NCBI GenBank assembly: GCA_030141605.1
Contig: JAQGDQ010000449.1
Location: 62,001-126,000, forward strand
Direction of reading: 5' to 3'
From: Tubiluchus corallicola
Taxonomy: Eukaryota > Priapulida > Priapulimorpha > Priapulimorphida > Tubiluchidae
Length of the DNA: 64,000 bases
Position 1 is the first letter of the stretch; every line of letters begins with the position of its first letter. The translations under genes and the position numbers were made by a program. Shown here one piece after another: positions 1 through 64,000 of the stretch. Below the pieces are notes generated by a model, which was given only the letters and a program-made list of their open reading frames with translations, was not told where the DNA came from and searched no databases.

Positions 1-696
1 AATGTCGGCTTTCTGTGGATCGTACGGTGTCCCCACTAAAATTTCTGGAGGAGCATAAGCATAGCTACCACAATAAGTTTCGCTAAGTGCTTTTTTATCA
101 TTACCACTTGGCTTATCTATGGGTTTAACAGGTCGCGCGAACCCAAAATCTGTAATTTTTAAGTTGTTTTGTTTATCTAATAAGAGATTTTCGCATTTCA
201 GATCTCTATGAGCAATTCCTTTGCTGTGAATGAAAGATACTCCACCGTGCAACTGATGAAACCAGCGGCCAGCTTGTGTTTCTCTGATAAATTTCTGTGA
301 TTTGATCATGTCCAGCAGGTCGCCATTATCGCATATCTCCATTACGAAATAAATACTGTCTGCCGTCTCTATAGCTTCATAACACTGAACTAGAGAAGAG
401 TGATGACTTAATTTTTTTAACACTTCAATTTCGCGAGGGACAAATTTTGCAAAAAAATCTTGTGGTATGTTTCTTTTGTTCATAAGTTTAACTGCAACAC
501 GGCCTTGATGTTTAGCAGAATATGCTTCCTTGACGGTAGAATATGAACCGTACCCGAGAGTTCTGACAAATTTTAATCCTTCTACCGCCGAATGTTCAGT
601 ATCTGAGCTACTACCGCTCTGTCTCTTACCATGTGATGTTCTTGAACCTGGCTTCGGATCTACCGCTTTTAAATGAACTTTACCTTTGTCCGACAT
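1..696 (-). CDS. TSSK-family serine/threonine protein kinase, N-terminal part (gene runs off the left edge)
   Basis: The reverse strand from ATG at 696 is open for all 232 codons to the window edge, without introns. Kinase landmarks appear in order: glycine loop LGYGSYSTV (residues 47-55), catalytic lysine in VAVK (K70), helix-C glutamate in REIEV (E89), HRDLKCEN (163-170, D165 catalytic), DFGFAR (183-188, D183 binds Mg), activation-loop LSETYCGSYAYAPPE with a phosphorylatable T207, and P+1 PYDP. The LSxTYCGSxAYAxPE signature is typical of testis-specific serine kinases (TSSK), which phosphorylate sperm proteins; the closest recalled member is TSSK4-like, but the subfamily is unsure. Missing beyond the edge: the rest of the C-lobe and any tail. 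Lack of introns fits several TSSK genes. The 12-residue lead plus a Ser-rich stretch to about residue 37 is non-catalytic. Confidence 0.93.
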   Translation of the reverse strand, partial: MSDKGKVHLKAVDPKPGSRTSHGKRQSGSSSDTEHSAVEGLKFVRTLGYGSYSTVKEAYSAKHQGRVAVKLMNKRNIPQDFFAKFVPREIEVLKKLSHHSSLVQCYEAIETADSIYFVMEICDNGDLLDMIKSQKFIRETQAGRWFHQLHGGVSFIHSKGIAHRDLKCENLLLDKQNNLKITDFGFARPVKPIDKPSGNDKKALSETYCGSYAYAPPEILVGTPYDPQKADI

Positions 697-786
697 CACG
701 TCGGATCCGTTCGGAAGAAATTCTCCTATGTGGCATCGTGAATTTTAATTAAAAAATCACGATCAAGTGAACGGCGGCGGCGCCAT
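680..786 (-). promoter_or_regulatory. Kinase 5' leader with two short upstream ORFs and a palindrome
   Basis: Seen upstream of the kinase ATG: an 8-codon uORF at 763-786 (M-A-P-P-P-F-T-stop) and a 19-codon uORF at 680-736 that starts upstream of the kinase ATG in another frame and ends inside the kinase reading frame. Between them, 735-763 is a near-perfect inverted repeat with 7-base arms ATCGTGA/TCACGAT around an A/T core. If this is transcribed, the hairpin and overlapping uORF would reduce kinase translation. The transcript start is unknown, so this could instead be promoter DNA. Confidence 0.35.
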
Positions 787-957
787 TCTGTCTTACGCTG
801 ATAATGCCACTTTGCGTAGCAACCGTTTTCGTTGTTTATTACATCACTGCACAGCTTTCTTGACTTTCCACTAATATTATTGAGATCGCTTATACTATAG
901 CATTACCACGAAAAGATAAAAAACTTCAAAAGTTAATTTTTTCACAATTTTTTTCAG

Positions 958-1004
958 ACATAAACGTTTGAAGCATTATGGGATGTGCCTTGTGCCAGTA
1001 CAAG
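958..1004 (+). CDS. Possible first coding exon of an unrecognised gene, head-to-head with the kinase
   Basis: A T-rich acceptor (ends CAG at 957) is followed by 20 untranslated bases, then ATG at 978 and nine codons, MGCALCQYK, ending in a phase-0 donor GTAAGA at 1005. Met-Gly-Cys with Cys at position 6 and a downstream Lys fits an N-myristoylation/palmitoylation start. No following exon was found in the next 2 kb, so this is a candidate only. It could be chance. Confidence 0.2.
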
Positions 1005-3281
1005 GTAAGATGGTGACTATTCTGAAAAAGCACATATTTTTATAAGGTCAGTAGTATAGGTTTCTGAAAAAAATTCCGAATTGCATGCAGGTCTGTCACA
1101 TAAAATAGTAAAGTGTAGACTAATGTCTGTCCGAATCACAAAATACTTTATAAAAAACCATGTTTGTGACGAAGTTCAGCATTCAAATCGAGCTAACATT
1201 TTAAAATCTCTTTACGTCTATTTAGGTACCGAGCAAAAAATTCGGAAGGCAGACGCTTAATAGAAACTAAGTCTAGCCTAACATGGTAGATAGTCCGGTT
1301 CATATTCTCACTAAAAGAACTGTCTTAAACTTAGTCTAACTGAATGACTTGACCATTGGTATAACCCAACTATCCTGTACCCTTAAATCTCATTTCTTTA
1401 AGGTCTCAGCATTCAACAATTTTTGCTTTTAGTTCCTTTGCATCAAGCAACTTTGTGCGGCCATTGTACACTTCCTCTTTAAGGGAAGATCAGATAATGT
1501 AATCCAGAGGATAAGTCCCATTTTTTGGTAACAAATTTTTATCAGTTCTTTATTTTCTTTGGTGATAATCATGATGTAAACTGGTTGTTTCCTTTACTGT
1601 TTTGCTGCATGTACTGAGCGATTCACATGCCACTGAAAGTAGCTGTTATTCAGTTGACGATTGGCTGACGTTGTTCCGGCATTTAATTTTTTAACATTCA
1701 AAAGGCTTTTCGGTCGTAACTTAAAAAACACTAAAACTATAAACTTGTAACTTTCACTGCCGAAAGTGAATGTATTGGAATATCATGGTGCGAAATTTTA
1801 TTTAACTTTGTAAAACTTTTAATCTTATTGTACTCGGCACATTTTTAATCTTAAACTTCGGCACATTTTTTTCTGAGCCACTCGATATATTTACAAGAAA
1901 GAAGCATTTCAAGCTTAATTCTGTTCCAATACGATTGATCATTCCACTTATGATTTGTCCATATTACTTCTATTACAAGTTTCAAATATGGTGAAATTAC
2001 GCTGTGGTAAATAATTTGCTTAAAAACGTTGTACAAGTAAAAAATAATTGTTACTACATGTATAATTAGAATAATGACATTCTTGCATATTTGTCGCTGT
2101 TGTTTGTCCTATATACATAATAGTGAAATTCTCAAATAAACAACTAAGATTAAATAATATGGATTATAAGTTTATTTTGAGATTGTTGTGGTATACAATG
2201 CTCCTATTTTTTGTTACGTTGCGACAAAACAAGCAAAACAAGTAATCATCACTTTTAAGGGAAGACCGTTAAAAATAAATTATTGCATACGTATTGTCAA
2301 AGAGATAATGACTCATATAAATGGCAAACCATTTTCATTTATTGATTTCGATAGAGCATAATACTTTCACAAAAACATTATGCTGCTTTACTCCAACGAA
2401 ACAAAGGCTTTATTAACAATTTCGACCTTTTTACATATTCTGGCAACATTCGCTGTAGTTAATACAATAATAAATATTTTATTTTACTTTACTTTATCTT
2501 ATAAAAGCCTATCTACGATCGTTCAATTCTTGATTAGTTACAATTTAAAATGTATGGATAGTTAAACTAGTCACGCACAGTTACTTAAAGACTTAATGAG
2601 CCACTAGAATGGTGAGCCACTCTGGTCAAAGAAACAATGTTCTGCCAGAACTGCGTCCTTACCTAGCTGCCACCTAGAACTAAAAATTGCGCCAACCATG
2701 CGCCTACTGCAAACACCATCCATCAGAAATGGGATTAATGCGATAATGGTGGCACCAAAAATTAATTCAAAAACTACAGGACGGAAATGTTAAGCTAAAT
2801 ATTTATATAGAATATAATATAATGCTGGGCTGGTGGCGCAGAAAATTAACATAAAAGCTACTAAGAAACAAAGCGTAATCCAAACATTGGCAAGGCGTAG
2901 TAAAGTAATCACAGAAAAATCACAAATAAACATGACACACGATACATGAAATTAAATTTAGAGTATGCACTAAAGACAGTTGATTTAATTAGCAAAAATA
3001 AATGATAACTAGCCGCTTAATCGTACGATAATTATTTATACAGCAGCACTGTGAGAAATATGGGTGCACTTCATGCTATTGTGTCATATAATCCAGAGTA
3101 GAAAATTTTAAATTTGGCTTTTCTTAAGTTAAAATTATTCGAGGCATGTAAAATAAAAAATGTGTTCCGTTGCACTTCTGTACTGCTTTACTTGGAGGAC
3201 TGGCATTCGACACAAACACGCATAAAAAGACGCCCATAAATCATAAAAATTGCTTATTGCACAACGATTATTTTTTAGTTT
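1005..3281. other. Kinase/myosin A intergenic region including the myosin A 3' UTR
   Basis: AT-rich DNA with no supported exon on either strand; the short ORFs here have no recognisable composition. The first few hundred bases below 3282 must contain the 3' UTR of myosin gene A. An AATAAA (3280-3285) overlaps its stop codon and is too close to be the obvious poly(A) signal; an ATTAAA on the minus strand near 2985 is a possible alternative. Confidence 0.5.
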
Positions 3282-4959
3282 TTATTCTTCTTCTATGTTT
3301 GGTCGGCGTTTAGGACGGACTTCTCCACCTCGTGACGTCGACACTCCTTGTGCTCGAGACAAGGCGCGCAGCTTTGCAAAAGCGTTTTCAGCATCTTCTG
3401 CTCGAGCCTCAGCCTCTTCTAATTCAGCCTGAGCTTTACGATACTTAGCCAGGTTCATGTTGGCAACTTCTTCAGCCTCTTCGATCTGCCGCTTGTACAT
3501 TTTAATTTTGTTATTTACTTTGTCCATGCCGTCCTGCAAATTCATCATCAATTTTTTGTCGTCTTCAGCTTGCATCATTAGTTCCTTGACTCGGCGGTCG
3601 GCCTTGCGGAAGGCTTTCTGGGCTTCACTGTGGCGACGCTGTTCAACATCAAGCTCTCCTTCTAGCTCACGTGTGCGATGTTCAAGCTTAGCGATCAGTT
3701 TCTTTCCGCCTTTAAGCATGTTTGCTTCGGCTTCATCAAGACGCACTTGAAGATCCTTTATTTGCTGTTCTTGAGCCTTGCGAGCCTTTTCAATATTGTT
3801 AGCATGATCTTGTTCTTGGCGAAGTTCTTCAGCTAGGCGAGCTGCATCGGCTACTGCAGTCCTTGATTTCTCATCTGCCACCTTTAATTCGTTTACAGTT
3901 TCATCTAGGTCGGCTTGCATGGTTGTAATCTCACCTTCCAATTTCCTCTTGGCACTTGAGGTTGAGGCTAGTTGGCTCTGTATATCACTGATCCTGTCAT
4001 TAGCGTCACTTAGATCTGACTCAGCTGCACGACGATTGCGTTCGGCTTGTTCAAGGCTTGTGCGGGTTTCATCAAGCTCAGAACTGATTGCATTGCATCT
4101 GCGTTCACTAGCATTAAACATTTCCCGGAGTTCTTCTCTAGCGTGTTGTTCTTCCTCAATTTGAACCTCCAAATCATTAATGTGTGCCTGCAACTTTTTG
4201 ACATTTTTCTGTGCTTCGGCGTTCTGACGGTTTGCACTGTCCAAGGCAACCTCAAGCTGGTTAATATCACTCTCTAATTTTTTCTTCATTCGCAATGCCT
4301 CAGCTTTGCCTTTGGCTTCTGCCTCCAAACTGGCCTGCATTGAGTCAACTGCATGTTGATGGTTTCTACGGGTAGTTTCAAACTCTTCATCTTTTTCAGC
4401 CAATCTTCTTTCGATTTCTTGACGAATTTGTTGTAACTCCAGTTGCCCTCTGACCACTTTAGCTTCTTCTTGCTCCAGGGCTGCTTCTGCTTCTTCAAGT
4501 GCTGACTGCAGTTCTTCTTTTTCTTGCTCGGCTCTTTTTCGTGCTTTATCAACTTCGTGAATGTTTCGACCACCCTCTCCAATTTGCTCCATCAGTTCTT
4601 TAATCTCATCAGCCAAATTTCTGTTTTCTCTTTTGGCTGCTTCAAGTGCATCCTCCGCTTCCTCTCTCTGAGTTTTATTCTTGAATAATTCAGTAGAAAT
4701 ATTGCGACATTCACGTTGGCTAGCTTCGAGCTCAGAAGAAAGATCGTCACATTTTTGTTTCCATTCAGCAATCGTTTTGTCAAAGTTACGCTGCCTCTTT
4801 TCAGCAGCATTGGCAGCTGCTGTTGCTCGCTCCACTTCAATGGACATATCATCTAAATCGTTTTGCAAACGAGTTTTAGCTTTTTCTAGGCTGCTTATTT
4901 TAGCATTCAGTGTGTCAATGGAATCAGCTGAATCCATAAGCTTAGCCTGTAATTTCCGC
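3282..4959 (-). CDS. Myosin A exon 16, light meromyosin rod and C-terminus (residues 1401-1959)
   Basis: A single 1678-base coding exon after acceptor TTTATAG, running through the filament-forming rod to the tail [16 protein letters not shown] and TAA at 3282-3284. Gene B splits off its last 14 residues into a separate exon; A does not. Confidence 0.96.
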
Positions 4960-7900
4960 CTATAAAGTAAAAATTATATGACAAATACATATAAGCACAA
5001 TGTACATTTATAATTTTGCTATTGCAGTTTTTGCAAAAACATCTGAAATTTTATCACATTTAATCACATTAAATTATTTTATTTAAAAACAACTTTCCAG
5101 TATCACAAATAATAATTTGAACTATTACACATTTATAATACTAATGAGCATTAATTTTTTTCTCACTTTATTTCCTCAGCTTCTGGTCCTCCACCACCAA
5201 GGCCCTCTGCATCTACACGTGCACGAAGATTATTGTAATCACTCATTACTTTAGCGAGCTGTCTCTGCATTACTGCTTTACCCTCAGCTTCTTCTTCCAT
5301 CTGATCTCTCAATTGATCAGCATCATGTTGAGCATTGCGAAGCTGAGCTTGAAGATTAGCTTTTTGTCTTCCTTCATCTTCAGCAGTGTTTCTAGCTTCT
5401 TCCAGCTGAGACTGCAATTGGGACTTGATTCTGTTCAACTGGTTTACCTGAGACTCGGTTTCCTCTACCTGCCTTTGCAAGTCATTATTCTCATTTGTCA
5501 ATCTGGACTTTTGTCCATTCATATCATTAATAGTTCTTGCTGACTCGTCTAGTTTTGCATTCGCCTCCGCCAACTGAGCTTCGAGAGCTTTGCAAAGTTT
5601 GTCAGCCTGGCTCTGGAAAACGAACATAGAGCGTCAAAGCATTGCAATTTAAGAACTAAACAGGTAATGTTCTTTGGTTATGTATCTGATTGTGCTGCTT
5701 AATTTTAGGTAAAAAATTGATCTCACTTTATGGAAATTTATAATATATGAACAAGTAGTAGTAATAAGTAGATGAGTAGCTAGGTAGTTAGATAGAAAAG
5801 AACCAGTTTCAGAAATCTTTTGTCATTGCTAGCAACCATCGTCACCACGAAACCAAACTTTATACTGCATATCAAAAGCTCAGACCCTAGCTGGTGAGCA
5901 AGTACTGTTGGAATCGTATTAGTGGCTTCCGCGTAGCATGCGCAGAAAACAGACAGGATGACACGGCTCGGAATCAGGATCGACTAAGTGGAGCCCTTGA
6001 ACCAAAAATTGGCAAGCCATGATCACACTATGTGCTTAACAACCAAAGTTAAGCAAGGTCGCGGCTAATCCTTGAACAGATTGGTGGGTGACTGCTTCAT
6101 TAAATACTCTGTCCCTTTTCATTCGCCATATTGATTCTAGTCATTTATGCTGTAGATGGAACACGTATTTTCATTTAAACATGACTGAAACAACTTTGTC
6201 AGTTTACTATCTCATCCTAGAAGATCTCCCCACATCCATCAGCATTATACTGCACATAGGGGCCGAATTCCGGCTTACAGTGTGCATATTTGTATAAAAA
6301 AAGATTATTTATCAAGCGAAAATACTTAAGTCTGCTTGACGCGGGACTTGTATAACTACCTGGTACAATATTATTTCATTAATATTTGTACCTTTGCCTT
6401 GCTGATATGATCAACATTCCCTCTGATGTCGTCAATTTCCACTTTCAGCTGGGATTTTTCTTTTTCTAAACTAAATATTGAAAAAGTTGATAGATTAAGA
6501 GACAGTTTGTCATTATAAATTTCACAAAATAATGAAAACGGATTTATGTCAGTGTATTACGGAATAGATTTTATGAACTGTTTTATGTCTGTGTCGGTTT
6601 TGTTGTGTCGCCATCATTTTATTCTATCATTATCATTTTCCTGTTAAATGTTTTAGTGCAAAACAACTTTGAAATATTTTGAGTGTGCTATATAAGTATA
6701 AATAAATTAAATTACCATAAATTCAAAAAATTAAAATAAGACAGTTAATTACTCTTTTTTATATTCCTTAGTATGCTTGCTTCCTTATTCCCCACTTCTT
6801 TTTCTAGTCTTCCTTTGGTCTTTTTCTTTTTTTATTCCTCCTTTTCCGTTTTCATTCTCCTGTCGTCCATTTCCTGTCTTCCTTTTTCTTTGCCCTTCGG
6901 CTCTTCTATCATTAAATCTTTTATCCATACTTTGCGTTTTTGACTAACGTTTACGCACTCGTTTATAGCGAGTTTGTTCACTTATTCGTTCATTTACTCA
7001 TTCATATGCCATGCCTAACTAATTAATTAAATAGTACTTACTTTGCTTTTACTCTCTGCAGCTGGTCAAGCTTTTCTCCAAGTTCAGCAATGGCATCATT
7101 TTGCTTTTTTCTCAATGCTGACATTGTTGCCTCAGCGTTTAGAGCTTGTTCTTCCAGACTGCGACGGAGCTTAATGATTTCCGCTTCCCGTTTCCGGTTC
7201 AACTCAACCTGTGCATGAGTTGCACCCCCTGCCTCCTCTAGGCGTTCAGTCAGTTCCTCTAGTTCCCGCATGGCTTCAGCGCGCTGCTTTTCAACCTTTG
7301 AGCGAGACTGTCTCTCAGACTCTGCTTCTTCTTCCACCTCCTCAACGCGAGCTTGCAGTTCTTTAATCTTCTTCTGCAACTGATGCAGCGCTCCCTGTTC
7401 ATCTTCGCTCTTGCTCATCACATTGGCAATTTCTTTGTCCTTCCTGCGAATGGTTTCTTCTTGTTCATGTCTAATACGTTCTAGTTCTTCCACAGATTCT
7501 TGCGTCATTTTCAAATCTCCCTCCAATTTGCGTTTGTATTTCTCAACGTCTCCACGAATTTTTTTCTCGCGTTCACAGTTGTCTTCCATTTCATCTAAAG
7601 CCTGTTCAAGTTTAGTCTTCATTTTATTCAAGTGATTTACCTTCTCTTCTTCTTTGGCAAGCTCCTCTGCTGTTCTCTGAAAACAACAAAGCAATTGTTG
7701 ACGAACATTTTTGCCTAAAAATTTTTAAGATTGTGTAAACAAAAACAATTTGTTAATTGGTCGTAGTTGTAACTATTAAAGCCAGCTGGGTTTTTACATG
7801 CAATTTTCGTAATATATCATTGCGCAATGATTCTTTGGCGCAACAAAATGACAAAGAAAATGAAACATTATTTCTTAAATTTTAAATTTTAGTTAAAACG

Positions 7901-10900
7901 CGCCAAATCATTGTTTAATGTTTACTGATGCTCTGATGTGTTAGACGAAATTTTTTAAGTAAATTAGCGTGCTATATTCAACAGTAAAAAATAAAATCTA
8001 AAAAACTGTTTGTCACAATATAAGCTTTCCTAGTTTTCTATCCAATGAAGCATTATTTCAAGTAATCTTATTGAGATGTATTGCTCTAAAATTTTATGCT
8101 CATCCATACTTTACGTATTATATAATTAAGTAATACACTTACTGCTTGTGTTTCCTCTAGGTTTTTCTTTTCTCTATTCACTTTTGAAATCAGTTCATCC
8201 TGCTTGCTAATTTCGCCATTTAGCTGATTAATTTGATGTTCCTTTGCTGTTTTGTCACCCTCTAATTTTTTAACCTGGCGTTCCAATTCCTCTATTTGAC
8301 TCCTTAAGTCACCACCTTCAGCGTCCATTTTCCGTTTCATCTCACTAAGGCTTGCTGAATGTTCTTCTTCTTCTGCTAATCTCTCTCTCAGATCACGAAT
8401 CTGATCGTCTAAATCTTGTTTCTGTGCCATCAGCCTAGTGGCTCTTTCTTCTATATCCGCAATAGTCTCAGCTTCGCCTTGTACTTGTGACAGAAGCTCT
8501 GCCCTTTCCTTTTGTAGTTTAGCGACAAGATCTTCATAGTCCTTTTTAGCTTTTGCATCTTTTTCCATTTCTTCCTTCATTTTCGCGATTTCTTCATCCT
8601 TCTTTTTCATTTCATCTTCTTGCCTAGCAATGGAGAGAAGAGGCTTGACCTTAGTATAAAGTTTCCACCACGGCCAATTCCGGCACTGCAAGTACTTCCT
8701 GGTGTTGCGCTGGATGACAATCATCGCCAAACGCTGAGCCTTCATGATTTCATACTGGTCACGCATTTGTTTTCCTCTTATCCATGCTTGCATCAATGTC
8801 AGAATACGTGTTATACGTACATCTCGCATCTCCTCAAGTTTGCCCAAAGACCCAGCACGAAAGAAAACCTTAGTGCCACCCAGTTTATACTCAGCTGTGT
8901 CCCACTGAAGGGCGTTCAGTATAGCTGTTGTTATATCCTTGCTGTCAGCGAAGCCTTGTGGAATAGCATTTGGAGCTAAAATCTGATATCTGTAAAAGCA
9001 GATAAATATATTATTGGTTTATTTCTCAAACAATGTCAAACAGACTAAAGCAACAATTGTTTCAAATCAAGAAGCGCTGACACTCAAAATAATAAATAGC
9101 GCAGAACATAAATACATTTCCATCAGTAAACAAATGTAAAATTAAAAGTTTATTACCTTTGCTTGAAGTCTCCATATAGTAATCTGTTGGGGAAGCCTTT
9201 GCGGCAGATTCGGATGCCCTCAAGCACACCATTACAGGTCAGCTGGTTCATGACGAGTGGTGCATCAATAGCTCCTCCTTCTTTGTTTTCATTAGGGATG
9301 ATGCAGCGCACGAAATGAGGAGCTGTATTCCTCAGTGTTGTCATCAACTTATTCAGTTGTTCCTGAAATAGGATAAGATTAAATGTTTTTTTAATGTTGG
9401 TAAAATTCTAACGCCCTGTGGAAACAACCCTGAAAAAAATGAAAAGTTCGCAAAACAAAAAAACGTAACTGTTATAAAATTGATTTTTTAGTAATAGACT
9501 CATCATAGATTAAAAGCATTTTGCATCTTTTTGCCTTTTGCAGTGTAGAAATTGAAACATGGGTTTGTAAACACTTGTCACTGTATAACAAAACGTTCTA
9601 TTGTTACAATGTGTCTTACCCTGTATAATGCCGATACTGTCTGAAAAGCTGATCCCTTCTTTCTCTTCTTTCCTCCACCACCACCCTCATCATCTTTTGC
9701 AAGTTTGTCTTGAAAGAGACTTCCCAACAGAGGATTGCCATGAGATTTAGCCATCATTTCAGCTACAGTGTCGTTAATTGGATCTTTATTCTTTTCTAGC
9801 CAATGAATAACATTGTAGTTGACAATGCCAGCATAGTGGACAACGCCGAAATGAGCTTCAGCCTGATTACCTTTTGGAGGTTTTGGTTTAATGAATGGCG
9901 CTGATTTGCCCAGATGATTGTCCATTAACTTCTGAAGGAAAGTCATGTCGGTAGCTTTGGGAAACATGGATTCTTCTTCAAGGATAGCAAAAACGCCCAT
10001 TGGTCTCTCAATCATGTCAATACAAGCTTGCAGGTCAAGTCCAAAATCAATGAAAGTCCACTCTATTCCTTCAGCTTTATACTCTTCCTGTTCAAGAACA
10101 AACATGTGGTGGTTGAAGAACTGCTGCAATTTCTCGTTTGTAAAGTTGATGCAAATCTGCTCAAACCCATTAAAGTCGAAAATCTCAAAACCAGCAATAT
10201 CCAACACACCAATAAAAAATTGTTTCTTTTGTGGTGTCGCCAAGGTCTCATTCACTTTTTGGACAAGCCAAACAAACATTCGATTGTAAATGGCTTTAGA
10301 CAAGGCTCCAATACCATATAATACTTGTTCCTTTGTTTGGCCTTTAGTGACGTAATCATTTCCAACTTTCACTCGAGGTTTGAGAAGTCCTTTGTACAAA
10401 TCTGCATCTAGCATACCGCACAGGTGAGCCACTTTTCCGCCAGTTTCCATTCCATCTGCTTCAGCTTGCTCTTCGCGTGGTCTCTGTTTGAACTGGCAGG
10501 TACCAAAGTGCATTACTGCAGCCACCAGCTTATAAATCATCTTCTTCTCATCTTCAGTAAATCCCAAAATATCAAACGCTTCCTGTGAATTAATAAAGAA
10601 CAACAGCCGTTATTATGAATAACTCAAAATAAGTGACAACAATTCTTTTGTTTAATACTTATTATTATAGTCCTTAAAATTGTGAATGTTTTCTTAATTT
10701 CTATCTAATCCTTTAAATTTATTTTATTTGAATTATTATGTCATTGCTAATTCAAACTACAGCAGTTTAATTAGTAAAGCGACTCGTACGGAATTTGATA
10801 AACACGTGATTCGAAAACTAGAAAAAATTCTTTAAACAAAACAACAAGTTGAAGTTATTAATTTTCGTCTCCCCTTAATAACAATAATGATTTGATGAGT

Positions 10901-13900
10901 GTTCTCGTAAACTCTCTACGGTTGCCTGTATAAGGGGGTCTTGGTAACAATTACTGTGTATCAAAATGTAAATCTACCGAAGTATTCTGAAACTCCTCTC
11001 CATCGTCAACTCCATCTATATAAGTCTTGCCCTGGGAAATGAAATGATAAAACTCTATTGGCTCAGTTAAGAGACACATTTCTGAAATAAAACACGCAAA
11101 AATTATTTATAAACACAAAAGCATACACACGACATAATAATATTGATAATAGTATTGCGCAATATTATTGAACGCCTGCAGGAGATATTGAAGACTGCGC
11201 AATATTTCATTCTTGTGGTAACTTATATAATACATGATTGATTTCTTCTAATAAAATATTCTTTCAAAAGTAATCAAGACAAAGTGAGAGAGAAATTGAC
11301 ATTGCTTGCTGTACAAGGAAACTAGTAAATGTATATAATATATAGGCTTCTGCATTACTATATTTGCTATAGAACTGAAAACAGTAAATTTGTATAACGT
11401 TTTTGAATCAGTAGGCCTACATGTAAGAGAAATATTTTATTTTCTATGCCATTTTAGAAGTAAACTTAAGGGTAGGTTCAATAAATTTTAAATTTTCATT
11501 AGTTTGTAAACAAATGGTAGTCAAAACATTATTAACCGTAAATAGCATCAACATATCCTAGCCATAATATTATTTTGGGTGGTGTTCCAGTAAACATAGG
11601 TATGATTTCATTTTCAACCTATTCAATTTGGCGTCCTTGGGAAGGTCATCTAGTTGCACACCCATTCCCAAATTCGATTTTTAACAACTTATTTGTAGAA
11701 AAAAATCATAAAACTGGAAACTGCTAAATTTGTTTTAAATTGCAAAAATAACTGAAATCGTTAACACCGCCAATATTAAATTTGGAGTAATATTGCCATA
11801 GCCCTGCTACATTACGCTTTAGAAGTTTAGGGCAATTGGACTGTCGCAGCCGTTTTTAAGGGCTGCAAGTATTTTATTAATAAACTTCACGTACACGAAA
11901 ATTGCGCAACAGTTCGGTACATCAGTTTATTATAAACCTAGACATGTAGTCTATTATACCGGTATTAGATTCGTATTCACCTTAATGGAAGCCCAACTTG
12001 TTTTCTCTTTTATTATACTCTGACGATGTACTAATTGATCTTTTGTGAGCAACTTGCTAACTCTGTTCATGTTTAATGATCAGATAATTGGCTTTAGATG
12101 TCGTGTAAGCCTATAAAGTTAGTAGTGATTTTACATGATTCTAAATTTTGCGCAACATTATTATATCGTGTATATGCTCCTTAAAATTTGACATATAAGC
12201 GTCCGTGTGTCAAAAACGGCTTGAAATTACTAAGAAAAAATTGGAGTTAAACTTGACTAGCCATTTACATGACAGCTCTAAAAAGTACTCCACCGGAAAC
12301 ATAATTCCTTAGTTTACAAACATTTTACAACTGGGAATTGAACTCCAGAATAGCATGTAGTCAGCTTCTGATGCTAATGCAAAGTTTTACAATGTACGTG
12401 AGGGAGAAGGTAATATGCAACTACTGACGCCATACATAATATGCTATTATACTATTTATCTGAATGATAGATGGGTAAACAAAAACAAAAATGCGTATGC
12501 TTATACCTTTAACTCCCGGTAAAGATCCCGACATCATTTGGTAGAAGATGTGATAGGATCTCTCCATGGGGGCCTGGGAAATCACACGGGATTTTTCCAG
12601 AAGATATGATTCAATGTCTGCTCCGGCCAACTTTCCCGTCGACCCGAAATGAATGCGAATAAATTTACCCTGTTAGAATAATTAAACAGATAAGTAATCC
12701 AGCCCAAAATTAATAGTTTAAAGTTGATAAAAAGATTATCTTTAAACATAGGATCGAAAAAAACAGCTGAAAGGTTACACTTTCTGCTTGGCGGCAAAAG
12801 TAAAACAGCGCTAAACCTTGTTAGTAAAAGAATAGGTGGGGAAAATGATTCATCTGTCTTTCTCTCATCGACACATTACCTATAGCAAAGTGTGAGTAAT
12901 TGCTTCTTAAGTGTCTAACATTTCATTTGATGATTGTGCTGATAATGAGATGAGAATAAATCCTGGTCCCACTAAAACCATTTCACATTAGTACTAGACC
13001 CTGTTATAGATTCCGGCTTACCGTATGTCGAAATACACAGACGGAAGCAGGCACGCCATCTCAAAATTGGAACGGTCTTGGTAGCATTCATCAAGCAAAG
13101 GACCGCAAGTCACTTTACTTCTAAATCCGATTACGGTTTTCAGATGGCTTTAGCTAAACAACCAAGGTGAACCTGATTCCCAGATATTTCTAATAGTTAT
13201 TGTTACTAAAAAAGTTCAGCTAGAGAAACTTTGCTAACGTAAAATAAGGTAATAACATTCGTTGCTGTATGATTTTTCGTTTGACTATTTTCAAATGAAC
13301 ATACGAATCGAGATGAGTTGTCATTTCTCACAGTCTTGGCATTACCAAAACTTTCCAACACTGGATTGGCTTGCACAATCTGATCTTCTAGTGTACCCTG
13401 GAAATGCAACAAGATCTTAAAAATGAGCATTATATATTTTTTTCACTGTGACACTATATATAGACATAGACGACTTATTTTTATTCTCTCAATCTCATAA
13501 CACCACAAGTTATCAATAATACAAATGGGGAAACATCGTCTTAGAAGTGCAGAAGAAACGGCAGCGAGAGACCATATGAGTCATCGAATTTACTACCCTA
13601 ACTCATCAAATTATAACATAATGCAGTCATTTAAATAAATGGTAGAGGATTTCATAAATTACAGAAGTGTTATAATTTAGAGGAAAAAAACAACCAACAA
13701 AAAACGTAATCGGCCACGCTTTACATATAAGTATTTTTGAAAAAGATAAAACTAAAAAAAAACAATGTCGATATAAGCAAAATTAAATTATTATTCGTGC
13801 AAATTTGGTTTAGAAGGCATTAGACTGGTTTAAGATTTACTGATTTTCCATTCGGTTATAAAAACTAATATTGTCTGGCAATGCATAAATTCTTTGCCTA

Positions 13901-16751
13901 AATAACTTGTTTAAAGTTAAATTACAGAACAAACAGCAATAAAAAAGCCTCGACCATTTATGTAAGTCACTGTATCAGCTACTAGCATCAAGAATACTGA
14001 TTTTAGAAAAGCTTCCTTATGTAGATTTGAAATACTGAATATATTCTGTACTTTCTTTGCCAGTTTGGGGTCTACATCTTTCTTTTTCTGTCCAGAAGCA
14101 GCCACAAGAGCGAAGTATGCAATGACCTTCTTAGTATTCTCTGTCTTGCCAGCACCTGATTCGCCACTGCGAAGAAAAAATTACAAACACTCATCAAAAT
14201 ATCGCATTCTCAAAAGTGTATTATGACTAAAAAAGTTATGACAATTATATAGCCTATACTCCGCAAGATCTAGGTATTAACTTACTGTGTTTACCACGTG
14301 ATATTGTGTTGGCGGCGGAACTAGTGATTTTGACGCTGCTGCTGCTGTTCACTTAAGCTTTTAAGTTTTAAGTATTACTGAAAAAACTTGCCAATATGCA
14401 GGTAGTTGTTTTGTACTTACGTAATAAGCATGGACTGATCTTCTCGATCTGAAAAAAAAACAATTTTTGCATGTAAGACTTGTAAGCAGATGTTAATACT
14501 GTACAGTACACTACACTTCTAGTGGGTAAAGATAGCTCCTAGAAAGGGGTACCTAGAAAGTACAAGCTTAAAAGTATCAGAGCTGATTTTGGCCGATTTT
14601 TTGTTGAGGGTACCTGAGGCCACGTTTTAACAGAATCTGAAGAGAAAAAATATTTTGCAATTTATTCTAGGTTACTCGTTAGCTTTACCCGCCTATTTGA
14701 AGGTTTTTCATTATATACATTTGATCGTTAAGTTTGTTACTATGAAAAGCTTATCGTTATGACCATCATCACTATGTCAATACCATTATTACCGTCATCA
14801 TCATTAACACTATCGTTTTTACGCGATTCGGCTCTCTGTAGGCAGAACACGGCATTCAACAGCAGAACCTACTTAATGTAGACAGTGGTAGTGGGAACGC
14901 AACCTAGCTCATTGTCAAAAATAATTATCTATGATGCGACACTGAACTGGGTTTTGCCTTATCTTGGCAAATAGGCCTTTAGTCAGCCTTGGTGAGCTTT
15001 AGTATGCTTTAGTCATTGTTTCAGACCAAACGTGGCGACCATTTAGCTACACCTCACCCCAAACTTCTCTTAGCGTTATCGGTTAACATCATGATCACCA
15101 TAAAAGGCTACAAGGTAGGTTTCCTTGTAATAACACAATAAGTGCATGTAATCATACTCCTTATGGATACTTACTTTGGACCATGTCCATGTAGGCATTG
15201 TCGGCAACAGCGAACAAATGGGGAGGCATTTCCTGCCGCCTCTTCCCCTTGTACTCCCTGATCACCTCTTCGTTATAAATTGGAAGTCGCTTATAAGGGT
15301 TTACGACGACACAAAAAAGTCCTGAATATGTCTATAAAAATCATAAATTTATCAAAAACACTGCGAAAATTAAATTCTAATTAAATTATCGATTTCATGA
15401 TTATGTTCTTATTATTAGGTATATTATTGCCTGTTATGCCTGTTAATCATTTGCGACATCAAAGTGACCGAATCAGCTAAATAATAAACAAAAACGTCTA
15501 AAATAACTCGCAGCAGATGTACTAGCAATCATAGAAGATCAATTGAAACTGATGAAACCCACGTAGATCAGCCAGGCGTAGTATCTTTGGCGTAGATTGT
15601 GCAACACAGACGCATCGTTCAAGTAAGTAAGATTGGCCATGTCATCGACTTTTTCAAACTTTGGTGGGTTCATTTGCTGAATTTTATCCTTCTTCAAGTC
15701 CATTTCCTAGAAACACAGAAAAGTTTCATTGTTATATTATATAAAATGGCCTTTCAAATGTTATATCATCTTCATGTTCAATATTAACATATGCACGATT
15801 ATTAAATTTAAAATTTAAATGAGTTTATTGGCTAATTGATTTTTTAGTTAATCTAGATATTTAATCAATCATACAAGATTATAAATTAGCGATTGTATAA
15901 ACATACAACTATTGTTACAGCTAGACAAATTGAAAAATTAGAAATATGGGAATATTTGGAAATTGCGCCCAAAATCATACCATAATTCCTGCTAAACAGT
16001 TTATCAAAAATATTCAAGCAATTTTGTTCTTAAAGATGCGCTTGATAGTACTTCTTTATTCGCGCAAAGAGGATTTGCTAAATTTAGCAGGTGTCATTTT
16101 CGTTTTCGGGTTTTTGGGAAACTCGACGACTGACAAGAAGCCTTTGTAAACAACACATAAAATGTAAACTATGCAATGATCGAGGGGCAAAATTTGTTAC
16201 TGTCATTCATGTGTATAAACATTTCATTGGAATTTTATTCAAAATAGCTCTGTAAATAAATAAGGCGTCAGTTTACTGCCATGATTTTGGGCCGCAGGAC
16301 GGACGAAGGACTTTGCCTAACTCGTCACTAAAATAAACGAACTTTCCCAACACTTTAAATAGCTAGTTAGTTGAATTGGCTGCTAACAGTATTTTTGTCA
16401 CACTACAGTATCCTTAGTAATATCGACCACTGCGTATGACATGCATTACTATTAAGTAAAATGATTGACGATTTCAGTTTAGAAAAATCCGTTAAATTTT
16501 TTGCCGTTTTTTTTCGTTTGAAGACTCACCTCTCCCCTTCTGACTACGGTCATCATTTCACCTTTCTCCTCTTTTATCTCGCCCATGACGTACCCTTCTT
16601 TTTTATCAGGTACCCAGCACATGGTCTTGGCATCGAAAGGCATGTTCATGGTTTCGATGACCATCTTCTCTGGCACCTTGAGGAACTGCCATGGATCCTG
16701 TTGAAGGAGCTCCTTTCCTGAATACTGAAGAGCTATTGCACACTTCAGCAT
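3282..16751 (-). CDS. Muscle myosin heavy chain gene A (complete, 15 coding exons, 1959 residues)
   Basis: Conventional (class II) myosin heavy chain, the actin-activated ATPase and rod of muscle thick filaments. Coding exons, 5' to 3': 16751-16530, 15706-15563, 15331-15175, 14448-14421, 14166-14052, 13397-13305, 12669-12507, 11081-10978, 10582-9620, 9362-9157, 8989-8143, 7676-7042, 6470-6392, 5612-5167, 4959-3282. All junctions are GT/AG and the sum is 5880 bases, exactly 1960 codons with stop. Landmarks: N-terminal SH3-like region (to about 85), P-loop GESGAGKT (185-192), switch I NDNSSRF (247-253), switch II DIAGFE (470-475), Gly/Lys-rich loop 2 (about 639-653), SH2/SH1 cysteines (706, 716), two IQ motifs (about 780-830), then about 1100 residues of heptad rod. 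Start ATG has a CACCATG context and no upstream ATG in exon 2. Length and short EEE tail fit a striated-type heavy chain. Tandem paralogue of gene B at 37.7-50.7 kb. Confidence 0.95.
5167..5612 (-). CDS. Myosin A exon 15, rod (residues 1253-1401)
   Basis: 446 bases of coiled coil, [20 protein letters not shown] to [13 protein letters not shown]. The Gly-rich GGGGPEAEE, near residue 1395, interrupts the heptads and is shared with gene B. Confidence 0.95.
5613..6391. other. Myosin A intron 14 (779 bases), hosts a 5S-like repeat
   Basis: Besides the 5S rRNA-like element on the plus strand at about 6012-6110, this intron contains no exon or other clear feature. Confidence 0.6.
6012..6110 (+). 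repeat. 5S rRNA-derived sequence, probable SINE3-type element
   Basis: AAGTTAAGCAAGGTCG (6046-6061) matches the 5S internal box A (AAGCTAAGCAGGGTCG) at 14 of 16 bases. About 30 bases on, TTGGTGGGTGACTGC (6081-6095) resembles 5S box C (TTGGATGGGTGACCGC). GCCATGATCACAC upstream resembles the 5S start GCCATACCAC. The copy is about 10 bases shorter than 5S before box A. It is not a functional 5S gene; SINE3-type retroposons carry such a 5S head. A stray 5S pseudogene is the alternative. Confidence 0.55.
6392..6470 (-). CDS. Myosin A exon 14, short rod exon (residues 1226-1252)
   Basis: 79 bases encoding [18 protein letters not shown] and VDHISKAK. Same length and phase as in gene B. The acceptor is ATTTAG, giving Asn where gene B has Lys at the split codon. 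Confidence 0.9.
7042..7676 (-). CDS. Myosin A exon 13, S2 rod (residues 1015-1226)
   Basis: 635 bases of Glu/Lys/Arg/Leu-rich heptad coiled coil starting [18 protein letters not shown] and containing the conserved [21 protein letters not shown]. Ends in phase 2 at GTAAGT. Confidence 0.95.
8143..8989 (-). CDS. Myosin A exon 12, converter, IQ motifs and start of S2 rod (residues 732-1014)
   Basis: 847 bases. Encodes [18 protein letters not shown], the converter, an essential light-chain IQ ([10 protein letters not shown]), a regulatory light-chain IQ ([11 protein letters not shown]), the hook WPWW and the first coiled-coil heptads. Ends EETQA before donor GTAAGT. Confidence 0.95.
9157..9362 (-). 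CDS. Myosin A exon 11, SH1/SH2 helix (residues 664-732)
   Basis: 206 bases. Encodes [34 protein letters not shown] with the two reactive cysteines (706 and 716) and LLYGDFKQR, leading into the converter. Confidence 0.95.
9620..10582 (-). CDS. Myosin A exon 10, upper/lower 50K domains, switch II and loop 2 (residues 343-663)
   Basis: 963 bases, phase 0 at both ends. Includes [23 protein letters not shown] (switch II and relay start), [29 protein letters not shown], and loop 2 [14 protein letters not shown], the actin-contacting loop. In gene B the same region is two exons split after IDMIE(K), so A has lost an intron or B has gained one. Confidence 0.96.
10978..11081 (-). CDS. Myosin A exon 9 (residues 308-342)
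   Basis: 104 bases between TTTCAG and GTAGAT. Encodes [35 protein letters not shown]. Too short and boxed in by stops to show as a long ORF; the frame joins exon 8 and exon 10 exactly. Confidence 0.9.
12507..12669 (-). CDS. Myosin A exon 8 (residues 254-308)
   Basis: 163 bases. Encodes [27 protein letters not shown] and [17 protein letters not shown], upper 50K domain. Donor GTATAA is divergent from consensus but frame and homology with gene B fix it. Confidence 0.92.
13305..13397 (-). CDS. Myosin A exon 7, switch I (residues 223-253)
   Basis: 93 bases, phase 0. Encodes [19 protein letters not shown] and the switch I stretch ending NDNSSRF. The first 35 or so bases at the 3' end are identical to gene B even at silent sites. 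Confidence 0.94.
14052..14166 (-). CDS. Myosin A exon 6, P-loop and loop 1 (residues 184-222)
   Basis: 115 bases. Completes Thr184 and encodes GESGAGKT (ATP phosphate-binding loop), [15 protein letters not shown] and the lysine-rich loop 1 ([14 protein letters not shown]). Donor GTACAG is weaker than the GTAAAA of gene B. Confidence 0.93.
14421..14448 (-). CDS. Myosin A exon 5, 28-base micro-exon before the P-loop
   Basis: A 28-base exon between CAG and GTAAGT encoding NREDQSMLI plus two bases of Thr, immediately before GESGAGKT. The same 28-base exon exists in gene B. Too short for ORF detection; identified from flanking splice sites and frame. Confidence 0.93.
15175..15331 (-). CDS. Myosin A exon 4, purine-binding-loop exon (residues 123-175)
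   Basis: 157 bases, ends in phase 1. Encodes [19 protein letters not shown] (the NPxxxxxxY purine-binding loop) through [18 protein letters not shown]. Gene B carries two alternative versions of this exon; no second copy was found in the flanking introns of gene A. The sequence is closer to gene B exon 4b (shared [10 protein letters not shown] and terminal Q). Confidence 0.93.
15563..15706 (-). CDS. Myosin A exon 3 (residues 75-122)
   Basis: 144 bases, phase 0 at both ends. Encodes [33 protein letters not shown] in part, the conserved entry to the motor core. Acceptor TTTCTAG, donor GTGGGT, a less common +3/+4 pairing. Confidence 0.93.
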
Positions 16752-16810
16752 GGTGGTGTTTGAGGAAGCCGGCTGTTAATGAAGATTCTGGACTCGCCTG
16801 CGTCCACTTC
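16530..16810 (-). CDS. Myosin A exon 2: 5' UTR end and N-terminal SH3-like region (residues 1-74)
   Basis: Acceptor TTTATAG precedes 16810; 59 untranslated bases lead to ATG at 16751; the donor GTGAGT follows GAG at 16530 (phase 0). It encodes an unusual lead, [18 protein letters not shown], then DPWQFLK and the conserved [20 protein letters not shown] of the myosin N-terminal domain. Gene B has the same exon size in coding bases (222). Confidence 0.9.
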
Positions 16811-17012
16811 CTATAAAGAACCATAAATGGCAAGGATAAATAGTTTAGCAAACCACAAACACCTTGTTAAACACTTATTAAAAATCCGTAGCAACGAGTA
16901 TTATAGTACTATGAAATGATAAAACAATAAGATAATATTTTCAGCATTCTGCCGTGTCCTTTTTATGTTTTTTCTCGTTTATGAAAATAAACCGTTGCAT
17001 CGTGTGACTTAC

Positions 17013-17062
17013 AATTAGTGGGCGCTGTCCTGTGCGCGAGCATATGCGTCCAAACTTTTATA
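17013..17062 (-). promoter_or_regulatory. Myosin A core promoter and predicted tiny first exon
   Basis: TATAAAAG on the minus strand (17056-17062) and a strong donor GTAAGT (17007-17012) bracket 49 bases. With a start site about 30 bases after TATA, exon 1 would be about 20 untranslated bases ending at 17013, spliced to the acceptor at 16811-16812. Upstream are CCAAT-type boxes at 17069-17073, 17112-17116 and 17156-17160 and an E-box CAGTTG at 17130-17135. The start site is inferred, not observed. Confidence 0.6.
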
Positions 17063-17482
17063 CGAAGTATTGGTAATCCGACCTCCCTATTACGAAGCTA
17101 CGGCTGCCGGTATTGGCCCACGATACGCACAACTGTCAGGAAGTTAGTATCTTGTCCAATCAGGACAAGTTTGGCTTTTGGTCAGCGCCACACGGTGCGT
17201 TAGCGCGCTATCAAAACAGATTTTGTACACTGAATCCCAGCAGTGAAGTTCTCTAATCATGTTTCAAGAGCGTAGCGCGTGTCTGCTATAAACACTGGAT
17301 TGCATTACGAGACCTTGGGCAAGGATGCTGAGAGACAGGACAGATTCGACCTTCCCAAGCAGCTATGGCTCCAATGTGAAAACCATCCACGCTTAGCACG
17401 CGTATAACAATAATACAAACTTCTGTTACACAACCGATTTCAAAATAAAATTTAGTTTTAATGCCACCTGCGCATAGACTAA

Positions 17483-18305
17483 GGAAAACAGGACAATTTT
17501 AAGTATCCTAATAATTTTGAAATACAGTAGAAAACAGGATGATTTTTCATATCCCGATGTATTTTGAAATACGGTAAAAAGTATACATTTTAACACCTAT
17601 AGTAATGCCAAATTGTTTCTGAAAATTACATAGTAGTTGAAAAAACTATTGCTTGAAAACTTAATTAATGGCCAGCGAGCACAACAATCAATAACCTCAG
17701 AAACGAACATAATTTTGAACGGCAGAAATATTCCACGGGCGTGTTTGTGTTTATTGATGAGCTGTGTAATAAGTATAATAAGTAATACCTGTATTGTAAT
17801 TTTTCATGCTTTGACCATTTTTTATGTATGTGTTTGTCTGTGTCAGTGTGTGCACTAATCCTGCAAACTTGTTTCTATATAATTTTAATTTTTTTTTTGT
17901 TAGTTAACGTAGTGAACTATATGTTCGAAATAAATGGTAGGCCTATAAATAAATATACTAACTGTGATACACACTGTAATAAACAAAATTATGTTTAAAG
18001 TTTAAATTCAAAGCTTACCGCTGTGTTATCACGCGATTTCAACACAAATATGCGCAGCGTCAGAACTGAACTGAGAGGTACAGAAAATGTTTTTTATGCT
18101 ACACGTTTATGAGATGCAGGCACGGTGTCCATCTAAGTAGCGAATAGTAAAATGCACGTAACAGAGGCTCGAACATAAAATTAAGCTTCGCATGTAATAT
18201 TTCTTTTACGTAAGTCACTTTTAAGAACCAATTATCCGATATTTTTTCTTTCAATATTATATATTAGATTATTTTAAGGCACCGCTTAAAATCGGGTCCT
18301 GTTCC
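17483..18305 (+). mobile_element. Non-autonomous TIR element, copy 1 (upstream of myosin A)
   Basis: Starts GGAAAACAGGACAATTTTAA and ends with the imperfect reverse complement (CTTAAAATCGGGTCCTGTTCC region), giving terminal inverted repeats of about 20 bases. The interior has no ORF. A diverged second copy in the same orientation lies at 45183-45812, sharing blocks such as GATTTTTCATAT, AAAAAGTATACA and GCGGCCAG/TGGCCAG-type segments and the TCCTGTTCC end. Near the left end a 45-50 base unit is repeated twice. No clear target-site duplication was seen, so the class is undefined. Confidence 0.6.
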
Positions 18306-18387
18306 ATATGTAACATACTCGCGAATATTAATTTTCTTTTTTGTCAAAATTAAGTGAAAGAACGTGTAACAAACTATTTGTGCCCGT

Positions 18388-18612
18388 GGTGAGATTGCTA
18401 AAGTTTGGGTTGAGAATGCTGAAGTCGTTGGTGTTGAAGTTATGCGTGCTTTGATGCTTCGGGAAGCTTAGGATATTGAAGTGGATGGAGCTGAGGTTGA
18501 AGTAATGAGATTGACGGTAGTTGAAGTTATGGGTACTGCAGGTTCTGGGATTTCGGGCACAGCTGAATGTGCAGATGCTGAAGTTGAGTGTGCTGACATC
18601 GCGGGTGCTGAG
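18388..18612. repeat. Degenerate tandem repeat with strict 15-base period
   Basis: Fifteen consecutive 15-base units with a loose consensus GCTGAAGTTGTGGGT on the plus strand. Unit starts at 18388, 18403, 18418, 18433, 18448 and so on keep register without any insertion or deletion, although units differ at many positions. More diverged units continue to about 18705. Neither strand gives a convincing protein: the plus frame has a stop in the fourth shown unit, and the minus strand ORF at 18328-18621 is a by-product of the repeat. Confidence 0.75.
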
Positions 18613-18949
18613 ATTATGCATATATATACATAATGAAGATGCGAATGCTAAGGTTGGGGGAGCAGAATACTGCGGATACTATCATTGCAGGTACTGAGTG
18701 CTCCGGACGTCGAGAAACAAAAATATGCACGTGATATTTCGACTTTATAACCTGTTGTGATAAAAACGTCCATGCTTCGTGCAGTATTTTTTCATAAAAG
18801 ATTTTAATATAAACTAACTATCATTATTAATAGCGTATATCACTCCTATTCAACTTCACTGTTCACTGCAAGTTTTGACAAAATATTAACAACACATAAG
18901 TAATTTCATCTACAGACAAAAAAGAATGAAATTAAACCTCATTAATTAC

Positions 18950-19125
18950 TCGCTGGTAGTAACTGTGATCCGCCTCGTCGGCTGCCACGCGATCCCTTGT
19001 CTGCTTTGCAGCTGCCGAACTCTGCCTAGAAGAGTTGGCAAAGTTTTGAGTCTGTTTGCCAACAATAGCACTGATTGACCAATAGGAGCCGTTTAAATTT
19101 ACTTTTCTTGTCGTTCATTGGTTCA
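18950..19125 (-). promoter_or_regulatory. Possible distal regulatory element of myosin A
   Basis: A locally GC-richer block containing the canonical myogenic E-box CAGCTG (19009-19014) and CCAAT-type boxes at 19079-19083 and 19116-19121, 1.9 kb upstream of the TATA box. Spacing and function are inference; it might equally be an unrelated promoter. Confidence 0.2.
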
Positions 19126-22100
19126 TTCGCTTGCATCCAACTTGAGACGCAAATTGCAAGAGTTTAAATTTTAAGTTACGAAAAACTGTAACGAAGTTTA
19201 TCTTTGTAGGTACACTTTTGTTTGTTTATATGTTTGAGAATTGGTTACACATGAACTAAAACCTTGGTAATTCTTTATGGCAAATTAGGCGAAAATCTGA
19301 AAAGAATTGCTGATAAGCATTGCTATATTTTCGCTACATTTTTATAAGCACTTTTGCTAATGATTAACACACGCATTTCCAACATCAACAAATATACTTC
19401 CAGAGACTCAGTTTAAATGTTTGCACAACAATCTGTGATTATTGTTATTTCGAGTTCACGAAGGACGCTAGGACGACTGAAGGTGCATGGTCTTTTGGTA
19501 TAGATTTTAGCCTGCTTGCAAGAAAATTGCAGAATGTAAAACTGTCAAGTCCCAAACTTTCAGTGAAGAAAGCCCCAGATACCAATCCAGTGGCAAGTCT
19601 AATATTTTGCTTTGAGATATCACAGTGTGTGAGTAACGAGGAAGGACTTTACCTTATTGCAAGACTACATTGTTAATAATGATCCATGCGCTGTTCTAAA
19701 TTTTAGCTGCACTCTAGTTTATAAATGAAGGACTTCTTGTGAGCCTGACCACATTTCTAACTTTAGTTCCGTCGCCATAATAATGATTCCCGTGATAGTA
19801 TAAAGTATTTCCAAAGATAGCTTTTGATTGATGACAGAGTTTGTTAAGAATGGATGAAATGCTAAATAGAAAATCAGAAATCTCAAAGTGTATACTGAGA
19901 TCTTTAAGACACTCTATGTAAGCAACTGCTTACACTACGAATCACACGAAATGTTTGCTTCATTTTTTGAAAAAGAATACTGGAATTTTTGTACTTAATA
20001 AGCATTAGTTATTTATATATCTATGATTTAGTGGCTCCGGTAATAAAATTATATCATACGCTTATATAGACAATATTCACCGATATAACTACTGAAAAGA
20101 ACAGGGGAGTATATCACTTTGCCTCACATTGTTATTATCTGTAAATCCTTAGAACAAATCTGTCTCCATAATACTTTACTGCTGCTATCAGGGGTATAAG
20201 AAGCAGATAACAGTGCGAAGAAATTCGTGTGAGTCAAGCAAGTAAATAAAAAACAGAACTACCATCTTCAAATAACAATGTACATGTATAAACATTCTGC
20301 ATGATTTTGATACGTCTAACAACGGGAGGCACTTTCTTCACCTACCAAAGGCTAGTGAAACATAGTGCTTAATAAACTATCTTGAAGAATAAAAGCAAGC
20401 ATATAAATCGTCGACGCCTCCTCATGATATACAAGTGCTCAGCAAATGCAACTTCTTTGTTGTCATTTCTGATTTTACGATCCAACATCAAGGTTATTAC
20501 TAGCACAACAGTAGCGACAGCTGCTTACAGGCATGTCCTGTTTACACAAAATGAAACCCATGGATGATATACAAAAGGGCCAGTGCACTATCTCCAGTCG
20601 CAACTCAAGGCACTAAGCGCTTTTGAAGGCTTGACCATTATGAGCCAGTCACTTGCTTGTCATAGTGAAGCTTGCGTTGCCACATGCACACGTCCATGAC
20701 TGCGTATTTCCCGTATTATGGCTTTTGAGTTTTTTCATCAAATTTGCAAATTTTTACGAGATTTATGGAATTCAGCAAGCGCTACACGCATGTTCCGGGC
20801 CTCAAAAACAGCTGTTGATCTACGTTTTGGTTTGCTTCGCTATTCCAAGCCAGTGTTTATAATCAAATAAACAAAATCATAATATTTCTTGAGGTCTGTA
20901 GTTTCAGTTCCAAAAGCTTGATATTCATAAATTTCTAAAATTATCACATTCGTCAATCATGTACGCAATATCAAATTAAGTGTCTTCTAAACTATTGCGT
21001 CCAACTAAACTAAAACGCTGAGAGAGAATTTTTCTTTGCAGACTTATTAAACTTAAAATGGCAATATCTAATGTTCGTTATTATATTTTCAACAATTTTC
21101 TTGTAAAAAATCTTCGCGTATCCAACAGAAGGCTACAGAACATTAATAATTCCATTTACAGCGTTTCATTCAGTATCGTTGGAATAATAAGCGGTGTTTA
21201 CAATAAAAGAAATTTCAACATAAATGTATTTTAAATTGCATTTGCAACAAAAAAAAGCGTTGCAAGATATTACAATAAATGTTAAATATACAAAATGCTG
21301 TTATAGATTACGACATTCAGATGTGTTATATCATTAAACACATTACATAGACAGTCGCCTGTATAGATTGGCAGAGAAATTAGAATTCGTTGATTTCTTC
21401 GTATCAACAGGTTTGAATGTACATGTTTACCTTCTGCAATTGAGCTTAGGAATACACTTATGAAAAGTGTACAAAATAGGAGCAAGTTACTGAACACTCT
21501 CTTCACTTTATTTTATTTCTGGGTATAGGAATCTCAAATATTCAGTGTTGACTTTGTGTGTAGTTGCAGTGATACGATGGCATTTTCAACATGCATACAC
21601 TGTTATTTTCGCAAAACGTCCAAGGTTCTCGAGGAATTTATAGCGTCTCACTGACCTGGTTTTCTTTTCCAGTGGCTCAAACTGAAATGGATTATCTGGA
21701 TTTGAATATGTAAATTTAGCTATTGCTGCTAATCTCTGGTACTTTATCGCGGCAAGTACAAAATATGCGCTTTTGACTGCATGAAACAAATATGGACATT
21801 TTGTTGAAAGCCTGGCTGCGTTAATGCCAACTCTGGTGCAGCCTTGCTTGCTGCATGGTCACAATGCCAAAAGAATGAATCATCATCTTTTTCAGGTACT
21901 TGGCATTTCATAGTATGCTCTGCACAATTGTGATTCTCAAATCCCATTCAACGCCCAACTATCCGTAAACAAGGGCTCACATTTCTTCCTGTGCCATCTT
22001 GGAAGGTTTTATTTTTCCTAACCAGACTACTTTCTATTATCTAGTTAAGGCATGAATTGCAACACTGTAGCAAACAATAACTATAAAACATAAACTGTAA

Positions 22101-22770
22101 CTCTTCACCCATGCTGACATCAGGTAGCATGTGACGCTCTCTGTCAAGTTATTCTGTCGACTCTGTCTGATGTGTCACTCATTTCAAAATAGCTACAAAA
22201 TATCAGTCAAATAACGATAAAAGACTAGTTAATGTTGTAGTCTGGTCATATGGAGTTTGTGGTTGTTGTTGTTTGTTGTTGTTATTATTGCTGCTGCTGA
22301 CATCACTGTGGCCAATGCCATTTCCACCTCTAGTATATTATCTCAGCCGCTGCCGCTAATATTTCGGTATCTTGAATATAATTCGTTAGGCGTATCTGTG
22401 AACTCGCCTTACCGGAGATATTCTAGATACAAGGATGTAGTTCTTTGAGTCTTGCTACTCAATTTTAGCGTAACTTCAAGATACACAACAGGCTAGCTAT
22501 TTAATTTTACAACTTAAACAGATGCTTTGAACAAAACTGATCGGTGCTCGAGTCAAAATTGTACAAAAGTTCATTTGGTGATCAATTTTAACAGCCAACC
22601 TGCAATGCAGCAATTTGGCTACAAGAAGGTTCTGGCGGTTCATAACTATTATCAAGAAAGTTTTTTAACTAATTAATAAATGACAAACCAATCAGCCAAC
22701 CAGCCAACAATTAACTGGCCTACCGGCCAGCCAAATATGCCTGCAGCATATGTATACTTATAATAACATA
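19126..22770. other. Intergenic DNA, nothing recognised
   Basis: No supported gene. Two overlapping minus-strand ORFs at 21586-21789 and 21744-21947 in different frames have a somewhat protein-like reading around KYQRLAAIAKFTYSNPDN, perhaps a decayed coding relic, but I cannot assign a family. Confidence 0.4.
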
Positions 22771-22773
22771 GAA

Positions 22774-22787
22774 TTATATATATATAT

Positions 22788-22820
<33 letters not shown>
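22774..22820. repeat. (TA)n microsatellite
   Basis: An AT dinucleotide run broken once by GGC, 47 bases. Confidence 0.95.
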
Positions 22821-22823
<3 letters not shown>

Positions 22824-24872
22824 AAGTTTAATTAACGAATTAACTTAAATTCATTCACATTTATATTTACCTAAATAAGAGACAAACGAAAGAACAAACA
22901 AACAGTAATTAAAAGGCCAACAAACAGATATATAGCAGACAACCCCTGCAAAGAAGTTAAGGACGTATCTGAGAGTATTCGATTGTTAAATGGCACACTT
23001 TCTCCAGTTGCATGCAAAACTTGCTAAAGATGCTTTCCTGCACTCATACCACGATCTCATTCAACTCAATGTTTAATTAATGGTGAAATATTGCGCTGAC
23101 AGTGCTGTTGAAACCACGCTTAGTGTATTTTCACAGCATTTATCCATCAATCTTATGTGTCGCATCTGGGTAATCTATCCAGCTTGTGCCAACGTGCTAT
23201 TCATAAAACGCTAAGCTCTACATTCCAGGTTGCATTTTTGTCCTTTCTCATATAAAACTTGGTCTGTCAATCAAAGCGGCGTAAACCATATTATAAAGAA
23301 TGCCAGGATAAATTAAAACAGCCGATATGTTAATTCCTTCGTTACAGAAAGCAAATGTGAAATGGTACTAAAAAAATTTCAGAACTTAAAGACATAGGCT
23401 AAATCACGTAAAGTAAGAAAATGGCGTAGCAATGGACTGACTTGATTAACTTATCTGCCTGGTCGAGGTAAAGGGATTAAGTTTTATAAACTTTATAGAA
23501 GATGTGCAAGATCAACGTTCGCTGAAACATAGCAAAGCAACGTAACAATGTCTTGAAAGGTTTCAAACTGTCATGTACTCTTGTACGTATACTGCAATGC
23601 AATTTTACTTGTATAATGCAATTTTTATTTCCCAAAGACGATGGCTTTCACATTAGTACAAAAATATACTATGACACATTCTGTCAAGTGATAAGTTAAC
23701 ACTAATAAAATAAATGTGCTCCCTTTCGTCCAATGTGAAACACTAATATCATTGAAAGACATGTAATATAAAAACTGAAAATACAGAGCTCATTAATTGT
23801 AAAAGATACCAAATAAATGTTTCGCCCATAGTGGTAAACGGGATTAAATGTATTTGGCTAAACTTTCAGTTGAGACACCATAATCAGGACTGTCACAAAA
23901 AGAAAAATCTTGAAATATGGAATACTTGTAGTATAGTTCAACAGCATTCTGAGGAAACATGGACCCTTGTTCAGATTCTGAATAGTTGTGTGTCCAGTTA
24001 GACGCACTAAAACGTTATACAAACGAGACACTTCATGCAATACTGTCGTTTCGGGCTCCAAAATCAACAGAATGATATGCAGTCTGGGTGGCTCTTTCAC
24101 CAAAAAATATCCTATACACTCTCCGATTTACTATGCACCAGCAGAACGTAATTAGGATACAAATAATTGGACTCATGTTTTTCGCAGTAATCTTTTACAA
24201 CGGCTCCGTTTCCCCTTCTAATTTTAGTTTTCAGACGAAGGATTAGTTTTTCTTTGTTCTAAATATTCAAGATAAATTAATCATTTTTTATTTAAGGCTT
24301 GCTTGGGTTTTTTCCCTGAAATCTTTCATTATACGTTTAACAAAGCAAATCTATTCCTAGCGAAGAGCGAACATAATAACGTCATCCCAGACTGAATATA
24401 TCTACGTAACATCCTTTTTAGCCACATGAATTTAAATATACAAGTATTGTGGACAAGCCAAGTTGGTTTAACGTGTAAACCAAACAGCAAGTGTAAAGTC
24501 CCAGTAATCTAGCTTTTAAAGCCGCTGCAGCAATTTGACAGCTGCTGTTACTTGTCGAAAGCTGATAAGAGAATATTCGAAGCTGTAAAAAGTGAGTAAA
24601 GTTAAGTGAAATACTCAAGAAATCTGTCTTTCCTCACTTACATCTGCAATAATCGTTACAGGCAGAAATAACTCTCTACCAAAAATTCATCGTAACTAGT
24701 CGTACATGGGTGCATGTTTTCCGCTTTTTAACATTTGTCGTATTTAATTAGCACAATCGGATTTCTCTAAACCTAGATCATATTTCTTAAAATAAACAAT
24801 CTTTCATTTTTTTAACCATGCATTCTTGTCTGCTTATCAGTGACAACCTGCATTTGTGTAAACAGAAATACA
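22821..24872. other. Intergenic DNA, nothing recognised
   Basis: AT-rich, only short ORFs without family features. Confidence 0.5.
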
Positions 24873-24882
24873 TATCTATCTA

Positions 24883-24938
<56 letters not shown>
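24873..24938. repeat. (ATCT)n(AT)n compound microsatellite
   Basis: Three to four ATCT units pass directly into more than 45 bases of AT. It creates the poly-Tyr-Ile tail of a spurious minus-strand ORF. Confidence 0.95.
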
Positions 24939-24939
<1 letters not shown>

Positions 24940-26960
24940 TCCACATGTCCACTGTTGACCAACCGATATTGTACTCGTAATTTAGAGGTACTTGATCAGC
25001 TAGTACTTGCATGTAAAACATGCCAATGGCTTCTGGGAATCTTACAGTGTAATATGTTACAGATGTGCAGAACACGAACTAGAGAAGGCTAACTAAAATT
25101 CTTTGCCCAATAACAAACAAGAAAATCAAGTTAATAGTGGTGCGAGGTTTTGAAAAATTGCAGCATGCAGTCTCAAAAATAATCACGAATTGCTCTTCGA
25201 AAGGACACGCGCAAGGTGCTGTTCAACGTCGGCATTTGTAATCGCATAATGTTTACGTCGGTGGGCGCCAATTTTTTTTATTTTTTTAAGCTATGATTAT
25301 ATAGCAAACTAAGTAATTTGGATTTACTTACTTTTCAAATCTCCCGTTAAATTATTAAAACAAAATTTGACATCAGCTACACAAGTTACAAGTAGCGTAT
25401 GTGTGACCCAAAAATCAAGCAAAAAAAATAAAAATCGTTATTCGAATTCAGAAGAGTCATTGTTTTAAGATATCGATACCTATTTTGAAAATAGCAGATT
25501 CGTTATCTTTTTCTGCCATCTGGAGCCGTTTATGTAATGTAGCATAAAAATAGAAAAAGCAATAAAAGCAAATTATTGTGGGCTTGAATTAACGTGAATT
25601 CCTGTATAACACTGAAATATTTAAAACAGTAATTTATCATAGTATTTTACTGAAACATTAACAGGAAAACAGTGACATTTTCTTCTATGTCTTTTTAAAA
25701 CAAAAATGATTTTGTAATGTGGTAACATGACAACGGCAACAAAATCCAGATTATTAATCATGTTGTGCAGCTGTGGCCTATCAATAGCTACTGTGATGTT
25801 ACGCATTTTTTGTGTATTAACAGGTCATGCCGCCACCGTCGTCAAAACATGATGGACCTTTAAATGTGCCAGTCAGCTGATGCGGCCAACTGATACCCTG
25901 CTTTATGTCGACATTAGGCTATATCGTGCATGCACTGGCTACGTAAATATAAATTTCCTGCCTTTTACGTAGACGAGCGCAGCTACGGTAGACAGGGTAA
26001 TGGGTGTCTGTTGGACAGTTTATTTACCCGACATGCTAGTGAGTAAGCATTTTGATGCTGCTGGCTTCACCAAATTTGGCGCTACAGCATTCAGCTGGTC
26101 GAAGTGTTTCGTGTTGCGGTGCACTTTTCCTACGAGCCCGTCAAACACACCCAGCTCACATTCCACTTTAGATATTCACTAATTGTGTGTAGCGTCAAGC
26201 CGTCGGCAAGTGTATTTAATTCAATGTACTTAAATGAATGTTTTAAAAAAATGGCTAGTTTTTTGCACACAGGTAGTGATAGTATGAAATACAGCCCTGG
26301 GAATGGTCTTTGTATTACTGTTATTTATACACATTGCAAACACGGTGTGTAGATTATTGTTTTTGCAGAGCCCACAGCGGGGAAAGCTATCATACTTATA
26401 ACGCACAGCACATAGCAAGCACGGTGTGCGTGAAACTGTTTTGGCCATGAAATAATCTGACATGTTTATCCATCAATATAAATTTTATTTCTACCAAATA
26501 CTGAATTCACATCTCTTCTAATTTTGCAAATAAAACTAATGAAATTTAGTGCAATGTCAAATAGTTCTATGGGTTTGCTAAAATTTACGAAAATTGGGTC
26601 GGTTGGCCCCGTTGCGGAAATGGAAAGTCGCGAAGCGTTGTTGTGGCTTAAAAAAGGATTATTCCTTAATTAAACTCTAGGTTTTGCAGCAAACGTAACA
26701 ACATAAAAATATGTGCCGTTATCATTATCATTGTCACTATAATATTGTTACTAACCTCTTCAGTTATTATCTAAACTAACCTGTGCTCCTCCTTTGTATG
26801 TGTATAGTTTTATAATCTACATTACTTACTTGTTTTATATAGTACTTTATGTACCGATTTAAGTCTAAAACAGATCTCAAGTGATTTTATCTGCCATACT
26901 GCCAGCCCATGATCTCTTTATGAAAGGATGTAGACTCATCGAAACTAACTAATATATCAT
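24939..26960. other. Intergenic DNA, nothing recognised
   Basis: Several short ORFs around 26.0-26.4 kb lack splice-site support and recognisable domains. Confidence 0.45.
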
Positions 26961-27130
26961 TGCCGGATTTATACCTCATCTTAGAGGACTGAATTTGATT
27001 ATAAGCGGAGGTTCGGGTCTCGCTACAATCAATAGCATTCCTATGCTTCACGTTAAATGCTGAGTCCTGACTTGCAGTTGGCCAAACTGGGTGTACAATA
27101 AACTGGGATAAAAGTCGCTACCACATAGAT
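26960..27130 (+). repeat. Possible tRNA-derived SINE
   Basis: GGTTCGGGTCTCG (27010-27022) resembles a tRNA box B/T-loop, and about 35 bases upstream TACCTCATCTTAGAGG (26971-26986) resembles a D-arm/box A (TAGCTCAGTGGTAGAGC). A body of about 110 bases follows. Boundaries are approximate and no second copy is in the window. Confidence 0.4.
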
Positions 27131-27139
27131 CTAAACATT

Positions 27140-28280
27140 GCCATCGTAGTTATTATTGTCACGAAGATCTATTCAGCAACAACACTTGGCACAAACAAAA
27201 TTTGTATAAAAATAGTTGCGTGTAAACGACCAATACACTTATGATCACTGACTGTAAAGAATAACTGAATTTAAATAAGATAAGAAAGATGGACCATATA
27301 CGACACTAGGTTTTTCTAACTTAAACGGTTTTTACTCAAAAAAGACGCATTTCGTAAAGTTTTACTATGCAGATTTCATGGGTGAGAATGTTGATTATTG
27401 GTTGCATGGTCTCTTTTCAAGATCGTCAGACAAATTTAGTCATTCAATTGCTATTAATGCACAGCATGTTCTTTATTCTCGGCAGTTTTACTCTAAAATA
27501 ATAAATGAGTTGTAAAGTCATAAACTGTGATAGCATATCGCCATCTAGTGCTCAGCGGTGGTATATAGTCACTTTTTTACTGTAAAAGTGACATGAAAGC
27601 CAACAACTCCCTAAATTAACAGCGTCTTTTTATATTTTGTGGTGCGCAATTTTCAGTTAAAAATCATTACTAACACGTTTTCAGTAGAGTCCATTATAGC
27701 AAGAGTAGTCCAGTACTCCGTGTACAGAGACAGCGGCGTTTTCATTACTGTCTTGTTTCCTTTAGTTTCTCCCACTTTTCTTCCTGAATTCTTTTTCTAT
27801 TTCGTTCCTTAACGATATCCTTACTAATACAACGTCTATCAACCTATTGGTTGTCTATTCAAGCTTACAGTTCGCAGGTATTTTCATGGTGGCATTGAAA
27901 TTAACTGATACAGATCCTGTACATGTCAAACTCAGGGGAGATCTCGCAGATCAATATAAAGATGTGCGTCATGTATATATCTATTTCATCAAAAAATCAG
28001 AAATATCAAATCAAAAATTACTAAGAAGAAAATAAGAAAAGCTCTAATCAAATATTACTCAGAAATTCAATAAGGAAAGTCCTGCAATAAATAACAGCAA
28101 ACAAGAAAGTATATTATAGTGCGCGTTTCGGAAGATATGTAAATAAGTATATTGTTATAATTACATTAATATATAGAATCGTAAATACGCACTAATTATT
28201 GTGTCAAACGAACTTTCTATATTAATCATATCATCACCATCTTAGGTACTTCCGTTATGCAACTTAGCACAACTCATAAT
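27140..28280. other. Intergenic DNA, nothing recognised
   Basis: AT-rich with short ORFs only. Confidence 0.5.
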
Positions 28281-28282
28281 TT

Positions 28283-29000
28283 GATGTCATGTTCCCCGAT
28301 CTGCTGCCACATGCCAAGTATTCACATCAGTTAAGTGAAGTGGAGTAGTTAACAAATCTTTCTTCAGAACATCTAAATATGTGATCAGCTGTCCTCCTCT
28401 TGGTTTCTTCTCAGATATTAGTGCTTGATATAATGCTGTAGTAAATGGAGAATCCTGTAGTAATCTGACAACATGTCCAATCCATCTAAGCCAATGCTTT
28501 TGTATGACCTCACTCAATTCCTACTTCTTTTTTAAATCACATAGACTCTGATTTAAAATTTCCTTTTCAACATTTTATACTCAACCTCTGACCGTATAGA
28601 CGTCTTTGAAAAGCATTACTTTCTTCTGAGTAACTTTAACTGTTCACAATTCAAAATTATACAAGAATTGAGGTTCTACAAGTAATGACAGAATATGTAG
28701 TTTAGTTTCTGCGGTAAGATTCGGATTTTTAAAGATGTTTGTGAGCTTAGAATATGGAGCCAAAGCTAACATTTTTCTGTGTGGCACATGTCCGTTTTAG
28801 TGCCTAATAAACTGCCAAGGCATTTGCAATTCTTCCAAGACGTATCCCCACCATTGTATGATTGTGCATTGTTCCGTTTTGGCATCAATTATCTTTAGAT
28901 TGAAGTTTCTCAGAAGGTTGGTTGCATCTTGTTTCGCAGTTTCAGTTTCACCAATGCTAGTTGATACCAATGCAATATCGTTATACTGCACTACATGGGT
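28283..29000 (-). mobile_element. Decayed non-LTR retrotransposon (reverse transcriptase fragment)
   Basis: On the minus strand, 28991-28797 reads QYNDIALVSTSIGETETA, a decayed form of the polymerase YADD box region, followed by LRNFNLKI.DAKTEQ. Further downstream 28517-28287 reads HWLRWIGHVVRLLQDSP and then W.VAADRG, the typical post-RT region of many LINEs (RWxGHVxR ... DL ... W...A.DR). Several stops separate the two parts, so it is a dead copy. The clade is not determined. Confidence 0.6.
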
Positions 29001-29700
29001 GAGAGACTAGAAGGTGGTCTGCATTAACTGTCACAACTTGTTGCCACATTTTGGCGCCATCTACAGCTACGTAGCTCTAGTAGCGTGACGAGTTATGTAC
29101 GCAGTCTGCAATTACGCATGCAATTTTGTGATCTTGGCTGCAATTACAATTGACACGTTTAATACAACGTTCTAGCAAGTTATAGTTAATTCTGCTGTTA
29201 AGAACAGTCTTTATGAATTTTAAGGGAGGCATTTTTTTAAATAATTACATGTCATCTTTTTCCGACTATAGATATTCGTTTACTTGAATAATAGAATGCA
29301 GAATCAGCGACCCACAGATAAAGGAATCTATTTCCTACTAAGACTACTAAATTAGTTTATATAATTATATAACAAAGATAATTAACATAGACAACTTACT
29401 GTTTCTTCGGTTTTTTTACTTCCCATTTTTGTAACAACTGATGTATAACACATGCTAGCTCCATCTAGCGAATACCAGCAATACTTCGCAACAGTATGTT
29501 AGCTCAATTTGCGTCAGCTAGTCACGGCAAAGATATGTCAAACTTCATTGATGAATATCGAAGTGCAATCACACAACTAAAGCTAAATTCCATTTTTGCA
29601 TGTCAAATGTCCCAATGCAGTTCTGCATGTTCAATTGATTACGTAATGATGGAAGGGGATCAGTCAGTTGGTTTCTCGATTTGTTTTAGTATAGTGCAAA
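29001..29700. other. Intergenic DNA, nothing recognised
   Basis: No feature seen apart from short ORFs. Confidence 0.5.
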
Positions 29701-29702
29701 TA

Positions 29703-30340
29703 TACCGTAAAACGGGGTGAGTTCGCCACCCGAGGGTGAGTTCGCCACCCCCTACGTAATGGCCATTGTAGGTTTGCTGTAACTATTGTTCAGTGTTTAA
29801 TGAAAAGATATCATGATCACAGTCATTGTAAACAGTTTGCGACAGTTATATTCTTTCAATTCGCACTAGAAGTATTCCATTCTGCGCTACATATTATTTG
29901 TCTACTATTTCTTGCTACTTAACATGCCACGCACCTGCACCCCTGTACCGGGTCATAGATACCAAAATTATACCCCAGAAGCTCTGGAAGCTACCCTACA
30001 TGCCGTCAAGAATACCAACAGGACAATCAGCGCAGCGGCGAGGCAATTCGGATTTCCAAGAAAGACCCTTTCTGACAAACTCTCAGGAAGTCATCCGCGG
30101 AAGCCCGGAGGTCAGCCAGTGTTCTCCGCCGCCGAGGAGCACGAAATCGCCAACACTCCAAGTGGCCGCTGAGTGGGGGTTCCCAATGACTGCCACCGAT
30201 CTCCGACTACTGATTGAGAGTGTTCTCGACGTGAAGGGAATCCAGGAACGACGATTCAAGGCAAACACGCCTTGAATGGACTTTGTCAAATCATTCGCCT
30301 GAAGGAACAATCTGGTTTTCAGAGTGACTGGCAACATCAG
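29703..30340 (+). mobile_element. 5' part of a pogo/Tigger-type DNA transposon
   Basis: A TA dinucleotide precedes CCGTAAAACGGGGTGAGTT, a terminal-repeat-like sequence. It contains a duplicated 16-mer GGTGAGTTCGCCACCC at 29716-29731 and 29735-29750. The transposase relic starts at 29924. No matching 3' terminal repeat was found, so the element appears truncated. Confidence 0.5.
29924..30335 (+). pseudogene. Pogo/Tigger-type transposase N-terminus, broken
   Basis: ATG at 29924 begins MPRT and continues through YTPEALEATLHAVKN, AARQFGFPRKTLSDKLSG and HPRKPGG: the pipsqueak-type helix-turn-helix DNA-binding domain typical of pogo/Tigger transposases. A frameshift near 30150 moves the reading to the frame containing ATDLRLLIESVLDVKG, and TGA stops at about 30274 and 30298 interrupt the following MDFVKSFA..NNLVFRVTG region. 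The catalytic DDE domain is absent. It is a dead fragment, not a host gene. Confidence 0.65.
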
Positions 30341-30604
30341 TAGTGCATCACATCACGCTGCATTATCTCTGCCCACCCTGCATTTTTTGTGAATTTTGCA
30401 AGAAGCTCCAGGCTTACCTGTGTTGTAGCAGTCTTTGTAAAGAGTTTTATGAACAACAACAACAATTAATTTATGATTCTAATTTTCAGAACAGTACCGG
30501 ACATAAAATCTTGCCAACTTGCCGCCAGTAATTTCTCGTTAGTCTGCACGGTGTTGCAAAATCTGTCGTGAGATTTGCTGATAGTCAGCTTGCGCTTACA
30601 ACTT

Positions 30605-30700
30605 GATTAGTTGGTTGATTGGTCGGTCGGTCGGTTGGTTGGTTCGTCCGTTACTGGCTGAGATTTGTTGGCTGGCTGGCTGGCTGGCTGCTTATTGTTC
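30605..30700. repeat. Tetranucleotide GGTT/GGCT simple repeat
   Basis: Runs of TTGG, GGTC and GGCT quadruplets (for example four GGCT in a row) accounting for the PTNRPTDQ-like ORF on the other strand. Similar cryptic four-base tracts occur at 31540-31640. Confidence 0.8.
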
Positions 30701-30803
30701 AGTTGGTTGATTGGTTGTTTGATGAAATGAACTTTAAGGATAGTACTGATAATGTAACTTCGTATATATGCATAGATATTGCATTTTGTTATAAACTCTC
30801 TTT

Positions 30804-30823
30804 GATATATATATATATATATT
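30804..30823. repeat. (AT)n microsatellite
   Basis: About nine AT units. Confidence 0.9.
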
Positions 30824-31861
30824 AAAATAAATAATAAAAGCAATTTGCATTGAATCTGTGTTATTCACATAGATTTAAATGCGCGGTGGTGCAGAGATCT
30901 TTCCTCACGTGCGGTATCTATGTCTATGGTTATTCAAATGCGCTGTGAAACATTGGGAAGCTAATTTGTTGACCGGAAGAAAATCTTAAATCTGTAATTA
31001 CTGTCGATTCTATGATGTATAATACGCTTGTGTCACTTTTTCTCAAAAGATGCATGGCACACAATGCGATGCAGTGCATTGATTTATTGCAGTGCCTATT
31101 GCAAATATTTTGTATGCGCCACATTACTTTGCAATATTTCTGCCTAAACTGTGTTAAAATACCTGTCATTAGACAAAAATCCTGACGTTGTTGCATTTCG
31201 CAGTCTGTTAAAGTTTCTCATTCATTGATGTGACATTCTATTTTTCAAATTATTAAGATACTGAGCAACAAGGGAATCATAATCACAATTGTCTCTCTTA
31301 GGGAACATACACAGGACATAATAATGTAATGGGATACGTGCCGATAACTCCGGGGGTACTTAAAGAAAAAGGGCTAAGAACCCCTACCCTAAAGCGGAAA
31401 GGTGGAGGGCTAAGGCAATATTAATGGTTATCTCACCTTTAATATTGCTGGTGTTGACAACTTCAGTTATTCTTGCAAATTTAACAGTTTGCTCTCTTGA
31501 TTGCTAACCGACCTGCTAACTAGCTTGTCACTCAGTCAGACAGGCGGCGGGTCAGTTGGTCGGTCGCCCGTAGGGTCATTAAATCAGTCAGTCAGACATT
31601 CAGTCTGATGGTTGGTTATTTGGCGTGTTGGTTGTTTGGTTCATTAGACAAATGGTAAATATTTGTGGTTGATAGGCTTTGGATGGCTAGCTGTTTTCTT
31701 GGTTGTATAGCTAGTTTGCTGTTCGATCGACTTTCACAAATATCCACCGGAAGTGAACACTGTTTGAAAAACTCCGATGATTCTGCGAAATACATTTTAC
31801 TGTCCGTGATTCTTTCATACCAATAAACAATGGAAAATATGGAAGAAATGACATTGTCCAA

Positions 31862-33675
31862 AAAATGTAAAGTACACTAATAAGCTTAATGATGCTGTTG
31901 GATTAAAACCTCTATTAAATGAGTTTAAGCTTGGGTTTGAAAAAGTATTTCAATCAGATGATATTGTCAAGGATGAATCTTTGAAGACAGATGTACTTAT
32001 TAAACTAACTAATTATTCCGAGGGCTCGTTATATGACTGTACTGTTAGTGTAGATGAAATATATGCCATGATGCAAACCATGAGCAAAGGTAAATCAGCA
32101 GGCTATGATCAAATATATGCTGAACATTTGTTATACGCTCCTAGAGTATTATTACTGTATATAGCAATGCTGTTTAATCTTATATACATACACTGTTATG
32201 TGCCAAATGATTTTGGGAAAGGAATAATTATACCTGTAGTTAAAGATAACAATGGCGACCTAACAGATTTCAAAAATTATCGTGCAGTTACTCTATCTCC
32301 CACTATCTCAAAATTATTTGAATCTGTTTTACTGGCAAAATTCGGTGATTGCTTAGAAAGTTACGAATTACAATTCGGTTTTAAAGTTGAATCAAGTTGC
32401 AGTCATGCCATATATACTATAAAAGAAACTGTAAATTTTTTCACCGCAAGAAACAATCCTGTTTATGTCGCATTTCTAGATGCCTCCAAAGCTTTTGATA
32501 GAGTACTGCACGGAGGGTTGTTTATAAAACTGCTAGATAAACGAGTTCCCAAGATATTTGTTAACGTATTAATGAATTGGTATAGTAAACTTACGGGCTG
32601 TGTCAAGTGGCAAGATCAGTATAGTACCCAATTTTGTATAAAAACAGGTGTCAGACAAGGAGGTGTATCATCACCGATTATATACGCTGTGTATACAGAC
32701 AACCTTATACGTCAATTGCGTTCAGCTGGTTACGGTTGTTATGTGGCAGATAATTTTGTAGGCACTGTCATGTATGCTGATGACATTGTCTTGTTGTCAG
32801 GGTCATGAAGACACTTACGTGAAATGCTTAAAATTTGTGAAAAATATGGTATAGAATGGAGTATCTCATTTAATCCTAACAAAACATGGCTTCTTTATTT
32901 TGGCAAAAGCTTTACTGGAGAGGGTGTAATCTGTTTTTGGGGCGATAAACAGCTGATCTGGAAACAGATAGTAAAGTATTTGGGTTGCGATATTTTGACA
33001 AGTGATCGTTTTTCTATTGATGTTTCAAGGTTAAAAAGGAAATTTATTGGTTCCGCGACTAATATTCTCTCAAGTATGGGCCATAATCGTAATGACATAG
33101 TAGCTAAAACTCTGATCAATACATATTGTCTACCCATTTTATTATACGGATGCGAAATTAGGGGTATATCAAACAATGAAGTTAATGCCGTTAGGGTAAA
33201 ATGGAACACTGCTTATAGAAAAATATTCGGTTTTAGACAAAATGAAAGTGTCAACTTGTTAATGTATTTTTGTGGCACAATGCCTGCGAATTATTTAATT
33301 GGTAGTCGAAAATTAAACTTTGTGGGAAAAATTGCAAAGTCTTGCAAATCGAGAATTCCAAAGCTATGCTATTATGTAAATGACAGTAATGTAAATTTAA
33401 GATTTAAATATGGCTGTACTGTAGATCTAAACGAAAATGTAAAATTAAAGGTTAAGAACTCATTTAAAGATTATGTTTTAGGATATCTGTTATAGCTCCT
33501 TACAACACTGTATACTGTAATATAATTACAAGGGAACTACAATCTGTGGTTATTATAAAGTTGAATATCTGTAGATATGTTACTTTACTACCATCGTATT
33601 ACCTGTTTTACTAACATCTTTATCTTTGTAAACTGTATATTTTTAAACGAAATAAACTCATAATAATAATAATAG
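31862..33675 (+). mobile_element. 5'-truncated non-LTR retrotransposon (CR1/L2-like LINE)
   Basis: A nearly intact reverse transcriptase reading frame is followed by about 165 bases of 3' UTR, an AATAAA (33651-33656) and a (TAA)n tail, as in CR1/L2-group LINEs. Coding-like sequence (YTNKLNDAVGLKPLLNEF) begins at about 31865, perhaps with a frame slip near 31920. The endonuclease ORF and 5' end are missing. Confidence 0.8.
31981..33495 (+). pseudogene. LINE reverse transcriptase with a single in-frame TGA
   Basis: RT motifs in order: GKSAGYDQI (fingers), FKNYRAVTLSPTISKLFE, FLDASKAFDRVLH (32.48 kb, motif A), TGVRQGGVSSPI (32.65 kb, motif B), YADDIVLL (32773-32796, catalytic motif C). The frame meets TGA at 32806-32808 directly after motif C, then continues in the same frame from RHLREMLKICEKYGI for about 225 more codons (thumb and connection, LPILLYGCE) to a stop at 33493. 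Only this stop breaks it, so the copy is young or the stop recent. It encodes the enzyme that copies LINE RNA into DNA; clade by resemblance only. Confidence 0.85.
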
Positions 33676-36600
33676 TGATTACGGCCTACGTATCTTTTCA
33701 TACCACAAGTTGAGAAGTAAGATGTGGGTCAGTAATTACAGTTGCAAGGACGCCTTGTACGTGCTGCTCTGATATTGTTGAATTATTAACAACCTTTACA
33801 GAGTCTGCGACAGAACGAACCGAATTTATGTTGTAATTGATTATCTGATTGTTTTCCAAGTTAGTAAGTTGATTGGCTGTAGTTCGCTCTTGGACTGAAC
33901 TTTTATATAACATTGAAAACTTTTTTTGGATATTTCAGGCTTATTAAAGAGTTGACTGATCACCGTTTACCATTTTAGCACTCCCCATAAAGGTGTTGAC
34001 GGGGTGAAAGGCGTGTATATTGACAATATTTTCAAGCAATATTTTTATACGACTAATAAAAGTTGCTATTAGGGTTTTGGTACAGTGACTATCATATGGT
34101 TAACTGTTATCCAAACTCCAAACAAAAATTGCACCTATCAGTTAAGCTTAAATATTTTCCACAATGCGGCTTTAATCCTGCTTTACATTATTTAATTAGA
34201 AAAAAAACTTTATTTTTGTACTAATTACAATGCACAGTACGCCATAGTTAAGCATTTTTGTGCCAGCATTAGCATTGAAGCTTATCTTCACTGACAATTA
34301 TTTTTTGTTTTTTATTACTTGCAAAGGCATACGTTATGCTCTTTCCTCTCCCAATACTGCACATTTTCAATTAAAGACTAAACGAGGAGTATCACCAAAT
34401 TTTTTTACAGGTCAAGCCGCTATACCAAAGACAGGGTGAACTTCCTTTTACTGCACATAACTGAAGTAACTCAGCTGTCTGTCAAGAAAGTTATTGACAG
34501 CGTATGCCACACCTTTTATGATAATTAGTTTCTGGCTTGTAACAGCTTCTCTGATTGGCTCAGATTAGTAGTCATCAACATGTGGCCCATGTTATATTGC
34601 TTTTTGTGCTTCTAAAAATATCAACGATGAAATGAAAATAAAGTTTAAGCGGAGCACTTCAGGACTACAGCAATTGTTTTAATAATAACATTTATATGAG
34701 AAAGGCGTGAGAAACAAAATGATAAAAATTATAAAAAATCTTGTTACGGAAGCTAAAGTAATAGTAACTTTTAGTAATAGTAAACTCGAATGAGAAGTTT
34801 CCATGCTCATAAGGTTTTAAAAAATAGCTAAGTGGCAACATAATTACCTAATTACAACCGCAAGCTTTCTCTAGAATATACTACAAGCTTTTTGTTTGTG
34901 ACAGAATGACCATGTTCCTAATTAGTAGAAAAAAGATACTGTAGGCAAACTTGGGGGGTCAGTTTCACTAAATAATAGTGAGAATGTAGAAGGCTTTATA
35001 CACTTAAGCTTTATTTGTTTAAAGATATTTTTAAAAGTACTTACTATAATGATCAAAAACTTCTAGGTGTCCATGTTATTCAAGTTTAAGTGACACAGTG
35101 TGAAAACAAAATTTCAAAAAAATAATTATTTGCTACCATTTAGTTTTCAGATTTTATTGAAAAAACTGGCATAGTTATGTTAATTTTAAAGTGTCTGTTT
35201 AGTTATATTAATTTAAAAGCCTGTTTTATGTTGCAACTTGTTGGAAATAAACGACCTATACTTACAAATAGTCAGTATAGTATGTCTTAATTCTTGAGTA
35301 AAAAGCTGTACTAACAAGGCGAAAATATTGTTTTGAGGGTCAACCGTTAAGCAGTAGAGACCTCATCATACGCAGTATCGTGCTTTTTGTTTCAGTATAA
35401 TTACAGTCTGCTTCCAAAAGTTAAAATTATACAAGCTTTATTGCTTGAAATGTTCGATTTCCGGGTATTACACTCTGTTGAGCATAAATACTTTCAGAAA
35501 CTATATTTTCTTCTCAAGAGACAAGCTACACAGAGTGTAACTCGAAGCACCGCATAACCGGCTTCCCGGCCCTACCTTATATAGCCGTGCCGCTGTAAAA
35601 CAGGCAAATGTTCTCATTCAAAAATACCTCGCCCGAAACTAAACCATTCTACAGAAAGCAAGAGCTGGAAACCGATGTGGTATGGTAAGAAGATACGAAT
35701 GCCCGCTGTTTAATACACACTGGGTTATATATAGTGCCTAATCCGTGAAGCCATATGCGAGCACAGGCCTACAGTATATCTCGTATAGCATTCGGTAGAC
35801 AGTAATGCAACCATGGCTTCCTTATTTTCAACCACATAATAAAAGGATATAGTGTAATATATTTAAAAACTTCGGTAGAATTGTTTCAATTTGCTAATCT
35901 GAATGTGTTCAGTAAAGTTCGACTGCTTAAGAGAGGTGGTATTTTTTGAAAAAATATTAAAACCTTGTCAGAGAAAAATTGTCAGAACACTGCTTGAAAT
36001 ACAGAATTAACTAAACGTGTTTTGAAAGTAACCGTGTTTTATAATTTATAGGCACACCTATAGTTTTTTTAATGTTCTTTTTCCAAATCCGATGATGCTT
36101 AGAAGTTGTTAAGCCCACGCTTAATGGTAAGGCCTAGAACTTCAAAAATCAAAACGGAGCAACATGTGGCTTCGATCGGTACTCATTTGCACAAATATTA
36201 GTCTTCTGAGACTATAAATGTTTAATCAAAACAGCCGTTCGATAAAGGCTTTTCAGTGCGCTTGAAAATTAACAAAGAGAGCCAACTTTATACTAAATAA
36301 GCAACGTGGGTGTTTTTAAGAAAGGAGGAATTATAATTACTGCCATTTAACTATCAATTTTATTCGAGAGAATGATAACTGGTATCATAAGGAGGATTAG
36401 GCTATGGGTCTGCAGTTAAAATTATTAATAACAATAAGGCACAGTATAACAAACCAACGCATTAAAAACTCAGCTGCAGTACGTGTCTACCACTCAGTTT
36501 TGCACGATACTTCACTGATTTTACTGGCCTTGTACTATATATTTCTTATTTGCATTGAAATAATCGCACAAAAATAAACAGTTAGTGAAATCTAAGTAAA

Positions 36601-37618
36601 CTGGATATTTGTTTTTGAAGGCTGTAAAATACATTGTAGTCATTATTGTTGCACAAAAATAGCAAGTAAAATACCTTTAGTTCCTGTTTTCATTTGGATT
36701 TTTGGAAATAGCATAGAAATAGTATTTTCAGGGAGCAACGGCAGATGGCAGCAAAGAGTCATCATAAATGAGATTTTTTGAATGCTTGGAATATAATTAC
36801 AAACTAGTATTTAAACCACCTATCTACCAGGTGTGATGTTTAAACGATGTAAGGCCGTTGTAGAAATATTATAAAATAAACCACGTACTAGAAATATAAT
36901 TTTTTCAATTGCAGTTTACTAAATTGTATTCCTGCACATGCAAGCAATGTATAAGAAAATAATTTTGGAAAAAAATTGATGTCCGCTCAGCCCTCGAGCT
37001 AGGCCACACAAACAGTAACATCTAATGCAGTTAAATAAACTAGCTCTTAAAAACAGTAGCAAAAATTAATTTTCAGTTATATAAAGAGCATAGTTGCCGA
37101 TATTCTAATATAGCTGCCGACCAAATGAAGCAGACAAGATACGTTTGCTTAGCTCCAATGTCAATTTTTAACGTCTCGGCCCTGCAGGTGGCACTACTTA
37201 CTAAGTTTGGTAAAGGCTTTGAAGATGGAAAGAAGGATAGACTGTCTACAAAAAGAATAGCATGCTTCTTCGTCCATTTCTGAAATTAAATTAAATGAAA
37301 AGCTTATTGTTTCGTATAAGGAGAAAGCAGTTTTTACAAGGAAAATGTTGAAGAGAAGTAAAGGATGAAAACAAATCTAAATGAATTCAAATAAACATTA
37401 TTAAAAATTAAGTAATCAAAGTTTTTTTAAAAAACTAAGCAGAAACTATCCAATTTTTTTGCATTGGTTTAATTCTTTTCCTTGCACTACTATGAGAACG
37501 GCGATGGCAAAATTTTTTGTGAACTTTCAAGAAGAGTTTAGTGATAATAGAGTGTCATTAAGTTTCTGCGCAGTTGATTGCAAAATGTTAGTTATTTAGC
37601 ATATTCTGATATACTTAC
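33676..37618. other. Intergenic DNA and downstream part of myosin B
   Basis: No supported coding exon. The final 3' UTR exon of myosin B should be here, because its last coding exon ends in a donor at 37618; a possible acceptor is CACCTGCAG on the minus strand near 37185, unproven. A TATATAAG on the minus strand at 35576-35583 in a GC-richer patch resembles a core promoter without a visible gene. Confidence 0.4.
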
Positions 37619-37657
37619 CGTGAGTCATAAAAGCCGCTTGTGGTCAACAGTATAGAC

Positions 37658-37702
37658 TTATTCTTCTTCCATCCTGGGGCGCCTGGTTCTTGCTGCAGAA
37701 CT
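37658..37702 (-). CDS. Myosin B exon 17, C-terminal 14 residues
   Basis: 45 bases, [14 protein letters not shown] plus TAA, after TTTTTCAG. A strong donor CG|GTAAGT at 37618 lies 39 bases after the stop, so the 3' UTR continues in another exon. A stop-to-junction gap under about 50 bases would be expected to avoid nonsense-mediated decay. Confidence 0.88.
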   Translation of the reverse strand, partial: SSAARTRRPRMEEE

Positions 37703-40700
37703 CTGAAAAATTAAGACACTGTACTTAATTACCCAAGATCTTTTAACGTACAATCTTGTACGTGTCAATCAAAACTTTGTTGTTAAAATTAATAGCCAAA
37801 AAATACCCCCACGAAGATCTAGTTTTATTAAATTTGAAATATATCAAAAGCATAAATACGTTTGCTTACAGTCGCTCAATTAGCAGATAATATTAGCATT
37901 AATGGATGCTATTTAGCAAATTAATATCACAACACGGGTAAGGACGCAACGAGGTATATCACCTGGCGTTGGCACCCACTAGTCTCGAACTCAAGACTGC
38001 GTGGCTGCAATACGAAATCTAGAGCACTCGGCCACCCAACCAGGACATGAGGACTTTATATTTATTTCATATTTGTATTTATAAACAAACTGCATGAAGC
38101 CTTTGAAATTGAAATAAAAACAAACTAACCGTTGCAGCAACTCCTCCAGCACGGGCCTGAGCACGAAGTTTCGCAAAGGCGTTTTCAGCATCTTCTGCTC
38201 GAGCCTCAGCCTCTTCCAGTTCAGCCTGAGTCTTGCGATACTTGGCAAGGTTCATGTTAGCAACTTCCTCTGCTTCCTCAATCTGTCGCTTGTACAGCTT
38301 GACTTTACCGTTCAGCTTCTCAATCATGTCTTGGAAATGAGCCTGGTTCTTCTTGTCATCCTCTACCTGCATCATCAGTTCCTTGACACGACGGTCGGCC
38401 TTGCGGTAGTTTTTCTGGGCTTCACTGTGGCGACGCTGTTCAACATCAAGCTCTCCTTCCAGTTCACGAACGCGATGTTCAAGCTTAGCAATCAGTTTCT
38501 TTCCTCCCTTGAGCATGTTTGCTTCAGCTTCATCTAAGCGAACTTGAAGATCCTTAATCTGTTGTTCTTGCGCCTTTCGCGCTTTCTCAATGTTGTTTGC
38601 GTGATCTTGCTCTTGGCGAAGTTCTTCAGCGAGACGAGCTGCATCGGCTACGGCAGTCCTGGATCTCTCATCAGCTGCTTTAAGTTCATTTACAGTTTCA
38701 TCAAGGTCAGCTTGCATGGTTGTAATGTCACCCTCCAGCTTTCTCTTGGCGCTAGACACAGAAGCCAGTTGGCTTTGCAAATCACTGATCCTGTCGTTTG
38801 CGTCATTGAGCTCTGATTCAGCTGCGCGACGATTGCGTTCAGCTTGTTCAAGACTTGTGCGAGTTTCATCAAGCTCAGTGCTAATTGCATTGCATCTGCG
38901 TTCGCTAGCATTGAATTGCTCGCGAATGTCATCACGTGCTCGCTGCTCCTCTTCAATCTGGGATTCCAAATCTTTAATCTGTGCCTGAAGTTTCTTGAGA
39001 TTCTTCTGTGCATCAGCGTTCTGGCGATTAGCACTGTCCAAAGCAACTTCAAGTTGGTTGATGTCACTTTCAAGTTTCTTCTTCATGCGCATTGCTTCTG
39101 CCTTACCTTTAGCTTCAGCCTCCAGACTAGCCTGCATGGAGTCAACTGCACGCTGGTGGTTTCTGCGAGTAGTTTCAAACTCTTCATCTTTCTCAGCTAA
39201 ACGCCTATCGACTTCTTGACGAATCTGTTGCAGCTCAAGCTGGCCACGAACAACTTTAGCTTCTTCCTGTTCCAGGGCAGCTTCGGCTTCCTCAAGAGCT
39301 GATTGAAGTTCTTCCTTTTCTTGTTCAGCCCGACGCCGTGCCTTGTCAACTTCGTGAATGTTCTTTCCACCTTCTCCTAGCTGCTCTGTAAGATCTTTGA
39401 TCTCATCACTAAGATTTCTGGTCTCTCTTCTCAAAGATTCCATAGAGTCTTCAGCTTCAGAGGCAGCATTCTTTGCCTTGAACAGCTCGGTAGAAATGTT
39501 ACGGCATTCACGTTGAGATGCTTCTAGTTCTGCAGCAAGATCGTCGCACTTCTGCTTCCACTCAGCAATGGTTTTATCAAAGTTACGCTGGCGTTTCTCA
39601 GCAGCATTAGCAGCAGCAGTTGCACGCTCAACCTCAATGGACATATCATCCAACTGGTTTTGTAACTTGGTCTTTGCCTTATCCATTGACAGAATCTTGG
39701 CCTGAGCTGTTTCAGCAGCCTCTTCTGCGGCCATCAGCTTGGCTTGCATCTTACGTCTGAAAGAATGCAACAAAGCAGATGATGCAGCTATCTACAATTG
39801 TTCAATAGGCTTTGACACTAAAATAAAAAGGATTGAACATGAAAACCACTACTGGTTAAGTAATTAATAGCTTTAAGAGCAATTTTTATATCTTGGTAAC
39901 TTACTTAATTTCTTCGGCTTCTGGTCCACCACCACCAAGGCCTTCACTTTCCACACGAGCACGAAGGGTATTGTATTCATTGTTTGCTTTAGCAAGCTGC
40001 CTCTGCAACAATGCCCGCCCGTCAGCTTCTTCCTCCATCTGCTCCTTAGCTTGCTCCAAGTCATGTTGTGAGTTCCGCAGCTGAGACTGTAAGTTTGCTC
40101 TTTGCCTTTGCTCATCTTCCAAAGAGTTCCTCATCTCCTCCATTTGGGATTGTAATTGGGATTTAATCTTGTTCAGCTGGTTCACTTGAGATTCAGCATC
40201 CTCTACTTGACGCTGCAGGTCATTGTTTTCATTTTGTAGGCGTGATTTTTGGCCATTTAGGTCATTAATTGTGCGTGCAGCTTCGTCCAATTTACTGTTA
40301 GCCTCTGCAAGTTGATTCTCCAGGGATTTTGCCAATTTATCAGCTTGCATCTGTTAGCAAAATGTTAATACTATCACACAAACTTGTTTATACATAACAT
40401 TAACCTTTTATATGCGCACAAAAACATATTTATAAACATTGTAAATAATTATGAGAGTGTAATACGGCAGTTGACCTGCTGTTTAATGGCTAAAATCACT
40501 TTAGCAAAGTTTAGTATCAACATCTATATCATCATCGTCGTCGTCGTCGTCATCGTCGTCGTCGTCGTCGTTGGCTGCGTTGTCACTGGTAGGTGACCAG
40601 TTAATATTTAGCTGCAGATACCTTAGTTTTGCTGATGTGATCAGCATTAGCTTTCATGTCGTCCAGTTCGACCTTCATTTGTGCTTTTTCTTTCTCAATC

Positions 40701-43700
40701 CTATTGGTAAAAAACAAAGTAATGAATATAGAAAAAATAAACGTAAAGTAAACAACAAAATAACAAATGAATGACAAACAAACAAAATGATTAGTGAACA
40801 TCTTTCAAGAAGAGCAATAAATGAAACATTTATTCATAACTAGTTAAATTAGCCGACTTGTGCATTCAAGTACTTAATGGAAATGCACTCTCTTATGTGT
40901 GATAAACACGTGTAAACAGTTACTGACCAACCTCCAAATTATTATCAGTTTGACAACTACCTATGAGTTTAACAAGGGCGTCTAGTGTCTAAGCGTAAAT
41001 CTGAAAATCGAGCATACTTTGCTTTTGTTTTCTGTGCTTGGTCTAGCTGTTCTCCCATCTCAGCAATGACGTCATTCTGCTTCTTGCGGAGAGCTGAAAC
41101 AGTCGCTTCATTTTGCAGAGCCTGTTCTTCAAGATCACGGCGCAGCTTTGACAATTCTGCTTCACGCTTCTTGTTTAATTCTACTTGAGCACTAGTAGCA
41201 CCTCCAGCTTCTTCCAAGCGTTCTGTAAGCTCCTCCAGCTCACGTATAGCATCAGCTCGTTGCTTCTCGACTTTGGAACGAGCCTGTCTCTCAGACTCGA
41301 CTTCTTCTTCAATTTCTTCTATGCGGGCTTGCAACTCTTTTACCTTCTTCTGCATTTGATGAACTACACCTTGTTCGTCCTCACATTTTCCAGTGAGATT
41401 GCTAAGTTCCTTATCCTTCCTGCGCATGTTTTCTTCGAGGTCATGTTTCACTCTCTCAAGTTCCTCAACAGCTTCTTGAGTCATTTTCAGATCACCTTCC
41501 ACCTTGCGTTTGGCTTTTTCAACATCACCTCTAATTTTTTTCTCACGTTCTAAATTGTCTTCTAACTCATCAAGACTTTGCTCAAGCTTTGATTTAACCT
41601 TATTGAGGTGGTTAACCTTATCCTCCTCCTTTTGCAGATCTTCACTAGTTCTCTACAACATATAAACAAATATGCATAAACAAATGATTCATTTTCATGC
41701 CAACTGCAAAATGTTAAATCTTATCAGTATCCATTTTATAAATCAGTACCGAAAAATCAATATATTTAGACAACTCAATCTAACTCAACGTTATTTCTTT
41801 GAATAATTACTGTTACAAATATAACATTCACAAATGAGTACTAGCAGCTAGGGCACACTTTATTGCTTTGGATTTCGTGTATTCCAAGAAACTTACAGAT
41901 TGAGTTTCCTCAACATTCTTTTTCTCCTTGTTAACTTTAGCAATAAGTTCATCCTGTCTAGCAATCTCATCATTAAGCTGCTTTATCTGGTGTTCCTTGG
42001 CTGTTTTCTCACTTTCAGTTTTCTTTAACTGACGTTCAAGATCGTCCATCTGACCCTTCAAGTCTTGGATTTCACCTTCTGCTTTTCTCTTAGCATCTCC
42101 AACATTGGCAGCATTATCTTCTTCATCTCTAAGGCGGTCACGCAAATCGGTTATTTGTGACTCCAGTTCTACCTTCTGGGTCATGAGCTTAGTTGCTCTT
42201 TCTTCAATATCAGCAATTGTTTCAGCCTCATTCTGGACTTGAGCATAAAGCTCAGCCTTTTCCTTTGTGACTTTGGCTAAGCCAACTTCTGCATCTTTGC
42301 GGCCCTTGCTTTCCTTCTCAAGCTCTTCTTTCAACTTAGCTATTTCCTCATCCTTCTTTTTCATGTCATCCTCCTGACGAGCAATAGAAAGAAGAGGCTT
42401 GACCTTGGTGTACAGTTTCCACCATGGCCAGTTGCGGCATTGCAAGTACTTCCTGGTGTTGCGTTGGATGACAATCATGGCTAGACGTTGTGCCTTCATC
42501 TTGACATACTCTTCCCTCATCTGTTTTCCTCTAATCCAACCCTGCATCAAGGTAACAATGCGAGTGATTCGTTCTTCACGCATTTCCTCAAGCTTACCCA
42601 AAGAGCCGGCTTTGAAGAAAATCTTGGTGTTTCCAAGACGGTACATTTCTTTGTCCCATTCAAGGGCAGCTAAGATGTTTCCGGCTACCTCTTTGCTGTC
42701 AGCGAAGCCAGCCGGAACAGCATTTGGAGCCAAGATTTGATACCTGTAGAAGTGAAAATGGAATAAAGAGATATGCTTGAGTTGGGACATTAGCTGACAA
42801 TGATTAATTAAAAAGGGAGTTCTCTCAATTACGATGTCATGACGTTTTATAAAATGCTTAAACGTTAAAGTACAATAAAAATTCGAATTTTTTCTAAAAT
42901 TAAAACGTTATAGTGTTTAAACAAATTACTTTTAACGCTTAAATAACTGTATAAGCAGATCAACAGAGAAAAATAAGCTTTTTGGTTACTTATTTAATAT
43001 TTCAGGTGTAAAATCTGTTAAACATAACAAGATCAAAATATTCACACACAAGTTATAAAGATATCTTCAGACATTAACTTGCCGTTAGTACCAATGCAAT
43101 GATTTATTTTTACCTATGCTTGAAGTCACCATATAGCAGTCTGTTCGGGAAACCTTTGCGGCAAATACGGATTCCTTCCAGTACACCATTGCAAGTAAGC
43201 TGATTCATAACTAAAGCAGAGTCTAGTACACCACCTTCTTTGTTCTCATTAGGGATGATGCAGCGTACGAAATGTGGCGCTGTGCCTTTCAGGGTTGTCA
43301 TCAGCTTATTCAGTTGTTCCTGCAAAGTCCAACATGTATGTCTATATTAATATTATATGTACAGAATGAAACAAGTATGAGTATACCAGTATACCAGTTA
43401 GACATACATCTAATTTACCGTGTCTAACTATAACTTGTTATTCATTTTTCAGTCTTCATTATAACAAAGGTAACATCAATTTACCCTATAAACAGCGGAC
43501 ACTGTTTGGAATGCGGAACCCTTCTTTCTCTTGCCCTTGCCTCCGCCGCCTTCTTCTTCCTTGGCGAGCTTATCAGCAAACAGAATTGACACCAAATGAT
43601 TTTCATGAGACCTAGCCATACATTCAGCAACAGTGTCATTGATTGGATCCTTGTTTTTCTCCAACCAGAAATTGATGTTGTAATTGACAATGCCTGCGTA

Positions 43701-46700
43701 ATGACAAATGCCAAAATGAGCTTCAGCTTGATTACCCTTTGGTGGTTTTGGTTTGATGAACGCAGATGACTTGCCCATGTGGTTAGCATGCAGCTTCGCA
43801 CAGAATGTTTGATCGGTGGCTTTGGGGAACATAGATTCTTCCTCCAGAATAGCAAAGATTCCCATTGGCTGCAAAAAATCACCAGAGCCATATTACTGTT
43901 TGTTGTAAAGTAAGATCATTCTTATGAACATAAAATAAACAAAATTGCTTATTAACAGATTAAGTACATAAAAATTAGCTTGCTTTTTTATATTACCTTT
44001 TCAATCATGTCAATGCAAGCCTGCAGGTCAAGACCAAAGTCGATAAAGGTCCACTGTATTCCTTCACGTTTGTACTCCTCTTGTTCCAGGACAAACATGT
44101 GGTGATTGAAAAACTGCTGTAATTTCTCATTGGTAAAGTTGATGCAAATCTGCTCAAAACCGTTGAAATCAAAAATCTCAAAACCAGCAATATCCAACAC
44201 ACCAATGAAGAACTGCTTTTTTATATTAGTTGCTAGAGTTTCGTTAACTTTTGTAACCAGCCAGACAAACATACGGTTGTAGACAGCCTTGGCGATGGCA
44301 CCAACAGCATAATAGACCTGGTCTTTGTTTTGACCTTTAGTGACGTACTCATTTCCAACTTTCACTCGTGGCTTCAAGAAACCTTTGTATAAATCAGCAT
44401 CTGACACACCACACAAGTGGGCGACTTTTCCACCCTCAGTTGTGCCGTCAGCTTCAGCCTGCTCTTCTCGTGGTCTCTGCTTAAACTGCATTGTTCCCAT
44501 ATGCATGACAGCAGCTACCAGTTTATAAATGTCATCCTTCTCATGCTGAACGAAGCCAAGAATGTCGAAGGCTTCCTGTAAATACAAGCAGTGTGTTCAG
44601 TACGTTGTTATGTGCTTAACGACAAAAGGCTTACAGACAAAGTAAGCCTATTACCCACTGAAAGCTCATCATCATCGTCTCGCATTATGACCACTTCCGT
44701 CGTCGTCATGTCAATAATTTCCACATCATTAATTATAATTAACTAATCACACCATTATAATTATCAGCACGCCATCAACATTATCATTAAAATTTTCATC
44801 GTTGCAGTTATCGTCACACCAATTATAGCAACAACAATATTTATAATTCTTACTTATTGTTATTAAATTGAGATTTTAATATTAAATCGCAATAAATTGT
44901 TATTTAAAGAATATTTACATCAGTAAGTCGCATTTCCTCAGCATCATCAACTCCATCAATGTAAGTTTTTCCCTGAGCAATAAAATAATATTCACTCACT
45001 GGCTTATCTAACAACAGCTTGCCTGGAAAAAATAATACCTGTGACTTCTTTTAAAATTCTTTAAAGCGCGAGGAAACTTATGTCAGTCAATGTAGCACTG
45101 ATAACTGTGAATGTGTATTCAAGCAAGACGAAACTTATGACAGTGAACGTAGCACTGATAATTGTATATTCAACTGTATTATGGAACGCATTACAAAAAT
45201 TTTAAAATATTTGGTTAAATGAAAACAGGGAGATTTTTCATATGCAGCCCTATTTTGAAACACATTAAAAAGTATACAGTTATCAGTTATACTGATACTA
45301 AAGTTTTTCCGCTAATTAAATAATAGCCACAAGCTTAATTAGCGGCCAGTAAGCGATGACGGAACAATTAAACAGATTTTGTGATAACAGAAACATTTCA
45401 CTAGCGTGTTGCTTCTGTTTGCGAAAACGAAAATTGAAATACAGCGCCATTGTGCAACGTTGACTGTGAGACGTACTAAAAACTCAACAAATTTACGTTT
45501 AAAAATTTATATTTCAAGTTTACCGCTGTGCTAGCGCATGAGTTCTCGAACGTGTGTGCTACGCCACAAGTGAAATGTATCCTCTAGGTAAAGGGTTTAC
45601 TTTTTGTGCAACGCGTTTCCGAGACACTGGCGTTGGTGCCCATTTAACTGGAGTGCTAAGCAAACGTGCAACAAAAAAAAATTAAACTCGCGCACGAACG
45701 TGAAATTGGATTTCTGCGGCAATAATTCCTTCACGTCATTCTTAAAAAAATTCTTTCGGTACTTCATCGTTAAATTATTTCGAGCTATAGTTTAAAATTG
45801 AGTCCTGTTCCCTTTCAAGTCTTGTAGTAAAATTACAAAAGTGTGAACAAACGAATATCGTGACATTTTTATTATGATTTATGACTCACTTGTTAGATCT
45901 TTAAGTCCGCCAGATGGAATCTGGTAGAAGATGTGGTAGGATCGCTCCAGAGGCTGCTGAGAGATAATTCTGGACTTTTCCAGCAAATAAGATTCGATAT
46001 CAGCACCAGCCAGTTTGCCAGACGGGCCAAAATGAATACGGATAAATTTACCCTAAAATGTGACGACATCCCTCAAAGTATGACAAAACAATAGTACTAT
46101 TTATACAAACACATTTCACTGAAAAAGATAATCAGTTTAAAACGAGTCTGTCGTAAGAATTGTAAGTTTTAAGGTTTTTGACAAAAAACTTACGAATCGA
46201 GATGAGTTGTCATTTCTCACAGTCTTGGCGTTACCAAAACTTTCCAGTACAGGATTAGCTTGCACAATCTGATCTTCTAGGGTACCCTGAATCATTAAAA
46301 ATAGAAATAATTTCGTGTACCGTTATCATCGTCGTCGTTATCATTATCATCATCATCATCATCGTCCCCGTCATCATGATCGTCCTCATCACTATTGTTG
46401 TTAATATGTAATCAAACGACGTCGTTCAAATTGTTTTATACAACATTGTTAATAAATGACTTTTATATCTGCTTTATTCATTACTAATGCTTTTATGCTG
46501 TCAAACTATATTCTAGCAGTTTATACTAAAGTTTTTAATGAATTGTTTCATTTTGTGGACATTTTTACTGATGACATCTTACTAAACTTCATTTATGTAA
46601 TATCGATGATTGTAAGAACGATCGTAGTTTGTAAGCAAAACAAATGACAGATTGTCGCTTCCCCGCCGATGACAAGCAAATCAGCTTGTCAGTTAGAACC

Positions 46701-49700
46701 GCTTAACATTTAATATTTTCACTCGCATGTAACTTTTACCTTCTTTGCTAGTTTCGGGTCTTGCTCTTGCTTTTTCTGGCCAGATGCAGCCACCAAGGCA
46801 AAATAAGAGATTACTTTCTTTGTGTTTTCTGTTTTTCCGGCGCCAGATTCACCGCTGCAAACACAGTTAATCAAAGCTTGTATTGTGTTCAATTTGAGAC
46901 GTGACTGCTAGAGTTCTTGACCATACGATTTTTCTATAATCGTAACTCTGGCAAATGAGGACATTTTATAATTTATTGTTCACATAAGGCCACGTCAACA
47001 AGGAGCTGTGCGACATTATTCTCATTTGAATTGTAGAATTCTTGTTTTATTTTGTCAAAAAGAAAGAATAAAATTGCCAATTACAATTTTCTTGAAAATA
47101 GTTGCAAAAATCGTTTGTGTGAGACCTTCCAAAAAGTTAGAAAAGTTAAATTGATTTATGCAATGATTAGCTAGATACTTCAAAATAAAACAATCTCTAC
47201 TTACGTGATCAACATAGATTGATCTTCGCGATCTGAAATAATAACAGTTGCACGGTTATTTCTTCAATTACTTGCTTATTAGGTGTAGTTTACAACAATT
47301 TAATTGTCATATTTTTCGGAAGTTACTTATATCAGTTATGTTTTGTTACAGATTTCATTTCGACTTGGCAAGTCTGTGACCCAGTAAACTGGTTACGTTA
47401 ATGTTCCTAGCTACAAATGTAAATTCTAACTCTACTGAACATCATCGGCTGGTTATTACTGCTGTAAGTAAACTACAAAAATCTAATCTAGTCGTAAATG
47501 CACTGTTTCAAGTTTTAACTATGTAGATGTTAACTTGTTGTTAGTGTATCCACTAAACCAACTCTCGTTACTCTGGATTTCTCTTGTGATTATGATACTA
47601 TTGATTCAAGTAGGTGAATGAACGATTCAGTTTCACTAACATGTCAACCTACTGCTGCAGCTAAAAAAATCTGCTAAAAATAAGTTAATAAGTAATTTAA
47701 CTATTATTGTTGATAATATTAGCATCATTGCAATTAATCATGCAACAAATATCGTGCTTGTGTGCGTATAAAAATGTGCTTGAATGCAGCGACTTCGCAT
47801 AAAGAACCAAATAACTCACTGTGTCTACCACTGAACGATCAGAAAGTAGCAACCTTGACCACTTTAGAGAAGTTCCGTGCAAGGTGCGATCATCATTCCA
47901 AAGAATTCCTTGTAACTTTGAATAGGATAAAACCACTGCAAACAACGTCTGACCGAAACGCAAAGAATTAAGCAGACAGTATCGCACCAACCCAACAAAG
48001 CCTCAGCAAGGGAAGACATTTAAAAGCTGCTCAAAGACAAAACTTTATCTTGAAAAAGCCACCACACAAAAACACAGAAGCAAATATAATTAAATAAAAG
48101 CTGGAAGATGCCCGTAACTGAATTATTCGTTTATTACAGACAGGTGGTCAATTTAAAAAAGCTTAGATTGTCTAATAAGATGCTTAAGAGAAGCAAAAGA
48201 AGAGAAAGAGCAAGGAAACTTAGAAAATCACAACAACAAGGCAAGAAAGATAGCATTTCACTCAAGGTTTGCAATGCTGCGCTCAAAAAATACAGAAAGG
48301 CACAGAAAGCAACGCAGCATTTGTAAACAGACGATGGGAAACTTTGGGAGAGGGGGCACACACACACACACCCTTACTCACTCTGCAACATATCGCTATA
48401 AGCATTGTCAGCGACAGCGAATAGGTGAGGAGGCATTTCCATTCGCCGCTTTCCCCGATATTCGTCTACCACCTCCTTGTTATAGATCGGCAGACGCTTG
48501 TAAGGATTGATGACAACGCAGAACAGCCCAGAATAAGTCTACATATGTCAAATAAAGAAAATTATTGGTGTCTCAATGATATTTTATAACCGTACGTTCC
48601 TGTAAATAGTAACATCGTACAGTTAAATCAGATTAAAATAGTCTAATAATTAGTTTTGGAATCTGTTTTAAAATGTGCCATGCAACAAGAATTAAACAGT
48701 GTTGACAAACCAAGTTTTTTTTAGCAAACTGTAGTGTAGCTATACACGAATACACTGTAGTTTTTTCTAATTTTCTCCAAGATTTGACTTGCAGTTAAAA
48801 TAAATATATCAATAAGAAAAGATCACAAATTGTTTACTAGATTTGGATTTGAACACAAAAAGCACCGTTTTTTTATTCATTAGCTACAGTTTGCTTCTGG
48901 TCCCTGTTTCTGGCACAGTTTAAAACGGATTTCATGCGAAATGTGTGCGCCTTTTTCTACACAGATGCAGACATGCCCATGTTAGTTTCTCTCATCTACT
49001 TCTTGGTCATCCAGGCATTGCGTTTACTCACTCGTCAGCATATCCGTGTAAGCATTATCAGCCACGGAGAACAAATGTGGAGGCATCTCTGCTCGTCTTT
49101 TGCCTTTGTAAGATTCAACAACTTCTTTGTTGTATATAGGTAATCTTTTGTAGGGGTTGATCACCACACAAAACAGTCCAGAATAGGTCTGCAGAAGGCA
49201 GCAGAAAATTTGGAGTATTAGAATGAAAATGGAAAAACAAACTTTTGCTTTTTAGTTCCTAAGCTCATTGAGAAAAATTGACAACCTTTTTTACCTGATA
49301 TTTTAATACTTGATTACTTTGTTTATGACTGCTGTGAGACCGTCATAAATTACAGAAGAATTTATAAAATTCAACTACTAATAAGACAAAAGGTACTCTT
49401 ATAAATTTCTTTAAGTAAGACTATTAATTCAAAAAAGATTTTAATTAGAGCTATTTAGCTTAAAAGCTAACTAATGAAAATATAATTTGATTTGGTGAAC
49501 CACATGAGCAAACAATAACTGTAATAATCATAAGGCTTAGCACTGTAGGGCGACTGTTCTTAATTTTTCGAGGCGCCTAAGCATCAAACGTCTGTACAAT
49601 GCACCTATGCATACGCTGTGGTTGGGCACAGCTTGTTCGTGCATTTTCGCAAATGAAAAATCGTTTTTATTGATTTTCCTTTTACAAGAAAATTAAAACA

Positions 49701-50735
49701 TTGGCTAAACTCAACTGAGCTAAATTCGCTAAACAATTTACATGACGGGAAACTTTTTCGCTAAACTGGGGTTACCGAATTTTTTTCTGTCATTTTGTGG
49801 CACAAAATGATCAGGAAATTTTTCGACGTTAAATTAGTGTTGTTTCTGAAGCCAAAGATCATGAAAATTACGGAAACAAAATACATAAGTGTATTGCAAA
49901 AACATTTTATGTGATATAGACTTACATAGATCATCCAAGCGCGATATCTTTGCCTTAAATTGTGCAATACAGATGCATCGTTCAAGTAGGTCAAGTTTGC
50001 CATATCCTCTGTTTTCTCGAATTTGGGAGGATTTATTTGCTGTACGTGATCACTCTTTAGTGTTTTTTCCTAAAAAGCACGAGTCTGTGAAACCAGTCTT
50101 TGCTGTTTAGCATTCACTTGAATAGTAGTTCAAAAACCAGTACAAACATATTGAAATTCAATATTCATAAGCTGAGAAACGACTATACTTTTGTTATTGA
50201 AGAAACTCAGTAGACCTATATGTCTGTTACTTGTGAATGCTGAGAATAAGCTTTTTTCAAATTTTGAAGTTACTTAGAGTATTCAAAATATATACATAAT
50301 TAAAGCACACAGTGTTTGTGAGCAGCATTGAATTAATCATTGTTAACTCGGCGCTTCGGCGTTTCTCAAATCAATCGTACGAGTAACATGTTGTTTAATT
50401 CAATAAACTTTGTGATCAACATATATTTGTAAAAGAAATGCTCGAAACAATTTATACTATCGCTTATAATTTCGACCAAACTCAAACACTTGAGCTGTGA
50501 CTGCAAAACCTACCTCCCCCTTAATCGTTATGGTCGTCATGTCTCCTTTGACCTCTTTGATGTCAGCCAAAACGTAGCCTTCTTTGGCGTCCGGTGCCCA
50601 GCACATGGACTTGGCATCAAACGGCATATTCATTGTTTCGATGACCATCTTCTCGCTGGGCTTCAAGAACTGCCATGGGTCCTGCTGAAGGAGCTCCTTG
50701 GCGCCCCATTGAAGGGGTAGAGCATGTGTCAACAT
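37658..50735 (-). CDS. Muscle myosin heavy chain gene B (complete, alternative exon 4, 1957 residues)
   Basis: Class II muscle myosin heavy chain, tandem paralogue of gene A. Coding exons 5' to 3': 50735-50514, 50069-49926, then either 49188-49032 (4a) or 48538-48382 (4b), 47232-47205, 46854-46740, 46286-46194, 46052-45890, 45022-44919, 44575-43997, 43868-43485, 43319-43114, 42743-41897, 41652-41018, 40700-40622, 40350-39905, 39756-38130, 37702-37658. With one exon 4 the total is 5874 bases, 1958 codons with stop. Landmarks match gene A: P-loop GESGAGKT (185-192), switch I NDNSSRF, switch II DIAGFE (about 470), loop 2 with [16 protein letters not shown]2/SH1 in [19 protein letters not shown] motifs, continuous rod, C-terminal [10 protein letters not shown]. 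Start context AAGATG, no upstream ATG in exon 2. Confidence 0.95.
37970..38050 (-). repeat. tRNA-derived SINE in the last intron of myosin B
   Basis: On the minus strand: TGGCCGAGTGC (38024-38034) fits tRNA box A and AGTTCGAGACT (37981-37991) fits box B, 33 bases apart. The ends CCTGGTTGG and CCAACGCCAGG can pair as an acceptor-like stem. The D-arm resembles class II (Leu/Ser) tRNA. A further body with CTCGTTGCGTCCTTACCC runs to about 37935, as in tRNA-head SINEs. It lacks a clean tRNA fold, so a working tRNA gene is unlikely. Confidence 0.65.
38130..39756 (-). CDS. Myosin B exon 16, light meromyosin rod (residues 1401-1943)
   Basis: 1627 bases of filament-forming coiled coil to ARAGGVAAT, then donor GTTAGT. 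Reading on into the intron would add a short unrelated tail and stop, which I treat as unspliced read-through. Confidence 0.95.
39905..40350 (-). CDS. Myosin B exon 15, rod (residues 1253-1401)
   Basis: 446 bases from [20 protein letters not shown] to [13 protein letters not shown], ending phase 2 at GTAAGT. Confidence 0.95.
40529..40572. repeat. (ATC/GTC)n trinucleotide repeat in myosin B intron 14
   Basis: About 14 triplets, mostly GTC on the plus strand, 50 bases after the exon 14 donor. Confidence 0.9.
40622..40700 (-). CDS. Myosin B exon 14, short rod exon (residues 1226-1252)
   Basis: 79 bases encoding [18 protein letters not shown] and ADHISKTK. Confidence 0.93.
41018..41652 (-). CDS. 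Myosin B exon 13, S2 rod (residues 1015-1226)
   Basis: 635 bases of coiled coil from [18 protein letters not shown], containing [21 protein letters not shown], ending QKTKAK in phase 2 before GTATGC. Confidence 0.95.
41897..42743 (-). CDS. Myosin B exon 12, converter, IQ motifs, start of rod (residues 732-1014)
   Basis: 847 bases. Converter from [20 protein letters not shown] motifs [10 protein letters not shown] and [11 protein letters not shown], hook WPWW, then heptads to EETQS before GTAAGT. Confidence 0.95.
43114..43319 (-). CDS. Myosin B exon 11, SH1/SH2 helix (residues 664-732)
   Basis: 206 bases encoding [37 protein letters not shown] and LLYGDFKHR. Confidence 0.95.
43485..43868 (-). 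CDS. Myosin B exon 10b, lower 50K domain and loop 2 (residues 536-663)
   Basis: 384 bases, [19 protein letters not shown] to loop 2 ([17 protein letters not shown]) and AVYR. Joined to 10a it equals gene A exon 10 in length (963 bases). Confidence 0.95.
43997..44575 (-). CDS. Myosin B exon 10a, upper 50K domain and switch II (residues 343-535)
   Basis: 579 bases, phase 0, [18 protein letters not shown] through [16 protein letters not shown] to CIDMIEK, then donor GTAATA. The 128-base intron that follows is absent in gene A. Confidence 0.95.
44919..45022 (-). CDS. Myosin B exon 9 (residues 308-342)
   Basis: 104 bases between TTCCAG and GTAAAT encoding [35 protein letters not shown]. Same length and phases as gene A exon 9. 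Confidence 0.92.
45183..45812 (+). mobile_element. Non-autonomous TIR element, copy 2 (in myosin B intron 8)
   Basis: Shares several blocks in order with 17483-18305, including GATTTTTCATAT, AAAAAGTATACA, TTTACCGCTGTG and the end TCCTGTTCCC. The left end is less clear than in copy 1. No ORF inside. Fills most of the 867-base intron. Confidence 0.55.
45890..46052 (-). CDS. Myosin B exon 8 (residues 254-308)
   Basis: 163 bases encoding [40 protein letters not shown] and [12 protein letters not shown]. Phase 1 donor GTGAGT. Confidence 0.93.
46194..46286 (-). CDS. Myosin B exon 7, switch I (residues 223-253)
   Basis: 93 bases, protein identical to gene A exon 7 ([19 protein letters not shown] ... 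NDNSSRF); 38 consecutive bases at the switch I end are identical to gene A. Confidence 0.94.
46322..46400. repeat. (ATC)n-rich simple repeat in myosin B intron 6
   Basis: ATC, GTC and TCATCATC triplets over about 80 bases, not far from the acceptor of exon 7. A weaker one lies at 44668-44720 in intron 9. Confidence 0.8.
46740..46854 (-). CDS. Myosin B exon 6, P-loop and loop 1 (residues 184-222)
   Basis: 115 bases encoding [20 protein letters not shown] and loop 1 [14 protein letters not shown]. Donor GTAAAA. Confidence 0.94.
47205..47232 (-). CDS. Myosin B exon 5, 28-base micro-exon before the P-loop
   Basis: Encodes NREDQSMLI plus two bases of Thr, between TTTCAG and GTAAGT. Constitutive partner of both 4a and 4b: each ends in A and this exon begins AT, making Asn175. 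Confidence 0.93.
47700..48335 (+). other. Unexplained ORFs inside myosin B intron after exon 4b
   Basis: Two plus-strand ORFs, 47762-47971 and 48108-48326, occupy an A-rich block. The second is very basic ([20 protein letters not shown]). No domain is recognised, and no splice or promoter signal supports a nested gene. It may be an inserted relic or just A/G-rich DNA. Confidence 0.2.
47739..47744 (-). promoter_or_regulatory. UGCAUG motif downstream of exon 4b
   Basis: RBFOX consensus within the same TTGTTGCATG 10-mer as at 48679, about 640 bases after the 4b donor. Confidence 0.35.
48357..48371 (-). promoter_or_regulatory. Intronic (GU)7 tract next to the exon 4b donor
   Basis: The CA run on the plus strand reads as (GU)7 in the transcript, 10 bases after the 4b 5' splice site. 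UG-rich intronic tracts are binding sites for CELF/Bruno-type splicing factors, which regulate muscle alternative exons. The regulatory role is inference. Confidence 0.45.
48382..48538 (-). CDS. Myosin B alternative exon 4b (residues 123-175)
   Basis: 157 bases between ATATGTAG and GTGAGT, same phase as 4a. Encodes the same first 24 residues as 4a, then [20 protein letters not shown] and [10 protein letters not shown]. Seven of 52 residues differ from 4a (positions 147, 148, 150, 155, 163, 170, 174). Its acceptor is weaker (purines before TAG). A (GU)7 tract starts 10 bases after its donor. Confidence 0.92.
48679..48684 (-). promoter_or_regulatory. UGCAUG motif in the 4a-4b intron
   Basis: RBFOX consensus UGCAUG, 141 bases upstream of the 4b acceptor; the surrounding 10-mer TTGTTGCATG is repeated at 47739. 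Two further GCAUG cores lie in the same intron at 48933-48937 and 48972-48976. Confidence 0.4.
49032..49188 (-). CDS. Myosin B alternative exon 4a (residues 123-175)
   Basis: 157 bases between CTTCTGCAG and GTGAGT. Encodes [20 protein letters not shown] then [20 protein letters not shown] and [10 protein letters not shown]. It contains the NPxxxxxxY purine-binding loop and leads to the P-loop exon. The polypyrimidine tract is good. Alternative to 4b; including both would add 157 bases and break the frame. Confidence 0.92.
49926..50069 (-). CDS. Myosin B exon 3 (residues 75-122)
   Basis: 144 bases, phase 0. Encodes [19 protein letters not shown] and [17 protein letters not shown]. Acceptor TTTTTAG, donor GTAAGT. 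Confidence 0.94.
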
Positions 50736-50801
50736 CTTGCTAATCCGGACCTAAACTCTTGGACAATGAGCTGCGGACACCAACGTCTACGAACAGCCGA
50801 C
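50514..50801 (-). CDS. Myosin B exon 2: 5' UTR end and N-terminal SH3-like region (residues 1-74)
   Basis: Acceptor AAGTATAG, 66 untranslated bases, ATG at 50735, donor GTAGGT after GAG. Encodes [18 protein letters not shown] then DPWQFLK and [19 protein letters not shown]. Coding length equals gene A exon 2. Confidence 0.9.
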
Positions 50802-51391
50802 CTATACTTAAAAGAAAAACAAAATAAGTTTTAAACATTATTACCAAAAACACAGTGTACAAAACAAAAACAAGTTTCTCTTGAGATTACCTGTAGTGAG
50901 AGTTCAACAGAAGGAATAACTTCACGAAACCGACGTTAACATTTCGACACTCGACGTAGGCTTGTCTGTCAACTGTGTGTGCATCTGTTCTGGATATTTC
51001 ATTTACAGATATACCTGCTACTAAACGCAAAAACGTATTTTTGCCATTTCGCAAGTTATCCACTACAATTCCACTGCAGCTCAGTTTGCACCGAAAATAC
51101 TATTTTTTTCCTTTAATAAATATTGCACAAAAGTAATGTAACACACCGCTGAACTATTCCTAATTATTTATAAATTGTCTAATCTTGACTGTTTAACAAT
51201 TAAGCAAACATCGTGAATTAGCTCACTTATTCATTTAGTGAACGGGATAAAATAAATTATCCAATACTTTTTCACTACAGAACATTCAGATTGCAGTTAT
51301 GCAATAATATAACTATTATATTCTAGTAATTCATATGCTAAAAGCGTGTTAGCCAATTATAAGTAAAGCACGTTATAATACTCATACTTAC

Positions 51392-51440
51392 GTTTAGTCC
51401 CGGCTATTCTATCAGCCTTCAAATCATCCTCCGTTTTATA
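51392..51440 (-). promoter_or_regulatory. Myosin B core promoter and predicted tiny first exon
   Basis: TATAAAA on the minus strand (51434-51440) lies 48 bases before a strong donor GTAAGTATG (51391 down), so exon 1 is probably about 20 untranslated bases, spliced to the acceptor at 50802-50803. Upstream are an E-box CAGATG (51467-51472) and a CCAAT box (51493-51498). This matches the layout at gene A (49 bases). A second possible donor, CTACAG|GTAATC near 50892, might mark an extra UTR exon. Confidence 0.6.
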
Positions 51441-51499
51441 CCATTCGTGACAGAAACACGAGACTTCATCTGTTGCATCTAACGAGTATCCTGATTGGA

Positions 51500-54400
51500 T
51501 GGCAGCTCCCCAGTTCATTCTCATCCCGCTTATCTAAACCAATAGAAAAAGTTCTTTCTCACAGACACTAAAACATTTCCTTTTGAGCAGTGCGAAGGAG
51601 GAGAATCGAGTGTCTATTTTACTCGGAGAGTTAAAAATGTTCTAGGCTATTGCTATACTACACTTGCCATAATTGAAGTATTTATGATGAGCAAATGCAG
51701 GAAAGCCGGCTGTGCAGACTTGCATGCTGAAGCCAGAGCATAAGAGCAGAAAAAGTTTAGCGCTTTTGTCAGAAAAGAAGCATCGAAGGGTAAAAAGAAA
51801 AAAAATCGGTTTAAGTATTTCTTTTTTAGCACAGATCGCACAAACAGAAACAATTAGCGCGCCTATGTGTTTTGCCACTTATTATATGCTTTAAAAACAT
51901 TGTAGCTCAATAATAAAATGATACAGTTAGCCGACTATTACATTTAACTTGTTAATTAAAGACACAAAACTTGAAACTTCTGAATTCGTTTTGAATAGGT
52001 GTAGTGTGAATTTTATGTACAGAAAAATTTAGGACAAATAAGTCTACTGCACGTAAACATTTCATTTAAGCTGAAAAAATAAATTCTTGGAATGAAACTA
52101 ATATTTATGTTCTTCATGGAAAGTTAAGCCAATTTAAAGTTGTTTACTGTAATAACCGATTGCAGTTATAAGTTTAATTGAATCCATCGGCTGCCAACAA
52201 CTCCACTTTAAAAACCCATTTGGCTTCCAAGAAGGAAAGCTGCTGACATAAAAAATTTACAACATTTACGCTTAAGCCCCTGATAACGTTTACGGCGTTT
52301 TTATTTGCTTTAATTCATACAGTTTCAAAAAGCTTGCTATGGCAATTCCAATAAAATTCAAGTCTGAAAATCAGCATTTTAAGTCATGAATTAAATTTAT
52401 CATTCATGCTTTTAGTTTCTGAGTGTTAATGAATTTCTAAAAACCAAAGTGACAACATACGAAAACTGGCATGAAGCTTTCAAATGTATAAAGTTTTAAA
52501 AAGCTTTTTGGCCGTGTGTGTATATGTTCAAGTGTCACTGTACGATGTAACGTACGAATAAGCATACTCATTGTCATTGTAATCCATTAATTATCAGCAG
52601 TTGGCACATACCAATGAACATTTTTTGCTGGTTTAAACAAGGATATAACCGCGAGTAATTTTTTAAGACTGTGAGACCTTTTAGTGTATTTGACTCTGCT
52701 AGCATCATAAGATGAACGCTGAATACACTTAAAGTTTTAATTAAATATGCCGAATTCTCTTTTTTAAAACCTCTCTTTTATATATATATATATATATGAT
52801 AATTGGAAAGTCTGTTCACTTGCCGTGAACTTTTAAGCGTATCTAGATAATTTAAAATGCTTTATGCACACTTTACTACCTAATCGCCAGACTGCAATAC
52901 AACTCACAACACTTGCCTGCCCCAAAACAAAACAACATCCCCGTCATGCCACTTAAACCTTATAAACTAACACAAATCTTAGCTTCCCAGTTCCAGGAGA
53001 TTTCCTGGTCTATCCGGTTAAACCAAGCGTGCAAACATTTGCTGGGCATGTGTTGGCGGAGGAGGAAAAACTCATCTGGCAGTTTTCTTCCGCAATCATC
53101 AGGCATGCTGTGATGTTTCTGTCATGGAGGTAGACCAGCTCGCAAATGAGAAAATAACTACTGCTAGTTTATTTGATATACGAGAACGCTGAGGTCAGAT
53201 TTATTTACTGGTGAAAGAAGCCTCTATTCAACCAAACGTTTTACAGCAGAAAAGAACTATGATGTGCCACAAACCCGTAAACATGTTGCGTGCGATTTAG
53301 CATTTATAACTTACTCTACAGCTTCACGAAACATGAAATAACTTTTCTTTTACAAGTTTCCTTTTTTCCAGATATATCAATCCTATAAGTTCAACTGGCA
53401 AATAAAGCATTAAAACTAATGAGTTTTGTTAATATTTTTCATCACTTTATTAAATGGTTTCATGCATTGTTTACATATCAGAATAATATAGAGTTTGAAA
53501 TCTCTTTAGTTTATACTATTTAAGCATAATTCGCCATTGTTTTTAGCTATTTATAAAGCAAAATCTGATCCAGGAAAATCTTTGATAGCAGGATACCTAA
53601 GCTTTCTTTATTTTTTACGATTCTTCTGCAGCGCGTTATCGCAGAAATAAGTCACAGATAACTGCTATTTTTCTAGCCCATTCAACATATATCCTGCTAC
53701 TAGACAGATAGGCAAGCAGGCAGGGTGGAGAGGATCAACAAGTAACTCAGTTATTATAATAATTACTGCGTTACTTGAATCAGAAAACAAGCCTGGGTTA
53801 ATCAGATAAAAGACGTTAGTGCTATCCTAAGCGCTTGAGTTATATTCACTTACATAAATTTGTCGGCAGTCAGCCCTATCCAGTAACACAGAAATGTATT
53901 TTTATCTGCAAGCAGGGTTTTGCTACTATGCGATTTTAACGCGAAATTCAACGCTTCAGCTCTTTTCTTGTCTTGTTTCAAGGTGACTGAATATTCCTGA
54001 ATACTCACTGCTTCAACAGATTGTTTTATAGATTGTTTCCTTTTTTCCTGTTCCATCGAGGGACTATCAATTGTTTCATTATGAACACCACTATGAACGA
54101 AATAGGTGCATATTTGTTTAAGTTAGAACACTTGTGTTTTCAGTTGTTTTGTTTTGTTATCAAAAGCTATGTGATCAACTAAGAGATCGCTACCATTTTT
54201 GGGAACTGGTTGCCCAACCATCATGCTTTTAAATTTGTGGTCAGAAAAGCAGACGATACTGTAAATTGTAATTAATGCTGTTTGCAGTTTTTTAAGTATT
54301 GTTTTGACTATCTACTGGATTTTTTATATGATTTCTGTGTGTCAGCTGCATTAAGTCCAAACTTGCAGTGTTGCAATCACTGTGCTGAATGCAAAGATAC

Positions 54401-57400
54401 ATATGGAGAAACTCCGACATTTTTAACAAAAACATAACTTGTCAGCCTAGTTTCTGTCTACTTTAACTGATCTTTTTAAATTTACCAATTGTTTGACCTT
54501 TCACTTTTCACAAAAATGGAATTCACAAAGGTTTAGATATAAGTATTTTTAAACTACCGGATTATATTAAAAAGTATTGAAATAAATTGCCTAAAGCTAT
54601 TGATCACTATAACAGTGATGGGCACCATCTTCAGTCATCCACTCAGTAAAAATGTGATCTAACTGCAATTTGTATTAACGTTGCCAAAGTTGGAGCGGCA
54701 CATTTTACATTTTAGCCTCTATCAGACATATACTCGTTCCCGAAGTAATCCAAAATTTTGTGTTAGCATTAGGTTTTTGTCACCTCTATTACGCTTAAGA
54801 AGTAGAGCACAGGGTGCAAAACTTTTGTGAAAACTAACACCCCACTAAAATCTGCCCGTGATAGGCGCTACAAGGTAAGCAAGTTTGGTTGCCTATAAGA
54901 CTGGCTATCTTAATACAATTTTACCAAACTCTAAATCTTTCTCTTCCTTCCTTTAATCACTTTCGATTTAACTATTTTTTGTCTCAACGTTTCTTTGCAG
55001 GCAACTCGGTTTTTCTAAGTCCTGTATTAGGCTTAACAAATCTACAATATGCAGTAAAAAATTTTACTTATTAAAGATCCGATTTATTGAAAAAGACAAC
55101 ATACGAAATCAGGATATGAAATGAAGTAGTTTTTAAACTTGCTAGCTAGCACTTTCACACACATCTGTTTTTCTTTTGTTTTAGACAATTATAATGTTAA
55201 ACTTACTGCACGTTTTATGGGGAGTGACGTCATTAGACTGCATTCTCGTAATCCAAGTGCAGCGGAAATCATAACGAGCTTTAACACAGCTCAAATTATA
55301 ATGAAAAAAGCGTTCACGTAATGTCAACATTCTCCGGAAAAAAGAAATAGCTGCGTAAATAAAACGCTTTGTAAAGCATGAACACGTGAAGGTGTTATTC
55401 TGCATTATAAATACGTCTCTCACAAAAACTTTATTCATAATTCTACGATCGATGAAAAATGTTTAATTTTGTCTTTAGTATTTAAAATGACGAGCGTGTT
55501 ATCAGAATTCTGAGTCAAAGGTTAATGCGCGTCTCACTTATAATTATTAAATGATTTAAGACAGCATATAGAACACGAAAACATCTCTTCCAGTAAGTTT
55601 TCATCGGCATTCTTACAGAAGAAAAGAAATACATAACGATTCAAAGCAACCCGTCGCTTTTATACCTACCCCACCTTGTGCTTATCAACAATAGCTAGGC
55701 AGAGGATAGGTGGCTATTTAAAGCTAAACGTTTTCTAGCCACAACCCACGTTTGCTTGGTTTGCTTAGCATTGTAAGTAAAACAATCAGCCAGAATGCGG
55801 GAAGCCATTATAATTGTACAGCTGTTTGGCTTCTTACAGAAAAATGCAGAGGGAGAAGAGGGGATCTGACCACCAGTAAAAGAAGAAAATAAAATTGTTA
55901 AAGCAAACAGTGAAACAAGCAATTATTTAAAGCTAAAAAATAAAGCGTCAAAATCCAAACTTTCTAGTTTAAGGTTATATTAATTATTATAATTATTATC
56001 GAATCGTTTTGTTAAAATGCCTAAGAAAAACACAAAACTATTGTGGTACAGAAACAAATCACTAAAATTCGGAAAAGGCCACCTACCTCTGGAAGAATTA
56101 ACTGCCGATGAAACATGCGAAGCGTTAAGTACTGGACAGGAATTTTTGTATGTTTCTTTTTTTGATGGGCTACTAAGGCTATCCATATATAATTACAAAA
56201 ATTCTGACTTACCAAAACAGAATCAAACCCCAGGTAAAATATAACTACAGTAGAGGAAAGTTTTCTGGAAATATGATCCAGACAACAATGCTACCAGTGT
56301 TATTGCAATTAATGATCATTCTACACTGTCCAACTGCCCGCTCCATATTATCCAGCGTTTACATTTATTTTGGCGATTCTGAGCCTATGAGCAAGTAAAC
56401 AAGCAAGTAAGTAAGTAAGCAGTCAAGCAATATAGTTGTTATCTTAACACTTTTTACGTTTATTAATGATTTCAATTCTGTAAAACTTGATCATTTAATG
56501 AGAAATATTTAATTTGGGTTTGATAACCGAGATAAACATTAATCTTGACGTACATTAGAATAGGTAGATTTTTTGCAAGTTGCAACATATTACCTGGTGC
56601 AAACGCAACATAATAAATATGTAAACGTATATTTGTTGTTATCTTCTACAGTCGTTACGTCAGAAAAACCTTACAAGACTGAAACAGTAAAAACTTTCCT
56701 AGCAAAAACTAAGTAATGCGTGCAATACAAAATTTCCAAATGTTTCGCGCAATGAATTAACTTAGACCATGTAAATCTTCTTGTACTTTTATACTTATCA
56801 TTCAGCGAAAACTTAATCCAGATGTTAGGCTGCTATCAGTTACTAAATACCATCAACTAAAAGCATCTTTTAGTTGCCTTTTAGTCAGTCTGGGTGGCCA
56901 CTCACTATCACATAGCCACGCCATTTGTCAGCCAATTTCGTTGCAAAATATGAACCCGTTTACTTGCAACCTGCCTTGAATTAAGTTCAAAAACAAAACA
57001 AATTGCCCCTATTTCAAATACTCCAAGAGCAAGCTTCGCTACATTTGCTATCTGTTTATTTTTACTAAGTTTAATTTTTGGACACCTGTAGTTTCAAAAC
57101 GCGATCAATTTCAGACGTCTCGTATACTGTGGAAGCTCTGCTTATTTCTTTAGCGGTTGAGTCAACAGTCTTCCAGCTTATTCTTGCTTAAACAAGCCTC
57201 GTTATTGCTCTCCCAATAAAGACTGTAAAATGAAAGCGTTTTAGAAAGACGAACATCGAGATGATAAATTGATAATAACCAAAAACTTAGTCTTTAGGTA
57301 TTTCTTTTCCTGAAATCGTTTTTACACACACTGTTAATTAATAATATCTTGTACCGTTTTAAAAGGTATAATAAAATTTATGTTAACCCTGGTAAAAAAT

Positions 57401-59830
57401 TCTTAAAGGAATGATGCACCGTATACGTTTACTAAACAGGAATATAATAAATAAAGTTTGATCACATTATCTTTGTTACAATTCGCGTGTTTAGAAAAAT
57501 GTTTAATTGAATTCAAAGCAATCATTCTGTAATTTTTGTGAGTATATAACGAACTTACAACTATGTGTATTTTTGTGCACTAGGACTATAAAACACTCCT
57601 GCATGGCCGACCAGAACATATACTGGAATGATATGAAAAGATGGAGTTTTCCAATAAAAAAATCGTACAACCCAAAAAAGTTGGTTCAATCTTCAGAAAA
57701 GTACAACAGAACACTGAAATGATGAGTGACTTGATTAACTTAAAGTTTTATTTCAAGTTTAACTTAAAAATTGACCCAAAGCAGCTATACCATCACCCAT
57801 GCAAAAATTCCAGTGAAATGTTTTTCCTCGTATTAGACGTTGTGCGTAGTGACATTCCTATCCTCTTTTCTCTTCACTTCCTCGCCTCTCCACTCTTTTT
57901 ATTTTTTCTCTTTTTCCTCTACTCCACTGTTCTTACTCTGTTCTCTTAACTTTCCAAGGGACGATGTACCAGCTTTGACGCTGCAGTAGAAGCGATAGTA
58001 ACATCTGACATCTGTTAACACTTGCATTGATGTTCCACTACTAGCAACAGCAGTGACAACACTAACCATGATGACGACGACGACAGCAAATCTCAGCAGC
58101 GAGCAAAACCGTGGACGAGTTCAGTACATGACTGCTTTTAGACCTTATTGCCCATGAATGTGCGTCTAGTTTTATCAAAAGGCCTTTTCAATGCATCTCA
58201 GAAGTTATTGTTTTTTCTCGTTTCGTTTAAAAAGTCTATAGTATTAATTACAGACAGTTCTTTGTGTGTGTCCGGGATATGTCGTTTAGAACGCACTTCA
58301 CATTGCTGTGAATCCTTTTTTCCGTAAAAATTTAGAATACGAACGTCATGTAATAAAAACTGGCTGGAATCTTATTACACGAACAATGAGAGCGAAAACG
58401 AGGACAAGACGGACATCACGGCAAAATATATTGCTTACTAGCGCATGCGAGTAAGCCAAAAAATATTCCTATTGTACAAGACTGCTTCAACGTTATGGTT
58501 CATTCATTGTTCCAATTCGCAAAAAAATTTTGGTGTATTTCTGAAAAGCTTCTAACTTTAAGAAAAACTTTAGAAAAGCTTTTAACTTAGACAGTCAGAT
58601 GATAACTTGTTAATTAAACTGGAGGCTTATGGAATATCTGTGTTTTTACAAATAACTTCAATAGTTTTCCACATACTAGAGATTCGCTTAACAGACGCCA
58701 GCGCAATACTAACTCGATTCCACTGATTTGAAACGAGCAAAGTGTTAACCCTGATGCCAAAACGCATCGCGAAATCAAAACATGGCTTCTCATGTTACGC
58801 ATGGTGAAGCTCACTTATGTAAATGTCGCACTTGGTGATTTCGTTGATTAGTAACATGAGTGTGAACAAGCTGACTTGCTGACAAACATGGGCAGGCTAA
58901 AATAACGAAACAGATCTTAATGGCTGATGACTGATGTGAAAAGAAATCGACTGAAGATCTCAGTGCTGTCATATAGTGGTAACAATAGATTGTGGGGGCA
59001 TCCGCTATAGCTTGCATAGCAGTAGATTTTTTTTCTATTTGTTTCTAAAGCATTGACGTTTTACTATGAAGTGACATGAAGAAAAGTTTGAACTGCTATA
59101 TCGTTATAACGTCACAAGCTGTCAAGCTATTACACTGCACGTCGCTTCTTGAACATAAAATAGGAAAAAATTCTGTTATAACCACCGAACTCCGTACATA
59201 ATCTTATCGCTTGCAAAAGTATGCAAAGGTCATTTGCGCAAGTGAATTGCAATACAATACTCAAACACGTATGCAGCATTTGGCGCAGCTGGGATACGCG
59301 GCATGATCTACTCAGTTACATGGCTTTGTGGCAGGAAGGGGGCGTAGCATATTATCATCGATGATATTTGACTATACATATTTGATTAAAAAGGCTGTTC
59401 ACTGGTAGAGAAATCATACCTACATACGTACATTCTCTCTCAACATCCATGGGGCAGTATGCCGTGCAAAAAAACCATTTAATAAGCATTTTTCCAACAG
59501 TCATCCATTCATTTAATGATCTATGTTGTTATTTTTGTCTCGACTATAAAACGCGTGAAATGAATAAGTGTGTGTGCTGCTGTAGAACTGTATCCCAATG
59601 TAGTCATAAATATTTGAGTACATAAGCTTAACTTCATGTCTTTACCTTCCTCTAGAATCTTAATGACAATAAGCTTGCACTAGTAAAGGAATCATAAAAT
59701 CAATTTTAATTCTGACACTTTTTTGTTCTTATTTAAAACTATGACGTAGTTGATCTCAGTTTTAGTATTTTATCTGAATAGTTAAAAAAGTAGCACCAAG
59801 ATTACAAATTAAAATCAGAAATCTGTGTGA
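51500..59830. other. Upstream region of myosin B, no supported gene
   Basis: 8.3 kb of AT-rich DNA. Contains an (AT)n run at 52780-52798 and an AAGT/AAGC four-base tract near 56390-56425. One ORF stands out (56017-56241, separate entry). Confidence 0.45.
56017..56241 (+). CDS. Unrecognised ORF resembling a first coding exon
   Basis: ATG at 56017 with A at -3 opens MPKKNTKLLWYRNKSLKF, GKGHLPLEELTADETCEALS. A donor-like CCAG|GTAAAA at 56231-56237 occurs just before the stop. Composition is protein-like, but no family is recognised, no next exon was found and the minus strand is open too. Could be chance. Confidence 0.2.
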
Positions 59831-59834
59831 ATAG

Positions 59835-59890
59835 CACGTCATAAGACATTAGAGCACGTCAAAGCACGTCAAAGTAGAAGTCGTGACGTG
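59835..59890. promoter_or_regulatory. Cluster of four CACGTCA/TGACGTG motifs
   Basis: CACGTCA at 59835-59841, 59855-59861 and 59865-59871 and its complement TGACGTG at 59884-59890, within 56 bases. TGACGTG is the core bound by CREB/ATF and XBP1/ATF6-type bZIP factors. It lies 8.4 kb upstream of myosin B. The role is unknown. Confidence 0.35.
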
Positions 59891-60554
59891 AGGTTTTTAT
59901 AACGAGCTAATTGAATTTAGCTGTTTAGGCGCAAAGGGCTTCCTAAAAGTTTTAATTTGCACTCTGAAACCGCACAGGTTTCTCTCATCAGCGTCTTCTC
60001 GTGCCACCAGCTAATGACTAACAAATAACTTCAATTAACCCTTGCGCGCCGCATGTTTAACTCTCAGTGAGCTTTCAAGGGTGTCACTATTCATTTATTA
60101 ACTTAAAAGGAATAAAAAATTTACCAACACACTTATAATGATAAACCGGAACCTTAATAACTAGCATATAACTTTTGACAAGCTGTTCAACTTTTGTTCC
60201 ATATAGTTTTCATTTCTCCTAGTAGTAAATAGCTTAATTATGATTGAAGACCAGTCCTGAAAGTCAGATAATCGCAGGTCAGATGATATATTTATGAAGA
60301 CAAGGTAGGGCAAGGTAAAATGAGCCGAAAATTGCCAGAGATTGAAATAATTAGCGTTGGCCATTTTTGCAGTAATTAGTAACTAATTATGTTAATTAAC
60401 AACTTATGTCAGGCACTCGAATTTACACTGCACATGTTAATACACAAATGTTCAATGTATTACAGCTGCAGTTACGTATTAGCGTAGAGAAACCATAGTT
60501 ACAAGCAAAAGTGCAATTCGAAGAGTGACTTGAAAGACAACTGTGGACTGTTCG

Positions 60555-60760
60555 TTTTAGTTAGTTAGTTTGTTTGTCTAGTTGTTGGTTTATTATTTAT
60601 TTGTTCGTTCTTCTATTTGTTTTTTGTACGTGCACACATGTCTATGTTTTTAAGCTTTTTGTTAGCTTTTTGTTCGCCTGTTTGTTAATTCGTTCGATTG
60701 CTTCTTCATTTGTTTTTTCCTAATTCGCTCTTTCGTTCGTCCGTACGTTCGTACAGTCGT
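60555..60760. repeat. Cryptic GTTN/TTCG four-base simple repeat
   Basis: Runs of GTTAGTTAGTTTGTTTG and TTCGTTCGTCCGTACG type over about 200 bases, directly upstream of the foldback-like element. Confidence 0.7.
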
Positions 60761-60919
60761 TTCGTTCCTTTGCTTGTAATATTTTTTGTAACCATAATAA
60801 ATTGGTTTGAAATCGGCTGTGGAACGTTTGTTTTGCTTGCTCGTCTATCTGTTTGTCGGTCTGACTACCGCTCATCCACTATCCATCCACTTAGTAAAAG
60901 GCTGCTTGGATGAGTGTGT

Positions 60920-62585
60920 TTGGTCAGTTACAGGGGTTTCGGGCACATGGGTTTTCGACAAGCTATTTCGACACAAACATTTTGGACATGTAGTTTATTA
61001 ACACACAGAAAATTTGGGGAACATGGGTCATTTGAACATAGGCTATTTTTACTGGGAGTTTTAAACACACGAATCACTTGGACACTTTGGACATTTGCAT
61101 ACAAGGTAATTTGGACATACAGGTCATTTAGACATATAGGCCATTTGGACGTATAGGACATTTGCACGCAATATAATTTTGACACATAGAACATTTAGAA
61201 ACAAGGTGATTCGGACCCCTACGTTATTTAGACACTTAAACTGTTTATACATTAGGGTTTTGACAATATTTGTTTTCCACACAGGATGTTTAGAAACGTA
61301 AATAATTTGGATATATTAACTGTTTACACACCAAAGGTAACATTTGGATTCAAGGAGATCGTACTACTTAGCAACATTGGTTATTTAACTATAGCCTGTT
61401 CTTGGAGATGGGTGAATTTAAATCGATCTTTGCGACATTCAAGGACTTCTTAATGTCTAAAAAACCGTAGATCAAACAAATGATATATTATCTATTTTGA
61501 AAGCTTCTTTTTCACGCTGCCTCGAATCCAACTCCTGAACAGTAATTGCAGTCTCCGGGTTAAAAAGAACTATTCTTACTTAAGAATAGTAAGGGGGTTT
61601 TCATAGCAAGCAGTTATCCGGATGCAGTGACTGTAACTGTGACAGGTGCGATTAACACGGCGATTGTGACGGATACGGCGACATTTTTAACTGTAACTTT
61701 TCACGCTGAACTGAAAAACCGAAATCTGTATGATGGTATAAATAGCATAAGCTGTTTAGCTGTTAATTAAGACTAAAATAATGATCAGCATCGGCACGAG
61801 AAGGTTTTCCTATAAGACGTTTCTTTACAAATTAGCAAAATGGCTATAAAAAACTTTCTAGTTCGTACAGTACATTTGTCATTTGATAACGAATTTTCCC
61901 GGACTCAGCCGAAGTTGCATCAGAAAATAAGTAAAATTCGGCGTTCTCGCCACAGCTATACTTAAACCGATATAAGAACTTTTTATACTGGGATATACTG
62001 GTGAGGTATGTGTCAAACTCGAAGAATATTAATTTTTTGCCAATCAGCGCAAATTTATGTTTCTTGCACTTTTTAAATATCCGCGCATAACACGAATCGT
62101 GCTGAAATCTGCGAATGCAGCCAAACCAACTATGACTCTTTACTCATTAGCAAGAGGTCAGATGAGAACAGTCAGTAGCAACATGTTATAATTTAAACCC
62201 GCACGATATGACAGTGGCTGCATTTTTCACAGGAATTCAGTATATTATAATGAGTGAGAATTACAATAAGTGTCAATGCAGTAATAGCCTTGTGTTCAAA
62301 TTACATGTGTCCAAATAGCCAATGTGTTCAAAATACCACCCCCACCCATATGTCCAGATGTCTCGCGTCCAAATTACATGTGTCGAAATGGCCTTCTTGT
62401 ATCCAAATGACCTATGTGTCCAAATGTCTTGTGTCCAAATTACCTATGTGTCCAAATACCGATATCTTTAAAGTCACCTTGTGTCCATGTAACATATGTG
62501 GCCAAAGTACCTTGTGGCTAAATGACCAGTGTCCCCCAAATGTTTTGTGGCAAAACGTCCTGTGTCAAAATGACTGCACACCGCA
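60920..62585. mobile_element. Foldback-like element: two inverted arrays of a 16-17 base repeat
   Basis: Left array (60920-61360, about 25 units) has consensus TTTGGACACATAGGTCA. Right array (62265-62580, about 17 units) has the reverse complement, TGACCTATGTGTCCAAA. A spacer of about 0.9 kb (61360-62265) separates them and has no ORF. Long inverted repeats built of short tandem units are the plan of foldback elements such as Drosophila FB and sea urchin TU elements. Exact ends and target duplication were not found. ORFs here (60914-61156, 60928-61194, 62254-62721) are repeat by-products. Confidence 0.65.
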
Positions 62586-64000
62586 TGGATGCTCAGTCGT
62601 AGTAGTTCTTTCGTTGATTCGTTTGCTTATTGACTGGCTGTTTGTTTGCCTTCTATTCGAACTCGAATCAAATTTTTTGCTTTGCTTTAAAACAAAAAAG
62701 AGAGAGCGCTCTTACAACTAAATAGTTACATGAGCCCTGTCTGTCTAGGCATGAACGCAGCTAAAGTTTCCATTACTAAGAACCAAATGTAAATGCAACA
62801 GCACGATAATCGGAGCAGCTGAGTGCTGTCTATTATTCACTGTTATTTCACTCTTATTCTCTCTGCGAATTTTCACATTTTGAATAAATGCTTAAATAAA
62901 TGAAGTACTGAGGAACAAACGAATGAATGAATGAATAAACGAACGAATGTTTGAAAGAAAAGGTAAATGTCTGAATTACTGGGAGAAGTTTGAACGGTAT
63001 TAAAATCGTTGCTTGCTAAACAAAATGTATAAGAAACGTTGGGTTTGGCAGGTACTCCGAGGCTGCTTGTTTCCTTCCTTTTCTTTCTTTTGAAATAAAG
63101 ATGTCTTGTAACAGAACATAACTGTTGATTCCAAAAAAGTGTTTGCTATTATCAAAATCGGAGTCAGCAGAAAAAAATCAACATCCAAAAAGTTTGAATC
63201 TCAAACCTCCACAAACTCTTTTCAAATTTTACAGCACAAATTGCTGAAATTAATACATTTCCAGTTGATATTATTTTCCCACTGTTCCACATCAGCATGA
63301 GGCAGCTTCACCAGAGTTTCACGTGTTCTATTCTCGCCGGGTCACCTTGTTTGGTTGTGGGTAGGCTATCGTGCATATATCCCTGTTGTTTCTGGCTATA
63401 AGGTTTCGCCCACGTGGCATTAACCAGGGCACGCTTGTGTTTTCCGTAAATAGGACTACCAATGCCTCGTGAACTGAGCCCAGCAATAAAATAATAAACA
63501 TCGTAAGTTTATCGTTGGACATTATTTGGTCACGTGATCAACGTGCCGTATAACAATTTGTGCAACATTTTTTAATTAGTATTTCAAGCCGCTTTCATTA
63601 CCCGGAACGTGCAGTGATTCTGCGTTTTTTGACCAGCTGATAACGTAACTATCAAACAGTTCTAACTGCTCATCATAATTGTCAATTATGTCATTATAAT
63701 CGTTGCTGTCGTTGTCATACCGGTCGTTGGCCCTGGAACAGCTTTTGGTGTCACAACCAATGATAACTGTCAGCGTTGACTATGATCATGAATAACAAAA
63801 AGCTCCTCGGCCAGAATTAGCATGGTTAACGAGAAGCATTATTAACGAGACCGCCCAGAGCCAGTATTACCACTCACTGACCAGGCTTCGCGTTGAAGTG
63901 AATTCCTACCGTGCTAGGTTTACACCGTGATCATTCGACTATTCCGTTGCTCCTGTTTTAAGCGAAAAAGCAAGAGGAAGATGGAAACTGAGAGCACAGA
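62586..64000. other. Right edge, nothing recognised
   Basis: An AATG/AACG four-base tract lies at about 62910-62950. Otherwise only short ORFs without support. Confidence 0.5.

Follow-up and report, generated by a model that had tools for sequence, protein, structure and literature searches.

Gene B, a myosin heavy chain gene of Tubiluchus corallicola, carries two adjacent versions of its exon 4, and by the evidence of their DNA these exons (4a and 4b) are a real, old and protein-selected pair that bears the signature of mutually exclusive splicing. The gene was rebuilt exon by exon on the minus strand of the stretch analyzed here (the window, 64,000 nt; Table 1), with AG..GT at all exon boundaries, and inclusion of either 4a alone or 4b alone yielded an uninterrupted 1012-codon motor, neck, and rod start. 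Its product matched the Pfam domains Myosin_N, Myosin_head, and Myosin_tail (PF02736, PF00063, PF01576), and among PDB sequences it matched best to entry 3jbh, a myosin of striated muscle, at 1198 bits, with smooth-muscle myosin scoring about 850. Judged by this domain content and this match, gene B belongs to the muscle myosin heavy chain genes of striated type. Our reading as a whole, which we consider probable, is that 4a and 4b are used in a mutually exclusive manner through regulated choice combined with decay, that the choice tunes the primed state of the motor, and that the pair probably predates the split of gene B from its neighbor gene C.

Table 1. Coordinates of the gene B features and of the homologous exon of gene A (positions in the window)
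Feature	Position	Strand	Remarks
Gene B first coding exon (e2), ATG start, 74 codons	50514..50735	-	Donor GTAGGT; genes A and C have homologous exons
Gene B exon 3, 144 nt, phase 0/0, single	49926..50069	-	AG/GT sites; homologues in all paralogues
Gene B exon 4a (5' copy), 157 nt	49032..49188	-	Donor GTGAGT and a strong pyrimidine tract; most similar to the gene C exon
Gene B 4a-4b intron, 493 nt	48539..49031	-	Contains a single TGCATG of RBFOX type (48679-48684), within chance expectation
Gene B exon 4b (3' copy), 157 nt	48382..48538	-	Weaker acceptor tract, donor GTGAGT; nearer to the gene A exon
(UG)7 repeat in the pre-mRNA, beginning 11 nt 3' of exon 4b	48357..48371	-	Candidate CELF/Bruno site
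Gene B exon 5, 28 nt, joins to either exon 4 copy	47205..47232	-	
Gene B exon 6, P-loop GESGAGKT and loop 1	46740..46854	-	
Gene B exons 7-13, remaining motor, lever arm, and rod start	41903..46286	-	No duplicated exon found in the introns
Gene B rod exons	38079..41652	-	
Gene A single homologous exon, 157 nt	15175..15331	-	

The two copies agree in length, phase, and boundaries, as the sequence-only reading had stated: each spans 157 nt, runs from phase 0 to phase 1, and has AG before it and GT after it. Between the two, 50 of 157 bases (32%) and 7 of 52 residues differ, with the other 45 residues identical, and the base changes are distributed as 10/5/35 over codon positions 1/2/3. The silent block noted by that reading was recovered in full, with 18 silent differences and no replacement in the first 24 codons, and the seven replacements fall, as it had also described, within the last 28 residues, a stretch that contains 12 further silent codon changes. 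In a neutral simulation in which 50 changes were placed per exon copy (5000 runs), 29 residues changed on average, an in-frame stop arose in 69% of the runs, and seven or fewer residue changes were obtained in none of them (0/5000). Because so low a number of replacements was never obtained under neutrality, selection on both copies as protein is indicated; the possibility of a pseudo-exon or a neutral duplicate was ruled out by the same simulation. Together with the saturation of synonymous change between 4a and 4b, these data bear out the proposal that both exons are old and under protein-level selection.

The features by which mutually exclusive exon pairs are predicted were all found here, namely adjacency, matched length (157/157 nt), matched phases (0/1), AG..GT flanks, and homologous translation, and joint inclusion and joint skipping were both unproductive. 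Use of both copies, which had been expected to break the frame, introduced a stop at codon 194, and a transcript lacking both would terminate at codon 130; either copy alone left the frame open. The frame permits one copy of exon 4 at a time, from which we infer mutually exclusive splicing. Transcripts with such early stops, from double inclusion or from neither copy, are probable substrates of nonsense-mediated decay, by which the double-inclusion or skipped product would be cleared. Two other causes of exclusion were considered and dropped: incompatibility of splice sites, because all sites are GT-AG, and steric crowding, because the 493-nt intron between the copies exceeds the length at which steric exclusion operates. 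The mechanism of the choice is thus likely regulation combined with decay, in which muscle- or stage-specific splicing factors would pick 4a or 4b.

A candidate regulatory element is the (UG)7 tract 3' of exon 4b; across 104 kb, just one other tract of this kind occurs. UG-rich sequences are bound by CELF proteins, and in the CELF-regulated exclusive exon pair of Caenorhabditis elegans unc-32 a UG-rich element governs the choice (PMC3585155). The resemblance of the gene B tract to this case was noticed post hoc, and a similar role in gene B is no more than a possibility. RBFOX sites numbered 2 against 0.8 expected, which was not significant, and the best duplexes for competing RNA pairing (docking/selector) between the gene B introns fell within the range of shuffled introns.

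The surroundings of the pair proved richer than the two tandem myosin genes of the sequence-only reading, as the contig holds three. The additional one, gene C, is a muscle myosin in the same orientation that lies beyond the window (C1359:132105-143112, about 132-143 kb of the contig), with its 5' coding end approximately 17 kb past the window edge; it has a single exon 4 between very short introns of approximately 171 and 132 nt. At least seven muscle-type myosin genes were present in the assembly (the three tandem genes and at least four more), and among those found, only gene B had two copies of exon 4, both of them homologous to the single exon of the others. A sensitive tblastn scan of all motor exons against the gene B and paralogue regions revealed no other duplicated motor exon in the introns of gene B, A, C, C380, C917, or C1844. 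Likewise, no relic of a second exon 4 was found in gene C, where the intron in question is the one of about 132 nt, or in gene A.

Several further observations were made in these loci. The gene B intron that follows CIDMIEK (43869-43996) has no counterpart in A, C, C380, C917, or C1844, which implies a gain in B or repeated loss in the paralogues. In exon 7 (46194-46286), silent-site divergence among A, B, and C was low (pS 0.14-0.34, against 0.55-0.71 elsewhere), which suggests local gene conversion across the tandem genes. Another muscle myosin gene is present twice in inverted orientation (C917:12001-28000 and 86001-96000), with 98.9% identity over 9.4 kb between the copies; the inverted duplication may be recent, or the pattern may stem from the assembly. 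Between genes A and B, a stop-interrupted reading frame resembling reverse transcriptase (31852-33495) is probably a decayed LINE. Several chitin-synthase-like genes, identified by weak matches and partly in tandem, were also seen elsewhere (C1030:204949-252359, C2082:229830-246380, C530, and C1806); like the protostome-like character of the myosin, they fit an invertebrate. The assembly lacks COX1.

The relationships of the exon copies suggest an origin that probably predates the split of genes B and C. The closest relative of 4a was the gene C exon, with 32 DNA differences compared with 50 between 4a and 4b, and the closest relatives of 4b were the copies in gene A and C380, each at 45 differences. 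The single exon of gene A was confirmed to be most like 4b, from which it differs by 45 nt and 8 codons, compared with 50 nt and 10 codons from 4a. Silent divergence between 4a and the gene C exon (pS 0.65) resembled that between genes B and C elsewhere (pS 0.55), whereas that between 4a and 4b was saturated. Grouping 4a and 4b as sisters was rejected in the nucleotide tree (AU p = 0.0097) and was not rejected in the codon-model tree (AU p = 0.29). Because 4a is closest to the gene C exon and 4b is closer to the gene A exon, the exon duplication probably took place before the split of B and C, with the subsequent loss of one member in gene C. In this scenario, gene C would have kept only the 4a-type exon after the split, and gene A has a 4b-like one.

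A gap-free alignment matches exon 4 to residues 116-167 of human MYH7 and places the seven replacements at MYH7 positions 140, 141, 143, 148, 156, 163, and 167; position 163 is T in 4a and S in 4b, and position 167 is T in 4a and Q in 4b. In crystal structures, residues K146, R147, N160, Q163, Y164, T167, and D168 line the omecamtiv pocket between the N-terminal subdomain and the converter (PMC5543065), and mavacamten occupies the same pocket (PMC11161628). By this alignment, exon 4 would encode the whole N-terminal wall of this drug pocket except residue 168. Direct pocket contacts account for two of the seven changed positions (163 and 167), an overlap that is near chance and not significant, and changed position 148 adjoins the contacting linker. 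The earlier proposal that changes between the purine-binding loop and the P-loop could tune nucleotide handling was right about their location in the last 28 residues but fits less well as to function, since the purine-binding loop is identical in the 4a and 4b isoforms, as is loop 1. Because the replacements occupy the linker and helix of the N-terminal pocket wall, lever-arm priming appears to be a more likely target of exon choice than nucleotide binding. With the lever arm in its primed position, this linker and helix are turned toward the converter, and the likeliest effect of exon choice would be on how stable the primed state is, with consequences for phosphate release, for force, and for the off-state at rest. 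A bolder version, which we regard as distinctly doubtful, is that choosing between the exons of gene B naturally switches the omecamtiv/mavacamten pocket and so adjusts lever-arm priming and the off-state to the type of muscle, and that the ancestral gene of the array carried both versions, of which the 4b type later passed to A, the 4a type to C, and both to B. An exclusive pair at this position would amount to an experiment by nature, with two states, on the N-terminal-converter interface, through which two heart drugs in clinical use exert opposite effects.

Other explanations of the pair have to be weighed against these data. The two exons could be alternatively spliced and still be functionally equivalent, with the pair persisting by regulation or by chance. 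The replacements are few (seven) and in several cases conservative, and the other paralogues vary at the same positions, which suggests that these sites of the exon are generally tolerant. However, both copies have been retained beyond synonymous saturation while the paralogues are single-copy, and the pocket contacts 163 and 167 are among the changed sites, so we consider equivalence rather unlikely. It is also conceivable, and in our view unlikely, that 4b was copied from gene A into gene B by ectopic recombination or gene conversion instead of arising by tandem duplication. The proximity of the gene A exon to 4b would be explained in this way, a grouping of 4b with A was not rejected (AU p = 0.43), and the silent similarity of exon 7 among A, B, and C suggests that conversion has occurred in the array; against this, 4b and the gene A exon are saturated with respect to each other (pS 0.96), so that any such event must be old, and the motif NKEVV at residues 20-24 is common to 4a and 4b and was found in no other copy compared.

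A role for 4b as a rare or poison exon, with 4a as the working exon and double inclusion lowering gene B expression without a functional 4b protein, would be compatible with the stronger pyrimidine tract of 4a, with the way the 4a sequence tracks the gene C lineage, and with the early stop produced by 4a and 4b together. A poison exon needs no conserved frame, yet 4b is free of in-frame stops, and its seven replacements, where drift would give 29, indicate that it is selected as protein; this role is accordingly improbable. A merger of two haplotypes or two genes during assembly could be suspected in a draft of 2344 contigs, but the copies are 32% different in DNA, the intron between them is unique, and the region matches itself alone at full identity, which leaves an artefact with virtually no likelihood. 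We therefore retain the reading of 4a and 4b as mutually exclusive exons, both selected as protein, as the probable one.

Mutually exclusive exons of muscle myosin heavy chain genes (Mhc) have been catalogued by Kollmar and Hatje (2014) as clusters 0-11 in 116 metazoans (PMC3912159). The gene B pair resembles these clusters in gene family, in the adjacency of homologous motor exons, and in equal length and phase, but exon 4 coincides with none of the 12 described clusters and sits between cluster 1, at the N-terminal transition, and cluster 2, which covers the P-loop to loop 1. Duplication of a gene combined with duplication of an exon in one copy, which seemed unusual to the sequence-only reading, is in fact published for the limpet Lottia, the oyster Crassostrea, and the mite Metaseiulus (PMC3912159): Lottia and Metaseiulus have tandem genes with alternative exons in some copies only, and Crassostrea has duplicated genes with different exon sets. 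Lottia gigantea has six tandem Mhc genes, two of them with exon clusters (PMC3912159), and shares with the array described here the restriction of alternative exons to some of the tandem muscle myosins; its Mhc6 has clusters 2, 3, 5, and 8 and its Mhc5 has cluster 3, whereas gene B has one pair at a different exon. Since the combination is known, the novelty lies in the position of the exon. No description of this exon as alternative was found by full-text search in later papers within the part of the journals that the search covered, so that we regard the position as provisionally new for muscle myosin. In this array, gene duplication and exon duplication can be compared as routes to muscle diversity. 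A parallel is offered by the catch and striated adductor isoforms of scallops (Argopecten and Placopecten; clusters 2, 3, and 11), in which muscle types are distinguished by exon choice near the nucleotide site; the scallop variants, however, alter loop 1 and ADP release, whereas the gene B isoforms share the same loop 1 and the same purine-binding loop. The nearest upstream alternative exon in the protein is exon 3 of Drosophila Mhc (cluster 1), in the N-terminal subdomain, and its counterpart in gene B is the preceding exon 3, which is single.
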